In this document: in pieces, positions 1 to 64,000 of the stretch
How the letters are laid out: each line of letters starts with the position of its first letter
How positions within the stretch are numbered: the first letter of the stretch is position 1
Assembly: GCA_903919975.1 (NCBI GenBank)
Contig: CAIXKE010000097.1
Coordinates: 1-64,000, forward strand
From: Akkermansiaceae bacterium
GTDB lineage: Bacteria > Verrucomicrobiota > Verrucomicrobiia > Verrucomicrobiales > Akkermansiaceae
Length of the DNA stretch: 64,000 bases
Direction: 5' to 3'
Position numbers and translations under genes: made by a program
Notes under the pieces: model-generated
Seen by the model: only the letters and a program-made list of their open reading frames with translations
Told to the model about the DNA's origin: nothing
The model's database searches: none

Positions 1-1455
1 CGCACCGAGGTCGGCGGGCGGGGTGATGCGAAGCCCGTTGTCATCAATGGCCCACTCTACTTTTCCGTTCGACCCGAGGAGGCGGACGGATTCCACATCG
101 GCGGCTGTCCAGCCTTTGGTGGCCTCGATCGTGAAGGGCGCGGGCTTTTCCAGACAGATGGCGTAAAGTTTTTTGCCATTTGTGGTGAAGGCCAGATGGC
201 CGTTCTTTTGGCTCGTTGTGTGCCAGTAGCGCGAGCCGTAGATGGCTGCGCCGTTGATCTTGAGCCAGTCGCCCATGGCGCGGAGGCGCTCGACCTGCCA
301 CTCGGGAATGGTGCCATCCGCACGCGGGCCAATATTGATTAGGAAATTCCCGTTGCGACTGACGACCTCGATCATTTCATGGATCACCTCGCCAGCGTTT
401 TTTTTCTTATGCGGGTAGTCGTCTGCCTCCTCCGCCGCCAAGTAGCCGAAAGAGGTTCCAAAGGTCGTGCAGCTTTGCCACTTCGGGCCGAGTTGAGCGA
501 GTCGAAGATTGTCTTTTTCGCGGCAGCCGACTCCCTCGGGCCAGTTCACATTGCCGCCCTTGTTGTTGAGATAGACCGGTTGACCCCGCCGCGCACCATC
601 GTTCATGAAATCCGTGATCATGAGGCGGAGCTGGTCGTAGAAATACTGGATCTCGGGCTTCGCCTTTCCTTTCAGCACATTGTTCCCGTCCCTCGTCCAA
701 AGAGGAATGTCGTCGATCCAGAGAAAATCGGGTTGGTATTTTTTTTCGATTTCCTTCCAGCGGGCCACATAGTCGTCCGCAAAGGCCTTATTCAGATCGA
801 AGGGACCGTAGAGCGAAGCCGCCTCGGGGTTAAGCTCGATCTCCTTGGCGATGTCGGGAAACGGCTCGCCATCGGCAACATATCCTTTCGAGCTGAAATA
901 CATGTGGTGGCGCTCGCGATGGGTGGACGGCGCGTATTTGAGCCCGCGCTTGCGGACGGCCGCGCCGAGTTCGCCCACCAGGTCGCGCTTGGGCCCCTTG
1001 TCCATGGCATTCCACGGGGTGAGGGCGGAATCCCAGTTCGCCCAACCATCGTGGTGCTCGGCGGTGAGCACCACATACTTGGCCCCGACCTCATCAAAAA
1101 GCGCCGCCCAGGCTTCGGGGTCCCACTTCTCGGCTTTGAAGTGGTCCACCAGATCCTTGTAGCCGAACTCGGGCGGCGCCGCCCCGAAGCGCTGCTTCAG
1201 CAAGGGATAGAGATGCTTGGGGTCGGAGTAGATCGCCTTTGCAACCTGCTCGGCATAACCTCGGTCGCCTTTTATGTAGCCCAGCACGCTGTAGGGTCCC
1301 CAGTGAATAAAGATACCGATCTTCCCATCATCGAACCACGCCGGAACCGGCATTTTCTGGAGGGATTCCCAAGAGCCGTCGTAGGGATCCGCTGCGCGGG
1401 CGGGAAAGTGGAAGAGCGAGAACGCGGAGAGGCACAATACGATGGCGGGTTTCAT
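1..1455 (-). CDS. Exported GH29 alpha-L-fucosidase, 3' end cut by window edge
   Basis: Retaining exo-fucosidase that would remove terminal alpha-L-fucose in the periplasm or outside the cell. The visible 485 codons begin at the ATG at 1453-1455 with a signal peptide of about 21 residues. FIHWG lies at residues 49-53, TAEHHDGW at 131-138, and WIDD near 246-249 supplies the expected aspartate nucleophile (about D248). GH29 catalytic domains are about this length, so only a short C-terminal piece should be missing. It is the most downstream gene seen in the minus-strand glycan operon, 29 bases after the beta-propeller glycosidase. Family assignment is firm; the exact linkage cut cannot be read from sequence. 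Confidence 0.93.
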   Translation of the reverse strand, partial: MKPAIVLCLSAFSLFHFPARAADPYDGSWESLQKMPVPAWFDDGKIGIFIHWGPYSVLGYIKGDRGYAEQVAKAIYSDPKHLYPLLKQRFGAAPPEFGYKDLVDHFKAEKWDPEAWAALFDEVGAKYVVLTAEHHDGWANWDSALTPWNAMDKGPKRDLVGELGAAVRKRGLKYAPSTHRERHHMYFSSKGYVADGEPFPDIAKEIELNPEAASLYGPFDLNKAFADDYVARWKEIEKKYQPDFLWIDDIPLWTRDGNNVLKGKAKPEIQYFYDQLRLMITDFMNDGARRGQPVYLNNKGGNVNWPEGVGCREKDNLRLAQLGPKWQSCTTFGTSFGYLAAEEADDYPHKKKNAGEVIHEMIEVVSRNGNFLINIGPRADGTIPEWQVERLRAMGDWLKINGAAIYGSRYWHTTSQKNGHLAFTTNGKKLYAICLEKPAPFTIEATKGWTAADVESVRLLGSNGKVEWAIDDNGLRITPPADLGA

Positions 1456-1484
1456 GTTGGTTTGGCTAAGCAGAGATTGGCTTT

Positions 1485-3029
1485 TTACTCAGCAAACGAG
1501 AGGGCGAGCTTGTCCAAGATCGGCTTGACCTTGTTCTCGGTGGTGTCGGTCGTTTTCAACTCGATCTGGAATCCATATCCGGGGGGCAGTCTCGAGAGGT
1601 CGAGAGCGGCCGGCGCCTTGGCGATCTGTTTCGAAAATCCAGGGATGTAGTCATATTTCTCCTGAACCTCCTGCCAGGGCGTCCACTCGTTGATTTGGCC
1701 ATCCTTGTCGGTATCGACCCCCACCCGCGCCTCGACCCGTTCCACCCATGGCCCCGAGCTGGTGAAATCGTTTTTCGTTTGGTTGATCAGGTAGAACCGC
1801 CCTTCCGCGAAGCAAATGTCGGGGTCTGGATGTCCTTGGCCGAGACTTCCGCAAAAGGTGAAAGGCTTGTTGATATCCGAGGAGGTGAACCGCGCGATCT
1901 TCATGTCCTTCTGCCCCGCCGAGCCGGCAGGTTCGACATCACTGAAAAGGTAATATTGCCCGCCGATAGAGATCGCCGCCCAATCGCCGAAGGCGTTTTG
2001 TTCGGGTTCGTGAATTTCATACTCGGCCACATTTGACGGGAAGTTTTTTGGATCCTCTTTAGTCCAATGAGGGTGACGGAATGTACCAGTCTTGCCGGTC
2101 GGCTTGGTGCGTTGATCAACGGGTGGAGCCAAGAGTTTGAAGTCCCCCAAGCCGTCGGGGCTGACCGCATGGCTGGCCAGCGGCGAATCCCAAGCATGTT
2201 CCTTGGCGTTGATGGGACTCCAGTCCTCGGAGATCAGGTGGAACTTGCCATACAAATCCCGAATGATCGCGCAATCCGACCCGTTGAAGGGAGTTTTGAA
2301 GACCATCCCCAAATCCTTGCCGGGCTTTCCGTCCGTGAGGTCCTCGTCGATATACATGTGGGGGTCTTGGTCGTTTGGAAAATCATAATACAAGTAGGCT
2401 TTCCCATCGACGAACTCAGCGGTCGTCATCCATCTCGCCCGCTGGTCGCTGACCGGTCCGTGGTGCACCCAATGGACCATGTCGCGGCTCTGCCAGGCAT
2501 GGTAGCCACCGAGGGATTTCTTCAAGCCGCCCGGGGCATTGAATTGGTTAGGCCACTGCGTCGTTTGAAGAGGTATATCAAATCCCTTCAACTTCGCTTC
2601 CTGGGGAGTGAAATCTTTCGCTGGCTTTTTGTCCACATACAGCCCGAAAATCCAATAGTCATCAGGGCCCTTGGTCAGCAAAACCGGAGCATCTCCAAGG
2701 CTCGTAGGGGCGATTTTCGGAACCGCCTGCCAGTTGTTCCATACCGGGGATTGCGACACCACTAATGAACGAGGAATTTGCTTCTGATCGAATGACTTGA
2801 TCTTGCTGACAAATGTGGCGGACGGCGCCGACGGCACGGCCATGCCGTCCTGGAATTCCATGCCGGATTTCGACGCGGCATTGGACTCCCAATCCGCTTG
2901 GGTCTCGATGATCCACTCCTTCCCGGAGGGCGGCGTGGTGCCCTCGGGAACAGTTTGGGATTCAGCCGCATGGCAAAGTGCGGAGCCTAGAACGGTCACA
3001 GCGAGCGCGAGGGTCGTGGTTCTTTTCAT
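1485..3029 (-). CDS. Exported beta-propeller glycoside hydrolase (GH43/GH117-like)
   Basis: 514 residues starting at the ATG at 3027-3029, which opens a clear signal peptide (MKRTTTLALAV... ending near ALCHA). An upstream in-frame extension exists but runs into the sulfatase gene and is not protein-like. The body has repeated aromatic/acidic blades, including a YIDED stretch, a GSDCAIIRD stretch and an HPDPD motif late in the protein, typical of five-bladed propeller glycosidases of the GH43/GH117 type. GH117 enzymes act on 3,6-anhydro-galactose or other L-sugars, which would suit this operon, but the exact family is my inference. It lies 32 bases after the sulfatase. Confidence 0.75.
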   Translation of the reverse strand: MKRTTTLALAVTVLGSALCHAAESQTVPEGTTPPSGKEWIIETQADWESNAASKSGMEFQDGMAVPSAPSATFVSKIKSFDQKQIPRSLVVSQSPVWNNWQAVPKIAPTSLGDAPVLLTKGPDDYWIFGLYVDKKPAKDFTPQEAKLKGFDIPLQTTQWPNQFNAPGGLKKSLGGYHAWQSRDMVHWVHHGPVSDQRARWMTTAEFVDGKAYLYYDFPNDQDPHMYIDEDLTDGKPGKDLGMVFKTPFNGSDCAIIRDLYGKFHLISEDWSPINAKEHAWDSPLASHAVSPDGLGDFKLLAPPVDQRTKPTGKTGTFRHPHWTKEDPKNFPSNVAEYEIHEPEQNAFGDWAAISIGGQYYLFSDVEPAGSAGQKDMKIARFTSSDINKPFTFCGSLGQGHPDPDICFAEGRFYLINQTKNDFTSSGPWVERVEARVGVDTDKDGQINEWTPWQEVQEKYDYIPGFSKQIAKAPAALDLSRLPPGYGFQIELKTTDTTENKVKPILDKLALSFAE

Positions 3030-3061
3030 TTTAGTTGGTTTGCGGGAGCTTACAGTGGCGT

Positions 3062-4678
3062 TCAAGGAGCGTTTTTCATTTTTTGGCGGTCCTTCTGAAT
3101 CCACTGGGGATAAAGGAAGGTCTCGCCATTGTTTTTTTGGAGTGCGCCCGGTGTGGATCGGCCGGTGTCGATATATTTCTGCAACAAGGCCGTGAGGTTG
3201 GTGACGATCTGGGGGTGGCTTGAAGCGAGATTCTTCGTCTCGGCCGGGTCGGCCTCGAGGTCGAAGAGTTGCACCCAGTCTTTGATCGGTTCCTGTTGAG
3301 CCCCTTTCTTCTTGCCACTTGGCGGCATCGGTTCGCTCCAACCGCCCGATCCGGGGCAGAAGGCCAACTTCCATTTTCCTTGGCGGATCGCGAAGCTGCC
3401 ATCGATGGAATGATGCACCACCGCCTCGCGCAGGGGCTTGGTGGATTTGCCCAGAAGGGCAGGCAGAATGCTCACCGAATCCTCGGCCGTGGAGTCGCCG
3501 GGCTTGGTGCCAACGATCTCCGCACAGGTGGCAAACAAGTCCACCAGGCAAACAGGATCATTGGAACTGCTTCCCGCCTTCACTTGGCCATCCCAGCGAA
3601 CGATGAACGGCACGCGGTGGCCGCCCTCATAGATGTCCGCCTTGTGACCGCGATAGATATCGCTCGGATAGTGGGCCTCGGGGTCGTCGGGTTGGGTTTC
3701 CCCCATCCGGAACTTGAATCGGGCGGGGTCGTTGACCTCATTATTTTTCAAGGGCCAATTGCTGCATCCATTGTCGGCGGTGACGATGATCAGCGTATTG
3801 TCGGCGATGCCCGCACGCTCGACCGCTTCGACGACCTGCCCCACGGCCCAGTCGGTTTCCATGACAAAGTCGCCATACGGGCCCAAGGAACTTTTCCCTT
3901 GAAACTCCTTGGATGGCACAATCGGCGAGTGTGGGCTGTTCAACGGCATGTAAATAAAGAACGGTTGGCCGGTTTTTGCCTCCTCGGTGATGGTTGACAC
4001 CGCTCGCTCAGTCAGCGTCGGCAACACATCGATGGGCTCGAAATCCTTATGGGCCGGCCCCTTCCGGGGAAACGCTTTCTGTATCGTGCACTCGCCGACG
4101 AACCTGTCGTTCTCGATCCAGATATAGGGCGGCATATCGAGCGAGGCGGAGATTCCCCAATACTTGCCGAAGCCCACCGCGGTCGGACCATTCTTGATCT
4201 GGCCTTTCCAGTCCGTGTTTTTTCCTTTTTCGTCGGCTGCTTTGCCGTCGGTCGTGGGGAAATCCATCCCGAGATGCCACTTGCCGATTGCGATCGTGGT
4301 GTATCCGTTTTTCTTGAGCATCGAGGCGACCGTCTCGCGACTAGGCTCGATCAAGCGTTTCGAAAATCCCCAGAGCACTCCGCTCTTCAAGCTGCTGCGC
4401 CAGTTGTAGCGGCCGGTGAGGATGCTGTAGCGCGTGGGGGTGCACACCGAGGACGGGCTGTGCGCATCGGTGAATTTCATGCCTTTTTCCGCCAATCGAT
4501 CCATGTGCGGCGTGTCGATCTTGCAGCGGTCGCCGCCGTAGGTCTTCACATCCCCCAACCCCCAGTCATCAGCCAAAATGTAAATGATGTTCGGTTTATC
4601 GCCGCTGGAAGCCATGGCCGCAGCTCCCGTCGAAAGGAGCGCGGCCAAGGAAACCAAAAGTGAGAAAGGGATCTTCAT
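3062..4678 (-). CDS. Exported S1-type sulfatase
   Basis: Arylsulfatase-superfamily enzyme of 538 residues with an N-terminal signal peptide. The metal-binding start NIIYILADD lies near residues 30-38, and the activation motif CTPTR has its cysteine at about residue 79; this cysteine would be converted to formylglycine by a maturase encoded elsewhere. GKWHLG and TADNGC motifs, both part of the active site, are also present. It would strip ester sulfate from the glycan before or after fucosidase action. It sits between the EF-hand gene (with a gene scar in between) and the propeller glycosidase in the same operon. Substrate and S1 subfamily are not readable by eye. Confidence 0.94.
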   Translation of the reverse strand: MKIPFSLLVSLAALLSTGAAAMASSGDKPNIIYILADDWGLGDVKTYGGDRCKIDTPHMDRLAEKGMKFTDAHSPSSVCTPTRYSILTGRYNWRSSLKSGVLWGFSKRLIEPSRETVASMLKKNGYTTIAIGKWHLGMDFPTTDGKAADEKGKNTDWKGQIKNGPTAVGFGKYWGISASLDMPPYIWIENDRFVGECTIQKAFPRKGPAHKDFEPIDVLPTLTERAVSTITEEAKTGQPFFIYMPLNSPHSPIVPSKEFQGKSSLGPYGDFVMETDWAVGQVVEAVERAGIADNTLIIVTADNGCSNWPLKNNEVNDPARFKFRMGETQPDDPEAHYPSDIYRGHKADIYEGGHRVPFIVRWDGQVKAGSSSNDPVCLVDLFATCAEIVGTKPGDSTAEDSVSILPALLGKSTKPLREAVVHHSIDGSFAIRQGKWKLAFCPGSGGWSEPMPPSGKKKGAQQEPIKDWVQLFDLEADPAETKNLASSHPQIVTNLTALLQKYIDTGRSTPGALQKNNGETFLYPQWIQKDRQKMKNAP

Positions 4679-4705
4679 GTTAAAAACCGAATCCAGCAGG
4701 ATTGA

Positions 4706-4744
4706 CCACCGAGAACACAGAGGGCACAGAGGGCACAGAGAGGG
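4706..4744. repeat. Short direct repeat block (cacagaggg units)
   Basis: Just upstream of the sulfatase start, the unit cacagaggg recurs about every ten bases (gaacacagag, ggcacagag, ggcacagag). The tract is not coding in any convincing frame. Its simple, word-like repetition resembles low-complexity intergenic tracts seen elsewhere in the window around 48.7-48.9 kb. Confidence 0.55.
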
Positions 4745-4763
4745 AGACGATGCTATAAATTCT

Positions 4764-4902
4764 TTACTCCTTCACCGGCTCGAGCCACTCGATCTCGCCC
4801 ATCTCGTTTTCGATATCCAGGCGCACCTTGGCATGGTGCTGCCCACCAATCTCGCACCTGAGGGTTGGTCAAGTCGTCGGCCTCGCAAGAATTGCGAATT
4901 CC
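4764..4902 (-). pseudogene. Deletion scar of a third GHL15-like glycosidase copy
   Basis: Two separated pieces of the gene found at 6590-7780 are fused here. Read on the minus strand, bases about 4843-4902 encode [12 protein letters not shown], matching residues around 147-157 of that gene. Bases 4764-4838 encode [16 protein letters not shown] followed by a short tail and a TAA stop, matching its C-terminus. The two pieces are out of frame with each other and about 200 codons between them are missing. The divergence from the intact gene indicates the relic of a separate paralogue, not a recent partial duplication. It occupies the gap between the EF-hand gene and the sulfatase. Confidence 0.85.
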
Positions 4903-4912
4903 AGAAAACAGG

Positions 4913-5206
4913 CTATTCAGTCGCTGGTTCTTTCGGCGTAGGAGCCTTTTTTGGGGGCGTAGTCCACTCTTCGAGACTCAGCGAACCGTTCTTGTCGGTA
5001 TCGAGTCTAGCGAATTTTTTGTCGGCTGTTTCCGGAGTCTTGGATTTGGCTTTGAATTCCTCCAAGCTGATCGATCCGTTTTTATCGGCATCGAGCCTCT
5101 CGAATTGCGCTTTCCTCTTGTCTGCGTCCTGAGCATGGCAGAGGGCGGAACCCATCATGGTGAGACCGATAGCGACCGCAGTCGCGAGGTAGTTGGTTGC
5201 TTTCAT
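4913..5206 (-). CDS. Small exported EF-hand calcium-binding protein
   Basis: 97 residues with a signal peptide (cleavage after about ALCHA) followed by two EF-hand loops, DADKNGSISLEEF and DTDKNGSLSLEEW, both with the canonical D-x-D-x-N-G spacing and the final glutamate. The tail is proline/lysine rich. It presumably binds calcium in the periplasm; sulfated glycans and sulfatases both depend on calcium, but a direct role is inference. The signal peptide closely resembles that of the propeller glycosidase in the same operon (GSALCHA), suggesting shared leader ancestry. It lies 55 bases after the oxidoreductase gene. Confidence 0.88.
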   Translation of the reverse strand: MKATNYLATAVAIGLTMMGSALCHAQDADKRKAQFERLDADKNGSISLEEFKAKSKTPETADKKFARLDTDKNGSLSLEEWTTPPKKAPTPKEPATE

Positions 5207-5261
5207 TTTGTGTTTTTTGTTTTGTGTTTATCCAATAGGAATAGATGTTGCGGATGATACT

Positions 5262-6545
5262 TCAGACTGCTGGCATCTCATAGCCCTTACGACGCGGACG
5301 GTCTTGCATCGCCTTTGCCGCATCGTCGCCGATGATTTGTTCGGCCTTTGGATCCCACTTGAGTGGGCGTCCCAGCCGCTGGGCGATGCCGGAGAGTTGG
5401 CAGATGGTGCCCGTACGGTGACCCACGCTTGCCGGGCAGATCGTCGGCTTGCGACTCAGGATCGAATCGATGAAATTCTGGCGGTGGTTCTTGGACTCAT
5501 ACACTTGGATGTCGTTCGGGCCGAACTTGTGGCGCACGAGTTCCTTCGGTGAGGTTTCGACCTTGCCACGGCTGGCGAGCACCTCGCCCTTGGAGCCGAT
5601 GAAGCGGATCATGTGCTTGTTGTCGGGCGTCTTATCACGCCACACGGTGATGCCGTCGGCGTAGCGGTAATGATGGTATTCAGCTCCTTCGAAACCTTGG
5701 GGGATGAATTCGACAGGACCTGTTTCGTCACGGCCCAACGCCCATTGCACGATGTCGAAGTGGTGCGCGCCCCAATCGCCGAACTTGCGATTGCCATATT
5801 CCCAGTAGCATCGCCAGCCACCTCCATACGCCCCTTTCGCGCGGTTTTCCGAATACTCGAAAAACGGGGTGGGTCCGAGCCAGCGGTCATAATCAAAGCC
5901 CTCCGGAACGGGAACGATGGTCTCTTTTTCCGGCGGCAGCGGGAAATCTCCGAGTCGGCAGTAGATTTCCTTGATGTCGCCAATCATGCCGTTGCGCACC
6001 AGATTGGCCGCGATGCGGAAATAGATTTCGGAGCGTTGCTGGCTGCCGACCTGCACGATGCGGCCATATTTTTTCTCCGCCGCCACCAAGGCCTTGCCCT
6101 CCTCGATGGTCAGGGTCATCGGTTTTTCAATATAGACATCCTTGCCCGCTTTCATGGCCGCCAGCGCGATCGCCGCGTGCCAGTGATCCGGCGTGGCCAC
6201 GCACACCGCGTCCACATCGGGGTGTGCAAGCACCTCTTCAAATTTCGTCGTGGCTAGAATTCCCTCGAAGCCCTTCTCCTTGAGCGTTCCGAGGGCTTTC
6301 TTCACCTGGCTGTCCCGCACGTCGCACACCGCGATCGGCTGCACATCCTTGATGCCGGGAAACGAGCGGACATGGCCGTCGGAAATCCCGCCTAATCCGA
6401 TAAACCCCATGCCAATGCGCGAGTTCGCGGCGGTCTTGGCGGTGTTGCCGAGGGTCTCCGCCCTAACGATCTGTGGAGCGAGCCATGCGGTGCTTGCAGC
6501 GAGGGAGGATATCAGAAAGTGACGACGTGTTGGTTGGTTGTTCAT
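5262..6545 (-). CDS. Tat-exported Gfo/Idh/MocA family oxidoreductase
   Basis: 427 residues. The N-terminus carries a twin-arginine signal (TRRHFLISS), so the protein would fold with its nicotinamide cofactor and then be exported. A Rossmann start (GMGFIGLGG) lies near residue 46, and the family signature EKP is at residues 140-142. Members oxidise or reduce sugars, or act as NAD-dependent glycosidases; exported members in this phylum are commonly placed in glycan clusters. It is located 44 bases downstream of a putative glycosidase and upstream of the EF-hand gene. The sugar substrate cannot be named. Confidence 0.9.
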
Positions 6546-6589
6546 GGTGGTAATTAAGTCGATGATCTTGTGATTAAACTTTTTGAGAA

Positions 6590-7780
6590 CTACTTCCAGA
6601 CGATCTCGCCGACCTCGTTCTCGATATCCAAGCGCACCTTGGCATGGGCGAATTCCCGGGTGTAGATGTATCCGTCTTTAACTGCGGGGCCTTTTGGCTC
6701 CCCCAGCGGTCGCTCCAGTTCCGGATTGCGCTTCATCCAGACTTTGCTTTTTTCCGCGCCGTATCCATCGTGGGCGAGGAAGTAGCTGTGTTTCTCGGCG
6801 CAGGTGAGAAATAGCGCGAGGAGATACTCAAAGCGTTTGCTGTGATTGTCATTTCCACTCAGCCCTTTGCGGATTTCATCCGTGCGCTGCGGATTCAGGA
6901 CTCCCTCCGTTTCGTTCAATTCGGAAAGCCCTGCGGTGAATGCAACGATGAACCCGTCACGGGCCGCTTTTCGAAACGCCTCGATCCCCTTGGCCACATT
7001 GTCCTTCTTCTGTTCCTGAGTCGCAGCGATTTCAAATCCCTCGATGTAGGAACCGTCAAACTGCTTGATCGCCTCCAAGCCGTCATCCTTGCTCTGACCG
7101 ATCCGCAGGACATTGGCCAGCATGATCTTGTCCGGCCCCAAGGCCTTCCTTGCCTCGTCCATCATGGTCTTGTATCCGGCGAATTGGGCGGCCTTTTTCT
7201 CTTTTCCGATGTCACGATTCAAGTAACCGGACGACAACACCTTGATATTCCCATCCAGAAACAGGCCGTCGATCGCGGGATCAGAGCAGACCTGCTTGGC
7301 ATGGCCAACCCACCAATCCCGCACCTGAGGGTTGGTCAAGTCGTAGGCCTCGGCAACATTGCGAACCAGCTTGGTTTTTCCATTACGACCGACAAGGAAA
7401 GCACCCGGCAACTTCTCGATTTCTGCATTCGCCTTGTAGGTTCCATAGTGAACAATAACATTTCGATAGTATAAAATCTTCGTGGAGGGATTGACATCCT
7501 TCACGGCTTTGGCCGCGGCGAGCGTGCCATCCTCGGTGGATTGAAAAGCACTGTGTCCTGTCGTTTTCTCGAAGGTCAACAAGGGAAACGACGCCAGGTA
7601 TTTGATCTCCGCATCCGTAAACTTCTGAGCTTTTCGGATATGCATGTATTGCGGCACGCGATCCCAGGAAAACGCGGGGAGCGCGCGGCCTGTTAGCGTG
7701 CTTTCGACAGGCGTCGACGGGTCGCCTTTGACAGGCTGACTTGCGGCGAGAAGGGCGACGATGAGGATGTGGATTCGCAT
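6590..7780 (-). CDS. Putative exported glycosidase, GHL15-like
   Basis: 396 residues. The ATG at 7778-7780 opens a signal peptide ([16 protein letters not shown]); longer in-frame starts overlap the upstream sulfatase. The protein has the look of a TIM-barrel hypothetical glycosidase (the Pfam GHL15 type is my best guess): DGLFLDGN near residue 171 (D176 at a strand end) and YIEGFE near 245 could supply the acid/base and nucleophile pair. The paralogue at 9653-10780 keeps the equivalent positions (FVDQ, FEHY). A relic of a third copy is at 4764-4902. The 37-base gap to the sulfatase indicates co-transcription. Activity is unproven; an endo-acting role on the same glycan is plausible. Confidence 0.75.
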
Positions 7781-7817
7781 GGGAGTGTGGACGGAATGAA
7801 CGAAGCGCTGAACCGGT

Positions 7818-9632
7818 TCAGGGATGGTGGGTGATGGTGGCGAAGTAGGCTCCGATTTCGTTGCCTTGATCATCGCGGAAAACGGGGGCCAAGCGTTGTG
7901 GTCCGGCGGCGAGACGGGTGGTGAACACAATTTCATGGTCTCCCGGCACCACGGGTTTCGATTCAAGATCCCGGCCGTCGAGCCGCAGCACGGCGGACGT
8001 GATGGGGATTGCCTTGCCGAGGTGCGCACGGAAGGCGCGTGCGCCACCGGGCACGTTTTCACCGGAGGGAAGGGCGGCGGTGATCGGGCGATCCGCCTCC
8101 ACGGGCCAGCGACGCAGGCGGATTGTGTAGTTGCCGGGAGTCACGACTTTGACAAACCAATGCCCCTGATGCACGGACTTGGCGAGGCCCTCGGCTTCGC
8201 GGATTTGTTGCTGGTTCCATGGCGGCAGCTCTTCCTGGATCCAATCGTGTGCAGTTAGATTAACGACGGGATGTTCCGGATGACCGAGTGTGATGGCGGC
8301 AGATTCGGAAAACGTGGGTTCGAGCTCGGCCCACCAAGCGTCATAGAACGAACGCATCGTTGCCACTTTCTCAGGATGCGCGGTGATCACGTTGCTTTTC
8401 TGTCCGGGATCCGATGCGATGTCATACAGTTCCGTGCCGTTCACTAGACGCCACTTGCCGGACATGACGGCGGTTTGTTTCCACTTGATGGGATCACGCA
8501 CGCGCTGGGAATCGGTGACGAGCATGCGGTCGCGCGGCCAGTCCGCGACATCACCTGTGGGAGACAGCAGGGCGCGGATCGAGCGGCCGTCGAGCTTGAC
8601 TCTATCCGGTTTCTTCGCACCGCACAGGTCCAGTAGGGTGGGAACGATGTCCACGGCGTGGCAGAGGATGTCGCTGGAGTGCTTCCGGTTCCACCCAGCG
8701 GCGGGCCAATGCGCGATGAACGGCACCCGGTGGCCACCCTCGTATTCGCTGCCTTTTTTTCCACGCATCCCGGCATTGAACACCGCTTCGCCCGTCGCGG
8801 TGCCGTTGTCGGTGGTGTAGATGAACAGGGTGTCATCCTCGATTCCCAGTTCGCGGAGCAGTTCGCGCAGCGCGCCGACGTTGTCATCGATGTTATGGAT
8901 CATGCCGAAGAACGCGGCGAGTTCCGGGGGATGGTCCGCATATAGGTCGATGTATTTCTGGGGCGCGTGCAACGGGCTGTGCGGTGCGTTGGGCGTGATG
9001 TAGGCGAAGAACGGTTGGTGCTTCGTCGCGCACTCACGGATAAAGCGCTTGGCCTCGGAAAAGAAAACGTCGGTGCAGAATCCCTTGGCGGCAACCACGC
9101 GGCCGTTGTGATAGTAACTGCCATCGAAGTAGGAGTTGTCCCACAGGTCCGGCGTTTGGCCGACTCCGCCGCCGCCGTGTCGATAGACCTCGGTGAATCC
9201 GCGGTCTTCGGGACGATAGGGGAAATTGTCGCCGAGATGCCATTTACCGAAAAGCCCGGTGGCATAGCCGGCGTCCTTGAGCATTTGTCCGAGCGTGACC
9301 TCGTTCTCGCGCAGCATCGAGCGGCCGTTCACGGTGTGCCAGACGCCAGTGCGGTCCGCCCAGCGCCCCGTGAGCAACGCCGCGCGCGTGGGGGAGCAGG
9401 TAGGCAACGCATGATAGTCCGTTAGGCTGGAGGATTCGGCAGCCAGCTTGTCGATATGCGCCGTCTTGAGCACCGGGTTGCCGGTATGGCCGAGATCGCC
9501 GTAGCCCTGGTCATCGGTCATGATGAAAACGATGTTCGGGCGCTTCGGCTCCTCTGCCGATGCCGGAATCACCAGGAAGGTGAGAAGCAAGCTGGTCAGA
9601 ATGCAGGTGGCAGGGTGGTTGGTTCTCTTCAT
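7818..9632 (-). CDS. Exported S1-type sulfatase with C-terminal extension
   Basis: 604 residues from the ATG at 9630-9632; a TTG eight codons upstream is also in frame but overlaps the preceding gene's stop and weakens the signal peptide. NIVFIMTDDQG starts at about residue 33 and CSPTR has its cysteine at about 79. GKWHLGDNFP and YTTDNGTATG complete the active site. After about residue 450 there is a beta-rich extension (WFVKVVTPGNYTIRL and following) that looks like an accessory jelly-roll domain for glycan binding. It belongs to the minus-strand operon, between the two GHL15-like genes. Substrate position is not readable. Confidence 0.93.
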   Translation of the reverse strand: MKRTNHPATCILTSLLLTFLVIPASAEEPKRPNIVFIMTDDQGYGDLGHTGNPVLKTAHIDKLAAESSSLTDYHALPTCSPTRAALLTGRWADRTGVWHTVNGRSMLRENEVTLGQMLKDAGYATGLFGKWHLGDNFPYRPEDRGFTEVYRHGGGGVGQTPDLWDNSYFDGSYYHNGRVVAAKGFCTDVFFSEAKRFIRECATKHQPFFAYITPNAPHSPLHAPQKYIDLYADHPPELAAFFGMIHNIDDNVGALRELLRELGIEDDTLFIYTTDNGTATGEAVFNAGMRGKKGSEYEGGHRVPFIAHWPAAGWNRKHSSDILCHAVDIVPTLLDLCGAKKPDRVKLDGRSIRALLSPTGDVADWPRDRMLVTDSQRVRDPIKWKQTAVMSGKWRLVNGTELYDIASDPGQKSNVITAHPEKVATMRSFYDAWWAELEPTFSESAAITLGHPEHPVVNLTAHDWIQEELPPWNQQQIREAEGLAKSVHQGHWFVKVVTPGNYTIRLRRWPVEADRPITAALPSGENVPGGARAFRAHLGKAIPITSAVLRLDGRDLESKPVVPGDHEIVFTTRLAAGPQRLAPVFRDDQGNEIGAYFATITHHP

Positions 9633-9652
9633 GGTAGCGCGGGAATTTTTAA

Positions 9653-10780
9653 TCAATGCCAGTCGATGTGGGCCTTACCGGTCTCCAGATCCACGCGGAC
9701 ACTCGCTCTTTCGAACTCGCGAGTGAAAGTCCAGGCGGCGGGATCGGGACGAGTCGCTTCTCCTTTCGGCACTCCCAGAGGTTTAGAGAATTCAGGATAC
9801 TCCACAAGACCTCCGCTCCGGAGTGTCCAGCCCCAGCCGTATTGGAAGTAGGAGTATGGCTGGGCACCGATGAGGAAGGCCGCAAGGTAATAGGGAAGCC
9901 GTTCACGCGCGCGCTTTTCGAAGTCGGTCGCGCCGGGATCCTTTTTCCCTTCGGTTTCCACTTCAACTCCGATCCGCCAAACGGCGATCTTACCCGCAGC
10001 GGAGATCTTCTTCATGAGATCCCAATCCGCGACGATGGCTTCCTTGGTGAGCTGGTCGGCCTTGTAATGTTCAAACATGAAGGCATCTCCGATTTCAAAC
10101 AATTCGGGGATGTGCGCGCCGTTGTTGAGCAGCAAGATTTTCTCCGGGCCGATGGCCTTCTTCGCCATGCGCATCATTTCCGCCTGGGCGGCGTCCACTT
10201 CGGATTTCTGCTCCCGACGGTGGAAGGCGAATCCGTGCATCTGATCAACGAACAGTCCGTCGGCTCCGGATTCGCGGACGCCTTGGCCGACAGTTTCCGC
10301 CCACCAGGTGCGGAATCCGGGTTTCAGAACGTCAAACATCGGAACGCGGCCGCGGCGCATGGGCTCCCCGGTTTGCGGATCGAGAAGCAGGAAGGATCGG
10401 AAGGGCTCCCCAATGACATCCTTGCCGAAAACATGGGAGTCGGTCGTGAACGGATAGGCATAGGCCGAGTTGAAATAGAACAGGCAGGTCGTCTGGGGAT
10501 CGGTCTTCTTGAAGCGTGCGATTTCCCGCGCCGCCCCGAGCTTCGCGCAACCCAGTTCGGTGAAGCCGTGGCTCTTCTCGATACAGAGGAAATCCGAGCT
10601 GCCGGCGATGCTGCTGAGCTCGGCCTCGTTGAGGAGACGCGTGCCATCGCCAAACATCTGATAGATCGGTGCCTTGTCCCACGAGAACGCGGGGCGGATG
10701 GTGGATGCTCTTTCGGCGGCATGCGCCGGGAGCATGAGTGCAACGAGAAGCGGAACCAGGGATTTCATCATGACATTCAT
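9653..10780 (-). CDS. Putative exported glycosidase, GHL15-like (paralogue)
   Basis: 375 residues with a signal peptide ending near AHAAE. It shares its layout with the gene at 6590-7780: an opening PAFSWDKAP (PAFSWDRVP in the paralogue), DGLFVDQ near residues 174-180, GPEKILLLNNG near 211-221 and FMFEHY near 234-239. The invariant D179 and E237 are candidate catalytic residues. Its start codon overlaps the stop of the upstream fucosidase in an ATGA tetranucleotide at 10777-10780, so the two are translationally coupled. Family function is unproven; clustering with fucosidases and sulfatases is the basis for calling it a glycosidase. Confidence 0.75.
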   Translation of the reverse strand: MNVMMKSLVPLLVALMLPAHAAERASTIRPAFSWDKAPIYQMFGDGTRLLNEAELSSIAGSSDFLCIEKSHGFTELGCAKLGAAREIARFKKTDPQTTCLFYFNSAYAYPFTTDSHVFGKDVIGEPFRSFLLLDPQTGEPMRRGRVPMFDVLKPGFRTWWAETVGQGVRESGADGLFVDQMHGFAFHRREQKSEVDAAQAEMMRMAKKAIGPEKILLLNNGAHIPELFEIGDAFMFEHYKADQLTKEAIVADWDLMKKISAAGKIAVWRIGVEVETEGKKDPGATDFEKRARERLPYYLAAFLIGAQPYSYFQYGWGWTLRSGGLVEYPEFSKPLGVPKGEATRPDPAAWTFTREFERASVRVDLETGKAHIDWH

Positions 10781-12618
10781 CGGCTGCTGGCTGTGTCGCT
10801 TGCGGGTGAAATATCTGTCACGGGCGTGAGACGGAGCGCTTTGAGGCTGGCGTTGGCGGTATTTCCATCGATGCAGGCCACGCTGACGCGGTGCCGCCCG
10901 GGAGTGGTGAATTCGAGCCAGCCGATCGGAAACGATTGATAGATGGATGAGGAATTCTGCTGGTTCTGGATGGCTTGTCCGCCTTCCACCGCGACTCGCC
11001 AGACCAGCCTTTTCTCACCGGTATAGGTCAGATCGACTCGATAGTGGCCCGGGCGGAGGACATCCACTTCCCAGGTGGCGGCTCCATCGGCTTTCCAAGC
11101 CGTCACCTCGAACGTGTGCTTCCACTCGCCGAATTTCTCCATCCAGCGCTTGCCGTTGCGGGTGGCTCCCGTGACCGAGGCGAAATGCACGTCAAGTTCG
11201 GTGGGGCCTTTGGGATCGATGCCGAAGGTCCTGTCAACTTCCGGCGGGGCGGCGAGGGTGACTTCGATCACCGGAACGAGCGCGTTGAGCGTGCCGGGCG
11301 GCAGAGTGAGACAGGTCCATGTGCCGTCGCGTTGGTGGGTGACGGGCTCGGAGCCACTTGCGGTGAGCCATCTGGCGGAGCGGATTTCCGTCTTGAGTCC
11401 CGGGAGATGGAGCTTGCCATCGGTCGGCCGGTCGAAGACTGATAGAAACAGCTTGTTGTCGCGCACGGTGACGTCCCCCCACGGCAGGGCGTGCCCCCAG
11501 GGCGAGGGGTCCGCGCCATAGATCACGGCCGGGTGGCGTTTGATCCACTCGCCAGAGCCACGCAACGAATCGGCGGCATGCTTCGGCACCGAGCCATCGC
11601 CGTAGGGGCCGATGTTGAGCATGTAAGTGCCGCCGCGCGCGACGGTGGAGATGAGGCGGCGGAGGATTTCGCGCGGCGTCTTCCAGTTGTTGTCATACCA
11701 TGCGTAGGCCCACGAGTCGTTGGTGGTATCCACGGTTTCCCACAAGCCGTCGATATTTTCGATCGGCACCTCCATGTCTCCGAGCGACTGATAGTCTCCG
11801 AGTCCATGGCCGGCGCGGCCTGAAACGAATGCTTTCGGCTGGTTCTTCCGGACGACTCCGATGAGTTGCTCGACATACTTCTTTGGCATCTTCCCGGGCG
11901 TGTCGAACCATACGAGTTCGATTGGTCCGTATTGACTGGTGATCTCCTCGACCTGTGGCAGGCACTTGTTTCTGAAATAGTCGTCGAAGGTGGCGGGCTT
12001 GCCGTTTTCATCGGTCTGCGGGCCGTTGCCACCGCCGGGGAAGATCCAATCCTGGTTATGGGAATAGTAGAAGCCGAAGCCGATTCCAGCCTCCTTGCAG
12101 GCGGCGGAGAGTTCCTTCATCGGGTCGCGACCGTAGGGTGTGGCATCGACGATGTTGAAGGGATCCGCCTTCGAGTGATACATTGCGAAACCGTCGTGGT
12201 GTTTTGCGGTGATAACGATGTATTTCATTCCCGCGTCCTTGGCAATTTGGACGATGGCCTGTGCGTCGAAACGGGATGGATTGAATCGTTTGGCCAGCTC
12301 CTTGTATTCGGGAATGGGTATGCCAGCCATCCGCTTTTCCATGATCCATTCGCCGATGCCGTAGTAGGTCTTGCCGTCCACCTTGTTTCCCAACAAGGAG
12401 TAAAGCCCCCAGTGGATGAACATGGCGTAGTTCCCATCGGCGAACAACTGGCCCTTGCTGGCGTCCTCCGGGCGGAGCTTGACGACCGACTCACCCCACA
12501 GTTTGTCCATTTCCTGCGCGCCGGCGGGATGCGGGAGAAGTGCGGATACAAGGGCGATCAGGCAGGCGGATAGTTTGTGAAGTGGCATCATCGGTCGGGC
12601 GGGTTGACGTGTATTCAT
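10777..12618 (-). CDS. Exported GH29 alpha-L-fucosidase with C-terminal binding domain
   Basis: 613 residues. Signal peptide to about residue 34; FIHWG at 67-71; TAKHHDGF at about 137-144; VWFDTPG with the probable nucleophile D239. A putative structural or catalytic stretch, GTYMLNIGPYGDGS, follows near the end of the barrel. From about residue 470 the protein continues into a beta-sandwich region (TWEVDVLRPGHYRVDL, ending TPGRHRVSVACIDG) that resembles a carbohydrate-binding or DUF5077-like module. It overlaps the esterase stop by four bases at 12615-12618 and the next gene start by four bases, so it is embedded in a coupled three-gene unit. Confidence 0.94.
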   Translation of the reverse strand: MNTRQPARPMMPLHKLSACLIALVSALLPHPAGAQEMDKLWGESVVKLRPEDASKGQLFADGNYAMFIHWGLYSLLGNKVDGKTYYGIGEWIMEKRMAGIPIPEYKELAKRFNPSRFDAQAIVQIAKDAGMKYIVITAKHHDGFAMYHSKADPFNIVDATPYGRDPMKELSAACKEAGIGFGFYYSHNQDWIFPGGGNGPQTDENGKPATFDDYFRNKCLPQVEEITSQYGPIELVWFDTPGKMPKKYVEQLIGVVRKNQPKAFVSGRAGHGLGDYQSLGDMEVPIENIDGLWETVDTTNDSWAYAWYDNNWKTPREILRRLISTVARGGTYMLNIGPYGDGSVPKHAADSLRGSGEWIKRHPAVIYGADPSPWGHALPWGDVTVRDNKLFLSVFDRPTDGKLHLPGLKTEIRSARWLTASGSEPVTHQRDGTWTCLTLPPGTLNALVPVIEVTLAAPPEVDRTFGIDPKGPTELDVHFASVTGATRNGKRWMEKFGEWKHTFEVTAWKADGAATWEVDVLRPGHYRVDLTYTGEKRLVWRVAVEGGQAIQNQQNSSSIYQSFPIGWLEFTTPGRHRVSVACIDGNTANASLKALRLTPVTDISPASDTASSR

Positions 12619-13895
12619 TGGGAAGGCGCGGAGGTTTCCTGAAAATCGGAACTCGAAACGAGCGCACCGCTGTGAACATTGATGAACCAGGCGGTCGTGC
12701 CCTCGGACAAGGTGGCGGTGGCGTGCCAGCGGCCGCCCTTTTCTTCGAGCTTGGCGGGCGACTCCAGCCAGGTCCGCGAACCGGTGATGCCGGAACCTGT
12801 GGTGGAGACCAACGTGGCGCGATCCAGCGGTTTCGACAAAGAGAAAACGACGCGGGCGGCATTTCCATCAGCGCCGGCCTCCGTCTGGCGGCACCATGGA
12901 GTGCCGTCCGTGACAATGCTTTGCGCGAAGGCATAACTTTCCGGCCGCTTCCGTGCCGGGCCATGGCCGTGGCCCATGTTGGGGATCAGCGTCACCATGT
13001 GGGGCCCGGACGCCCGACGGTAGCTTGCCGCCTGGTGATTGAGTGGGAAGTGCTTGTCCTGCGGCCATGAAAGCCAGAGGACCGGCAGCTTCGCACGGTC
13101 GAGGCGCAGGATGGGATCCCAGACCTGCTGATAGAGAAGGTTGTCGCCGAGAGCGCGGCCATATTGGTTTCCGGCCATGGAAAGATCGCCGCAGCCATAG
13201 GTGGGGATGGCGAAGGCGAAGCGGGAATCGATGCCGATGACGGTGCTGGTGATCACGCCGCCCCATGAGATGCCCATGATGCCGATCTTTTCCGGGTCCA
13301 CACCGGGCAGCGAGCGAAGCAGTGAATGGGAGAGAACCGTATCCGCGACCGCGTGATACATCCATTGGTCGCGCAGTGGCTCCTTGGAATCGCCATAGAT
13401 CCCTACACGGCCTGGGCCACCCGATTCATGCCGCTTCCATCCCTTGGAAGCCCCCTCGGGGTGATTGGAGGTTTGCCCCTCGACGGCGATCGCGATGGCC
13501 GCAAAGCCGCGGTCGTTCCACTCCTGCACCCATGACAGGAAGGCCGTGCCGCCGCCACCGTGGACGAGCACGATGCCGGGCACTTTACCGGATGGGTTTT
13601 TCGGAACGCCGAGCCAAGCGAAGACCTTGGTCGGTTTGCCTTTCCACTCAAGCGCATCGAAATAGATCGCCTTGATTTCGCCGGCGGCGGGAAACCCGTC
13701 GGCTTCGCGCATGGCGGGAGCCTCGGTGAGGCGGGCAAGATTCTCCACGAGTTGCCGCTGCGCGGAAAAGTCGTCCGCGCGGCAAAGACCGGCGGCAGCA
13801 AGAATGATCCCGGCGCACCATGAGAGATATTTTGACTGAATGCGCCCGAACGAGGAAGAAATTTCCTGCGGATTAAATGAGTGGTTACGTAGCAC
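12615..13895 (-). CDS. Exported alpha/beta-hydrolase (acetyl-esterase/dienelactone-hydrolase type)
   Basis: About 426 residues if translation starts at the GTG at 13893-13895; no ATG lies close to the hydrophobic leader (YLSWCAGIILAAAGLCRA), and the open frame further upstream to 14144 is not protein-like. LVHGGGG at about 110-116 forms the oxyanion loop and GISWGG holds the nucleophile at about S210; a C-terminal GHGHGP supplies the likely histidine. A C-terminal beta domain follows from about residue 330. It probably removes acetyl or similar esters from the glycan. It is the first gene of the minus-strand operon; the promoter should lie in 13.9-14.5 kb. The start site is the uncertain part. 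Confidence 0.82.
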   Translation of the reverse strand: MLRNHSFNPQEISSSFGRIQSKYLSWCAGIILAAAGLCRADDFSAQRQLVENLARLTEAPAMREADGFPAAGEIKAIYFDALEWKGKPTKVFAWLGVPKNPSGKVPGIVLVHGGGGTAFLSWVQEWNDRGFAAIAIAVEGQTSNHPEGASKGWKRHESGGPGRVGIYGDSKEPLRDQWMYHAVADTVLSHSLLRSLPGVDPEKIGIMGISWGGVITSTVIGIDSRFAFAIPTYGCGDLSMAGNQYGRALGDNLLYQQVWDPILRLDRAKLPVLWLSWPQDKHFPLNHQAASYRRASGPHMVTLIPNMGHGHGPARKRPESYAFAQSIVTDGTPWCRQTEAGADGNAARVVFSLSKPLDRATLVSTTGSGITGSRTWLESPAKLEEKGGRWHATATLSEGTTAWFINVHSGALVSSSDFQETSAPSQ

Positions 13896-14548
13896 GTGGG
13901 TTTTGAATATGATAAAACCTGCCCGTGCCGTCCATCCTGTGTTCACAGGATGGCTGAAGCCGCGGGGTTCATATGCTGTCCCGGGATCAGAGTTTCCGCT
14001 GTGAGAAAGAGCCATCATCGGTGTGCGGGAGGCGGCCGTCGAGTTGGCGATACTGGAAACGAAGACCTTCGGATTCGAGGGGGCGGGTGCGTCATCCATG
14101 TACTTGGAACCGCGACTTGGCGTCAGCAGCCCGTCACCTCGCAAAAGTCGTCGCGTAGGCGGCTGCGCGCGAGTTTGCCGGCCAATCGCTCATAGCGGCT
14201 GCGGACTCTTGGAATGTATACATCAAGACTTGATTTACTCATTGCGGCGGGCATTGGCCACGGTGTCCGCTATTATGAGGCAATGGAATTAATTAGCCAA
14301 CCCGCGCGAATCAGCTTCGGTGTCCTTTGCAATGAGGTAACGCGGTCGAGCACGCCCGCTACATCGCATCGAAAGCAACCCGCCGAACCGTTAGATGTTT
14401 GCCTGGTTGCCCCCCTGTTTTTAGGTGAAGGCTGGTGCCACTTGCCTCAACGATAGCATGCGCGGCGTGAAACGTCTTTCGCGCTGATTAAATCCGGATT
14501 GGCAAAGCCGATGCTTGGACTAGTCTGTGGCAGATCAATCCGCTTCCA
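13896..14548. other. Divergent promoter region between glycan operon and sensor kinase
   Basis: About 650 bases without a convincing gene. It must hold the promoters of the minus-strand operon and of the plus-strand sensor kinase. Short frames exist but lack family resemblance. Notable structure is the palindrome pair at 13932-13971, listed separately. I could not identify clear -35/-10 elements by eye. Confidence 0.6.
13932..13971. promoter_or_regulatory. Perfect 10-bp inverted repeat plus adjacent imperfect palindrome
   Basis: ccatcctgtg (13932-13941) and cacaggatgg (13944-13953) are exact inverted repeats separated by tt. Directly next to it, tgaagccgcggggttca (13955-13971) is an imperfect palindrome. 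On the minus strand this lies about 40-75 bases upstream of the chosen GTG start of the esterase gene. It could be an operator, a leader hairpin or a REP-like element; only one copy is seen in the window. Confidence 0.6.
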
Positions 14549-16522
14549 ATGTCACTACAATCTTTCATTCTGTCAGCGCACCTCGCCGCATGCATCATCG
14601 GCTTGGGCGGCTCGACGAGCGCATGGGGCGGAGACCTCGATCGACTCTCGATTACAGATCTGCAGCGGAAGTTGGGGGAAATCGACGCCGAACTTACCGG
14701 CCTGGCAAATTTCAGTCTTAACAGCGGGGTTGGCCCGATCGGATTCCGGTCGCGGAGCCACACGGATGCGGAACACCTGGAGTGGGTGCGGGTGGACCTC
14801 ATTCGGGAAGCAGTGATCGACGAGGTCGTCCTGGTCCCAGCTCTGTGGCGAGACTTGAATGCGGGCTTTGTCTCGGACGCCTTTCCCGCCAATCTGAGGA
14901 TTCTGGCCGGAACCGCCGGAGATCCGACTGGCTCGGTGGTGGCGGAGTTTCGAAACACCGCCGACCTGGTGCCGCGCATTGCGCCGCTGGTGGTGCCGAT
15001 GGGCGGAATCCGGGCATCCTGGGTGAGAATCGAGACGGACCGATTGTCCCGCAGGGCATTCGATGGAAGATATATCTTCCAGCTCGCCGAGATGCTGGTT
15101 TTCGCCGACGGGGAAAATCTGGCGCTTCATCGGCCGATCAGCGTTTCACGGAATGACGGTGACTCGCCGGCTTGGAACCCGGTGTTTCTGGTCGATGGCA
15201 TCCTGCCCTACATCATGAACTCGGGGCGTGGAAACCCGAGCCTGGCCTTTATCAGTGCCATCGGCATCGGCGACCACCCGTCGATCGATATCGATCTCCA
15301 GCGGGAACAACCCGTTTCAGGGATCCGACTTCATGCGGTAGACCAGAGCGACACGGTGCCCCAAGCTTTCGCCGGCGATTACGGCCTGCCTCACCGCTTC
15401 CGCATCGAGGGAGCGAACAATGCCGACTTTACCGATGCGCAGCCTCTGATGGAGGAAAGCCCGACTTCAATCTACGAATTGGGGCCGATCATGGAATGGA
15501 ACTTTAGAAAACACGGCTGCCGCTACCTACGACTGACCGCACTCGAACCCTATTTATCCCAGGAATCCGGGCGGCATGGCACCCGGATCGGCTATGCCGA
15601 AATCGAGGTGCTTGCCGATGGCCGGAATGTCGCTGTCGGCCAACCGGTAAGCGCCGCCTTCAGTCCGGCCAGCACCGGACGCCGCTTCGAGACATTGACC
15701 GACGGACATAACCTCTACGGACGCATCCTGCCAGTGCGGCAATGGCTGGGCGAGTTAGCCCGTCGCCAGGATCTGGAAACCGCCCGCCCACTCGTGGTCG
15801 CGGAGTTGTCCAGAAAACACGCGCGCCAGCGAACCATGCTGACCTGGATGTTCCGTCTCGCCGCACTGCTCGCCGGGGGCATCGCCTTCCTCCTGTTTTA
15901 CTATCACTTTCGCGCCCGCCGCCAGGAGGCGAATATTCGCGAGAGGATCGCCGCGAATTTGCATGACGAACTGGGCGCCAATCTCCACGCAATCGGCCTG
16001 CTAGGCGATCTTGCCAAGGATACCGTGGATTCGCGCGAGGAACTGATGGATACCCTCGATCGCATCCGCAGCCTGACCGAAAGCACCGGGTCAGCCGCAC
16101 GCAACTGCGCTCACATGATCCTCGCCAAGGGCATTTGCGAGGATCTAGTGGCGGAAATGCGCCGCGACTCCCGCCGTCTGCTGGCTGATCTGGATAGCTC
16201 GATCACTTTCGAAGGCGAGGAAATACTGGGTCGCCTGTCCCGCCGCACACGCATCGATCTCTATCTGTTTCACAAGGAAGCTCTCATCAACATCATCCGC
16301 CACTCCGGCGCCACGGAAGCGACCATGCAACTGGTCGCGAACGCCGGCGAAATAGTCCTAACAATCTCTGATAACGGTTGCGGGATCGCGAGCAGACCTC
16401 CACCTTCACTCAAACGTCGGGCTCGCCTGCTCGGCGCAGACCTCTCGGTGGGATCGCCCGAAGCCGGTGGCACCCGCATTGTCCTCAAACTCAAATCCCG
16501 TAAATTCGGCATCCTCATATGA
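14549..16522 (+). CDS. Discoidin-domain sensor histidine kinase (HisKA_3/NarL type)
   Basis: 657 residues. A signal-like N-terminus is followed by a large periplasmic region to about residue 425 with two F5/8-type-C (discoidin-like) beta-sandwich segments, each ending in a phrase of the type RYIFQLAEMLVF or GTRIGYAEIEVL. A single membrane span lies at about 431-452. The cytoplasmic part has the HisKA_3 box NLHDELGANLH with phospho-acceptor H472, the N box KEALINIIRHSG and the G box ISDNGCGI. Discoidin folds bind glycans, so the sensor may detect carbohydrate directly. It is divergent from the glycan operon and overlaps the next gene by four bases. Confidence 0.92.
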   Translation: MSLQSFILSAHLAACIIGLGGSTSAWGGDLDRLSITDLQRKLGEIDAELTGLANFSLNSGVGPIGFRSRSHTDAEHLEWVRVDLIREAVIDEVVLVPALWRDLNAGFVSDAFPANLRILAGTAGDPTGSVVAEFRNTADLVPRIAPLVVPMGGIRASWVRIETDRLSRRAFDGRYIFQLAEMLVFADGENLALHRPISVSRNDGDSPAWNPVFLVDGILPYIMNSGRGNPSLAFISAIGIGDHPSIDIDLQREQPVSGIRLHAVDQSDTVPQAFAGDYGLPHRFRIEGANNADFTDAQPLMEESPTSIYELGPIMEWNFRKHGCRYLRLTALEPYLSQESGRHGTRIGYAEIEVLADGRNVAVGQPVSAAFSPASTGRRFETLTDGHNLYGRILPVRQWLGELARRQDLETARPLVVAELSRKHARQRTMLTWMFRLAALLAGGIAFLLFYYHFRARRQEANIRERIAANLHDELGANLHAIGLLGDLAKDTVDSREELMDTLDRIRSLTESTGSAARNCAHMILAKGICEDLVAEMRRDSRRLLADLDSSITFEGEEILGRLSRRTRIDLYLFHKEALINIIRHSGATEATMQLVANAGEIVLTISDNGCGIASRPPPSLKRRARLLGADLSVGSPEAGGTRIVLKLKSRKFGILI

Positions 16523-17184
16523 ACGACCCAGTTAAAGTCATGCTCGTCGAAGATAATCCAGAATTCCGCAAGGTGATCCGCCTCGCCCTTTCCCGCGATG
16601 CCGCCATCGAGCTGAGCAGCGAGTTCGGCACTGCGGAAATTGCGTTGCGCAGCCTGCGCGATGGCTCGGTACCGGCTAGCCCGGACGTCATTCTTTTGGA
16701 CCTCCGCCTTCCCGGTATGGGTGGCCTTGACGCCCTACCGCACTTCACCAACTCCGCCCCTCAGACAAAGGTGATCGTGCTGACCCAGTCCGACTGTGAG
16801 GCCGACGTGCTGCGTGCCATCACACTCGGTGCGGCGGGCTACCTGTTAAAGTCATCCACTATCATCCAGATCAAGGAAGGCATCCGGACCGTGATCGACG
16901 GCGGCGCTTCGCTTGATCCCCGCGTGGCCAAGTTTCTCCTCAAAACCCTCCAGACCCGCCTCCCAACCGCAAAAGCGGAGGGACTGCTCTCCGATCGCGA
17001 GCTGGAAACTTTAACCCTACTCGGCGAGGGACTGGTCAAAAAGGAAATCGCCGATCGCCTCGGCATCACATACCCGACCGTCGATTCTCATGTCCAGCGC
17101 ATCTACGAGAAGCTCCAGGTCCACAACGCGCCCGCCGCCATCAATATCGCCCATCGCCTGGGGATTTTTCCGCCAAAGCCCTGA
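16519..17184 (+). CDS. NarL/FixJ-type response regulator
   Basis: 221 residues: receiver domain with acidic pair E11/D12, phospho-acceptor D61 (LLDLRLPGMGG) and the conserved lysine near 111, then a LuxR-type helix-turn-helix near 158-215 (LSDRELETLTLL, KKEIADRLGI, TVDSHVQRIYEKL). It starts within the kinase stop (ATGA at 16519-16522), so kinase and regulator are coupled and form a cognate pair. The likely targets are the glycan operon transcribed away on the minus strand; this is inference from position. Confidence 0.94.
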   Translation: MNDPVKVMLVEDNPEFRKVIRLALSRDAAIELSSEFGTAEIALRSLRDGSVPASPDVILLDLRLPGMGGLDALPHFTNSAPQTKVIVLTQSDCEADVLRAITLGAAGYLLKSSTIIQIKEGIRTVIDGGASLDPRVAKFLLKTLQTRLPTAKAEGLLSDRELETLTLLGEGLVKKEIADRLGITYPTVDSHVQRIYEKLQVHNAPAAINIAHRLGIFPPKP

Positions 17185-17372
17185 TGCAACTGATAGATAC
17201 CCCCGTATTTCATTTCCAATAGACCAAGCCGGGCATCAATGGTCGAACGGCAAGCCGCCAAAACATCCAGTTTCAACCCGACCCAGCCCCACTACGACCA
17301 ATCGATCAGCACCGCGAAGGAAGCCGGATTCCGAAATCGAAAACAGACGGTCCATGAAGCAACTTCCGGCCA

Positions 17373-18098
17373 ATGAAAATTTCCATCGTCATTCCCGCCT
17401 TCAATGAGGAACGCTTGCTCAACGCATCCCTCGTCGAAATCAAGACGGCGGCTCATGCCTTCGCCCAACGCGGATGGAAGGTGGAGTTGATCGTGTGCGA
17501 CAACAACTCCACCGATCAAACAGCGGACATCGCCCGCACCGCGGGTGCCATCGTGGTGTTCGAACCGGTCAACCAGATTGCCCGTGCCCGCAATTGCGGC
17601 GCGCTGGCGGCGACTGGTGACTGGCTGGTTTTTGTGGACGCCGATTCGCATCCGAGCGCGGGACTCTTTGATGACATTGCCGAGGAGATTCTTTCCGGCC
17701 ACTGTCTTGCGGGTGGCGCGACCATCCGGATCGACACCCGTGACCGTGCGGCCCGCGCCATCACCTCGCTGTGGAACTGCGCCAGCCGACTGCGCAAGCT
17801 GCTGGCCGGCTCGTTGATTTTCTGCGATGCGGCGGCGTTCCGAAAAATCGGCGGCTTCAGCGATCAATTATTTGCCGGTGAAGAAATCGAACTGACCCGG
17901 CGATTGCACAAACACGCGAAGGAATACGGCAAACGCATCGTCATTCTGCACCGGCATCCACTGGTCACATCCGCGCGCAAAATGCATCTCTACACCAAGC
18001 GCGAACATCTCCGGTTTCTGGCGAAGATCATTTTCAGCCTAGGCCGCGCCCTAACCAATCGGGAAGCAACGCATCTATGGTATGACGGGCGGAGATGA
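17373..18098 (+). CDS. Family 2 glycosyltransferase
   Basis: 241 residues with the GT-A fold start ISIVIPAFNEE, a nucleotide-binding CDNNSTDQT stretch near 42-50 and the metal-binding DAD at about 89-91 (FVDADSHPS). A later FAGEEIELTRR (ED-like motif) supplies the catalytic base, and the protein ends with basic helices but no clear membrane segment. It transfers a sugar from an activated donor, acceptor unknown. It stands alone after the two-component genes with a gap of about 190 bases. Confidence 0.88.
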   Translation: MKISIVIPAFNEERLLNASLVEIKTAAHAFAQRGWKVELIVCDNNSTDQTADIARTAGAIVVFEPVNQIARARNCGALAATGDWLVFVDADSHPSAGLFDDIAEEILSGHCLAGGATIRIDTRDRAARAITSLWNCASRLRKLLAGSLIFCDAAAFRKIGGFSDQLFAGEEIELTRRLHKHAKEYGKRIVILHRHPLVTSARKMHLYTKREHLRFLAKIIFSLGRALTNREATHLWYDGRR

Positions 18099-18138
18099 AG
18101 ATCGGGGATGATAGGACTACCACGCCTCCGCCTCCATA

Positions 18139-18859
18139 TCACTTCGCCTGAGCGGCGGACTCCATCAGATCGGCGGCGGGAAGAATAACATTGGAGGCCT
18201 TGGGCCCCTGGTCATCGCTGTCGACTTTCGAGTTGAAATGGCTGATGCCGAAACCAACGAATTTTCCATCCTTGTTGAAAACCGGCATCCCGAGCGCTTG
18301 AGTGCCGATTTTCACGAAGGTGCGTGGTTTGGTGACAATCGAGACCACCTCGCTGGTCATGACCACGGGCTCGCGGTTCAATTCCTTGCCGAGACGACCA
18401 AGGACGATCACATCATCGAGCAAGGAAAGTTTAGCCGAGTCCGCGGTATTGATGGCCGTGAGTTTCACGTCAGCGGGGTTTTCGGGCCGGATGAAGGCGA
18501 GGTCGAGATCGGGGTCCTTGGCGGCGACTTTGGCATCCACTTCAGAGCCGTCGGGCATGAGGATTTTCACCTCCTTGGTGGTGCTCTTGGCGGAAATCTT
18601 AAGCGGCCCCTTCGGCGTGTTCATAGGAAACCAGCACAGGCACCGGTTCGGTCTTGTCCTTGGTGATTTCCTGACTCACGGCGAGCAGCGCATCCAGATC
18701 CGGTGTCGGCTTACCATCCACCGAGACAATCAGGTCGCTAGGATTGATGGACGGCTTGGCCGCGGCGGCAGCTCCGCCGGAGTTCACGCTCTGCACGATG
18801 ACCGCCTTATTGTCATCACGGAGTAAAATCTTGGAATGGTCCCCAATAAACGAAGCCAC
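18139..18859 (-). pseudogene. Frameshifted PDZ plus trypsin-like (DegP/HtrA-related) gene
   Basis: Two overlapping frames make one protein. The upstream frame (18859-18599) encodes a PDZ domain (KAVIVQSVNSGG, PSDLIVSVDGKPTPD) that ends in PVLVSYE and then leaves frame. The downstream frame (18624-18139) encodes the second half of a trypsin-like barrel (MPDGSEVDAKV, DPDLDLAFIRP). Removing one base near 18613 would join them as SYETPKGPLK. Where DegP proteases have GNSGGP this protein has ALGMPVF, so the catalytic serine is missing even in the intact form. The 5' end also lacks a convincing leader. Either a decayed gene or a sequencing frameshift in a pseudo-protease. Confidence 0.7.
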
Positions 18860-19244
18860 CGATCACGCTTGTCTGACCATTTTCCCGATTTATGTTGTTG
18901 ATGTCCATCGGGGCGCTGGCGGCTGATGAAATGGATGCGGAGGACGAGGTGATGGCGTGGCCGGAGTTTGCTGCGGCAAAAGCGGTGCCGATGGTGGCTG
19001 CACCTTTGCCTGTGGAGACACCGAGCCCGCGTGATGTCGTGGATGCCACCGAGTTTTTTGTGAAATACCCAGTGCGCGTTTCTGAGCGTGCCGCGATGGC
19101 CATGGTGTTCAAGACTTGGAAGCAGCTGAGCAAGGTGCCCGAGAGCCATCGGGATCACAAATGCTTTATCCAATGCCGACGGGTAAAACTCGATCAGACG
19201 CATGCCGTGCTCAATTGGCAGCAGGAGAGCAAAGATTTCATATC
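18860..19244. other. Gene-poor stretch
   Basis: About 385 bases. Open frames exist on both strands (plus 18892-19257, minus 19133-18816) but neither has recognisable motifs or a good leader; the minus frame could contain a decayed 5' part of the PDZ/protease gene (SVIGGFVYWG near its end). I do not call a gene here. Confidence 0.5.
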
Positions 19245-19460
19245 TCAGTCCTTTTGATGCCACGATGGATCGGTCACCGATCCTGCGGATGGCGATTCTC
19301 CGCGCAACAGGGTGAAACCGCCCGAGACAAGCCGTCTAACAGGTTTCCCGGTTCCTGGTTGTTCGGTGAGCTTGGGGTCATTCATCCCTTGTCTGAACTC
19401 GAACCGGACGGGAGTTTCCCCGACGCTCTGCGGAATGGTCTCGTAGACATAAGTGGTCAT
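19245..19460 (-). CDS. FmdB-like small protein without zinc cysteines
   Basis: 71 residues. The order TYVYE, FEFRQGMND, KLTEQPGTGKPVRRLVSGG follows the FmdB/CxxC_CxxC_SSSS zinc-ribbon proteins, in which the same positions read TYVYEC, FE..QSM and CP.CG...RLISGG. All four zinc-binding cysteines are absent here (TIPQSVGE and EQPGTGK replace the CxxC pairs). The fold may therefore be kept by other contacts. It is a stand-alone gene between small hypothetical genes. Function of the family is unclear; the resemblance is strong enough to call a real gene. Confidence 0.75.
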   Translation of the reverse strand: MTTYVYETIPQSVGETPVRFEFRQGMNDPKLTEQPGTGKPVRRLVSGGFTLLRGESPSAGSVTDPSWHQKD

Positions 19461-19587
19461 GAAGCAATCTCACTCGGTTGTCTGGTAAAGCACAGACCCA
19501 TTTTCCACACGCGCTTCGATTAAAAAAAACCGATGATTCACTGCTGCCAGCAACATACCCGGTCTCACGAAAGGAAAAATCCAGCAA

Positions 19588-19809
19588 TCACGCGACCATC
19601 ATGGCCTCGCGTTCGGCTTCGAGTTCCGCCTCAAACTCCGCCTCCAGCCTGGCCTGTTTTTGTTCCTCGCTCTCCTCGGCGGCGGTCTCGGCAGCGGCTT
19701 GCTGGTTCGCCGTCTCTTGGGCTTTCGCAGAATCGCGAGCCATGCGTTTATCAAACTTCCTCTGCTCGCGCTCGCGGCGCTTGTAATCTTTGCTTGGTGT
19801 GACGGCCAT
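19588..19809 (-). CDS. Small highly charged coiled-coil protein
   Basis: 73 residues from the ATG at 19807-19809, preceded on the minus strand by an AAGAAGGG-type ribosome-binding sequence, one of the few clear ones in the window. The first third is basic (DYKRREREQRKFDKRMARD), the rest is an alanine/glutamate heptad-like helix (EEQKQARLEAEFEAELEAE). No signal peptide. It is probably a cytoplasmic nucleic-acid- or ribosome-associated helical protein, but I recognise no family. Confidence 0.6.
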   Translation of the reverse strand: MAVTPSKDYKRREREQRKFDKRMARDSAKAQETANQQAAAETAAEESEEQKQARLEAEFEAELEAEREAMMVA

Positions 19810-20175
19810 TGGTAAATCCCTTCTTATTTGCTGATGCGCGTGACGGGACCGACGATCTCGGTCCGGAGGCAACTCCGCTTGTCGGCGGCCTCATACATTG
19901 CAGCAGCAGCTCGAATCAATGGAAATCACAAGAAATGATCGAACCCCGAATCGCAGAGCCCTGTGCATGTCATGAACGGGTGCAGGACATGGGCATACAA
20001 AGGGCGGAACGCGTCCGCCCACGCGGATGATGAGCCGATGCGCGGACAAACCGGCCTTTTCATCGTCATTTCATCCTCACGGCGAACGCATTTCGCCGCT
20101 CCTTGACTGTTTGATCATGATCCATTGGAGCCGAATAAGCGTGAACTTCGCGATGTCTGTGCTAAACCGGCAGGC
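19810..20175. other. Intergenic stretch with a 7-bp hairpin
   Basis: No gene seen in about 365 bases. A perfect hairpin gggcgga-acgcg-tccgccc lies at 20002-20020; it has no U tract on either side, so it is not a standard terminator. The SUI1-family gene begins immediately after. Confidence 0.55.
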
Positions 20176-20577
20176 ATGAGTGAGAAAAAAGCAAGCGAAG
20201 GCATCATCCTGACGCCGGATCCTTTTGGGGCTCTGGCCGGACTGCACAGTTTGCCTGCAGGCCCTGGGGCATCGCCGAATTCCGCTCCAGTCATTCCAAC
20301 CAAGACCTCTCAACGGGGACAGAAGAACACCAATCGGGGCCGGGTGGACATCGTCCGTCAAACCGCGCATCGCGGTGGCAAGGCGGTCACAGTGGCGAGA
20401 AATTTCACCGGAATCGGACTCGCCGAAAAACAGGAACTCGCAAAGAAAATGCAGAAAGCCTGCGGTGTCGGCGGAACGGTGAAAGACGGCGGCATCGAAA
20501 TCCAGGGCGACAAAAGGGAAGAAATGAAGCGCATCCTGACGGAAGCGGGTTTCAAGCCGGTTTTCTCGGGCGGCTGA
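20176..20577 (+). CDS. SUI1/eIF1-like translation factor (YciH family)
   Basis: 133 residues from the ATG at 20176. A proline-rich disordered N-terminus is followed by the SUI1 fold from about residue 55: GRVDIVRQTAHRGGKAVTV, then ELAKKMQKACGVGGTVKDG and IEIQGDKREEMKRIL, ending in a GF motif. Bacterial YciH proteins bind the 30S subunit and are thought to tune start-codon selection under stress. It is monocistronic, convergent with the fucosidase gene that follows on the other strand. Confidence 0.92.
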   Translation: MSEKKASEGIILTPDPFGALAGLHSLPAGPGASPNSAPVIPTKTSQRGQKNTNRGRVDIVRQTAHRGGKAVTVARNFTGIGLAEKQELAKKMQKACGVGGTVKDGGIEIQGDKREEMKRILTEAGFKPVFSGG

Positions 20578-20737
20578 GTGATATTATGCCACAAAAACTT
20601 TAATGTCCCGGATTTTTGAAAGCATTAATTTCTTCGCATTCCGGGTGCAAGCCTGACACAGCGCGCTCGGAGGAAGACCCGGCGGCGGACTAACATACCA
20701 CTGACAAATAACAAGGGGATCAAGAACGCCGATCAAA

Positions 20738-22120
20738 TCATGGCTTCGCAATCGCCGCTTGAATTTTGGGTTTTACCGGAAAATCCAGCGCAAACACCGT
20801 GGCGAACTTTTGCAACGATCCTTCCGGCAGACGTATTTTCCAAGCACCCTCGCTGCCCGATATTTGCGGTGTTCCATTATGAACAAGCACCGTAACCTTA
20901 GCTGGCCGTGTGACCAGTTGGTCGATGGTGATCACCCCGCCTTCCGGTTGGCCGAACACATGCACGTAGATGCGGGTGCCGCCGTCGGGCAATTGACGGG
21001 TGGTCGAGCGTCCTTTCCATGAAGTTTTGGAAAAGAGCGACGCCGTGGTGCCGTGAATCGATTCGCCGTTCACCTTCATCCACTCGCCGATTTCCGCAAG
21101 GCGTTCAAGTGAGGCTGTCGGGATTTCCCCCTCGCCTGTCGGGCCAACGTTGAGCAGATAGTTGCCGCCCTTGCTGGCGATGTCGATGAGGTTCTGAACG
21201 AGAGTTTCGGTGGATTTCCACTTTTGATCATCGGCCTTGAAGCCCCAAGTACCGTTCATGGTCATGCAGGATTCCCATGAGACGCCCTCACCGAATCCGG
21301 TGGGGGGGATCCGCTGTTCCGGCGTGCCATAGTCTCCCTTGAATTTAGCGTCGGTGGTGTGGCCTTCCATGCCTTTGCGGCCCTTGTCCACACGGTTGTT
21401 GACGATGAGTTTCGAATCATTTTTGCGAAGCCAGTTGTAGAGATCCTCGCCGCGCTCATGAGTCCATGCGTCCTCCCACTCGCCATCGAACCACAGAATG
21501 CCCGGGTGATATGCGGTGATCAGTTCGTCGAGCTGGCCTTTGAGATAGGCGTTGAAGCGGTCCATGTCCGGTTTGGGATTGGATGCGTTGCCGCGCCACG
21601 GGCCCTTCGTGGCGTAGTCAGGATGAGACCAGTCCATGATCGAATGATAGAGGCAGAAACGGATGCCGTGCTTGCGGCAAGCTTCCTCCAAAGGCTTAAG
21701 CAAGTCCTTCTGGTAAGGCGTGGATGCGACATCAAGATCTGTTAGTTTCGAATCCCACAGGCAGAATCCGTCGTGATGCTTCGAGGTGATCACGAGATAC
21801 TTGATGCCGGCATTCTTCGCGGCGATCACCCAGGCTTCGGGGTCGTATTTGAGGGGATTGAATTTTGGCAGGAGTTCCTCGCGGTATTCCGCAGCAGGGA
21901 TTTTTCCGCCACTCTGGAGCCACTCGCCGGCACCAGGCACCGGTTTGCCTTTGAAGTTTCCAGCTGCCCCCGAATAGACACCCCAGTGAATAAACATGCC
22001 AAAGCGGGCTTCATTGAACCACTTCATGCGGGCCTCCTTTTCCGCAGGGGTTTCGGCTTGCAGAAGTGGCGCTACAGGCAGAAGCAACACTAGGGTGACG
22101 ATCAACGATTTGATTTTCAT
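20738..22120 (-). CDS. Exported GH29 alpha-L-fucosidase
   Basis: 460 residues from the ATG at 22118-22120, which opens the signal peptide (ends near LLQAE); a longer in-frame extension is not leader-like. FIHWG at 43-47, TSKHHDGF at about 112-119 and ILWFDGEW with probable nucleophile D212. A short C-terminal beta domain (TRIYVHVFGQPEGG) closes the protein. It is compact compared with the 613-residue enzyme at 10.8 kb. It is divergent from the DUF1080/oxidoreductase pair across about 220 bases, so the three may share a control region. Confidence 0.94.
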   Translation of the reverse strand: MKIKSLIVTLVLLLPVAPLLQAETPAEKEARMKWFNEARFGMFIHWGVYSGAAGNFKGKPVPGAGEWLQSGGKIPAAEYREELLPKFNPLKYDPEAWVIAAKNAGIKYLVITSKHHDGFCLWDSKLTDLDVASTPYQKDLLKPLEEACRKHGIRFCLYHSIMDWSHPDYATKGPWRGNASNPKPDMDRFNAYLKGQLDELITAYHPGILWFDGEWEDAWTHERGEDLYNWLRKNDSKLIVNNRVDKGRKGMEGHTTDAKFKGDYGTPEQRIPPTGFGEGVSWESCMTMNGTWGFKADDQKWKSTETLVQNLIDIASKGGNYLLNVGPTGEGEIPTASLERLAEIGEWMKVNGESIHGTTASLFSKTSWKGRSTTRQLPDGGTRIYVHVFGQPEGGVITIDQLVTRPAKVTVLVHNGTPQISGSEGAWKIRLPEGSLQKFATVFALDFPVKPKIQAAIAKP

Positions 22121-22343
22121 GGTGTCAATAGGTATAGAGTAAACGGCCACTTTGTAGGATTTCTTGCAGGAAATATTGTAAAAATCAGCCATTTTCCATC
22201 ACCGCAATCTATCCCCTCGATTTCCGGTCATTCTCCTCACGCGCCGAGGCAGGTCTTGACCTACACCACCCTCACGCTAAGAATCCGGGATCTATCACTC
22301 AGGCCCCGGCCAGCATGCTTCGCGGACAAATCCATCCATCTTC

Positions 22344-23672
22344 ATGAAAAACAACCCCATTGCTCTAGCACTGATATGCTTTGCCACCATGCCGCTCGTT
22401 TCCGCAGTGCGGGCGGATGCGAACCCTAACACTCCGCCCCAAGGCTTCACAGCCCTTTTCAATGGCACGGACTTGAGCGGTTGGTGGGGAGCGGCAACCG
22501 AAGATCCACGCAAATACCTCGCGCTGCCCGCGGACGAGTTCAAAGCGAAGCATGACGCTTCACTCGCCGATATCCAAAAACACTGGCGTGTGGAAAATGG
22601 CGCACTCGTGAATGACGGCAAGGGACTATTCCTAACAAGCGATTCATCCTTCGGTAACTTCGAACTGCTCGTGGACTACAAGACGGTGCCTCTCGCCGAC
22701 AGCGGTATCTATCTGCGTGGCTGCCCGCAAGTGCAGATCTGGGATTCGACCGAGAAGGCCAAGTTCAAAATCGGTGCGGACAAGGGCTCCGGCGGATTGT
22801 GGAACAACTCCGCAGGCGCACCAGGAAAAGATCCACTCGTGAAGGCGGACAAACCATTCGGCGAGTGGAATCATCTGCGCATCATGATGGTCGGCTCACG
22901 GGTCTGGGTCTGGCTGAACGATCAACAAACCGTGAATGGCGCGGTGATGGAAAACCATTACGCCCGCAAGCTGCCGGTGCCGCCACAAGGTCCGATCCAG
23001 CTTCAAACCCACGGCGGCGAAATCTCTTGGCGCAATTTTTTCATCCGCGAGATCAAAAGCGATGAAGCAAACCGCCTTCTCCGCGCCGCCGATCCCGAGG
23101 GATTCAAGTCTGTTTTCAATGGCAAAGACCTGACCGGCTGGGCCGGTCCTCTGGACTGCTGCAAAGTGGAAGATTCCGCGATCGTCTGGCAACCGGAAAA
23201 AGGCGGTACCATTTACACCGAGGAAGAATATTCGGATTTCGTCGTTAGATTTGAATTCAAACTACCTCCCGGCGGCAACAATGGACTCGCCCTCCGATAT
23301 CCCGGCAAAGGCAACGCCGCCTACGATGCCATGTGCGAATGCCAGGTGCTGGATGATAATTATGAGAAGACCACCGGCAAGAAGCTCGATCCCCGCCAAG
23401 TGCATGGCTCCGCCTACGGAATGGTCGGCGCTCTGCGCGGCTATCAACATCCGATCGGCGAATGGAACTACGAGGAAGTGACCGTTTCAGGATCCACCAT
23501 TAAAATCGAACTCAACGGCAGCCAAATCCTCAATGCGGATTTGAGCAAGGTCACCGAATTCATGGCGAATAGCGCGCATCCCGGCAAGGACCGCAAGAGC
23601 GGTCATTTCGGACTCGCCGGACACAATGATCCCGTATCCTTCCGCAACATTTCGATCAAACCTCTCAAATAA
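22344..23672 (+). CDS. Exported tandem DUF1080 protein (3-keto-glycoside hydrolase-like)
   Basis: 442 residues with a signal peptide and two DUF1080 concanavalin-like domains, about residues 33-235 and 250-440. Each opens with the family phrase (GFTALFNGTDLSGW and GFKSVFNGKDLTGW) and includes SGIYLRG or NGLALRYPG. DUF1080 proteins (PF06439) include 3-keto-disaccharide hydrolases that split 3-keto-glycosides by elimination and hydration, which needs a partner dehydrogenase; the next gene supplies a candidate. Eighteen bases separate them. Which half is catalytic cannot be said from the sequence alone. Confidence 0.9.
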   Translation: MKNNPIALALICFATMPLVSAVRADANPNTPPQGFTALFNGTDLSGWWGAATEDPRKYLALPADEFKAKHDASLADIQKHWRVENGALVNDGKGLFLTSDSSFGNFELLVDYKTVPLADSGIYLRGCPQVQIWDSTEKAKFKIGADKGSGGLWNNSAGAPGKDPLVKADKPFGEWNHLRIMMVGSRVWVWLNDQQTVNGAVMENHYARKLPVPPQGPIQLQTHGGEISWRNFFIREIKSDEANRLLRAADPEGFKSVFNGKDLTGWAGPLDCCKVEDSAIVWQPEKGGTIYTEEEYSDFVVRFEFKLPPGGNNGLALRYPGKGNAAYDAMCECQVLDDNYEKTTGKKLDPRQVHGSAYGMVGALRGYQHPIGEWNYEEVTVSGSTIKIELNGSQILNADLSKVTEFMANSAHPGKDRKSGHFGLAGHNDPVSFRNISIKPLK

Positions 23673-23689
23673 TCCACCCGGCAAAAACC

Positions 23690-25024
23690 ATGGAATACAA
23701 TCCTCAATACTCACGCCGCTCACTTCTCAAGTTGATCGGAACCAGCGCTGCCAGCGCGCCTTTCATCTCCACCCGGCTGATGGCGCAGTCCCCGGCCAAC
23801 ACGGTTCGTCACGCATCATTCGGTGCCGACGGCATGGCATGGGCGGACCTCACACAGATCGCCAACTGCCCGAATGTCGAGATTGTCGCGATCTGCGACG
23901 TGGACCTAACCAGAACAGTGGAGGCTCGAAAAAAATTTCCGAAAGCACGCATCTATCAGGACTGGCGCGAGTTACTCGACAAGGAAGAGAAGAACATCGA
24001 TTCCGTCAACGTCTCCACACCTGACCACATGCACGCGCCCATCGGCGTGAGCGCGATGCAGCTCGGCAAGCACGTTTACGGCCAGAAACCCCTCGCTCAC
24101 GATCTCCACGAGGTGCGCCGGATGACCCAATTGGCTGTGGAAAAGAAAGTGGTCACCCAAATGGGCATCCAGTGCCACGCCACTGCCTACTACCGGATCG
24201 CCGCGCAAGTCATGAAGGACGGCGTGATCGGAAAAATCAAGGAAGTCCACTCGTGGTGCGCCAAATCATGGGGCGACACGAGCCCAAAACCGGATAAGAC
24301 CGACTCCGTCCCGGAAGACTTTGACTGGAACCTCTGGCTCGGCGTCTGCGCGGATCGGCCATTCATCGGCGGACAATATTATCATCCGGGAAACTGGCGC
24401 AAACGCCTCGATTTTGGCACCGGCACCTTGGGCGACATGGGCTGTCATATTTTCGACCCACTCTTCATAGGACTCGGTCTTGGCGCGCCGGTGTCGGTGC
24501 GTTCCGAAGGTCCGCCACCTAACCAATGGAACTGGGCGCTGGACGGCAAGGTTATCTATCAGTTCAAGGGCACTCCGCTCACCGCGGGTGCAACACTCGA
24601 CATCATCTGGTATGACGGAGCCGCCAGCCCACCAGCCGAAATCATCGCGCTGACCGGTAAAAAAGGGCTGCCACAATCCGGATCCATCCTCGTCGGCACA
24701 GAAGGCGTGATGCTGTTGCCGCACTTCAACCTGCCCGAATTCTCCCCGGAAGAGAAATTCAAGGACTACAAATTCCCGAAGATCAAGGGTCTCAACCACT
24801 GGGGTCAGTTCATCGATGCCTGCCGCGGCAATGACAAAACCAGCGCGGATTTCGCCTACGCCGGACCACTCACCGAAGCCATTCTGGTCGGTGGCATCGC
24901 ATCGCGTTTCCAAAACACCACGCTCAAATGGAACAGCCCGGAACTGAAATTCGACCTCGCCGATGCCAATGCATTCGTCCACAAAGATTACCGCGACGGA
25001 TGGAAAATTCCGGGCCTAGGTTGA
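23690..25024 (+). CDS. Tat-exported Gfo/Idh/MocA oxidoreductase with QKP motif
   Basis: 444 residues. Twin-arginine leader SRRSLLK near residue 8. The Rossmann glycine loop is atypical (SFGADGMAW) and the signature EKP is QKP at about 132-134, with the catalytic lysine kept. GTGTLGDMGCHIFD near 245 matches the family histidine motif. In the proposed pathway it would oxidise a sugar at C3 so that the DUF1080 protein can cleave the glycoside; this division of labour is inference from known 3-keto-glycoside routes. Both proteins appear exported, so the chemistry would be periplasmic. Confidence 0.9.
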   Translation: MEYNPQYSRRSLLKLIGTSAASAPFISTRLMAQSPANTVRHASFGADGMAWADLTQIANCPNVEIVAICDVDLTRTVEARKKFPKARIYQDWRELLDKEEKNIDSVNVSTPDHMHAPIGVSAMQLGKHVYGQKPLAHDLHEVRRMTQLAVEKKVVTQMGIQCHATAYYRIAAQVMKDGVIGKIKEVHSWCAKSWGDTSPKPDKTDSVPEDFDWNLWLGVCADRPFIGGQYYHPGNWRKRLDFGTGTLGDMGCHIFDPLFIGLGLGAPVSVRSEGPPPNQWNWALDGKVIYQFKGTPLTAGATLDIIWYDGAASPPAEIIALTGKKGLPQSGSILVGTEGVMLLPHFNLPEFSPEEKFKDYKFPKIKGLNHWGQFIDACRGNDKTSADFAYAGPLTEAILVGGIASRFQNTTLKWNSPELKFDLADANAFVHKDYRDGWKIPGLG

Positions 25025-25148
25025 TGCGATCCGTTTGAATCACAAATCCGAACATCTACAGGAGCCACCTCGAAAACCAAATTCCCGGCGGTATTCATGA
25101 ATTTAAGTTCTTGAATAAGCCCCCTTCCCTATCCCAAGCTTCCACCGT

Positions 25149-26351
25149 ATGAAACGTGCGTGCCAGATGGTGTTGGAGGAACCGTATCGGGTGTTTTTCC
25201 CCATCGGGGTGCTGGCTGGAATCTGGGGCGTGATGATGTGGCCGATGTTGTATGGCGGATGGCTTCATTTTTATCCCGGTGAAGCGCACACACGCATCAT
25301 GATCGAAGGCTTCATGGGGGCCTTCATCCTAGGCTTTATAGGCACGGCCTTTCCACGACTGACTGGTAATCGTTCTTGGTTTAGTGGCGAGTTTTTCCTA
25401 ATGCTGTTGTTATGGACACTCACCGTGTCGAGCCTTGCGATAGGAAAAATCCAAGCCGGCGACGCGGCATTCTGCGTGTTATTGCTAACACTCTTTACCG
25501 GCATGGCGGGCCGCTGGATATTCGGTCATCGCGACACGCCACCACCCGGCTTCATCCTCGCCTTATCGGGCATTCTCGGCGCGGCGCTGGCAGCGGGATT
25601 TCTGGCGTGGAATGCGAGCCCGACAACCGCGCAGCTGCAATTCGCAAGACTCTGGTTATTTCAAGGATTCTTATTGCTGCCATTGATGGGCATCGGACCT
25701 TACGTGTTGCCGCGGTTTTTTGGCATGAATAGCAGCCATTCATTCGATGACGCACCGAGCCCACCAAGCGGATGGTGGCCGAAGGCGATCTCGGCGACCA
25801 TCGCCGGACTATTGGTGATCGCAGGGTTCGCTCTGGAAGTGATGGGAAATCCGTTGCTAGGGCAATTGCTGCGCGCCGTGGTAATTCTCGTTTGGTTCGC
25901 TCTGGAAACTCCGGTTTTTCGCCTGGCAAAACTTTCCACCACGCCAGGAAACGCAGTGCGCTGGGCGGTAATCGGATTGGCCTCGGGACTCATCTGCGCG
26001 GCCGTCTGGCCGTTGGCACGCGTCGGCTCACTCCACTTGTTCTTTGTCACCGGCCTCGGCCTGGTCACGATGGCCGTCGGCACCCGTGTCATTCTCGGCC
26101 ACGCGGGACGCCACGATTTACTAACAGGGAAAATCGTTTGGCTGTGCTGGGTGGTCGGCTTGCTCATCCTCGCGGCTACCACCCGCATGAGCTGTGATTT
26201 CCTCCCGCACCTCCGGGTTTCCCATCTCATCTACGCCGCCTGGACATGGGCCATCGCCGCCGTGATCTGGCTCATCGCCTTGGCGAAATGCCTCTTGCGC
26301 AATGAGGTCTCGGAAAAACCGAAAAGCCGCTGCCCAAGGCGCCAAAGGTAA
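25149..26351 (+). CDS. nnrS: NnrS family heme-copper membrane protein
   Basis: 400 residues, almost entirely hydrophobic with about twelve membrane spans. It has NnrS hallmarks: EEPYRVFFPIG near the start, AHTRIMIEGFMGAFILGF near 46-63, FPRLTGN, and HLFFVTGLG, TRVILGHAGR and RVSHLIYAAW in the second half, including the histidines expected to bind heme and copper. NnrS proteins relieve nitrosative stress. The gene is convergent with a nitronate-monooxygenase-like gene 22 bases away. No FNR or NsrR site is clear to me upstream. Confidence 0.92.
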   Translation: MKRACQMVLEEPYRVFFPIGVLAGIWGVMMWPMLYGGWLHFYPGEAHTRIMIEGFMGAFILGFIGTAFPRLTGNRSWFSGEFFLMLLLWTLTVSSLAIGKIQAGDAAFCVLLLTLFTGMAGRWIFGHRDTPPPGFILALSGILGAALAAGFLAWNASPTTAQLQFARLWLFQGFLLLPLMGIGPYVLPRFFGMNSSHSFDDAPSPPSGWWPKAISATIAGLLVIAGFALEVMGNPLLGQLLRAVVILVWFALETPVFRLAKLSTTPGNAVRWAVIGLASGLICAAVWPLARVGSLHLFFVTGLGLVTMAVGTRVILGHAGRHDLLTGKIVWLCWVVGLLILAATTRMSCDFLPHLRVSHLIYAAWTWAIAAVIWLIALAKCLLRNEVSEKPKSRCPRRQR

Positions 26352-26373
26352 AATTCTAACGAATCGTTACCGT

Positions 26374-27813
26374 TCAAGCGAGCAGACGCTCGATCACATC
26401 CGCTGCCGAGTAGCTCTCGCGCCCGGCAAGTAGCGATTCACGCACTGCGTCAAGATCATCGCCAATGGTGATCAGTTGCGGTTCATCCATGCCTTGACGG
26501 AACTGACCGATCCCGGCCGACGCGCAAAGCGAATTGCACAGACAAATACGCCCCGCTGTCATGGTCGGATCGCCTCCTTTCGAGACATATACATCTTCCG
26601 GTTCGGCGGAACACCGGAATCCTATGCCCCCATCTGGTTTCTGATAAGTCTCACGCAGCACACCGAGGTCGCATATGCGTCCGCGTTCCTGGTAAACCTC
26701 AGGATCCGCTATGCTGCCTTTCACTTGTGCCACCTTGAAGGGAAACCCGGTAGGCGAAGCAAACGCATCGGTGTGAATTTTCAAATCGCCGCGCTTCACC
26801 GAGGCCAGAATGCTCGCCTTGATCTGCGGTTCAAAACCAGACTCTTCGCAAAACGCGAATGCCGTGCCGACTTGGATGCCCTTGGCTCCATGCGCTTGCG
26901 CCTCGTGGAGCTTGCCAATCCGACCGTAACCACCGGCCAACCAAAACGGCAGGCCGATTTCAACGAACTTCGCAGGATCGATGCGGTCTCGTTCGCCATA
27001 GATTGGTTCGCCATCCGGCGTCAGTTGCATTGGCCCACGTGGCGGCGCATTGTGACCTCCGGCGATCGCAGCCTCGACCACGAAACCATCAACCTTGCCC
27101 GAAGATTTGCGGCGCAAGTTTTCCGCCAAGACCGGCGATGAAACGATGGCCAGGAAAAGCGGGCGGTTCAACGCGGGCACCGCACCGAATTCCGCAGGAT
27201 TCAAGCGGATGTAAACTGGCGCGGTTCCACCGACCACATCTAACCGCATCTCGGCGGCGGCACCGGCAGCGAGATCATCGAGAATTTTGGGGATCTGGCG
27301 CGGAATTCCTGCCCCCATCAGCACCGCGTCCACGCCCGCCAGCATCGCGCCATACAACGCCAACAAGGTCGGGGTCTGGATTTTCTCCAACAAATTGAGC
27401 CCCACGCACCCAGAGTGATCTTCCTTGGCGAGGTGAATCGCTACAAAACTCGATGCAATCACCAGCTCACGCGTCGATCTCCCGGGCTCGTGCGAGATCA
27501 TTGGCGGCGTTTTGAACGGAGCATCCGCAGCCTTTCCTCCAGCAATGAAATATCGATCTAGAATCCGCGCGGCGATCTCAGGATAAGGGAAAGCCTTAAG
27601 CGCACGGCGCAAATGCCCCCCGATGTCGCCCAGTTGGAGCTGCCGTGTCAGCAAAACATCCAAGGTCGTGCCGGAGACCACCCCCAACTGTCCTCGCTCG
27701 GAAACCGCTCGCGCAAGGCGCCATCCTGAAATGCCCACACCCATCCCTCCTTGAATAATTGGAGGCAATTCCGCCGCATCGGCCGTATAGAGGACTGAGG
27801 AGTTCTTAGTCAT
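26374..27813 (-). CDS. Nitronate monooxygenase/2-nitropropane dioxygenase-like flavoprotein
   Basis: About 479 residues from the ATG at 27811-27813 (MTKNSSVL); an in-frame ATG four codons upstream is an alternative. FMN-dependent TIM barrel: IIQGGMGVGISGWRLA opens it, VVGGTAPVYIRLN and EAAIAGGHN follow, and FWLAGGYGRIGKLHEAQAHG and GIQVGTAFAF form the phosphate-binding part. The C-terminus carries GRICLCNSLC, seen in the longer members. The family includes nitronate monooxygenases and FabK-type enoyl reductases; length and the cysteine motif favour the former group or a PfaD-like enzyme. It faces nnrS tail to tail. Confidence 0.85.
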   Translation of the reverse strand: MTKNSSVLYTADAAELPPIIQGGMGVGISGWRLARAVSERGQLGVVSGTTLDVLLTRQLQLGDIGGHLRRALKAFPYPEIAARILDRYFIAGGKAADAPFKTPPMISHEPGRSTRELVIASSFVAIHLAKEDHSGCVGLNLLEKIQTPTLLALYGAMLAGVDAVLMGAGIPRQIPKILDDLAAGAAAEMRLDVVGGTAPVYIRLNPAEFGAVPALNRPLFLAIVSSPVLAENLRRKSSGKVDGFVVEAAIAGGHNAPPRGPMQLTPDGEPIYGERDRIDPAKFVEIGLPFWLAGGYGRIGKLHEAQAHGAKGIQVGTAFAFCEESGFEPQIKASILASVKRGDLKIHTDAFASPTGFPFKVAQVKGSIADPEVYQERGRICDLGVLRETYQKPDGGIGFRCSAEPEDVYVSKGGDPTMTAGRICLCNSLCASAGIGQFRQGMDEPQLITIGDDLDAVRESLLAGRESYSAADVIERLLA

Positions 27814-28181
27814 TTTGTGAATCATTGAACCGTTTGACAAATCGCCAATAGCAAAGTGTCCCATGCACAGCAAATCATTTGAAATGACTGAAAAAATCAG
27901 CCCAAATGCACTTCCCGTCAGAAGTCAATTTGACATCACCATTTTGGTCAATATTCAAAGAATGTTTTTTCTTGATTTGCCATCGTGTCTGACATGGTCA
28001 CCCGCCATTCCCTATTCCTACTGCCAGCGAGATCTGAGAAAATTAGCATTTTATGCTTGGCCTGAACTACCCATAGATCAGAATTAAAACACCCGACACC
28101 ACATCTAGTGCATATTTCATATTTCCGAACAAAAACCTCCATCGCTTGAGCCATCTCGCCTGTTTATCCACTTCACCGACC
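27814..28181. other. AT-rich divergent promoter region with two short palindromes
   Basis: About 370 bases between the divergent nitronate-monooxygenase-like gene and nrdJ. Two AT-rich palindromes are visible: tcattt-g-aaatga (27875-27887) and gtcaa-t-ttgac (27924-27934). They are candidate operators for either gene. No coding frame is convincing, and I see no conserved cobalamin riboswitch elements upstream of nrdJ. Confidence 0.5.
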
Positions 28182-31217
<3,036 letters not shown>

Positions 31218-31269
31218 TCCGCCGGGCAATAACCTTGCGAGTGTCATGGCCGTGAATACGCTCACCACC

Positions 31270-32769
31270 ATGCGTGATTTACTCCCAATCCTATGGATTG
31301 CCGGTCTGGTATCGCTCCTGCCTGCGGCTCAACCACTCAACGTCCTGTTCATCGTCGCCGATGACCTCGGCGTGATGGATGTTTCGCCCTACAATCCGGA
31401 TACCTTTTACGATACTCCGGCCCTCAAGTCGCTGGCTGATTCAGGCGTCCGTTTCACATCCGGATACGCGGCTTGCCCGGTCTGCTCCCCCACCCGCTCG
31501 GCGATCCTAACCGGTCAGTGGCCGGCCCGCACCCGCAACACGGATTATTTCGGCGGCCCCAACGAATTCTTCGGCGAGACCCTTCCGGAAAATTATGATC
31601 CGCTCAAGGACGGGAAATTCGGGCCGCGCAAAAACCACCCGCTCTGGCCTGCTCCCTATCTCGGACAGCTCGCCACCTCCCACACGACGCTTGCGGAGGC
31701 GCTCAAAGCAAATGGCTACACCACGTTCTTTGCCGGCAAGTGGCACCTCGGCCCCGAAGGCTCGTGGCCCGAGGATCACGGCTTTGATTTCAACCTCGGC
31801 GGACATAAAAGCGGCGGCCCCTACGGCAAAAATGGCTATTTCTCGCCCTATGGCAACCCACGTCTAACCGATGGCCCGGACGGCGAACATCTGCCAGACC
31901 GACTCGCCACCGAGACTAGCAACTTCATCGCGAAACACAAAAATCAACCATTCCTCGCCTACCTCTCGTTCTACTCCGTGCACACACCGCTCATGGGACG
32001 GGCCGACTTGGTGGAAAAATACGAGAAACGCCGCGCAGAACGCGGGCTCAAGGACGTCTTCGCAGAAGAACCCCCACGTAAAAACCGCATCACCCAATCC
32101 CACGCGATTTATGCCGCAATGGTCGAAGCCATGGACCAAGCCATCGGCAAGGTGCTTGCCGCACTCGAAACCAATGGCGTGGCCGACAACACGATCGTGA
32201 TTTTCACCTCCGACAATGGCGGACTCTCAACATCAGAAGGTTCACCCACCGCCAACCTGCCCTACCGCGCCGGCAAAGGATGGCTCTACGAAGGAGGCAT
32301 CCGCGAACCCGTGATCGTGCGCTGGCCCGGAGTCACTCCCAAGGCGGCCACCTCATCATGGCTTGTCACTTCCACCGACTTCTTCCCGACCATCCTCGAC
32401 GCAGCGGGCTTGCCCATGTTGCCATCCCAACATCAAGACGGCCGCTCATTCGTCGCCGCTTTGAAAAAACCCGCCGCCACCAATTCCGAGCGGACGCTTT
32501 TCTGGCACTACCCGCATTGGGGTAACCAAGGAGGCATCCCCGGCGCCGCCGTCCGCCGTGGCGATTGGAAACTCATCCAATGGTTCTGGCGCAAATCACC
32601 CGAACTCTTCCACCTCGGCGACGACCCGGGCGAACATCAAAATCTAGCGGAAAAGAATCCCGAAATCCTCGCCGATCTCCAAAAAGTCCTAGCTGGCTTC
32701 CAAGCCGACACGAAAGCCCTCATGCCCGATCCCAATCCAAATCCGAAGCAACCGTTCGACAATTGGTGA
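31270..32769 (+). CDS. Exported S1-type sulfatase
   Basis: 499 residues from the ATG at 31270 (an in-frame ATG at 31246 is possible). Signal peptide to about residue 21, then NVLFIVADDLG, and CSPTR with cysteine at about 72. GKWHLGPEGSWPEDHGFD and FTSDNGGLS complete the site. The region around 84-115 (TRNTDYFGGPNEFFGE) resembles iduronate-2-sulfatase-like members. It is separate from the main glycan operon, just downstream of nrdJ, with no glycosidase beside it; a degraded SGNH hydrolase gene follows on the other strand. Confidence 0.93.
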   Translation: MRDLLPILWIAGLVSLLPAAQPLNVLFIVADDLGVMDVSPYNPDTFYDTPALKSLADSGVRFTSGYAACPVCSPTRSAILTGQWPARTRNTDYFGGPNEFFGETLPENYDPLKDGKFGPRKNHPLWPAPYLGQLATSHTTLAEALKANGYTTFFAGKWHLGPEGSWPEDHGFDFNLGGHKSGGPYGKNGYFSPYGNPRLTDGPDGEHLPDRLATETSNFIAKHKNQPFLAYLSFYSVHTPLMGRADLVEKYEKRRAERGLKDVFAEEPPRKNRITQSHAIYAAMVEAMDQAIGKVLAALETNGVADNTIVIFTSDNGGLSTSEGSPTANLPYRAGKGWLYEGGIREPVIVRWPGVTPKAATSSWLVTSTDFFPTILDAAGLPMLPSQHQDGRSFVAALKKPAATNSERTLFWHYPHWGNQGGIPGAAVRRGDWKLIQWFWRKSPELFHLGDDPGEHQNLAEKNPEILADLQKVLAGFQADTKALMPDPNPNPKQPFDNW

Positions 32770-32827
32770 ACCTCGCGGTGGATGGCACCGCCAAGCCCAT
32801 TTAGTCGATGGCAACGCACGTGTTTTG

Positions 32828-33972
32828 CTATTTACGAGCATGCTTGGTTTCTTTTGCGTCCTGGATCATCAAATCCTTGAGCGCCTTACGGACCGTCGTT
32901 GAGACGGAGACACCGAGTATTTTTTGTTCCTCATCCTGATAGAAGTGAACATCCACACCCTTACGCCAGTTGTCGAAAACAGGCGAACCATCAACCACCT
33001 GACAGAGATCATTGATGATGATATCCGGGTGCTTGCGCATCACCTCCATCGCAGCTTGGTTGCATACTGCGGATGCTCCTTTGCGGCGGGCATAAGTCCC
33101 CTTGTTACTATTGGGAACCGGGGTCGTGGAGGCCGTGGTTGAATTGAATAACATCCCAATGCAGGCCCTTCTCACGGTAGTTACCAGGCCAGAGCTCCAT
33201 GTTAAGAACGCCGTCTGCCGTTGAAAAACAGTTACCCTCGTTGCGGTGGTAATTGGCCACACCCGCCAAGGCCGCCTTGGCGGCCTCGTGATAGTTCATG
33301 CTGATGGAATCACCGATCACCAACACCCGCGGCAGTTTCGGATCGTCCGTCGCATAGGGATCAGCCAGCGTTGTAATATCCATGCTTCCGATCACAAATC
33401 GGCCCTCCGTTTTGTCGTCCTTGATCGTCACCTGCCAGAATCCGTTAGCCAAATCTTCAGGAAGGATCGGCTCATGAATAAAAATCTGTGAGTGGCTTTT
33501 TCTCAGCGAGATTTTCACCGGTTTCCCGTCCAACTCGTTGGTGCCGCCGCGCGGTTTATCCCCGGAATCGGGGGTGAACCAAGCGGTCACCTGCTTGTGA
33601 TCCGGAGTGGGGCCACCCGCAATTTCGACTCCGTTAAAGACGGTTGCCACACGGGCTTCAAAGGGCTTCCGCTCTTTCATCGCCTCCGAGTTTGCTGTAT
33701 TGATCCCCTGAAAAGTCACAATCACCAGACTTCGAATACCCGCGAAACTATCCTTTTTCCAGATTCTTATGCGTCCAATGCACGGTGAAGCGCGATTTGC
33801 CGATGTCTGATTTCGAAGCGTATTCAGTTTCCTAGAGCAACTCGAAACTGCGGGTTTTAAAATCCATCATAAAAAGATGACCGGTGGCTCCATAAAGCCC
33901 GGTGGCAGACTCCGCCCGCACTCCAGCCGCAGGGAGCAAAAGTAGGAAAAGGACGGCTTTAAGGAAATTCAT
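32828..33972 (-). pseudogene. Multiply broken exported SGNH/GDSL hydrolase gene
   Basis: The gene begins at 33972 with a good signal peptide (MNFLKAVLFLLLLPAAG) and runs into an in-frame TAG at 33832-33834. Reading resumes past the stop (ETEYASKSDIGKSRFTVHW), then shifts frame before MIVTFQGINTANSEA at 33725. That frame carries the SGNH block I (VLVIGDSISMNY) and FNHGLHD. About 33125 the sequence jumps frame again, straight into TTPVPNSNKG, omitting the stretch that normally separates these motifs. The last part keeps the block V Asp-x-His (GVDVHFY). At least one stop, one frameshift and one frameshifting deletion mean it is not functional. Intact relatives are esterases or sialate/acetyl-esterases. 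Confidence 0.88.
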
Positions 33973-34103
33973 GATTCTGTATTCTTGAAGATGGTGGCAT
34001 GATGTTTTAATCAATGATTGTCAGGCATCACACATACTTATAATTTCGGTCAACTTTCCTGGTTGAGTCGCCCGTCCATCTACGCTTCACTTCACTGTCC
34101 GGC

Positions 34104-34760
34104 ATGAAAACGCACACCAACACATTTCTCCTCCGCTTTTGCGGATCCACCGGTTCATTCCTGCCGGTCACCGCGCTCGCGCTGACACTCATTGGATCAA
34201 CCTCCGCAGCCATGTTGGAAGGGTCCGCACCGAAAACCTGGCCGGCCGATCCGGAAAAACACAAATCGGAAGTCCACCGCAAAGCCGCGGACAACAAACA
34301 AGAAGCGTTGATCGCGGCGGCCGAGGCGGCCCAGCCAGATCAAAAGGCGCTGCGTGAAGCAGCGGCGAAGGAAAATACCTTCGTCGAGGACAAACAATGG
34401 TGGTATAAGATGGCACTTGAGACCAGGATACCCTTTGCCATTACCGGCAAGGCCATTGAATATTACCTGAAAACAGTCGAAAACAACGGCAAGCAGACTT
34501 TGAAAGCCTATGCGCAACCCACCAGCAGTGTCGACTATCAGGCCGCAGTGGCATTCCAGAAAGAATTCACAAGCGGAGAAAAGACCTTCAAGAACGTCCA
34601 CGTTGTCACCCTCAAACTCAAATTCTCACAGAATTTCGTCACCGATCAAACCTCAGGCATGTTCTTCACCAAGCAACGGGTGGTCATTCTCGATGAAGCG
34701 GGCAAGGTGCTGCACATCTCGGGCGACGGTCCCACCGAAGTGCCGATCATGGTGATGTGA
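34104..34760 (+). CDS. Exported protein of unknown function
   Basis: 218 residues. A long signal peptide (hydrophobic core LPVTALALTLIGSTSAA) is followed by a charged helical section (about 45-95, rich in K, E and A) and then a beta-rich C-terminal domain (YYLKTVENNGKQTLKAYAQP, KTFKNVHVVTLKLKFSQNFV). I recognise no family. The last 14 bases overlap the 3' end of rsmD on the other strand. It looks like a genuine gene because codon third positions are GC-rich throughout. Confidence 0.75.
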   Translation: MKTHTNTFLLRFCGSTGSFLPVTALALTLIGSTSAAMLEGSAPKTWPADPEKHKSEVHRKAADNKQEALIAAAEAAQPDQKALREAAAKENTFVEDKQWWYKMALETRIPFAITGKAIEYYLKTVENNGKQTLKAYAQPTSSVDYQAAVAFQKEFTSGEKTFKNVHVVTLKLKFSQNFVTDQTSGMFFTKQRVVILDEAGKVLHISGDGPTEVPIMVM

Positions 34761-35307
34761 TTCCGACACCATACAGCAGGATCGCGCTGCCGCCATATTC
34801 ACGCCGATCGATTAGATGAAACCCTTCGGCTGCCGGCGAGGTCTGATTGCTGGAAATCTCGGCAACCAACCAAGCATCAGGTGCCAAACGAGGCTCTAAT
34901 AGTCCGCCTTTTAAAAGCACCCCAATGTGGTCCGTATCACCATAGTGTTTCCAATAGGGAGGATCAGCGAAAATGAGATCGTAGGTGGCGGCATCCCGCT
35001 TGAGATGGGTGGCGACTTCCGCCTTGACGACGCGTCCTCCCTCGAGCCGGGATTTCGCTAGATTCTCGCTGATGACATTGCAGGCTTGGCGGTGTTCATC
35101 GACGAATACGCAAGAAGCGGCCCCACGGCTGAGGGCCTCCAGACCGATGGCACCGGAGCCGGCGAAAAGATCGAGCACCCGTGCGTTTTCAACACGTTCG
35201 CCCAGAATCGAAAAAATCGCCTGGCGGACGAAGTCGGTGGTTGGACGCGCCACCGCTGCGGGAACTTTGATAGCGATGCGTCCGGCTTTTCCTGCGATGA
35301 TTCTCAT
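34747..35307 (-). CDS. rsmD: 16S rRNA (guanine966-N2)-methyltransferase RsmD
   Basis: 186 residues from the ATG at 35305-35307 (MRIIAGKAGR); the longer upstream frame lacks family sequence. Class I methyltransferase: RPTTDFVRQAIFSIL, the SAM loop VLDLFAGSGAIGLEALSRGA and the catalytic DPPY are all present. It methylates G966 of 16S rRNA in the assembled small subunit. It is divergent from the Rrf2 regulator gene. Normal in length and motifs. Confidence 0.96.
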   Translation of the reverse strand: MRIIAGKAGRIAIKVPAAVARPTTDFVRQAIFSILGERVENARVLDLFAGSGAIGLEALSRGAASCVFVDEHRQACNVISENLAKSRLEGGRVVKAEVATHLKRDAATYDLIFADPPYWKHYGDTDHIGVLLKGGLLEPRLAPDAWLVAEISSNQTSPAAEGFHLIDRREYGGSAILLYGVGITSP

Positions 35308-35465
35308 AAGGGTTTGACGGCAGAGAAAATCAACAATCGGTCCTTCCCTGCCAAGGCGGAGGAAAAGCTGACGGATGTTCATGCCCGTTTCCAGATTAAA
35401 CACGGCGCGTTGCCGTAAGTTTGTCCCAATTTAGGCAACATTGAACGAGTTCGAACATCCTCTCC

Positions 35466-35481
35466 AGCGGTGATCACCGCT
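35466..35481. promoter_or_regulatory. Perfect 16-bp palindrome upstream of the Rrf2 gene
   Basis: agcggtgatcaccgct is a perfect palindrome 83 bases upstream of the rrf2 ATG and about 160 bases from the divergent rsmD start. It is followed by an AT-rich tract (aatataaaaaaatattt) and a possible promoter (ttgcct, 16 bases, tacaaa at about 35520-35547). The size and symmetry suit a dimeric regulator site, possibly for the Rrf2 protein itself. Confidence 0.55.
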
Positions 35482-35563
35482 CTCGATTCCACTGAATTTG
35501 AATATAAAAAAATATTTCTTGCCTACCGGGGCCAATACCATACAAATTACTCCAGTTAAGCGA

Positions 35564-36154
35564 ATGCACCTTTCAAAAAAAGCAGAATACGCCCTCCGGG
35601 CAACCATCAACCTCGGCCTTGCGGCCGAAGTTGGTAAGGTCACGGTCTCCGGCTCAGAATTGGCCGAAGTGAATCGGCTGCCTCTCAAATTCGTTGAGCG
35701 CATCCTGCAAGAGCTCCGCGAAGCCGGTATCGTTCAAACACACCGTGGAAAGTTCGGTGGCTATTCACTGGCCAAACCCGCAGATCAGATCGGCGTTGGA
35801 GAGATGATTCGCCTCATGGACGGTCGACTGGCTCCGATTTGCTGCGCAAGTGAAAACGCCTACCAGCCCTGCAGTTGCCCGGACGAAGATCATTGCGGCC
35901 TCAGAATGCTCATGATCGATGTGCGCAATGCGATCGCCAATATCCTCGACCGCTACACAATCGCACAGGTCGTCGAAGTGACTCTGCGCAAAATGCGCCG
36001 CGACGGCATCGTCCCTCCATTTGGACTGGCGCAAATTTCGAATGCGCTTCCCTCCCCCCTAAAACGCAAGGCAGATCCCGCCGATGGCTTCCTCGCCGGA
36101 CTATCCCAGCTAGCAATCCCCAACTCAACCGATCATGAATCCGAACATTTCTGA
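35564..36154 (+). CDS. Rrf2-family transcriptional regulator with cysteine cluster
   Basis: 196 residues from the ATG at 35564. Winged-helix N-terminus typical of Rrf2 (LSKKAEYALRATINLGLA, LPLKFVERILQELREAGIV, RGKFGGYSLAKP). Between residues 93 and 111 there are five cysteines (ICCASENAYQPCSCPDEDHC), more and differently spaced than the three of IscR, so an iron-sulfur cluster or redox switch is likely. It heads a locus of sulfate uptake genes, which suggests a CymR-like role in sulfur supply; this is inference. The next gene overlaps its end by 20 bases. Confidence 0.92.
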   Translation: MHLSKKAEYALRATINLGLAAEVGKVTVSGSELAEVNRLPLKFVERILQELREAGIVQTHRGKFGGYSLAKPADQIGVGEMIRLMDGRLAPICCASENAYQPCSCPDEDHCGLRMLMIDVRNAIANILDRYTIAQVVEVTLRKMRRDGIVPPFGLAQISNALPSPLKRKADPADGFLAGLSQLAIPNSTDHESEHF

Positions 36155-36335
36155 ATCTCGATCCCCCAAAGACCCGAATGACGACTGGCTGGAAGTCGTT
36201 CGAAAAAACGTGGCAAATCTACGCTTCGGTTCAATTCAAATCACCGTCCACGATGGCCGCGTAACTCAAGTCGAAAGCATCGAAAAAACACGCTTCGTCG
36301 CCCCACGTGAGGGCACTGAAATCAACACTCGGTAA
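36135..36335 (+). CDS. YezD/DUF2292-like small protein
   Basis: 66 residues. WLEVVRKNVANLRFGSIQITVHDGRVTQVESIEKTR matches the short DUF2292/YezD family in order and spacing, described here by parts: a leading W-x5-V helix, then LRFGS, then VHDGRV, then EKTR. YezD of Bacillus subtilis lies in the sulfur regulon, so its pairing with an Rrf2 regulator and sulfate transporter is consistent. The start lies within the rrf2 3' end, giving translational coupling. Molecular role unknown. Confidence 0.85.
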   Translation: MNPNISESRSPKDPNDDWLEVVRKNVANLRFGSIQITVHDGRVTQVESIEKTRFVAPREGTEINTR

Positions 36336-36381
36336 ATCATCATTCAACAGCAGGCGATCAAGCCCGCACCCACACCGCAAG

Positions 36382-36488
36382 AGACCGACCGGACCACCGG
36401 AGGAATCGGCGGACACGAATCCACCTCGGCAATGCCGACGTTAGACTCGTGTCTTCCATCTTCTGACTCCGGTCTGTCTCTTTTTTTA
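36382..36488 (+). ncRNA. Structured leader/attenuator candidate ahead of the sulfate uptake genes
   Basis: Nested complementarity: agaccgaccgga (36382-36393) pairs with tccggtctgtct (36468-36479), 11 of 12 bases. Inside, acacgaatc (36413-36421) pairs with gactcgtgt (36444-36452), 8 of 9. Innermost tcggc-aat-gccga (36426-36438) is a perfect hairpin. A seven-T tract follows at 36481-36487, so the outer stem ends like an intrinsic terminator. It may simply end the rrf2-yezD transcript, or act as a conditional terminator for the porin and transporter. It does not match SAM-I riboswitch sequence by eye. Confidence 0.55.
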
Positions 36489-36591
36489 TTCAAAAATCTC
36501 TCCCACACGCCCATCGCATAAAGGAGGGCAAATTAGAAAACCACTGCGAACGCCCACCGGAACACCGGACGCCGACGCTCCGCAGACAACC

Positions 36592-37791
36592 ATGAAAACA
36601 ACACGACAATACCAACATTCGAAAATCCGCAACGCAACCCTTGGAACCTTGGCCATATTGCCAATGCTCGCAGCAGCCCAAGACTCCACCACAGAATTCG
36701 TCGAGCCGACTACCTTCGACAAAATTTGGGGTTATGCCTCACTCTACAAGGATGACCTCAATCCCATCCTTCAGGAGTTCAAACTACGCGGTCGCTACCA
36801 CGGGCAATACTGGGATGTTGATGATTCCAATGGCAGCCAAAGCGATTGGGAGGACCGCCGCTCGCGTTTCGGTTTCGATGCCAAACTCTTCGACAAAAAA
36901 ATTGAAGTCCGTGCCGATTTCCAAAGCAATGATGGTTTCCGCGACATCTACGACGGCCTCGTCGATGCCTACATCCGCTGGAAACCGACAAAATCACTCA
37001 GCATCACAGCGGGCAAAACCAAACCGCTGATCGGCCAATATGATTGGCTTGAGTCAACTAACAGCCAACCTACCTTCGAGCGCTCGCAAATCTTCAACCA
37101 ACTCCGTGTCAATCGCGCTACTGCGCTGACCGTTGAAGGAACAAAGGACGAATTCTCATGGCGCGCCGGTATTTATTCCAATGATACTCCCTCCGCAACC
37201 GGTGGAAGTGGGGCTTTCGGTGACGGTGAATTCGGAGATCTCAACGGCAGTTTCTCCTTTTCACTCGGCGCTGGATACGATTTCAAACATGTGCTCGACG
37301 TCGAAAAAGCCGACTTCCGTCTCGATTGGCTTCACAGCGATCACGATTTGGCTGACGTCGACGATCTCGTCTTGAATCGTTATAGCGATATTATCTCCTC
37401 CACATTCTGGGTGAAGGAAGGCTACGCAGCTGTCGTCCTTGAAGGATATTATGCAACTGGTGGCGAAGGAAAAGACACCGACGTATTCGGGTTTTTTATT
37501 CAACCCACCTACGACATTATTCCCAAAAAACTGCAACTGGTGGGACGCTACTCATACGCGAATAGTGATGGCCCAGCCGGCGTAGTCGGACAAAGCCGTT
37601 ATGAGCGCATAGTCGCCGCCAACCGCGGCAGAGGTGATTCCTATCACGCAATCTACGGTGGCGCCCAATACTTCATCTATGGGGATAAACTCAAACTCCT
37701 TGCCGGTGCGGAATGGGCGCGACTCGAAAGCGACACCGCCGATGCCTACGACGGCTTCACGCTACTCACAGGCCTCAGGTTCTCGTTTTAA
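36592..37791 (+). CDS. OprO/OprP-like outer-membrane porin
   Basis: 399 residues: signal peptide to about AAAQ (residue 30), then alternating beta strands to a terminal phenylalanine (LLTGLRFSF), the classic outer-membrane insertion signal. EFKLRGRYHGQYWDVDD, RRSRFGFDAKLFDKKIEVRADF and ITAGKTKPLIGQYDWLES resemble phosphate-selective porins O/P. Those porins pass oxyanions through lysine/arginine-lined channels. Placed before two sulfate-binding proteins, it probably admits sulfate or organosulfates. A GGAGG-like sequence at about 36522-36526 is too far from the ATG to serve it. Confidence 0.85.
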   Translation: MKTTRQYQHSKIRNATLGTLAILPMLAAAQDSTTEFVEPTTFDKIWGYASLYKDDLNPILQEFKLRGRYHGQYWDVDDSNGSQSDWEDRRSRFGFDAKLFDKKIEVRADFQSNDGFRDIYDGLVDAYIRWKPTKSLSITAGKTKPLIGQYDWLESTNSQPTFERSQIFNQLRVNRATALTVEGTKDEFSWRAGIYSNDTPSATGGSGAFGDGEFGDLNGSFSFSLGAGYDFKHVLDVEKADFRLDWLHSDHDLADVDDLVLNRYSDIISSTFWVKEGYAAVVLEGYYATGGEGKDTDVFGFFIQPTYDIIPKKLQLVGRYSYANSDGPAGVVGQSRYERIVAANRGRGDSYHAIYGGAQYFIYGDKLKLLAGAEWARLESDTADAYDGFTLLTGLRFSF

Positions 37792-37830
37792 ACCACCAAC
37801 CTTAAAAATCGCATCCAAAAATTCTTCAAT

Positions 37831-38817
37831 ATGAAAACACTTAAATTAGCATCCATCCTCACATTACTCCTCGTTACAGGCGTGTTCGCGGACGAACTCC
37901 TCAACGTTTCTTATGATCCGACCCGGGAGTTCTATCAAGAATACAACTCAGCATTCGCCAAACAATGGAAGGAAAAAACCGGGAAGTCCCTCACTGTCAA
38001 ACAATCCCACGGCGGCTCTGGCAAGCAGGCCCGTTCAATTATTGACGGACTCAACGCCGACGTCGCCACCCTTGCTTTATCCGGCGATATCGACAGCATC
38101 GCAAAACAAGCAAACCTTCTGCCCAAGGACTGGCAAACCAAACTCCCGAATAATAGCGCTCCCTATACATCGACGATCGTCTTTGTGGTGAGAAAAGGAA
38201 ACCCAAAGGGCATCAAGGACTGGGATGATCTTGTTAAATCCGGCGTCAAGGTTATCACCCCCAACCCTAAAACCTCGGGTGGAGCACGCTGGAACTATCT
38301 CGCTGCCTGGGCCTATGCCGACCGTAAGTTCGGTGGTGACGAGACCAAAGTAAAGGAATTCGTCGCCGCACTCTATAAGAACGTCCCGGTGCTCGACACT
38401 GGTGCCCGCGGCTCGACCACTACCTTTGCCCAACGCGGTATTGGTGATGTATTCCTGTCTTGGGAAAATGAAGCGCACCTGATCGAAAAAGAATTTCCTA
38501 GCAAGACCCAGATCATCATCCCATCCATCAGTATCCTCGCAGAACCGTCAGTTGCAGTGGTGGAAAAAAACACTAAAAAACACGGCACGGAAGAACTGGC
38601 GAAAGCCTATCTTACATATCTCTACAGCGCCGAGGCACAAGAAATCGCGGGCAAACACTTCTACCGTCCGCGCGATGCGAAAGCACTCGCAAAATGGTCC
38701 AAAAACTTCCCCAAGATCAACCTTGTGACGATCGATAAGGAATTCGGCGGCTGGGCGAAGGCACAAAAACAACATTTCGATGATGGTGGCACCTTCGATC
38801 AGATCTATAAAAACTAA
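37831..38817 (+). CDS. sbp: Periplasmic sulfate-binding protein (first copy)
   Basis: 328 residues with signal peptide cleaved near GVFA|DE. Family signatures: [54 protein letters not shown] and [15 protein letters not shown]. It captures sulfate (or thiosulfate) and delivers it to CysTWA. It is 39 bases after the porin gene. A second, lipoprotein-type copy follows, separated by a strong hairpin at 38836-38872. Confidence 0.95.
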
Positions 38818-38835
38818 CCGCCCATAAAATTCATT

Positions 38836-38872
38836 CCCTGCGGCCGGCCGGTCGATCCTGTCGGCCGCAGGG
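38836..38872 (+). terminator. Strong 11-bp hairpin between the two sulfate-binding protein genes
   Basis: ccctgcggccg (38836-38846) and cggccgcaggg (38862-38872) are perfect inverted repeats with a 15-base loop. There is no U tract, so it is unlikely to be a simple intrinsic terminator. It may protect the upstream mRNA or partially stop transcription, allowing the first binding protein to be made in excess. Confidence 0.6.
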
Positions 38873-38901
38873 CATTTCACCAATCACCAACCTCATCTCT
38901 C

Positions 38902-39936
38902 ATGAAATCAAATTGCATCATGAACACACTTCTATCAGCCGCATTCGCATCTATCATACTCTCATTCACAGCATGTAATAAAAGCACGAACACCGCCAAG
39001 AGCTCCCCTGCCCTTCTGAATGTCTCCTACGATCCGACCCGTGAGTTTTATACCGAGATCAACGAGGTGTTCCGCAAAGAATGGCAGGCGAAAACCAAGC
39101 AAATGCTGGAAATCAAACAATCCCACGGTGGTTCAGGCAAGCAGGCCCGCTCGGTAATCGACGGTCTAGAAGCGGATGTCGTAACGTTGGCGCTCGCCGG
39201 TGACATCGACGTCCTCGCCAAGGAGGCCAAACTCCTGCCAGCCGATTGGCAGACAAAACTCCCGGACAATAGTTCACCTTATACATCGACGATTGTTTTC
39301 GTGGTGAGGAAAGGAAATCCGAAATCCATCCAAGACTGGTCGGATCTAGTCAATGACGGAATTCAAGTGATCACACCAAACCCAAAAACCTCGGGCGGAG
39401 CCCGCTGGAACTACCTCGCGGCATGGGCATGGGCGGACAAACAGTTCGCAGGTGATCAGACCAAGATTCTCGGCTACATGAAGCAACTCTTCAAAAACGT
39501 GCCGGTCCTCGATACCGGTGCCCGCGGCTCCACCACCACATTTGCCCAACGTGGCATCGGCGATGTCTTCCTCTCATGGGAAAACGAAGCTTATCTGATT
39601 GAAAAGGAATTCCCCGGAAAAACTCAGATCGTCTATCCATCAATCAGCATTCTTGCGGAGCCACCCGTGGCGGTGGTCGAAAAGAACGCGAAAAAGCATG
39701 GCTCCGCTGCACTAGCGAAAGCTTATCTGGAATTCCTCTACACCGACCAGGCCCAAGAAATCGCCGGCAAGCATTTTTACCGTCCGCGCAAAGCCGAAAT
39801 CGCCGCGAAATACAGTGAAAAGTTGCCTGCGATTCCGTTCGCCACCATCGACAAGGACTTCGGCGGCTGGGCCAAGGCACAGGCTGCGCACTTCGAAGAT
39901 GGCGGCACCTTCGACCAGGTTTTCGGCAACCGCTAA
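38902..39936 (+). CDS. Sulfate-binding lipoprotein (second copy)
   Basis: 344 residues closely parallel to the first copy ([66 protein letters not shown]). Its leader ends in a lipobox, LSFTAC, with C25 as the lipidated residue, so this copy would be membrane-anchored while the first is soluble. Conservation of nearly all ligand motifs suggests the same ligand or a close relative. It starts 14 bases before cysT after the stop. Confidence 0.93.
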
Positions 39937-39950
39937 CCAAACAAAAAAAC

Positions 39951-40835
39951 ATGGCCAAACGACGCGTCATCCCCGGTTTCGGGCTATCGATGGGATTCAG
40001 CATCACCTATCTCAGTCTGATCATCCTGATTCCCCTCGCCGCCTTGTTCATCAAGGCGGCGGGGCTTGGCTGGGCGGAATGGTGGAACCTGCTCACCACG
40101 CCCCGGGTCATCGCCGCCACCAAACTAACCTTTGGCGCGAGTGCCGCTGCCGCCTCAGTAAGCATGGTGATGGGTCTGCTCGTGACGTGGGTGCTGGTGC
40201 GCTACGATTTCCCCGGAAGACGATTGTTGGATGCCATGGTCGACCTTCCATTCGCGCTGCCCACCGCAGTGGCCGGCATCACCTTGACGCAGATTTACGC
40301 TCCTAACGGATGGATCGGCCAATATATCTCTCAATGTGCATCATGGATCCAAACCAACTATCAGCCGGGTGGGTGGCTCGGCGGACAGGTCGAAGATTTG
40401 GCGGCCAAGGGCGCGGCTTACAGCCCGATCGGAGTTTTCATCGCGCTCACCTTCATCGGTTTTCCATTCGTAGTGAGAACCTTGCAGCCGGTGATGGAAG
40501 ATCTCGGCGCGGAAATCGAGGAAGCGGCAGCCACGCTCGGTGCGAACCGCTGGATTGTTTTCCGCAGAGTGATTTTGCCGCTCCTGGTCCCTGCCCTGAT
40601 CACCGGATTCACTCTCGCCTTCGCCCGGGCGATCGGAGAATACGGATCGGTGATTTTCATCTCGGGAAACCTCCCGATGAAGACCGAAATCCTACCTCTT
40701 CTCATCGTCGCGCAGCTCGAACAATTCAAATACGAGGCCGCCGCTGTTATCGCCTCCGCGATGTTACTCGTATCCTTCGCTCTTCTCTTCCTCATCAATC
40801 TCCTTCAACGCCGGCTCGACTGGCAGCACCGCTGA
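39951..40835 (+). CDS. cysT: Sulfate ABC transporter permease CysT (CysU)
   Basis: 294 residues, about six membrane spans. It carries the inner-membrane permease EAA loop ([21 protein letters not shown]) that docks on the ATPase. [15 protein letters not shown] and [18 protein letters not shown] are typical of the CysT subfamily. It lies in the operon order cysT-cysW-cysA directly after the binding proteins; four bases separate it from cysW. Confidence 0.95.
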
Positions 40836-40839
40836 AACC

Positions 40840-41769
40840 ATGGCTCTACGCCCATCCACTACCGAATCACCGCTAGTCCGCAGGATTCTCATCTCCACCG
40901 CGCTGCTGGTCCTTTCGCTATTCCTGCTGCTTCCGTTAACTGCGGTTTTCGCGGAAGCCCTGCGCCGTGGATGGGAGGTTTTCCTTGCATCTCTGCACGA
41001 TGAAGTCGCCCTCTCCGCAATCCATCTAACCTTGATGGCCGCGGCCATTTCCGTGCCGCTGAACACGCTCTTCGGCGTTTCAGCCGCGTGGCTTATCACA
41101 AAATACCGATTCAAGGGCCGCGCCTTCCTGCTCTCGCTCATCGATCTGCCGTTCGCTGTATCTCCAGTCATCGCGGGTCTTGTCTGGGTGATGATTTTCG
41201 GATCGAAAGGCTGGCTTCCGCCGACAGCGATGGCCGAAGCATTGGCACCAGCCGCACGACTCATCGCCTCGCTTGCGGAATACGATGGCTTCGGTTGGTT
41301 GCTGGCAGATCTAGCAGCATGGCTGGCGGATCCTAAAATCGTCTTCGCTTTTCCCGGCATTGTCATCGCCACCGTGTTTGTGACCTTTCCCTTCGTCGCT
41401 CGGGAGTTGATCCCACTGATGGAATCTCAGGGTAGCGATCAAGAAGAAGCCGCCGTCACACTAGGAGCACGGGGGTGGCAGATCTTTTTGCGGGTCACGC
41501 TTCCTAACATTAAGTGGGGGCTGTTTTATGGTGTCTTGCTTTGCAACGCCCGCGCCATGGGCGAGTTCGGCGCGGTCTCCGTGGTCTCCGGCCATATCCG
41601 TGGAGAAACCAATACGCTGCCCCTCCACATCGAAGTCCTCTACAACGAGTATCAATTCAGCGCCGCTTTCGCCTGCGCCACACTCCTGGCCTTTCTGGCA
41701 ATCGTTACACTCGGCATGAAGAGCCTCGTCGAACACCTATCCGGTCACCAGTCATCAGGTCACAAATAA
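40840..41769 (+). CDS. cysW: Sulfate ABC transporter permease CysW
   Basis: 309 residues, about six membrane spans with N-terminal TTR-like basic start. [16 protein letters not shown] and the EAA loop ([21 protein letters not shown]) identify it, followed by [36 protein letters not shown]-type CysW sequence ([16 protein letters not shown] quoted). It forms the transmembrane channel with CysT. The cysA start follows 11 bases later. Confidence 0.95.
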
Positions 41770-41780
41770 CCCCTTTTCCC

Positions 41781-42779
41781 ATGTCCATATCAATCAAATC
41801 CATCAACAAGACGTTCGGCAACTATGCCGCGCTTGAAAACATTTCTTTGGAAGTCCCCAACGGCTCGCTGACCGCGCTGCTCGGCCCGTCCGGCTCAGGA
41901 AAAACCACTCTTCTCCGTATCGTCGCCGGATTGGAATTCTCCGATCCAGGCGAGGGAAGAATCCTCTTTCATGGCGAAGACGTAAGCGAGACACCCGCAG
42001 GAAAACGCGGTGTCGGATTCGTATTCCAACACTACGCCTTGTTCCGCCACATGACCATCGCCGAAAATATCGCCTTCGGCCTCAGCGTGCTGCCGCGATC
42101 CCTACGACCCGCCAAAGCCGAAATACATGCCCGCATCTCCGAGTTGCTCAAGCTGGTAAAACTCGAAGGCCTAGACAAACGCCGACCTCACGAACTTTCC
42201 GGCGGCCAGCGCCAACGCGTCGCCCTTGCGCGAGCACTCGCTATTCAACCGAAAGTGCTCTTGCTCGATGAACCCTTCGGCGCGCTCGACGCTCAGGTCC
42301 GGAAAAGCCTGCGCCGCTGGCTGCGTGTCTTCCACGATGAAATCGGCCTCACCACGCTCTTTGTCACCCACGATCAAGAAGAAGCTCTAGAACTTGCCGA
42401 TCAAGTCGTGGTCATGCGCAATGCCCGCATCGAACAGGTCGGAAAGCCGCAGGAAATTTATGATCACCCACGCAGCCCATTCGTTTATGAGTTTCTCGGA
42501 AATGTTAACAAGCTAAGCGCCTCGAACGGAAGCCATCGCTATATCCGGCCTCACGAGATCGAAATCGCCTTCGCCGCTGAATACAATCCAGAGACCGATC
42601 GACTAGCGAAAATTGACCATCTCTTTTCCGCCGGTCCGGTGGCCACGCTCAGCGTGCGCCTTGATGATGGCCAGTTCCTTGAAGTGGAAATTTCACGCAA
42701 GCAGCTGGATGAACTCGCTCTCGACCCTGGCGATGAAGTTTCCATCCGGATTATGGATTCAAGCAAATCAGGGGTTTAA
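41781..42779 (+). CDS. cysA: Sulfate ABC transporter ATPase CysA
   Basis: 332 residues from the ATG at 41781; the longer upstream frame lies inside cysW and is a shadow. Walker [10 protein letters not shown] at 35-43, Q loop FVFQHYALF, signature LSGGQRQRV near 139-147, Walker B VLLLDEP near 159-165 and switch histidine in [10 protein letters not shown]. The C-terminal 80 residues form a TOBE-type regulatory domain (YIRPHEIEI). Its last 12 bases overlap the end of the convergent gene at 42768. Confidence 0.96.
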
Positions 42780-43541
42780 CTTCTTTTTCGGAGAGACCTT
42801 GACCGGTGCGGGAGTTTTGGCCGCAGCGGCGGGAGGCTTAACGGAGCCGGCGGTCTTGATAGGGAAACGAACGACCAGGCTCTTGTCGAGCAAACGCGTG
42901 CCTACGGTGGAGAGTTCCTGGGAGCGATAGACGATGAGCCCGAAAGGTTGATTGGTGAATCGGCCGATGGCAAAATTTTCCTTGGTTTTACCGAGACTGG
43001 TTTCTTCCTCAAACTTCCATTCACTCCCGGTCCACTCACCGAGGACGCTGGTGGAATCCGCCTTGATGTCATCGATGCGTTTCAGTTCACCATTCGGGGA
43101 GTGAAACACCCCTTCTTTCGACGCGTAGCGGAGTGTGGAAAGCGTGCTGGCACCGCCGGTGGAAGTCAGGGACCAAGTGCCGCCCGAGCTTTGACGGAGG
43201 AGCAACATGACCTCCTCCTTCGCTTTGAACTCGCGCTTATTCCAAAGCGCAATGTATGCGGCATATTCCTCCTTGGTAAGTCCCAGGCGCTCATCATATG
43301 GCAGCGGCACTCCGGGTTTCGCCTCGGCGGAAAATGCGCGAAACCACTTCGTATCCTTGCGGGCGGCGGCCTCCACCTTAGCCACATATTTATCGATTTC
43401 CGGCGGCGGAAGCACCATGCCGATCTGTCCTTTCACCGAAACGCCTTTTTCGAAAAGCCCTACGAATATCTTGGGAATTTCCTCGGCGGCAATGGCGGAT
43501 GTGATCAGGGAAACGACAATGAGCGATGTGTGGAGTTTCAT
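42768..43541 (-). CDS. Exported protein of unknown function
   Basis: 257 residues from the ATG at 43539-43541 with a clear signal peptide ([19 protein letters not shown]). The middle is mixed alpha/beta ([36 protein letters not shown]), and the C-terminus is a lysine/proline/alanine tail ([20 protein letters not shown]). No family recognised. It is 55 bases downstream of the membrane phosphotransferase gene and probably shares its transcript. It converges on cysA with overlapping stops. Confidence 0.78.
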
Positions 43542-43596
43542 AGCAGGCGGCGGGCACAGACTGACCGCAGGCTGGACGGAACTCAAGCGGCGATTC

Positions 43597-45813
43597 TCAT
43601 GGTTCTCCAGCGGGGAAAATATCCTTGATCGGAGTTTCGGCTTTTTGATCCATCCAGCGCTCAAGCGCGAGACGCATGGGCTCCAACACTTCCGGGCGCG
43701 AGGCCGCGAGATCGGTCTCGGCGGTGGCATCGCTGGCGAGATGGAAAAGCCCGAAATGGCGGGTGCCTGTCGCAGTGGGTGTGCAGACCAGTTTCCAGTC
43801 ACGGGTTTTCAAGCAACGTTGTTTCGCCTCGACGATGCGTTCGCGGTATTCCGGCTTGACGACGAATTGATAGTTGTAGTCCTCATCGATCCATGTGCAT
43901 TCGTCCATCGGCGGGAGTTTGGGCCGCTCGACACCGGGCACTCGAAACTGAATAAACGGAAATCCGGTCTCGCCATAAAACGGGCGGAATTCCGGAGTCT
44001 CCTCACCGCGGATCCATCCGGCAAAACTGCGGCCCTGCCATGTGGGAGATTTGCCCACGCCCGCAAAATCAGCAAGCGTCGGAACCACATCAATCAGCCG
44101 CACGGTTTCCGGAATCACCTTTGGCGCAACTCCGGGGATATGCATGATCATCGGCACGCTGTTAGCTTTAAGCCCGCCATTGAAGGTGAGTCCGTGGCCG
44201 AGAGTAACACCCGGCTCATAGAGGTCATCTCCATGATCGGCGGTAATGATGACAATCGTGTTCTCGGCAAGGCCGTTGCGCTCCAATGCGGCGAGGATTT
44301 TCCCAACGCAATCGTCAAACTGGCGGGTGCATCCATCATAGAGCGCGCGGATCTGCGTCACTTCATTTTCAGGCAGAGCCTTCCATTTGGTTTCCAAATC
44401 CGTGCCGCCGATGAAGGAATCAATATCAAAGTCCACACCATTGCGATTACGGCCCTGATAGGATGGCTCCGCAAACATGCTGTTATATGGCTCCGGACTG
44501 CGGTAAGGCAGATGGTTGCATGAGTAGAAAATATGCCAGAAAAATGGTTTTTGGGAGTTGGCTGCGACTTCCAAACGTTGCTCCACTCGCTCGGTGACGA
44601 CCTTCGGAGTGACAAACTGGGCGAATGCCTGAAGCTGGGGAAACATTCGATAACCTAACGGATTATCAAAATAGAGCGGCACCACGAAGTGGGCCATCAC
44701 GACCGCCTGGCTCATGTAAATTTTAAAGTTATCAAAACTCGAAACCGAAATATGCTCGAAGCCGAGCGGTATGATTTCATAATAACCGGCGCACCAATCT
44801 CCGATCGCCGCAGTATCATAGCCGCGCTCGCGCAAAATCCCAGCGAGAGGGACAATCCGTTTCGTGGTAGCCTCCACAGTTTCGCGGTCCGGATACATCT
44901 GACGGAGGCCATGACTTTGCGGATATTGCGAAGACATCAACTGCACGCCGGACTCCATGGTCGAGGCGATCGAGGTGTAACATTCGGTAAAACGAATCGA
45001 CTTGGCAGCGAGAGCATCAATGGCGGGCGAAACACCGGCAGCGGCCAATCCATCGGTCCGATTCGGGCGGTAACCGGCATATCCAAGGCGGTCACCTCGC
45101 AGCGAATCAGAACCGATAATCAGGATGTTTGGCAATTTCGCCGTGCTGGATATTTGTGGCGGTGGCCCGCTGGTGGACACTTGCTGAATGCCAAGGCAGG
45201 ATGCGATGATCAAGACGATGATGGCGGACAACAACCACCCGCGACGGCCGCGTTGATGAATGTGCCATGCCAGCGAACCGCCCACAAATCCCAAAGGCAG
45301 CAAGGTGAACAACAACAACAACCCTGTGGGTTTCAACGCATCAGGAAGTAAATCGAGTGCCTTGTAATACCAACGACCGAATTCCGCCTCATTCAGGAAA
45401 TACGGACGGGTTTGCATCAACCGCAATGTGCAAAAACTGTGAATTACGGCCGCAATCACAAAGCTCCGAATGGCGATGGCCGGGCCACGCTGGAATTTCG
45501 AACGGGTGGTCCAGAGCGTCACCAGCGGCTGAGCGAGAATGACGGCGACGATCACCAGCACCGCGTATGCGATTAACATCAAGAGATTTTCCCGAACCAG
45601 AAACCCCAGATATTGATCGCGGGCGAGGGCGCTGAATTTGTTGGCCATCGCTCCCGATGACCGACTGAGCTGCCATAGGGCGCCGAGGTATTGGAACGCT
45701 AAAAATGTGAAGACGCCGCAAAAAACCGGAAAAATCGGCGCGGATGTGGAATGGGGATGGGTATCGGCTTGCTTCAACGGCGCGACTCTTACAGCGCGGA
45801 GTCCGAGTATCAA
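43597..45813 (-). CDS. Membrane-anchored alkaline-phosphatase-superfamily phosphotransferase (LTA-synthase-like)
   Basis: About 738 residues if the TTG at 45811-45813 is the start (it overlaps the previous stop as TTGA). About five membrane spans lie before residue 210, then an extracytoplasmic catalytic domain: PNILIIGSDSLRGDR, RFTECYTSIASTMESG, IITADHGDDLYEPG. Aligned with sulfatases, the formylglycine position is T285 (AST), the nucleophile type used by lipoteichoic-acid-synthase-like and phosphoethanolamine transferases. It should therefore move or remove a phospho-headgroup, not sulfate. Coupled to an upstream membrane protein; acceptor unknown. Confidence 0.85.
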   Translation of the reverse strand: MILGLRAVRVAPLKQADTHPHSTSAPIFPVFCGVFTFLAFQYLGALWQLSRSSGAMANKFSALARDQYLGFLVRENLLMLIAYAVLVIVAVILAQPLVTLWTTRSKFQRGPAIAIRSFVIAAVIHSFCTLRLMQTRPYFLNEAEFGRWYYKALDLLPDALKPTGLLLLFTLLPLGFVGGSLAWHIHQRGRRGWLLSAIIVLIIASCLGIQQVSTSGPPPQISSTAKLPNILIIGSDSLRGDRLGYAGYRPNRTDGLAAAGVSPAIDALAAKSIRFTECYTSIASTMESGVQLMSSQYPQSHGLRQMYPDRETVEATTKRIVPLAGILRERGYDTAAIGDWCAGYYEIIPLGFEHISVSSFDNFKIYMSQAVVMAHFVVPLYFDNPLGYRMFPQLQAFAQFVTPKVVTERVEQRLEVAANSQKPFFWHIFYSCNHLPYRSPEPYNSMFAEPSYQGRNRNGVDFDIDSFIGGTDLETKWKALPENEVTQIRALYDGCTRQFDDCVGKILAALERNGLAENTIVIITADHGDDLYEPGVTLGHGLTFNGGLKANSVPMIMHIPGVAPKVIPETVRLIDVVPTLADFAGVGKSPTWQGRSFAGWIRGEETPEFRPFYGETGFPFIQFRVPGVERPKLPPMDECTWIDEDYNYQFVVKPEYRERIVEAKQRCLKTRDWKLVCTPTATGTRHFGLFHLASDATAETDLAASRPEVLEPMRLALERWMDQKAETPIKDIFPAGEP

Positions 45814-46895
45814 GAAGAGGAATCGGGAGGATCAAGATAAAGCCAGCGCGGGGAGAGCAGTTTTTCAATCACCACTCCGTTTCGGGATTGCAGACCTTCT
45901 GGAATGGTCAGCCGCAGAAGCAGACTCACCCGCTCCGCCCCATGACTTTCAAGTTGCCGGAGCAAGGCGTTCGCTACGTCGCTCTCCGCTTTTGCATATC
46001 CAAAGACCGCTTCCTCGCCACCCAATGCCGTGAGACGGAAACACACCCATTGCTCGTCATTCGCAAATTCGTAATTGTAAAAATTGTCGTTTTCCAAATA
46101 GACCCGGAAATCAAGGGAAACACCACTCGGCCGTTGGCGGACAAAAGCATCCCATGGCATCGGCTGGTAGCAAACGAAGGTTTCCCAATCAACCCGCGCT
46201 TCGCCGGATTTCCCTATTTCAAGAATCAAACTGTGAACTTTTCCATTATCCAGCGCCACATTGGCCATCCAGAAGTTTCCGCGGTTGTCGAGGGTTGCAG
46301 GCTCCAGCTTTCTAATGCTTTCAAAATGGCCATGATCAACCGGCTTGTCGGCGTAATACCGATCCATCAATGGCGCGACTCGCTCGGGGTGGCGAACAAG
46401 ATGGACAAGCTGCGCTACCGAAGTCGCACCGAAAAACTCCCGAATAGAGCGATTGATGTGGTCGATGAGTTCGACGGCCTCCCGCTGCTCCCGCTCTTCA
46501 CCCACAATGGCTGATGCCGTTTCAGTGCGAATCCGAATGGCCTCGATCTCCGCTCTTTCAACGCGTGCCAGCGACCAAAGCACGGCCCCGGCGATCGCTA
46601 ATGCAATCAGGACAAACCATCCCCACGGAATGGGCTGGCGGCGGATGGCCGACTCCCCCCAGTCTTGTTCAAGCACGTCCAGCTTCGCGGATTCCGTCTC
46701 GATCAACAAATCGATATCCGGCTGATGAGTTCGCAGCTCAACCTTATCGCCATCGGCAGAACTTTCTTCGGCAGCTTTCAATTCCCTCGCCCGCCGCTGC
46801 TCGGTTTCGTAGTTATCAAGCCGCATGACCGACGCTGGTTCCAAATCGGAATCATCGATCACCCTGAGTTGCAATGATTTATTCTTGCGAGCCAT
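45810..46895 (-). CDS. Single-pass membrane protein of unknown function, coupled to the phosphotransferase
   Basis: 361 residues from the ATG at 46893-46895. A charged cytoplasmic N-terminus of about 90 residues (with RVIDDSDLEP and VELRTHQPDIDLL) precedes one membrane span (WGWFVLIALAIAGAVLWSL, about 92-110). The outer part starts with a helix and ends in a beta-rich domain (NFWMANVALDNGKVHSLILEIG, WETFVCYQPMPWDAF). No family recognised. The stop overlaps the next gene's TTG start, and the gene is divergent from the glycosyltransferase at 46970, so the three may act in one envelope pathway. Confidence 0.78.
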   Translation of the reverse strand: MARKNKSLQLRVIDDSDLEPASVMRLDNYETEQRRARELKAAEESSADGDKVELRTHQPDIDLLIETESAKLDVLEQDWGESAIRRQPIPWGWFVLIALAIAGAVLWSLARVERAEIEAIRIRTETASAIVGEEREQREAVELIDHINRSIREFFGATSVAQLVHLVRHPERVAPLMDRYYADKPVDHGHFESIRKLEPATLDNRGNFWMANVALDNGKVHSLILEIGKSGEARVDWETFVCYQPMPWDAFVRQRPSGVSLDFRVYLENDNFYNYEFANDEQWVCFRLTALGGEEAVFGYAKAESDVANALLRQLESHGAERVSLLLRLTIPEGLQSRNGVVIEKLLSPRWLYLDPPDSSS

Positions 46896-46969
46896 TTCCT
46901 GCGGAAGGAAAGACGCAAAAGTCCATCGACGCAATGCCAGTCTTATTCTAAATCTCTGCGCATACCCTC

Positions 46970-48085
46970 ATGAACACCCCGCCCCGTATCCTCATCGTCA
47001 CCGCCGCATTCGGCGAGGGACACAACAGCGCAGCTCGCAATCTGGGCCTCGCGCTTGATGCCGCCGGCGCCACTACCCGTGTCAGTGATCCCTGTCTGCT
47101 CGGCGCTCCCGGACTCACGGAGCTCCTGAGCCGCTGCTACCGCATGGTAACCAACAGGTTTCCACGGATCTGGGCGATGATCTACAAGTCCACTGACCGC
47201 TGTGATTTCAGTCGCCGCCGTTCACCTGTATTGCGTTTACCCGAACGCGCCCTTGGCACGCTCATCGATGAGTTCAAACCCGCCGCCATCGTCTGCACGT
47301 ATCCGCTCTACCCGTATTTCCTCAAACGGATGTCTCAAGGCATCCACGGAAAACTGCCCGTTTTCACAGTGGTCACTGATTCCATCGAAATCAATGCCGC
47401 GTGGCTGCGTGCGCCCTCAGACTGGTGGCTCGTTACGGATCCCGTCACCCGCGAGGCGATGATCCGCAGGAACTTGCCAGCGGAAAAAATCATCGATACC
47501 GGATTTCCGGTTCACCCCATTTTCTCAGAACTCACCCCCATCGACGTCGCAGACTCCTGCGAGCCCTTCCGCATCCTCTATTTCCCCACGGCAAAACGTT
47601 CACTCGTTCGCTCTCACGGAGCCGCCCTTCTGGACACCTCTCCCTCCGTCCACCTCACCTTCGTTCTCGGCCGCAATGTCCGGCGGCTCTATGCCCAAGC
47701 CAAACAACTCAAGGACCGCCATCCCGGGCGCGTTCGCATCATCGGTTGGACGCGCAAAGTCCCCCTCCTTCTCAACCACCACCACCTCGTCGTCGGCAAA
47801 GCCGGTGGTGCCACCGTGCATGAGGCGATCGCCGCCCGCTGCCCAATGCTCATTCACCATCTGGTCCCAGGACAAGAAGAGGGAAATCTCCGCCTGCTCG
47901 AAACCCTTGGCGGCGGAACCCTCGCCGACTCACCCGCAGCGCTCACCCGCCAAGTTTCAGATCTACTCGCCGATCACGCCGCCGGTTGGCGATCCATGAA
48001 ACACGCACTCGCCCGCCACGGCCGCAACTCCGGAGCCCTCGCCGCCACCAGATTCATCCTCAACCATATCGTAGATCGTGGATAG
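46970..48085 (+). CDS. MGDG-synthase/GT28-like glycolipid glycosyltransferase
   Basis: 371 residues. AAFGEGHNSAARNLG near 12-26 is the acceptor-binding glycine/histidine loop of MGDG-synthase-like enzymes (PF06925), VCTYPLYPYFL and TVVTDSIEINAAW belong to the same N-terminal domain, and VVGKAGGATVHEA near 285 is the donor-binding motif of GT28. Such enzymes add a hexose to diacylglycerol or a related lipid at the inner membrane. It lies beside a phosphotransferase unit on the other strand, which together suggest glycolipid head-group synthesis. Confidence 0.9.
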   Translation: MNTPPRILIVTAAFGEGHNSAARNLGLALDAAGATTRVSDPCLLGAPGLTELLSRCYRMVTNRFPRIWAMIYKSTDRCDFSRRRSPVLRLPERALGTLIDEFKPAAIVCTYPLYPYFLKRMSQGIHGKLPVFTVVTDSIEINAAWLRAPSDWWLVTDPVTREAMIRRNLPAEKIIDTGFPVHPIFSELTPIDVADSCEPFRILYFPTAKRSLVRSHGAALLDTSPSVHLTFVLGRNVRRLYAQAKQLKDRHPGRVRIIGWTRKVPLLLNHHHLVVGKAGGATVHEAIAARCPMLIHHLVPGQEEGNLRLLETLGGGTLADSPAALTRQVSDLLADHAAGWRSMKHALARHGRNSGALAATRFILNHIVDRG

Positions 48086-48132
48086 TAGATCGTAGATTGA
48101 AGATCCTGTCTCCACCATCCCCTATCTCTCCC

Positions 48133-48723
48133 ATGACCTTTCTTTTCGACATCGGCCGCGTGCTACTGGATTTCGATTTTGAATCCTCACTCGCCCGCTT
48201 GTTACCACACGGCACTCCGGATCCCTCTGCCCGTCTCCAGCGGCTCTTGGATCGCAAAGACGAATTCGAATCCGGCCGCATCGACGTCGATACTTACACC
48301 CACTGGGCACTGGAAATCCTTGAATCCGATGCCACCCCCGATGAATTCCACCACGCGTGGCGCCACATCTTTACCCCGAACGAACCCATGTGGCAGCGCG
48401 TCCGCCAACTCTCCGCAGATGGCCACCGACTCATCCTCTTCTCCAACATCAATGCCATCCACGTCCCGTGGATCTATGACGAATTCCCAGAATTTCACCT
48501 CTTCGATGATGCCGTGATGTCCTTCCGCACCGGCTTTATCAAACCCGACCCGGAAATCTATCACCACGCGATCACCCACCACGCCATCATCCCCGCGGAA
48601 ACCCTCTACATCGACGACCTCCCGCAAAACATCGCCACCGGCCGCACCCTAGGCTTCCAAACCTGGCAATACGATCTCAACCACCACTCCGCCTTCGAAC
48701 ACTGGCTCAAAGACTATATCTAA
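48133..48723 (+). CDS. HAD-superfamily phosphatase (YihX-like)
   Basis: 196 residues from the ATG at 48133; the longer frame upstream reads through a repetitive intergenic tract. Motif I is FDIGRVLLDFD (D6), motif II LILFSN, motif III KPDPEIY, and motif IV IDDLPQN. The G-x-V-L variant of motif I and the four-helix cap resemble YihX-type glucose-1-phosphate phosphatases. Substrate is not certain. It is flanked on both sides by word-like intergenic repeats. Confidence 0.9.
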   Translation: MTFLFDIGRVLLDFDFESSLARLLPHGTPDPSARLQRLLDRKDEFESGRIDVDTYTHWALEILESDATPDEFHHAWRHIFTPNEPMWQRVRQLSADGHRLILFSNINAIHVPWIYDEFPEFHLFDDAVMSFRTGFIKPDPEIYHHAITHHAIIPAETLYIDDLPQNIATGRTLGFQTWQYDLNHHSAFEHWLKDYI

Positions 48724-48903
48724 AATCTCTTCCAACATCCAACTTCGAACGTTAAACATCCAACATCGAAGTGAAGAAGGATAAACGCCGCGCTCTTCCT
48801 CTTCCTCTTCCGACCTTCGACTTTTAGACATTCAGACCTTTAGACCGCGCAGCATCTACCATCTCCGATCCTCGATCCACGATCCTCTATCAACCATTCG
48901 CTC
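48724..48903. repeat. Low-complexity word-like intergenic tract
   Basis: Repeated words such as catccaac, ttcgaac and gacctt/gacttttagac recur here, and gatccacgatcctctatc near 48875 is roughly the reverse complement of the gatcgtggatagtagatc tract at 48075-48095 on the other side of the HAD gene. A related cagacctgagacttttagacc string occurs at about 59680-59700. These tracts are non-coding and appear to belong to a dispersed repeat style. Confidence 0.55.
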
Positions 48904-49680
48904 ATGTCAGACCTCATCATCGCCGGCCGCACATTCAATTCCCGTCTTCTACTCGGCACCGGGAAATTCCCCTCCAATGAATCCATGCGCGATGCGCTCG
49001 CCGCCAGTGGCACCCAAATCGTCACCGTCGCCCTGCGTCGCGCCGATCTCACCGGCGGCCATGACCCCTACGCCAATATCCTCGATTTCATCGACCCCGA
49101 AAAATTCCTGCTACTCCCCAACACCAGCGGCGCCATGAACGCCGAAGAAGCCGTGCGCCTCGCCCGCCTCGCCGCCGCCGCCGGCCTCCCGAAATGGGTG
49201 AAACTCGAAATCCACCCGGACCCCACTTATCTCCTTCCCGATCCCATCGAAACCCTCAAAGCCGCCGAAATCCTCGTCAAAGAGGGCTTCGTCGTCCTGC
49301 CCTACATCAACGCTGATCCCGTGCTTGCCAAACGTCTCCAGGAAGCAGGCACCGCCACCGTCATGCCGCTCGGTGCACCCATCGGATCTAACAAAGGACT
49401 CGCCACCCGCGATCAAATTCGCATCATCATCGAGCAAGCCATCGTGCCCGTCGTCGTCGATGCCGGCATCGGCGCACCCAGCCACGCCGCAGAAGCCATG
49501 GAACTCGGAGCGGACGCCGTGCTCGTCAACACCGCCATCGCGATCGCCTCCGATCCCATACGCATGGCCATTGCCTTCCAAAAAGCCGTGCAAGCCGGCC
49601 GCGAAGCCTACGAACTCGGATTACCAGAACGCTCCGATCAAGCCCACGCCACCAGCCCACTCACCGGCTTTCTCGGATAA
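48904..49680 (+). CDS. thiG: Thiazole synthase ThiG
   Basis: 258 residues. TIM barrel that builds the thiazole phosphate of thiamine from deoxyxylulose phosphate, dehydroglycine and ThiS thiocarboxylate. RLLLGTGKF opens the protein, KLEIHPD holds the Schiff-base lysine (about K100), and [30 protein letters not shown] and [12 protein letters not shown] bind phosphate. No thiS, thiH or thiO is adjacent, so the pathway genes are scattered in this genome. A repeat block begins about 50 bases downstream. Confidence 0.97.
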
Positions 49681-49691
49681 AAAGCCGGAGC

Positions 49692-49707
49692 GCGGAATTC
49701 ATTCCGC
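49692..49707. repeat. Small palindrome at the start of the repeat region
   Basis: gcggaat-tc-attccgc is a perfect inverted repeat just after the thiG stop. It precedes the three long repeat units and could serve as a weak terminator hairpin or as part of a separate dispersed element. Confidence 0.55.
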
Positions 49708-49727
49708 AGCATAAGGATTCGGCTTGT

Positions 49728-50092
49728 CGGAGCGCGTGCATTTTGCGCGCTGCTGGATGACGGACATACTGTCCGGCGAGTCGCTTCGCGGAAGACGGGT
49801 AACAGAATGTCCCCCATCCGACAGCCGACAGAATGTCGGCGCTCCATGACGGAGCGCGTGCATTTTGCGCGCTGTTGGATGACGGACATACTGTCCGGCG
49901 AGTCGCTTCGCAGAAGACGGGTGACAGAATGCCCCCATCCGACAGCCGACAGAATGTCGGCGCTCCATGACGGAGCGCGTGCATTTTGCGCGCTGCTGGA
50001 TGACGGACATACTGTCCGGCGAATCGCTTCGCAGAAGACGGGGACAGAATGTCCCCCGCCCCAGCAGCCGACAGAATGTCGGCGCTCCGTAG
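49728..50092. repeat. Three tandem ~121-bp repeat units with internal hairpins
   Basis: Units begin at 49728, 49850 and 49971 and are almost identical. Each starts cggagcgc and ends gcgctcc, which are inverse complements, so a unit has its own terminal inverted repeats. Inside each are agcgcg...cgcgct, cggaca-tac-tgtccg and gccgaca-gaa-tgtcggc hairpins. The third unit differs slightly before its end. No coding frame is convincing. This looks like a REP/MITE-type intergenic element that expanded in tandem, not a CRISPR array, since there are no unique spacers. Confidence 0.88.
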
Positions 50093-50146
50093 TTTTTCAG
50101 CCTCCCACAGGGAGCGTGGACTCGAGGAATCACCATGCCCCATGAC

Positions 50147-52375
50147 TTATTTGCGACGTTCTTCAAGCACAACTAACCAGTTCATCATGGTGATCGGTGG
50201 CAATTCCACAGGATGCGTGATTGGCCGAAGATTCACCGTAATGCGGTCCGGCGCAAATGCCTCCCCGCTCACCGTCTTGGAATCCAATGGACGAGTAGCA
50301 TCAACGGCGTCCTCACTCGCCAGAGAGCCCACCTGCCCATCCAAATTCACAGCTCGCGGATCTACTTCCAAGCCGTAACGCTTCTCAGGAACGAACAACG
50401 AACAAGGCGGATAATACCCTTCAGCGGGCGGAGTATATCCCGTGGGGGGCGTCGTCGCATATTGGACGATGTTGAAATCATCACCGATATAAGACCGAAG
50501 ATTACTGACTAAGGAAAAACCCTTTGGAAAGGCCGTGAAATCCGCACACTCCTGCAAAACCAAACCATAGTCCAAGTCCGTGCACGGAATCGCCGGCTTA
50601 GTCAGAAAAAAACTGCCGGTGGCCGTCGTGTAATCGACGTTCACCGCAAGAGAATGATTCACCGAAGCATCATCCGCATTGAGAGAGGCTAAGAAATTTT
50701 TAAACCTCTGGGGATAAATCCAGACACACCATTGATTGGATAATGGCCGTTTCTTGATTTCGAATGGATAACTCGGCTTATAATAACCCGATTTAAAAGC
50801 ACCGACCACAGGATCGCCGAAACGGGCATTATTATAGGTCACTGAACCAGTCATGCCCATTTGATAACCAAAAACGCCACTCGCTCCGTAGGCCAAGTCC
50901 ACTACAGCGGTGCCAAAATTATAAGTAGAGTCCTCGTTACAAGCAAACAGATAGCCTGGAGGAAGGCCGGCGACACCACTTGAAATCAAGTTGATGTCCA
51001 GATTCACCCGATTGCCAGCCTTGAGGTAAGAGAAGCGCAGATGGGTCGGTTCACTATCTGTGCTGCTCTTCGTTTGTGTGATGTCCAAGCGCATCGCACA
51101 TTGAAGGGCACCCACCGAGTAGTTGTTCCAAGTGGTAGTCGATACTGTGTTAGTCTCGGCAGCGTGTGCAAGCCGGTCAAAGAAATCCGGGCCGCGGTTA
51201 ATCGGAATAAAGGCCACGCGTCCGCTTTCCGATGCAAGGGAAACAGGGAAAAACTCGCCTTCTGTCACTTGGTAGGCTTCACGCACTCCGGGCGTGAAAG
51301 GATTATCGGGGACACTTTTCCCTCCAATCATCGCATCGTTCGGCAAGGTCATTCCCCGCCGACTGGCCAGCGTAACACGGTTTTCATCATCCGCTTCAGC
51401 GACACCCAAAGCTCCCTGCACTTCCGCCTTACCCGCGAAGACTCCGCCTTTGATACTCACATTTTGCCATGCATCGCCCGAAGCATATTGACCGAGCGAC
51501 AAGAACGAAGATGCGGAAATCGCCAACTGAGAGGGAATTTCGTAAATCGAGATCACGAAGTCGCGCGGTACCTTGACGGTTGCGGTCTTATCATCGTCGT
51601 GGTCCGCCAAATCCATCGTAAAAGCCCACCAGTTGCGCTTCGCCACGAACGGGTCACCCTGCTTGGCATAACCAAAGTTGATTGCGGGATACTTTAGGAT
51701 ATTGAATTTGGAGTAAGTTGCAACAGGCAAGCCGTATGCACGATCACCATCGCCATTCAGAACTTTATCTTTCAAATAGCTTTCCGCTAGCGCCCCATAA
51801 AACTTATCGTTCGTAATAATCGGATAAGCCGAATCACGCACGGTCGTCAGGTAATCGTTCGTCTGGAGCGGAACAGGGAATCCGGTTCCGAGGCTCCGGT
51901 TGATTCCAGCTGAGGCGTAGCTGGTGTCCAAATTGTCATTAACCCCGGCAATCTGATGAAAAATCCGATTCGCGCTGGTAAGGGTTGAATCACCGGAATT
52001 TCCCTTCTTGAGTGTTGAGGCATCGAGCTTGGCGAGTAGCTCGGGCGAAATTGAAGTCCGGGCATTACTTATGGCGAGCGATTCATCGAAAATGTTCCGC
52101 CAGCGCAAGGGATTGGAAATCGTCGTGCTGGAACCGGAACCGCTTTGCATCGCGCGGATTGCACGGTTCGGGGTAATCGCCACGATCGAGCGCAAGATCG
52201 CGTCCTCCTTCTCGCTGTAGTCATTGCGCAGCTGCACTTGAGATTGCATGACCTGGGTTGCCATCGCTTGGCGATAGGTAAACACCATCAACATGGTGAG
52301 AATCGCCCCGGTGGTGAGCACTAGCACATAGGAAATGAAACCGGGTTTGCCGGGTTTAGGTGATGAGGTTTTCAT
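50147..52375 (-). CDS. Large PilX-like prepilin-cassette protein
   Basis: 742 residues. A short basic leader and one hydrophobic helix (GFISYVLVLTTGAILTMLMVFTYRQ) are followed by a long exported beta-rich region with no recognised family. The N-terminal layout is like PilX or other minor pilin-assembly proteins; the middle contains SFLSLGQYASGDAWQNVSIKGG and a KGGVFAGKAEVQG stretch that looks like a beta-helical turn. Its start overlaps the stop of the preceding prepilin in ATGA (52372-52375). It resembles the Verru_Chthon cassette style of this phylum, but I cannot confirm that family. Confidence 0.7.
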   Translation of the reverse strand: MKTSSPKPGKPGFISYVLVLTTGAILTMLMVFTYRQAMATQVMQSQVQLRNDYSEKEDAILRSIVAITPNRAIRAMQSGSGSSTTISNPLRWRNIFDESLAISNARTSISPELLAKLDASTLKKGNSGDSTLTSANRIFHQIAGVNDNLDTSYASAGINRSLGTGFPVPLQTNDYLTTVRDSAYPIITNDKFYGALAESYLKDKVLNGDGDRAYGLPVATYSKFNILKYPAINFGYAKQGDPFVAKRNWWAFTMDLADHDDDKTATVKVPRDFVISIYEIPSQLAISASSFLSLGQYASGDAWQNVSIKGGVFAGKAEVQGALGVAEADDENRVTLASRRGMTLPNDAMIGGKSVPDNPFTPGVREAYQVTEGEFFPVSLASESGRVAFIPINRGPDFFDRLAHAAETNTVSTTTWNNYSVGALQCAMRLDITQTKSSTDSEPTHLRFSYLKAGNRVNLDINLISSGVAGLPPGYLFACNEDSTYNFGTAVVDLAYGASGVFGYQMGMTGSVTYNNARFGDPVVGAFKSGYYKPSYPFEIKKRPLSNQWCVWIYPQRFKNFLASLNADDASVNHSLAVNVDYTTATGSFFLTKPAIPCTDLDYGLVLQECADFTAFPKGFSLVSNLRSYIGDDFNIVQYATTPPTGYTPPAEGYYPPCSLFVPEKRYGLEVDPRAVNLDGQVGSLASEDAVDATRPLDSKTVSGEAFAPDRITVNLRPITHPVELPPITMMNWLVVLEERRK

Positions 52376-52905
52376 TGTTGCATGGTTCCCGAGTAAGTGA
52401 TGAGTTCGCCCGCAGGTCCTGTAATGCTCATGCGCAGCACACCTTGATCTATCGTAAATTCCACATTATCCGCCTGATTCGTAACGGCCCACTCCGGATC
52501 TCCCAAGACTCCGGAGGGATACGGCACAACGTAGTAATATAGAGAGGGTCCGGTTCCACGGTTTTCAAAAGAGAGAATCGATGCCCGCATCGTTCCATCG
52601 GGCTGGCGGAAATTGAGCACCACTACCGGTGAGGTAGTCAGGCGCGGGTTTCTTCCTGCCTTTGCATCATCCAGGGAATCATGCAGGCGGAAACGGTCTG
52701 CCTTGCCCACCAGCTTGCTGACATAGGTGCTGATGATCGGTGCCTCGACCGAAAGGAATTCCTGAGCCTTGTAGATATTGAGAAAAGCGAGCTGCTGATT
52801 GAATAAGGCCAGGAGCATCGCTCCGGTCATCATGCCCATCATGATCGCCACCGTCAGTTCGACGAGTGTGAAGCCACGCAGCTTTGAGTAGTAGCTTGAT
52901 TTCAT
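52372..52905 (-). CDS. Prepilin-like protein (type IV pilin/pseudopilin signal)
   Basis: 177 residues. The prepilin motif is RG|FTLVELTVAIMMG with glutamate at +5 of the mature protein, followed by a hydrophobic helix and a globular beta domain (PVVVLNFRQPDGTMRA, GTGPSLYYYVVPYPSG). Processing by a prepilin peptidase and assembly into a type II secretion or pilus-like fibre is expected for this signal. Both ends overlap neighbours by four bases, showing tight coupling. Confidence 0.9.
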   Translation of the reverse strand: MKSSYYSKLRGFTLVELTVAIMMGMMTGAMLLALFNQQLAFLNIYKAQEFLSVEAPIISTYVSKLVGKADRFRLHDSLDDAKAGRNPRLTTSPVVVLNFRQPDGTMRASILSFENRGTGPSLYYYVVPYPSGVLGDPEWAVTNQADNVEFTIDQGVLRMSITGPAGELITYSGTMQQ

Positions 52906-53420
52906 TGGGCACGAAGTATCGTTCGAGATTTCGCATACCGCCGGTTACCCACGGTGTAAGTCATGACACTCTGGATTTTCCAAACCTTCATCGCAGCAGG
53001 ATTGGTGGACACTGTACCAACGCCACCATCGATAGGATAGTTGTTGCTATTGGGAAAGCGGGTGCGCGTCACCGTGCCAAGGATCTGCGTGTTACCAGGC
53101 AGACGGCCGATTTCCACCGAACTCTCACGGGTCGCAGGAAATGCAGGCCATGGCGAATCACTGGCCAGCAGATTTTCAAACGGGGTGCGCTCCGCATACG
53201 CCCGTTCATAAGTCATGTAGGCATCAGTCAAGGTTTGTTGTAGCCCCCATTGCCTTGGTGTCAAAATGTTGAGCGAGAGCTTGAGTAAGATCAGACCAAT
53301 GAAGGTAAGAATCGAGAGCGAGATGCCAGCTTCGATCAAGAGCATTCCGCGCCGCAGTGATCGCGCCTTGCGGAATCGAAGAAAACTCTTAAAAGTGCCG
53401 CCATGAACCGGTTGTTTCAT
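52902..53420 (-). CDS. Prepilin-like protein with atypical cleavage site
   Basis: 172 residues from the ATG at 53418-53420, the only plausible start before the motif. A 24-residue basic leader ends RRG|MLLIEAGISLSILTFIG, where methionine replaces the usual phenylalanine but glutamate +5 is kept. The globular part follows (TPRQWGLQQTLTDAYMTYERAYAERTPF quoted in part: TPRQWGLQQ). Its start overlaps by 18 bases with the start of the divergent gene at 53403, so each promoter must lie inside the other gene. Confidence 0.85.
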   Translation of the reverse strand: MKQPVHGGTFKSFLRFRKARSLRRGMLLIEAGISLSILTFIGLILLKLSLNILTPRQWGLQQTLTDAYMTYERAYAERTPFENLLASDSPWPAFPATRESSVEIGRLPGNTQILGTVTRTRFPNSNNYPIDGGVGTVSTNPAAMKVWKIQSVMTYTVGNRRYAKSRTILRAQ

Positions 53421-53999
53421 CTCTGGGCGGCGATCTCCTCGCTTTTCTTCCTCACTGCAGCTGCGGTCACGGCCCAAGCCATCCTTGAGCCGCCCTTCGG
53501 GTTGCATTGGGGAGATTCTCCGGAAAAATTGGTGGTTTGGGCTGCCCGACATTCCTTGGACGTTACGATCACCCTGCCCGGAGATCAACCCGGATTGCGG
53601 ATTCTTAAGATCAATCCCCGCAAGGGATTTCTCCCCGAGACCAAGGCCAGTGCGGTGGAGGGGCGCTTCCTCGGTGGAAAACTTTACGAACTCACCGTCC
53701 ATTATTTCGATCCGGAAGCCTCGGCAGACCTGATGCAATCCCGGTTCGACGAACTCCGCAAACAAGTCTCCCTTGAACATGGAAAAATCCTCACCAACCA
53801 ACAGCAGAGGCTGGTCGAGGATCAATTCGTAACTCGGACTCAATCGTTTCATCGGGAACCTGTAAAAGGGTTGTTCCTGCTCCTCGCATTCACCGAGGTG
53901 GAAGACTTGCTACGTAAATCCAAGGATGCACGTTTTTCGCTGATCTATCGCAACGAAAACTTCAAAAAGGATTTGGAAAAAGAACTGAAGAAACCGTGA
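53403..53999 (+). CDS. Exported protein of unknown function, divergent from the prepilin genes
   Basis: 198 residues with signal peptide MNRLFHLWAAISSLFFLTA, cleaved near AQA. A compact alpha/beta domain follows (PPFGLHWGDSPEKLVVWAA, DPEASADLMQSRFDELRKQV). No family recognised; the opening FGLHWGDS is reminiscent of small periplasmic proteins with an IWG-type start, but that is not a firm match. Its ATG overlaps the divergent prepilin ATG. The stop lies one base from the convergent gene at 54001. Confidence 0.8.
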   Translation: MNRLFHLWAAISSLFFLTAAAVTAQAILEPPFGLHWGDSPEKLVVWAARHSLDVTITLPGDQPGLRILKINPRKGFLPETKASAVEGRFLGGKLYELTVHYFDPEASADLMQSRFDELRKQVSLEHGKILTNQQQRLVEDQFVTRTQSFHREPVKGLFLLLAFTEVEDLLRKSKDARFSLIYRNENFKKDLEKELKKP

Positions 54000-54000
54000 A

Positions 54001-55101
54001 TCACTCGATCGTGGTGAACGTTCCTTTGACTTTCATCGTCCGGTCGAGATTGAAACTCACATAAGCCAAGCGGTCAGTTCCAAAGGGCGTTTTCGTGATC
54101 AATTCGATCGTCCATATTCCATCTTCTTCAAACACCGATTCATAGCCCTTCAAAACCAGGACACGACTGTTGGGCACGGAATCGTTGATGATGAGAGACG
54201 ATCCCGGAATGATCTTGCCTTCCACGCCGAGTTGGGGGTCCCCCTTGTATGCTTGAGCATAGGTCGTCGAACTCGGATAAAGATCATTCATGGTAAGTGT
54301 CAACTGGGGCGCGGAATAGCGGACCAGTTGGCCTGACGTGATTCCATTGATGGAACCATCCGCCACCGGCCAAACTTGAATAAACTTGGATTCGATCGTC
54401 ATGGGTGGGACCGAATAATCCTCCCGAATATCTGGCAGAGATTTCACGGTAAACCGCTCTTCTCCCCGGATTTTTGTCAAATTCGAACCGGGAATCGAGG
54501 TAAGACTGTAAGTCAAAGTCTGCGTTCCATTATCGGCAATGGAAGACGCGGTGAGCTGCGTGGCTTGGTTGCGGTCAATACCAACTCCAGTCCCGCCCAC
54601 CCCGTAAGATTGCACGTGGCGATAGATATTGACACTCTTTGACGCCTCGGGGTCGGTCGCTCCTTTAAGAAGACCGCCAATCACAATATCGACACTGAAC
54701 GACTGATCCGCCCGTGTTCTAGGCATTCTCGGTGTTGGAGACAATCCTTCAGCTATTTCAGCTGCAATTGCGGCTTGAGGATTGGGATCTTCCACGGTGC
54801 GGATATACACCGCGCCGCTTGGAATATAGGATGCAACGTAGTTGCTGCTGAGGAGGTATTCCGTAATAACACCAGTTGTGGGCAATGTATTCAAGGTCCA
54901 CAGCTCGAAGCGAGCACCATTCTCTTTGATCTCGAGCGCCGAAAGCTGTTCGCCATTGGCGGCAACTGAAGCCGAAGCATCCCACGCCACCGCGCTGGGT
55001 GTTTGGAATTGTCGGATAAGATTGATGTAATTATCAGATTCAGCGGCGTAGGCCAAACCGCATGAAAACGACGCAAAAATGATAGAATATGGAATTTTCA
55101 T
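54001..55101 (-). CDS. Exported protein of the prepilin cassette, unknown family
   Basis: 366 residues with signal peptide ending near CGLAYAAE. Long beta-rich region, with a proline-rich turn near 120 (GLSPTPRMPRTRADQ), SVDIVIGGLLKGATDPE, and a final fibre-like domain (TIELITKTPFGTDRLAYVSFNLDRTMKVKGTF, beginning TIELITKTPFG). No family recognised. It is 9 bases from the next gene upstream and in the same orientation as the prepilins beyond the inserted plus-strand gene. Confidence 0.75.
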   Translation of the reverse strand: MKIPYSIIFASFSCGLAYAAESDNYINLIRQFQTPSAVAWDASASVAANGEQLSALEIKENGARFELWTLNTLPTTGVITEYLLSSNYVASYIPSGAVYIRTVEDPNPQAAIAAEIAEGLSPTPRMPRTRADQSFSVDIVIGGLLKGATDPEASKSVNIYRHVQSYGVGGTGVGIDRNQATQLTASSIADNGTQTLTYSLTSIPGSNLTKIRGEERFTVKSLPDIREDYSVPPMTIESKFIQVWPVADGSINGITSGQLVRYSAPQLTLTMNDLYPSSTTYAQAYKGDPQLGVEGKIIPGSSLIINDSVPNSRVLVLKGYESVFEEDGIWTIELITKTPFGTDRLAYVSFNLDRTMKVKGTFTTIE

Positions 55102-55110
55102 AATTTTGGT

Positions 55111-55752
55111 TCAGGGTTTAGATTTTGGTTGAGATACTTCAACAGGAACTTTAGGAGGCAACACGGATATCGGCCCGCCTTGATAGGTTGCGATGATCAA
55201 GTTGCCGGACTTTACGATTTTCTTTTGGGTTTCCTCGGGGAGAGGGCTATTGCCTTCCGCCTGGGGCTGTGTGACTTCCACTGTGGTGATCCAACCGCGG
55301 TTGAGTGCGTAAAACGCCGCCCAACCCATAAGTTTGGATCCCCTTTGGTAAGTGAGGCGACCAGCCATGGTTTTGGGGATTTGTATAACCGCCCGCTTCG
55401 GTACCAAGGTCGCCATCCCGTTGAAACAAATGATGTCCGATTGGGCGAGCAAACTTGGGGGTGATTCGGTCTTCTCAGCCTCGGCATCTTTCGCCAGATC
55501 GGCACCCTTCCCTGCATTGACGCCTTTCCCTAGATCGGAGCCTTTCGCGGGATCGGAGCCCTTCACCGGGGTGCCAGATTTAACCGCGGCCAGCTTGCGC
55601 ATCGGATCTTCCTGCGCCGCCTTACGATACTGCAAGGACAACTCATCATGGGTAGTCGCGTCACGCATCGGTGGCTTGGCAGATGCTGTCAAGGCTCCTA
55701 ACAGGGAAATTGCAATCCAAGGTTTCATTATGGGAATGGGAGAAATTATCAT
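55111..55752 (-). CDS. Exported protein with GSDPAKG-type repeats
   Basis: 213 residues if it starts at the ATG overlapping the previous stop (ATGA, 55749-55752); an internal ATG at 55728 gives 205 and a tidier leader. After the signal peptide there is a repetitive linker near 60-95 (GSDPAKG, GSDLGKG, NAGKG, ADLAKD) and then a small globular domain (SDIICFNGMATLVPKRAVIQ, GRLTYQRGSKLMGW). No family recognised. The repeats suggest a flexible tether within the envelope. Confidence 0.75.
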   Translation of the reverse strand: MIISPIPIMKPWIAISLLGALTASAKPPMRDATTHDELSLQYRKAAQEDPMRKLAAVKSGTPVKGSDPAKGSDLGKGVNAGKGADLAKDAEAEKTESPPSLLAQSDIICFNGMATLVPKRAVIQIPKTMAGRLTYQRGSKLMGWAAFYALNRGWITTVEVTQPQAEGNSPLPEETQKKIVKSGNLIIATYQGGPISVLPPKVPVEVSQPKSKP

Positions 55753-56615
55753 TTGCGTTCGTCGTCAACCCCGCCTGAAGGATCGATCGCACCATTCGGG
55801 CCGCCCGATCCTTTGCCGGGATTCGAGGAATCGACTCCATCGAGGTTGTTGCCATGGCCGTTGTTCGAATGCTTGGAGCTAAGGGTCACCAGCAACACTT
55901 GATCTTGGTAGTCAAAGGTGTCGTGCGCATGATCCACATTGCCAAGTTCCATCAAAACAAGCACACTGAGCGGGCCGATTTTCACTTTGCCTGATGCATC
56001 GAGATATGGCTTGAGGTAACTGGCCAAGCTAGGCGACTGCCCTAGGGGAAAATGGGTCGGCGGAGTATCGCCGTTGACCAATGATACAACCTGCTGATTC
56101 GAGCTCTGCGTTGTGTAAAACGGGCTCCAAACGCCATCTTGCACATACCGACCGCCGAAATCGATGGTGGTGTTCGCGGGAAGCTTCTTAATATAAAGCG
56201 AATAGGAGGAATCCACATCTGGTTGGGTGCCGTAAAAGAGCTGCTTGTAAGATTCTCCATTCACACTCATCCGTGCCTCGGTATTGAGCGGCGTGGCACC
56301 TTGGGCGGGATTGGACGAAGTAATTCCTGTTCCAACCGGTTGGACGGAGACAAACATGGGTTTAGTCAGATAGAGTGTGCCGGGAGGATTGATTGTAGCC
56401 ACATCACTCACCTTGCTGGGATAGAGAATGTTCCACTTCAGAGTCGGTTTAGAACCTGTCTGCACAATGGTTGGAGAAGCCGTCATGATCCCGGAGGGAG
56501 AGGCCGGAATCCGGTCGGGGGGAGAGGAGCCACTACCGGGAGCAGCAAAGGTGGCATAGGATCCAAGGCCGCAGATGGCGATGGTTGAAACAGCAATTTT
56601 ACAATTGGTTTTCAT
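55749..56615 (-). CDS. Exported beta-rich protein with Gly/Asn-rich tail
   Basis: 288 residues: signal peptide (cleaved near ATFAA), proline/serine linker, a beta-sandwich-like body (LKWNILYPSKVSDVATIN, SYSLYIKKLPANTTIDFGG), and from about 248 a low-complexity tail rich in glycine, asparagine and aspartate (SKHSNNGHGNNLDG). I recognise no family. Its body could be a pilus-associated adhesin or shaft subunit. It is coupled to the repeat protein downstream by a four-base overlap. Confidence 0.75.
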   Translation of the reverse strand: MKTNCKIAVSTIAICGLGSYATFAAPGSGSSPPDRIPASPSGIMTASPTIVQTGSKPTLKWNILYPSKVSDVATINPPGTLYLTKPMFVSVQPVGTGITSSNPAQGATPLNTEARMSVNGESYKQLFYGTQPDVDSSYSLYIKKLPANTTIDFGGRYVQDGVWSPFYTTQSSNQQVVSLVNGDTPPTHFPLGQSPSLASYLKPYLDASGKVKIGPLSVLVLMELGNVDHAHDTFDYQDQVLLVTLSSKHSNNGHGNNLDGVDSSNPGKGSGGPNGAIDPSGGVDDERK

Positions 56616-56711
56616 GGCGTTTTAACAGTTTGGGATTTGGTCGGGGTTGAGCTTAATCGGGGTCGGGTTTGTGATGTGAAATTGTATGATAGAGATATCA
56701 GAATGAAAGGT

Positions 56712-57506
56712 TCAAGGTTGTGGCAAGGCAAGGCGACCGGTCCAGTCACGCCATGGACCTACGGGCACCTGCTGTTCGTCCATAAAACGCCACTCAACAC
56801 GCTCTCCGCTGCGGAGCTTCAGAAAATCACGGACGGCCGGGCTAATGTCGATGCCAGCCGACTGGTTTTGGTTCGAACGGGGGGATTCATTACCGAAAAC
56901 GTATTGCCAATGATCGACCTCGAACGGTCCGACATCCTCCCATTGTGCGTAACAGACTTGGCCGGCATGATGAATCGCCACCCAGCGGCCCTTACAGACC
57001 GAAATGCCGTCACCACGATAATCTTCCCAGAACCAGGGAATCACTTCCGATGCTTCCGGGCGGTGGACTCCACCTTTCGCGACATCATTGTAGGGCAGCG
57101 CGATGTAAAAAGGATTGAGCTGCGGCGTGAAACCAGCAGGCGCCCAGCCATTGCGATGATCCGGTTGATCATAGCCACCGAAATTTTCCTGCCAGTTTTG
57201 ATCCCATGCACTCTTGTTATTGGGAGTCGGATTGTTCTCGGTCGGCAATTCCCCCACCCAGAACACGGTCGCGGCCACGTTACGCTTCCACGGCGTTGAA
57301 TCGCGCATCGATTCCCGGGATGACTCGATAACCACCCGCGCCGCCGAGGGAATGCCATAGGGATCGCTCAAAGCAGGCAGCGCTTCCCGGCGATTTTCCA
57401 GAAATCGCTCGTGAACTCCAGACAACCGATCCGTCAGGCGCGCACCAGAAGCCGATCCCAAGAGGGCGACAGTGGTAATTCCAAACGCTAAACGGTAAAC
57501 ATTCAT
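56712..57506 (-). CDS. Exported double-psi-barrel-like (RlpA-type) protein
   Basis: 264 residues from the ATG at 57504-57506, with a signal peptide (ITTVALLGSASGA). The central and C-terminal part reads like a double-psi barrel: GVCYAQWEDVGPFEVD-type stretch (YAQWEDVGPFEVD), then AGIDISPAVRDFLKLRSGE. The VGPF and IDISPAV pieces match the RlpA core, which binds naked peptidoglycan strands. Tryptophan- and asparagine-rich loops are unusual for RlpA. It is the first gene of the prepilin cassette on the minus strand. Family call is moderate. Confidence 0.6.
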   Translation of the reverse strand: MNVYRLAFGITTVALLGSASGARLTDRLSGVHERFLENRREALPALSDPYGIPSAARVVIESSRESMRDSTPWKRNVAATVFWVGELPTENNPTPNNKSAWDQNWQENFGGYDQPDHRNGWAPAGFTPQLNPFYIALPYNDVAKGGVHRPEASEVIPWFWEDYRGDGISVCKGRWVAIHHAGQVCYAQWEDVGPFEVDHWQYVFGNESPRSNQNQSAGIDISPAVRDFLKLRSGERVEWRFMDEQQVPVGPWRDWTGRLALPQP

Positions 57507-57795
57507 AGTTTTTGACAATCTTTTAGAAATACCTGTCACATCAATTAACAGTTACACTAAAATTTAAATTCATCTTAACAAGGAAATTCTACTTTCTTTG
57601 AAAGATAAGAAAAGCCCCGGAAAAAACTTTATCTGTTCTTAATCAGCTAGTTACGACTATTTAAGGCCGCGACTACCTCAATCCCTATGATATTTTTTCT
57701 AAAAACATCGAATCGCGGGCAAGAATCCGTGGCGACCATCGCCACAGTTCCAAGGTTAAAATTCCATGTGATCACACAGTAAGCCGTCACCCTGC

Positions 57796-59571
57796 TCAGC
57801 TCTTGACTAGGCCGAACCGGCGCTCCAACTCTCGCATGCCGAATTCGGTCAGCGTCGGACGGCCATCGGCCGTGCAATAGGGCAGTTCGCAAGTGAACAA
57901 TTCCTCGAGTAAAGGCCGGGCCTCGATGAGCCGTGGTTCGATGAAGGCCGCCGCGCGTTTTGCGAGGATGCGCGCGAGGCGATCCAACGCGAAGCGGGCA
58001 CCTGAAACCGGGTCGTGCAACAACTCGTCGAGCATCGCCCCGAGGAATGGGCGCGGATTTTCAATTCCAAGACATGTCGGCAGCGTGCGGATTTGCACGG
58101 TATTTCCCCCGAATGCTTCCACTTCAATACCGGCGTCCGCCAGCGCGAGGCGTTCCCGCAGAAGCAAATCGAGATCCCGCGGATCCAACTCCAGCAGCAC
58201 CGGCACCAACAACCCTTGTGCCACCGCTCCGCTATCCCGCTGCCGCAGCAAGCCATCATAAAAAATCCGTTCCTTCGCCGCCTTGGGATCAAATAAGACC
58301 AAGCCATCCACGCTCTCCATGATGACGAAACGATTCCGCAGCATTCCGATGATCCGGAAATCAGGAGCCCCCCCACCCTGCGCCGTCAGCGGCTGCAAAG
58401 GTTGAAGCTCCCCGGAAACCAAGGGCGACTCCTGCCACGCGGAAAGCAACGGCTGGGGAATATGAAATCCACTCGCTACAGGCACCGGCATCGCCACAGG
58501 TGCCGACAAAGGTGCGTCAGCTCGCTGGGCCACAGACGGCATGATTTCCACGCGATTTAACAGAACCGGCATTCTCGGTGCTGGCGGCTTCAAGCCCTGC
58601 AACACCGCTTCTAAAATCGCATCGCGCACGTCCAGTGGTCGATGAAAACGCACCTCGCGCTTGGCCGGGTGCACATTGACATCCACCAGCGTCGGTTCCA
58701 GATCGAGCCAGAGCCAAGCCGCCGGATGCATTCCATCCGTCACCGCACCGCGAAATCCCTCCGCCAGCGCCCGTGAAATCACCGCATCTTCGACCGGTCG
58801 GCCATTGAGAAATACGAATTGGTGACGCCTCCCCTTCCGCGCATGACTGGCCGGTAACACAAACCCCTCCACTGAGATGCCATTTCCTTGGGTCTGCGGC
58901 AGGGCGATCAATTCCCGCGCCATTTCATTTCCCAGCAAATGCCGCACTCGCTCCACCGCCTTCGCTGCGGCCGGCAAATCGAAAACCTCACGGTCATCCC
59001 GCCGGAGCCGAAACCGCACCCACGGCGCGGCCAGCGCATGCAATCGCAGCTGATGCTCGACGTGCGCCGACTCCGTGGACTCGGCACGCATGAATTTCCG
59101 CCGTGCCGGCATGTTAAAAAACAACGACTTCGCCTCAATCACCGTGCCCGGCGCGCAGCCGGCGTCCCTCACATCGCGGATTTTCCCGCCATCCACCAAA
59201 ATCTCCGTGCCCGCCACCGCATCCGCTTCCCGCGTCACCATTCGGAAACGAGAAACGCTGGCAATGCTCGGCACCGCCTCACCCCGAAACCCCAAAGTCC
59301 GGATCGCCGCCAAATCCCCCGCAAGCCGCAGCTTGCTCGTCGCATGGCGCTCCAATGATAACAGCGCATCCTCGCGCGACATCCCACAACCGTCGTCACT
59401 CACCCGGATCAAGGCCGCGCCGCCTTGGTCCATGTCCACCCGGATCTCGCGCGCGCCGGCATCAATGCTGTTTTCAACCAACTCCTTCACCACCGAAGCT
59501 GGGCGCTCAACCACCTCACCCGCCGCCACCTGGCTGGCAAGAATATCAGGGAGAACTCGGATCTTCGGCAT
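57796..59571 (-). CDS. mutL: DNA mismatch repair protein MutL
   Basis: 591 residues from the ATG at 59569-59571. GHKL ATPase N-terminus: IASQVAAGEVVERP (written here LASQVAAGEVVERP), ELVENSIDAGA, DDGCGM and TLGFRGEA, then VDVNVHPAKREVRF. The C-terminal dimerisation domain ends CELPYCTADGRPTL. The usual DQHAAHERI phrase reads DPKAAKERI here, replacing two conserved histidine/glutamine positions. It lacks the DQHA(X)2E(X)4E endonuclease motif, as in nicking-independent MutL. Length is normal. It is separated from the prepilin cassette by about 290 bases. Confidence 0.95.
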   Translation of the reverse strand: MPKIRVLPDILASQVAAGEVVERPASVVKELVENSIDAGAREIRVDMDQGGAALIRVSDDGCGMSREDALLSLERHATSKLRLAGDLAAIRTLGFRGEAVPSIASVSRFRMVTREADAVAGTEILVDGGKIRDVRDAGCAPGTVIEAKSLFFNMPARRKFMRAESTESAHVEHQLRLHALAAPWVRFRLRRDDREVFDLPAAAKAVERVRHLLGNEMARELIALPQTQGNGISVEGFVLPASHARKGRRHQFVFLNGRPVEDAVISRALAEGFRGAVTDGMHPAAWLWLDLEPTLVDVNVHPAKREVRFHRPLDVRDAILEAVLQGLKPPAPRMPVLLNRVEIMPSVAQRADAPLSAPVAMPVPVASGFHIPQPLLSAWQESPLVSGELQPLQPLTAQGGGAPDFRIIGMLRNRFVIMESVDGLVLFDPKAAKERIFYDGLLRQRDSGAVAQGLLVPVLLELDPRDLDLLLRERLALADAGIEVEAFGGNTVQIRTLPTCLGIENPRPFLGAMLDELLHDPVSGARFALDRLARILAKRAAAFIEPRLIEARPLLEELFTCELPYCTADGRPTLTEFGMRELERRFGLVKS

Positions 59572-60275
59572 GCGGGGAAGACATAGACACAAGAGTGCAA
59601 GACACAAGAAAAGAAGAAGGGAGAACATGAGACGGAAGCAAGGACAACGAAACGACTCGCCTGCTCATCTTTGGATTTTCAGACCTGAGACTTTTAGACC
59701 CTGGACTGCTTACTACTGAAGGGCCGGGCCGCAGGAAGGAAAAAGGGGCTTATACATGCGGGATGCGGGGATTGATCTCGCGCAGGCGCAGTTCGAGGCG
59801 GATTTCCTTTCGACCACGCACACGGCCGCTGACATCGAGCAGCCCGTGCAGGTGGCGGCGAAAGTATAGCAGAAGTTATAACCTTTGCTAAAGTCCGACA
59901 TTCGACCGTCCCCGGCCAGGCTAAGTAAGGGCAGTAGTGCTTCCAGCGCGGCGCTGCCGTCACTGAGGACCTTCAATACTTTGGGCTTGAAGGCCTTGCC
60001 CAGCGTATCAGCACTTGGCAGCGTGCTCCAGCAGTGATGACGTCATGTATGAAGCATCCGTTGCCATAGAGCCGGTCCGCAAGCAGCAAAACATTTTTAT
60101 CTCATACCCAAACCGAAAAATAAAAATTACGTCATTGCGTGAACACCGCCCCTCACCTTCGGACGCGGTGTCCGACGTCACGTCATGAACATGATACACG
60201 CCGATCCCTGATGACTCTATATCCGCAATTGCGCTTTTAGCAGCGCATGACACGGTCAGTCCCTCGACCCCACAT
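59572..60275. other. Gene-poor stretch with possible decayed fragment and CGTCA repeats
   Basis: About 700 bases. A minus-strand frame at 59976-59713 reads smoothly in places (LSDGSAALEALLPLLSLAGDG) and another reads RGRKEIRLELRLREINPRI, but they are in different frames and no family is recognised; a decayed gene is possible. Nearer the protease start, atgacgtcat (60037-60046) is a perfect palindrome and cgtcat-type words recur at about 60131 and 60175-60190, each followed by gaaca. I see no tRNA. Confidence 0.5.
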
Positions 60276-63200
60276 ATGCGCCCGCCGATTTCCGTATTAT
60301 TTATGGCGTTTGTCCTTATGACACTTTCCCATGCCCAGATTGTGGTAGGTGGCAGGGAGTATTCCCGCGCGGCAAATGAACAAGGGAAAAAAGGCGAATG
60401 GGTTCTGTATCCTAAAGGCGCACCACCGGGAGATGGCTACCGACAATGGCTGACCAAGCGAGTGATCGTCGAAACAGAAGACGGTATTTCATTGGAAAAG
60501 GTCGCGGGCGTGGTGAAAACTGAGATGCGGGGAAAACACACTCTCGTGACGTTGGCTGGCGGACAGGATGCGGCGTTGGATGGTGCTGCCAGAATTCGAA
60601 AGCTTGCCGGCGTGAAGTCCGCGGAACCATTGCTCGCGCACCAGCAATATCGGCGCTTCATACCAAATGATCCGTTCTTTTCCCACAACGCGACGAATCC
60701 CGGCTATCAGTGGCATCTGAAAAACACAGGCCAAAACGGCGGCACGTCAGGCGTCGACGCGAATGTGGTCCCGGCATGGGAGACGTGGAAGGGAGCTGGC
60801 GTGAAAATCGGCATCGTTGACGACGGTCTGGAAGTGACCCACCCCGATCTGCAGCCAAATGCTGACACAATAAACGATTACGATTTCAATGACCACGACA
60901 ACGACCCGTCGCCGGGCGTGGGTGAGTTCCACGGCACGGCCTGCGCAGGCTTGGCGGCGGCACTGGGAAATAATGCCTTGGGTGGGACCGGCGCGGCACC
61001 GGAAGCGACATTGGTAGGCATGCGCCTGATCAGCGCGCCGACGACGGATGCGGATGAGGCGGATGCCTACGCGTATCGCAAGGACATCATCGCGGTGAAA
61101 AGCAATAGCTGGGGCCCCTACGATGGCGGATTCGGTGCGGGCGGACCGGGGAAATTAGGCCAAGATTCTTTGTTAGACGCGGTAACCACAGGGCGCGGCG
61201 GACTCGGCACGGTTTTCGTTTGGGCGGCGGGAAATGGCAATCAGAACGGCGATGATTCGAACTATGATGGGTGGGCGGCCTCTCCCTATGCGTTGGCGGT
61301 CGCCGCTGTCACCGACGGCGGAGTACAATCCTATTACAGTGAGCCGGGATCCAACATTCTTGTCTGCGCACCGTCCAGCGGCGGATCACAAGACATCACG
61401 ACGACCGACCGAGTGGGCGCAACTGGTTACAACGCGGGTGGCGGTGGGGACTACGCGAGCGCGGATTTCACCCGGACCTTTGGTGGGACTTCCGCGGCAA
61501 CGCCGCTGGTCTCGGGCATTGCGGCGCTGATGCTACAGGCGAATCCGGGACTCGGATACCGCGATGTGCAGGAAATCCTCGTCCGCACCGCAAAAAAGAT
61601 CGATTCTAACAGTGGCGGATGGGTGACGAATGGCGCGGGCTTCCATTTCAACGTGAAATATGGAGCCGGCCTTGTCGATGCGGCAGCTGCGACCACGCTG
61701 GCAGAAAAATGGACGAATCTCCCGTCCCTGCAGACGTTCTCCATTACCGCCCCGGAGTTGGCGCTGGAAATCCCGGATGGAATTACCTCCGGAGCCGCTC
61801 ACAACTTCAGTGTTTTACCAGCCGACAGCCTGCGGTTGGAGCACGTCACCGTGCATGTGAATGCCACCCATTCCTACCGCGGTAATCTGGAATGGTATCT
61901 AACATCACCCAGCGGAGTTCGCGTGCGCCTGGCACGTGCGCGAATCAATGACACCGGTGCGAATCTTGACTGGACCTTCATGACAACGCACTTTTGGGGC
62001 GAACGTTCCCAGGGAAACTGGTCGCTGCAGGCGGTTGATCCAACGGTAGGCGATGTCGGAACTTTGAATAGCGCAACGATCGGGTTTTTCGGTACGCCGG
62101 TGACAGGCCCGCTGCCATTGCCGGTCATCACTTCGAGCCTCGGCATTGTGATGCGCGAAGGAGCTGTGTTGGACTCGACCGTCACAGCATCAAATTTTCC
62201 CACCAGCTATAATGCCTCGGGGCTACCTCCAGGGGTTACCGTCAACACCACCACAGGCTTGATCTCCGGCGAGCCAAGCGGTGGCTCAGGCACGTATTTA
62301 GGAAATATCAGCGCCACCAACGCTACTGGCACGACAACGGATTTCGCGATTTTTCAAGTCCTCGGCGCAGATCCGGCGTTGTCGGAAGCGGTGGATTTGC
62401 CGGCCTCTGACAAAATCGTGCCGTTCGGTTATGGAAAATGGTTCAGCCAATCTCTAACAACTAATGATCTGGTGGACGCGGCGCAAAGCGGAGCTATCGG
62501 GAATGACGAATATTGCGGCATGGAAATGACGGTAACCGGCCCAACAACGATTTCCTTCAAATGGAAAGTCTCTTCGGAGGCGAACTACGACTACCTCATC
62601 TTCATGGTGGATGGTGTCATCCGTAACTACATCAGCGGCGAACAGGATTGGGCGACGGTGACATATGCCGTGGGAGCGGGCTCGCACAACATTGACTTCG
62701 ATTATTTCAAAGATGCCAACAACATCGCCGGGCTGGATGCTGGCTGGATTGATGAAATCGTTCTCACCCCCATCACCACACCACCCATCGTCACCGGTGG
62801 CACGGCCAACGCCTATGCCGATGTGCCATTCCGTTATCAGATCATAGGGACGAATGCTCCTTCGAGTTTCTCCGTCACCGGATTGCCCGCGGATTTGGCG
62901 GTATCACCCACCACCGGACTCATCACCGGCATTCTGCCCGAAATCGGCACCCATGTGGTGACCCTCCATGCGACGAATGAATTCGGCACAGGCGACGCTA
63001 TTCTAACGATTAATTCCGGCTCACTCTCCGATGGCCTCGCCGCAGCCGTCGATGCGCCTGAACTGGCATTCACCAGCACCGGTTCCAGCACCTGGTCACC
63101 CCAATCACTCTATTCACATGATGGCCAGGACGCGGCGCGTAGCGGGGCCATCAGCGATCTTTCACAAAGCGTCATGACCACGGTGGTCGAAGGCCCGGCG

Positions 63201-63704
63201 AAGGGCTCGTTCTACTGGGGAGTCTCCTCCGAGGCGACCTTCGATTTCCTACGCTTTTACATCGACGATGTGGAGCAGTCAGCCATCGATGGCGAGGTCG
63301 GCTGGACGCTCCGTAATTTCACACTTCCCGCTGGGACGCACACGCTCAAATGGGCATATATCAAGGATGATTTTGTCCGCTCCGGCATTGACGCGGGGTT
63401 TGTGGACCAGCTCAGCCTTTTCCACGATGCAGATGGTGACGGTTTCTACGCCGACATGGAGGCCCACTTCGGAACCAGCGATTTCGATGCGATTTCCAAA
63501 CCGCAGCCCAGGGTTTCTTACGGCTCCACCGGTGCGGCGCTGACCTTTCCCAGTATCTCCGGTAATCGCTACCGCATCGAACTCAGCGATGACCTCATCC
63601 TGTGGTCTCCCGTGATCGTGACCGCCACCGGGACGACAACGATCTACCTCGATCCCGGTGCGATCAAAGTCCCGCGAAAGTTTTATCGTCTGGCGGTGCC
63701 GTGA
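60276..63704 (+). CDS. Large exported kexin-like subtilisin protease
   Basis: 1142 residues. Signal peptide to about residue 20, propeptide, then an S8 domain with D182 (IVDDGLE), H219 (FHGTACAG), N320 (AAGNGNQ) and S406 (GGTSAATP). A proprotein-convertase P domain follows near 490-610 (HSYRGNLEWYLTSPSGV), then two putative Ig-like repeats with GLPPGVTVNTTTGLISG-type phrases and paired carbohydrate/ligand-type modules (FKWKVSSEANYDYLIF, FYWGVSSEATFDFLRF). A DADGDGF calcium motif and a final YRIELSDD...FYRLAVP module common in verrucomicrobial surface proteins end it. Probably secreted; substrate unknown. Confidence 0.93.
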   Translation: MRPPISVLFMAFVLMTLSHAQIVVGGREYSRAANEQGKKGEWVLYPKGAPPGDGYRQWLTKRVIVETEDGISLEKVAGVVKTEMRGKHTLVTLAGGQDAALDGAARIRKLAGVKSAEPLLAHQQYRRFIPNDPFFSHNATNPGYQWHLKNTGQNGGTSGVDANVVPAWETWKGAGVKIGIVDDGLEVTHPDLQPNADTINDYDFNDHDNDPSPGVGEFHGTACAGLAAALGNNALGGTGAAPEATLVGMRLISAPTTDADEADAYAYRKDIIAVKSNSWGPYDGGFGAGGPGKLGQDSLLDAVTTGRGGLGTVFVWAAGNGNQNGDDSNYDGWAASPYALAVAAVTDGGVQSYYSEPGSNILVCAPSSGGSQDITTTDRVGATGYNAGGGGDYASADFTRTFGGTSAATPLVSGIAALMLQANPGLGYRDVQEILVRTAKKIDSNSGGWVTNGAGFHFNVKYGAGLVDAAAATTLAEKWTNLPSLQTFSITAPELALEIPDGITSGAAHNFSVLPADSLRLEHVTVHVNATHSYRGNLEWYLTSPSGVRVRLARARINDTGANLDWTFMTTHFWGERSQGNWSLQAVDPTVGDVGTLNSATIGFFGTPVTGPLPLPVITSSLGIVMREGAVLDSTVTASNFPTSYNASGLPPGVTVNTTTGLISGEPSGGSGTYLGNISATNATGTTTDFAIFQVLGADPALSEAVDLPASDKIVPFGYGKWFSQSLTTNDLVDAAQSGAIGNDEYCGMEMTVTGPTTISFKWKVSSEANYDYLIFMVDGVIRNYISGEQDWATVTYAVGAGSHNIDFDYFKDANNIAGLDAGWIDEIVLTPITTPPIVTGGTANAYADVPFRYQIIGTNAPSSFSVTGLPADLAVSPTTGLITGILPEIGTHVVTLHATNEFGTGDAILTINSGSLSDGLAAAVDAPELAFTSTGSSTWSPQSLYSHDGQDAARSGAISDLSQSVMTTVVEGPAKGSFYWGVSSEATFDFLRFYIDDVEQSAIDGEVGWTLRNFTLPAGTHTLKWAYIKDDFVRSGIDAGFVDQLSLFHDADGDGFYADMEAHFGTSDFDAISKPQPRVSYGSTGAALTFPSISGNRYRIELSDDLILWSPVIVTATGTTTIYLDPGAIKVPRKFYRLAVP

Positions 63705-63864
63705 CCGAATATGAGATTTTCAGGAACGCGTGCCAACATTTCCGCATGATCTAACACTTATTTATAACGGGGACGAAAACATGAATGCGAAAATTTTGCC
63801 ATGATGGCCGCTATGCCAGGATTCTATTTGGCATCTCTTTAACGGCGGGTGGGCTTTCTGAACA

Positions 63865-64000
63865 TCAGTTAGACCTCAGAAGCAAGATGCGACCGTCCTT
63901 GATCGGGAATTTGGGAGCTTTCCGTGTTGAGCTTTTATCGAACCAGCCTGGGTCGGTTTCTGATGGATTTCTGGGATCGCTAAACAAGCCGAAGTCCGGT
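63865..64000 (-). CDS. Possible C-terminal end of a gene cut by the window edge
   Basis: Forty-four codons are open on the minus strand from the right edge to a TGA at 63865-63867. The peptide is plausible for a protein end (PDFGLFSDPRNPSETDPGWF, then KAPKFPIKDGRILLL) with mixed charge and aromatic content, and no other frame here looks better. No family recognised, and 44 codons is short, so this is a weak call. Bases 63705-63864 hold nothing I can name. Confidence 0.35.
   Translation of the reverse strand, partial: PDFGLFSDPRNPSETDPGWFDKSSTRKAPKFPIKDGRILLLRSN

Follow-up and report, generated by a model that had tools for sequence, protein, structure and literature searches.

Gene content and layout of the locus

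The window analysed here is a 64,000-nucleotide stretch of one contig of an Akkermansiaceae bacterium genome; the features described lie between positions 50,147 and 57,506 (Table 1). All seven minus-strand ORFs named in a first-pass annotation were found in place, and their order is kept in relatives. The start of P0008 was set at 57506, with a GTG alternative at 57539. A crude hydropathy and cleavage-site check revealed Sec-type signal peptides in P0005–P0008, and no window protein scored above the family cut-off against curated Pfam or NCBIfam families, which bears out the initial description of exported proteins of unrecognised family. Pfam, NCBIfam and PDB sequence searches with the cassette proteins yielded nothing useful, apart from an N_methyl match of 0.0012 for P0002. 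P0008, which gave no Pfam or PDB match, appears RlpA/double-psi-barrel-like at the level of motifs. The P0005 structure model reached a pLDDT of 78.5. Homology between P0005 and P0007 was considered and found unsupported (6% probability), and scans for sigma-70-like promoters and terminators performed no better than chance.

Table 1. Features of the locus, with positions in the window
Feature	Length	Position	Strand	Description
P0001	742 aa	50147..52375	-	Large, predicted tip pilin, GspK/PilX-type; Gly-1 cleavage site and hydrophobic helix; lacks Glu5; C-terminal strand conserved
P0001 insert	residues ~474-534	50774..50956	-	Lectin-like domain, putatively rhamnose-binding-lectin-type
P0002	177 aa	52372..52905	-	Minor prepilin, PilW/GspJ-type, G|FTLVE; 4-nt overlap with P0001
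P0003	172 aa	52902..53420	-	Minor prepilin, PilV/GspI-type, G|MLLIE; 4-nt overlap with P0002
P0004	198 aa	53403..53999	+	Conserved Sec-exported protein; 5′ end overlaps P0003
P0005	366 aa	54001..55101	-	Exported; Ig/FnIII-like beta sandwiches in tandem; candidate tip partner that is not a pilin
P0006	213 aa	55111..55752	-	Exported; low-complexity linker and conserved C-terminal domain
P0007	288 aa	55749..56615	-	Exported, beta-rich; NNGHGNNxDGVDSSNPG module encoded at gene 3′ end, 55752-55874
P0008	264-275 aa	56712..57506	-	Exported; RlpA/double-psi-barrel-like motifs WEDVGPF, GIDISPAVRDFL; mostly Akkermansiaceae

The genes had been described as a single cassette. The seven genes are present, but an eighth, P0004, had been missed. 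It lies on the opposite strand, encodes a conserved secreted protein and is a lineage-specific insertion that separates P0005 from P0003. Its frame shows codon-position divergence of 0.28/0.20/0.51 and is free of stops in nine species, which shows that this frame, and not the long extension of the prepilin ORF antisense to it, is the coding one. A 316-aa version of the first prepilin, starting at 53852, was therefore rejected, because the overlapping plus-strand frame is under purifying selection, and the start at 53420 was kept. With P0004 on the plus strand, the 'cassette' consists of two units, 57506–54001 and 53420–50147.

As the annotation had anticipated, gene order is conserved within the Verrucomicrobiota. 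The order 8-7-6-5-3-2-1 recurs in approximately 20 other Akkermansiaceae loci and the core order 6/7-5-3-2-1 throughout the Verrucomicrobiales, a recurrence that places the arrangement far beyond chance. In a phylum-wide sample P0001 was confined to Verrucomicrobiales (18/387). P0005 occurs in 108 genomes, 106 of which also carry P0001; at five loci (L100, L103, L107, L112 and L114) the exported partners are missing from the immediate neighbourhood.

Pilin signatures and the probable type IV pilus machine

The earlier description of two prepilins and a large PilX-like protein agrees with the leaders visible in three ORFs, each of which encodes a class III leader followed by a hydrophobic N-terminal helix. 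Gly-1 is conserved in 44/44 members of the P0001 family, 37/39 of the P0002 family and 22/23 of the P0003 family. Glu5 is present in 39/39 P0002 and 22/23 P0003 proteins and in none of the 44 P0001 proteins. PilX and GspK also lack Glu5 (PMC7541494). As read from the sequences, the leader and Glu5 pattern of P0003-P0002-P0001 is that of GspI-J-K/PilV-W-X.

Neither an assembly ATPase nor a secretin is encoded in the cassette itself, as had been reported, and a borrowed core machine had been proposed. The likely machine is indeed encoded elsewhere, but it does not seem to be an arbitrary one. A single cluster on contig C66 of the same genome holds orthologues of PilB, PilC, PilT, secretin and pilin genes, and its PilT-type ATPase (PF00437) is distinct from its PilB. 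The C66 cluster and the cassette lie on separate contigs in the Akkermansiaceae bacterium genome, so the link between them is drawn from relatives. In nine sampled relatives (L101, L104, L105, L108, L110, L111, L113, L115 and L117) the cassette adjoins genes for PilT, PilB, PilC and prepilins and an ABC pair, and in some of these nine loci a match to the 585-aa C66 secretin is also found beside it. Across 289 genomes of the order, 110 contain a match to the P0001 profile and 102 a 590-aa protein of C66; both occur in 101, P0001 alone in 9 and the C66 protein alone in 1 (Fisher p ~1e-65, not corrected for phylogeny). The two lie within 30 kb of each other in 42 genomes. This linkage and co-occurrence, together with the Gly-1/Glu5 pattern, point to a tip or priming pilin operon of a retractile pilus, most likely the PilT-bearing pilus encoded by C66.

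We also considered whether the triad might form a substrate-specific type II secretion pseudopilus tip with P0005–P0008 as its cargo. The GspI-J-K-like signature would fit such a role, as would the four exported proteins encoded beside the pilins, and the genome has a type II secretion system along with extra GspE/GspF-like pairs on C57. However, the type II cluster on C41 carries its own GspG-H-I-J-K, so it would not need P0001–P0003, and the linkage and co-occurrence described above go with a cluster holding a PilT-type ATPase. A retraction ATPase is normally absent from type II secretion systems. Models of GspI, GspJ and GspK matched none of the window proteins, and GspH gave only 0.053, for P0002. 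This explanation strikes us as quite improbable.

The annotation had also suggested kinship with the Verru_Chthon cassettes (TIGR02596/02598/02599/02600), which would make the locus a diverged family member with a separate surface function. Those cassettes belong to the same phylum and follow the same scheme, in which prepilins are accompanied by a large PilX-like protein; moreover, seven proteins of ~1000-1250 aa in this genome have a weak Verru_Chthon_A N-terminus, and a second V-W-X triad lies on C23. By contrast, the window family has no match above or near the cut-offs: at E<=0.1, 0/44 P0001-family members match TIGR02600 or the sister models, P0002 and P0003 have no match at E<=10, and the profile–profile comparison of P0001 with the large paralogues gave 4.5% probability over the N-terminal helix alone. 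The genomic partner of the cassette also differs, being the PilT/PilB/PilC cluster. The proposed kinship is thus unsupported beyond a generic pilin N-terminus; judged on sequence it is largely refuted, and we regard this reading as very unlikely.

A further candidate from the same family is the MUL2 system (Amuc_1098-1102), described as a type IV-like pilus that serves attachment to fucose-rich glycans and is conserved in Verrucomicrobiales (PMC13174399). It shares type IV-like machinery and a proposed attachment role with the locus described here, and the cassette could in principle be part of it. However, the MUL2 locus of this genome lies on C73, where a 334-aa protein matches Amuc_1100 (E 9e-19), a 210-aa protein matches Amuc_1102 (E 3e-34) and an 895-aa secretin comes next. 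Homologues of Amuc_1100, Amuc_1102, PilM and the TPR-secretin are found there, and none in or beside the cassette. Identity of the C66 cluster with the Amuc_1098-1102 locus was rejected on the same grounds. Furthermore, the secretins of two Akkermansia-like genomes match those of C69/C73 over most of their length and that of C66 over a short common secretin core only. These two genomes (g2) carry neither P0001 nor the C66 marker; MUL2 is kept in Akkermansia, whereas the cassette is missing from them. That the cassette belongs to MUL2 is therefore extremely improbable. The cassette is distinct from the Amuc_1098-1102 locus, the type II secretion system and the Verru_Chthon families.

A lectin-like insert in the large pilin

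Structure models were built from alignments of close relatives only. The whole P0001 model (pLDDT 58) gave no significant Foldseek match. Its widest structural match was ComZ (6qvi; Z 6.1 over 264 residues, where the comfort level of the tool is 8), and its other structural matches covered single domains only. ComZ is a GspK-like pilin at the pilus tip (PMC6561018). The best-predicted part of P0001 is a small lectin-like sandwich formed by an insert of ~60 residues, which is found in most close relatives, the exceptions being L048/L049, and is absent from distant ones.

The top PDB match of this insert is a rhamnose-binding lectin, both by structure (5h4s; Z 6.2, 60 residues, 2.4 Å) and by sequence profile (5h4s; E 0.0012, resting on a ~20-residue motif). 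Six published primary-site sugar contacts of CSL3 (Glu7, Tyr27, Asn74, Asp79, Gly83 and Lys86) align with the insert. Y496 is conserved in 21/21 sequences and E481, N516, D521, G525 and K528 each in 20/21, with the last four spaced N-5-D-4-G-3-K, identical to CSL3. In a shuffle test this contact pattern arose in 1/20,000. The insert thus has in common with SUEL/RBL lectins (SUL-I, CSL3, the latrophilin lectin domain) the motif E...AYG...N-x4-D-P-x2-G-x2-K, although the R of the YGR motif and the C of the DPC motif are not conserved. It differs from them in being shorter (~60 versus ~95 residues), in lacking the conserved cysteine set for the four disulfides of the animal proteins and in being embedded in a bacterial pilin, this lectin type being known mainly from animals. 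The Pfam SUEL/Gal-lectin model matched none of eight inserts even at E<=10. Because the disulfides and a Pfam match are missing, we call the insert lectin-like rather than a proven lectin; it seems to present a putative rhamnose-binding-lectin-type sugar site, and we infer that it binds sugar.

The likeness to ComZ raises the question of whether P0001 could instead be the DNA receptor at the tip of a competence (DNA-uptake) pilus similar to Thermus thermophilus ComZ-PilA2. DNA uptake in many bacteria is driven by retractile type IV pilus machines with PilT. Both systems have a large GspK-like pilin, known or predicted to sit at the tip, that carries a big insert and is adjoined by a small GspI-like pilin. 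However, the large insert of ComZ is a DNA-binding beta-solenoid, whereas that of P0001 is the small lectin-like sandwich, the conserved residues of which correspond to sugar contacts. The match itself comes from a low-confidence model at ~10% identity. We hold a DNA-uptake role to be unlikely. Distant P0001 relatives lack the insert, and the sugar-contact argument does not extend to their ligand.

Ligand-binding modules on minor pilins, likely at the tip, are also found in Streptococcus sanguinis (PilB with vWA, PilC with a ConA-type lectin). The P0001 module differs in that it is inserted rather than C-terminal, is of another lectin type, belongs to a diderm verrucomicrobial system and is invisible to InterPro-style signatures. 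If the assignment is right, it would add another lectin type to the modular tip pilins, one overlooked by current domain databases.

A candidate tip complex of a retractile pilus

We consider it probable that the unit 53420–50147 encodes the minor-pilin tip or priming complex of a Verrucomicrobiales retractile pilus, that the products of 57506–54001 are its non-pilin tip partners and that in the present lineage the tip carries a lectin-like domain. The first-pass interpretation as a whole was thus partly supported. Prepilin peptidase would cut the leaders of P0001–P0003 after Gly-1. We infer that the C66-encoded PilC/secretin machine would then be the assembly platform for the Glu5 pilins P0002 and P0003 and the Glu5-less P0001, which together would prime polymerization of the major pilin, with P0001 taking the tip position. 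Extension would be powered by PilB and retraction by PilT. The exported proteins, especially those of 366, 213 and 288 aa, might play a PilY1-like role at the tip. In the Haloferula/Luteolibacter lineage, the lectin-like domain may allow the tip to hold on to particles through their methyl-pentose or galactose-type glycans.

Such an arrangement resembles type IVa priming/tip complexes (Myxococcus PilX/PilW/FimU/PilY1; Pseudomonas FimU-PilVWXE-PilY1) in its short clustered minor pilins, its PilX-type member without Glu5, the exported non-pilin partners encoded nearby and the link to PilB/PilC/PilT/secretin. It differs in showing no profile-level sequence similarity, in having a three-pilin set with a PilX-like member of 650-750 aa and in its partners, which are Ig-like and other novel proteins rather than a PilY1 propeller. 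Pfam searches for this propeller (PF05567) found no match in P0004–P0008; across the order PilY1 was detected in 0/289 genomes, a search that lacked a positive control and thus permits no reading either way.

These results would give a concrete job to order-restricted, unnamed exported proteins, as tip components of one particular type IV pilus apart from the much-studied Amuc_1098-1102/MUL2. A broader scenario, which we regard as plausible but somewhat short of an even chance, is that free-living Verrucomicrobiales use a pilus in which a GspK-like tip pilin with a disulfide-free rhamnose-binding-lectin-type domain, and Ig-like partners replacing PilY1, seize particles rich in methyl-pentose/galactose polysaccharides, and that the gut genus Akkermansia has lost this pilus entirely, retaining the MUL2 machine alone. 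The predicted sugar binding through E481/N516/D521 bears on how particle-attached, fucose/rhamnose-degrading Verrucomicrobia hold glycans. The pilus and its tip operon are present or missing as a pair, and the Akkermansia-like genomes lack both.

Organization and conservation of the cassette

The cassette is real, conserved and largely explained: it is most likely the tip/priming operon of an already known kind of machine. Its protein families are unrecognised, and the lectin-like insert in P0001 was unexpected. Seven minus-strand genes follow one another in the order P0008, P0007, P0006, P0005, P0003, P0002 and P0001, with 4-nt overlaps at P0007/P0006, P0003/P0002 and P0002/P0001. The first-pass annotation described a single cassette of these seven genes, all of which are present, but it overlooked the plus-strand gene P0004, between P0005 and P0003. 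In a comparison of nine species, the P0004 frame contained zero stops and diverged by 0.28, 0.20 and 0.51 at the three codon positions, the pattern of a real gene. A longer P0003, extending antisense across P0004, was rejected, as it is interrupted by stops and gave no evidence of purifying selection in these species. Because the P0004 frame behaves as coding and the antisense extension does not, the P0003 start was placed at 53420, and the cassette therefore comprises two units. P0004 is a conserved exported gene; its stop abuts that of P0005, and its start overlaps that of the divergent P0003 by 18 nt. Immediately downstream of P0001, tandem 121-122-bp repeat units (three 111-nt copies of 77-100% identity plus a partial fourth) generate spurious overlapping ORFs.

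Features of the cassette and related loci
Feature	Position	Strand	Length
Seven-gene series	57506-50147	-	
P0008 		-	275 aa
P0007 		-	288 aa
P0006 		-	213 aa
P0005 		-	366 aa
P0004	53403-53999	+	198 aa
P0003	start 53420	-	172 aa
P0002 		-	177 aa
P0001 		-	742 aa
Tandem repeats	49689-50088		
Asn/Gly/Asp module, P0007	55752-55874		
Asn/Gly/Asp module, C73 paralogue	L131:9498-9620		
Second prepilin triad, C23	L088:5144-9376		170, 249, 995 aa

About 20 loci from Haloferula/Luteolibacter/Akkermansiaceae share this gene arrangement. Farther out in the taxonomic order, the core 6/7-5-3-2-1 is kept but P0004 is often missing, P0005 then directly adjoining P0003; P0004 and P0008 are lineage-level additions. 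The P0003-P0002-P0001 unit is tandemly duplicated in loci L010 and L012, and P0007-(P0006)-P0005 in L004 and L016. Because each is duplicated separately, the two behave as modules, and the duplications suggest alternative pilus tips within one cell. A P0001 profile matched 110 of 289 genomes of the order and 18 of 387 sampled across the phylum, all 18 inside the order. Against Pfam and NCBIfam, no window protein scored above a family cut-off; P0002 alone reached generic prepilin models, slightly under it.

A candidate tip complex and its probable machine

Gly occupies the cleavage position in all 44 P0001 family members and Glu is at +5 in none of them, while Glu5 is present in 39/39 P0002 and 22/23 P0003 homologues. 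V-like, W-like, X-like is the usual gene order, as in P0003-P0002-P0001. The cleavage-site and Glu5 pattern is that of GspI-J-K/PilV-W-X, in which the tip member alone lacks Glu5 (PMC7541494). The P0001 model is poor (pLDDT 58), and its sole wide match in a second comparison with the PDB is ComZ (6qvi; Z 6.1, 264 residues, 4.7 Å), a GspK-like pilus-tip pilin of Thermus (PMC6561018); this low-confidence match is suggestive, not proof, of kinship with GspK-like tip pilins. P0005 was modelled as tandem Ig/FnIII-like sandwiches (pLDDT 78.5), and P0008 appears double-psi-barrel-like by motif. In Myxococcus, the pilus is primed by PilY1 together with minor pilins, all of which remain at its tip (PMC7541494). 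By analogy, P0003-P0002-P0001 would form a priming/tip complex, and the exported P0005-P0007 might act as non-pilin tip partners, as PilY1 does.

The genome encodes several type IV filament systems: a type II secretion system with its own GspG-H-I-J-K on contig C41; on C73, the Amuc_1098-1102/MUL2 locus, with homologues of Amuc_1100 (E 9e-19) and Amuc_1102 (E 3e-34); a related secretin on C69; and a cluster on C66. The C66 cluster encodes ATPases of the PilT and PilB types, PilC, prepilins, an ABC pair, a secretin of 585 aa and a protein of 590 aa. The cassette directly adjoins C66-gene orthologues in nine of 20 distant loci examined (L101, L104, L105, L108, L110, L111, L113, L115, L117). Among the 289 genomes of the order, P0001 and the 590-aa protein co-occur in 101, with P0001 alone in nine and the reverse in one. 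In 42 genomes the two are at most 30 kb apart, among them 35 of 58 from families other than the window's. P0005 is distributed likewise: it occurs in 108 genomes, of which 106 also have P0001. Neither P0001 nor the C66 marker was found in Akkermansia-like genomes, whose secretins resemble those of C69/C73. Given this adjacency, co-distribution and shared absence, the cassette is most likely part of the PilT-bearing pilus of the C66 type and not of MUL2 or the type II system. It has become separated from the rest of the C66-type cluster in the lineage of the window.

The insert in P0001

P0001 residues ~456-545 form a region about 90 residues long in most close relatives versus about 31 in distant ones; the insert is also missing from two same-genus homologues (L048, L049). 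It falls in the best-modelled part of the protein (pLDDT 84-89). When an insert-only profile was searched against all PDB sequences, the rhamnose-binding lectin 5h4s, already the top match by structure, ranked first, with all three of its domains matched (E 0.0012); the related CSL3 came third. Primary sugar contacts are Glu7, Tyr27, Asn74, Asp79, Gly83 and Lys86 in CSL3 (PMC3269628), and Glu7, Asn71 and Asp76 in SUL-I (PMC10377782). Each P0001 counterpart of the CSL3 contacts (E481, Y496, N516, D521, G525, K528) is retained in 20 or all of the 21 close relatives, with an N-to-K spacing identical to that of CSL3, found among conserved positions in 1 of 20,000 shuffles. Unlike rhamnose-binding lectins, however, the insert lacks disulfides and is shorter, and it had no lectin match in Pfam at E ≤ 10; we therefore call it lectin-like, as profile and model suggest, and do not class it as a member. 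The L013 homologue keeps the insert with a degraded motif (FISSGSVGG versus FGDPLVG), a possible natural loss of the predicted sugar site.

The principle of a modular tip pilin with a lectin or vWA module is already known (PMC8179133); P0001 differs in using another module, one invisible to domain databases. Sulfatase-like and fucosidase-like proteins, by sequence resemblance, are also encoded in the window, and the use of fucose-rich glycans has been reported for particle-attached Akkermansiaceae (PMC13174399). The predicted glycan-gripping pilus tip, if true, would fit such a lifestyle.

A mobile module and further prepilin genes

P0007 ends in a ~35-residue Asn/Gly/Asp module (NNGHGNNxDGVDSSNPGxGxGGPNGxxDPSGxxDDE), which had no mention in the literature text searched. 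It is also C-terminal in an orphan paralogue on C73, and mid-protein or N-terminal in other species' P0005 homologues (L106, L116, L118, L102); the module is mobile. A second V-W-X-like prepilin triad, on C23, gave no strong family match. The genome further encodes at least six PilX/GspK-like proteins of ~1200 aa with the N-terminus G|FALVVTLSLMILL (L089-L094, on C47, C64, C26, C3, C66 and C45). They form a paralogous family that databases do not name, and their weak likeness to Verru_Chthon A is confined to the N-terminus. Most of these genes are followed by one for an exported protein of ~230-280 aa.
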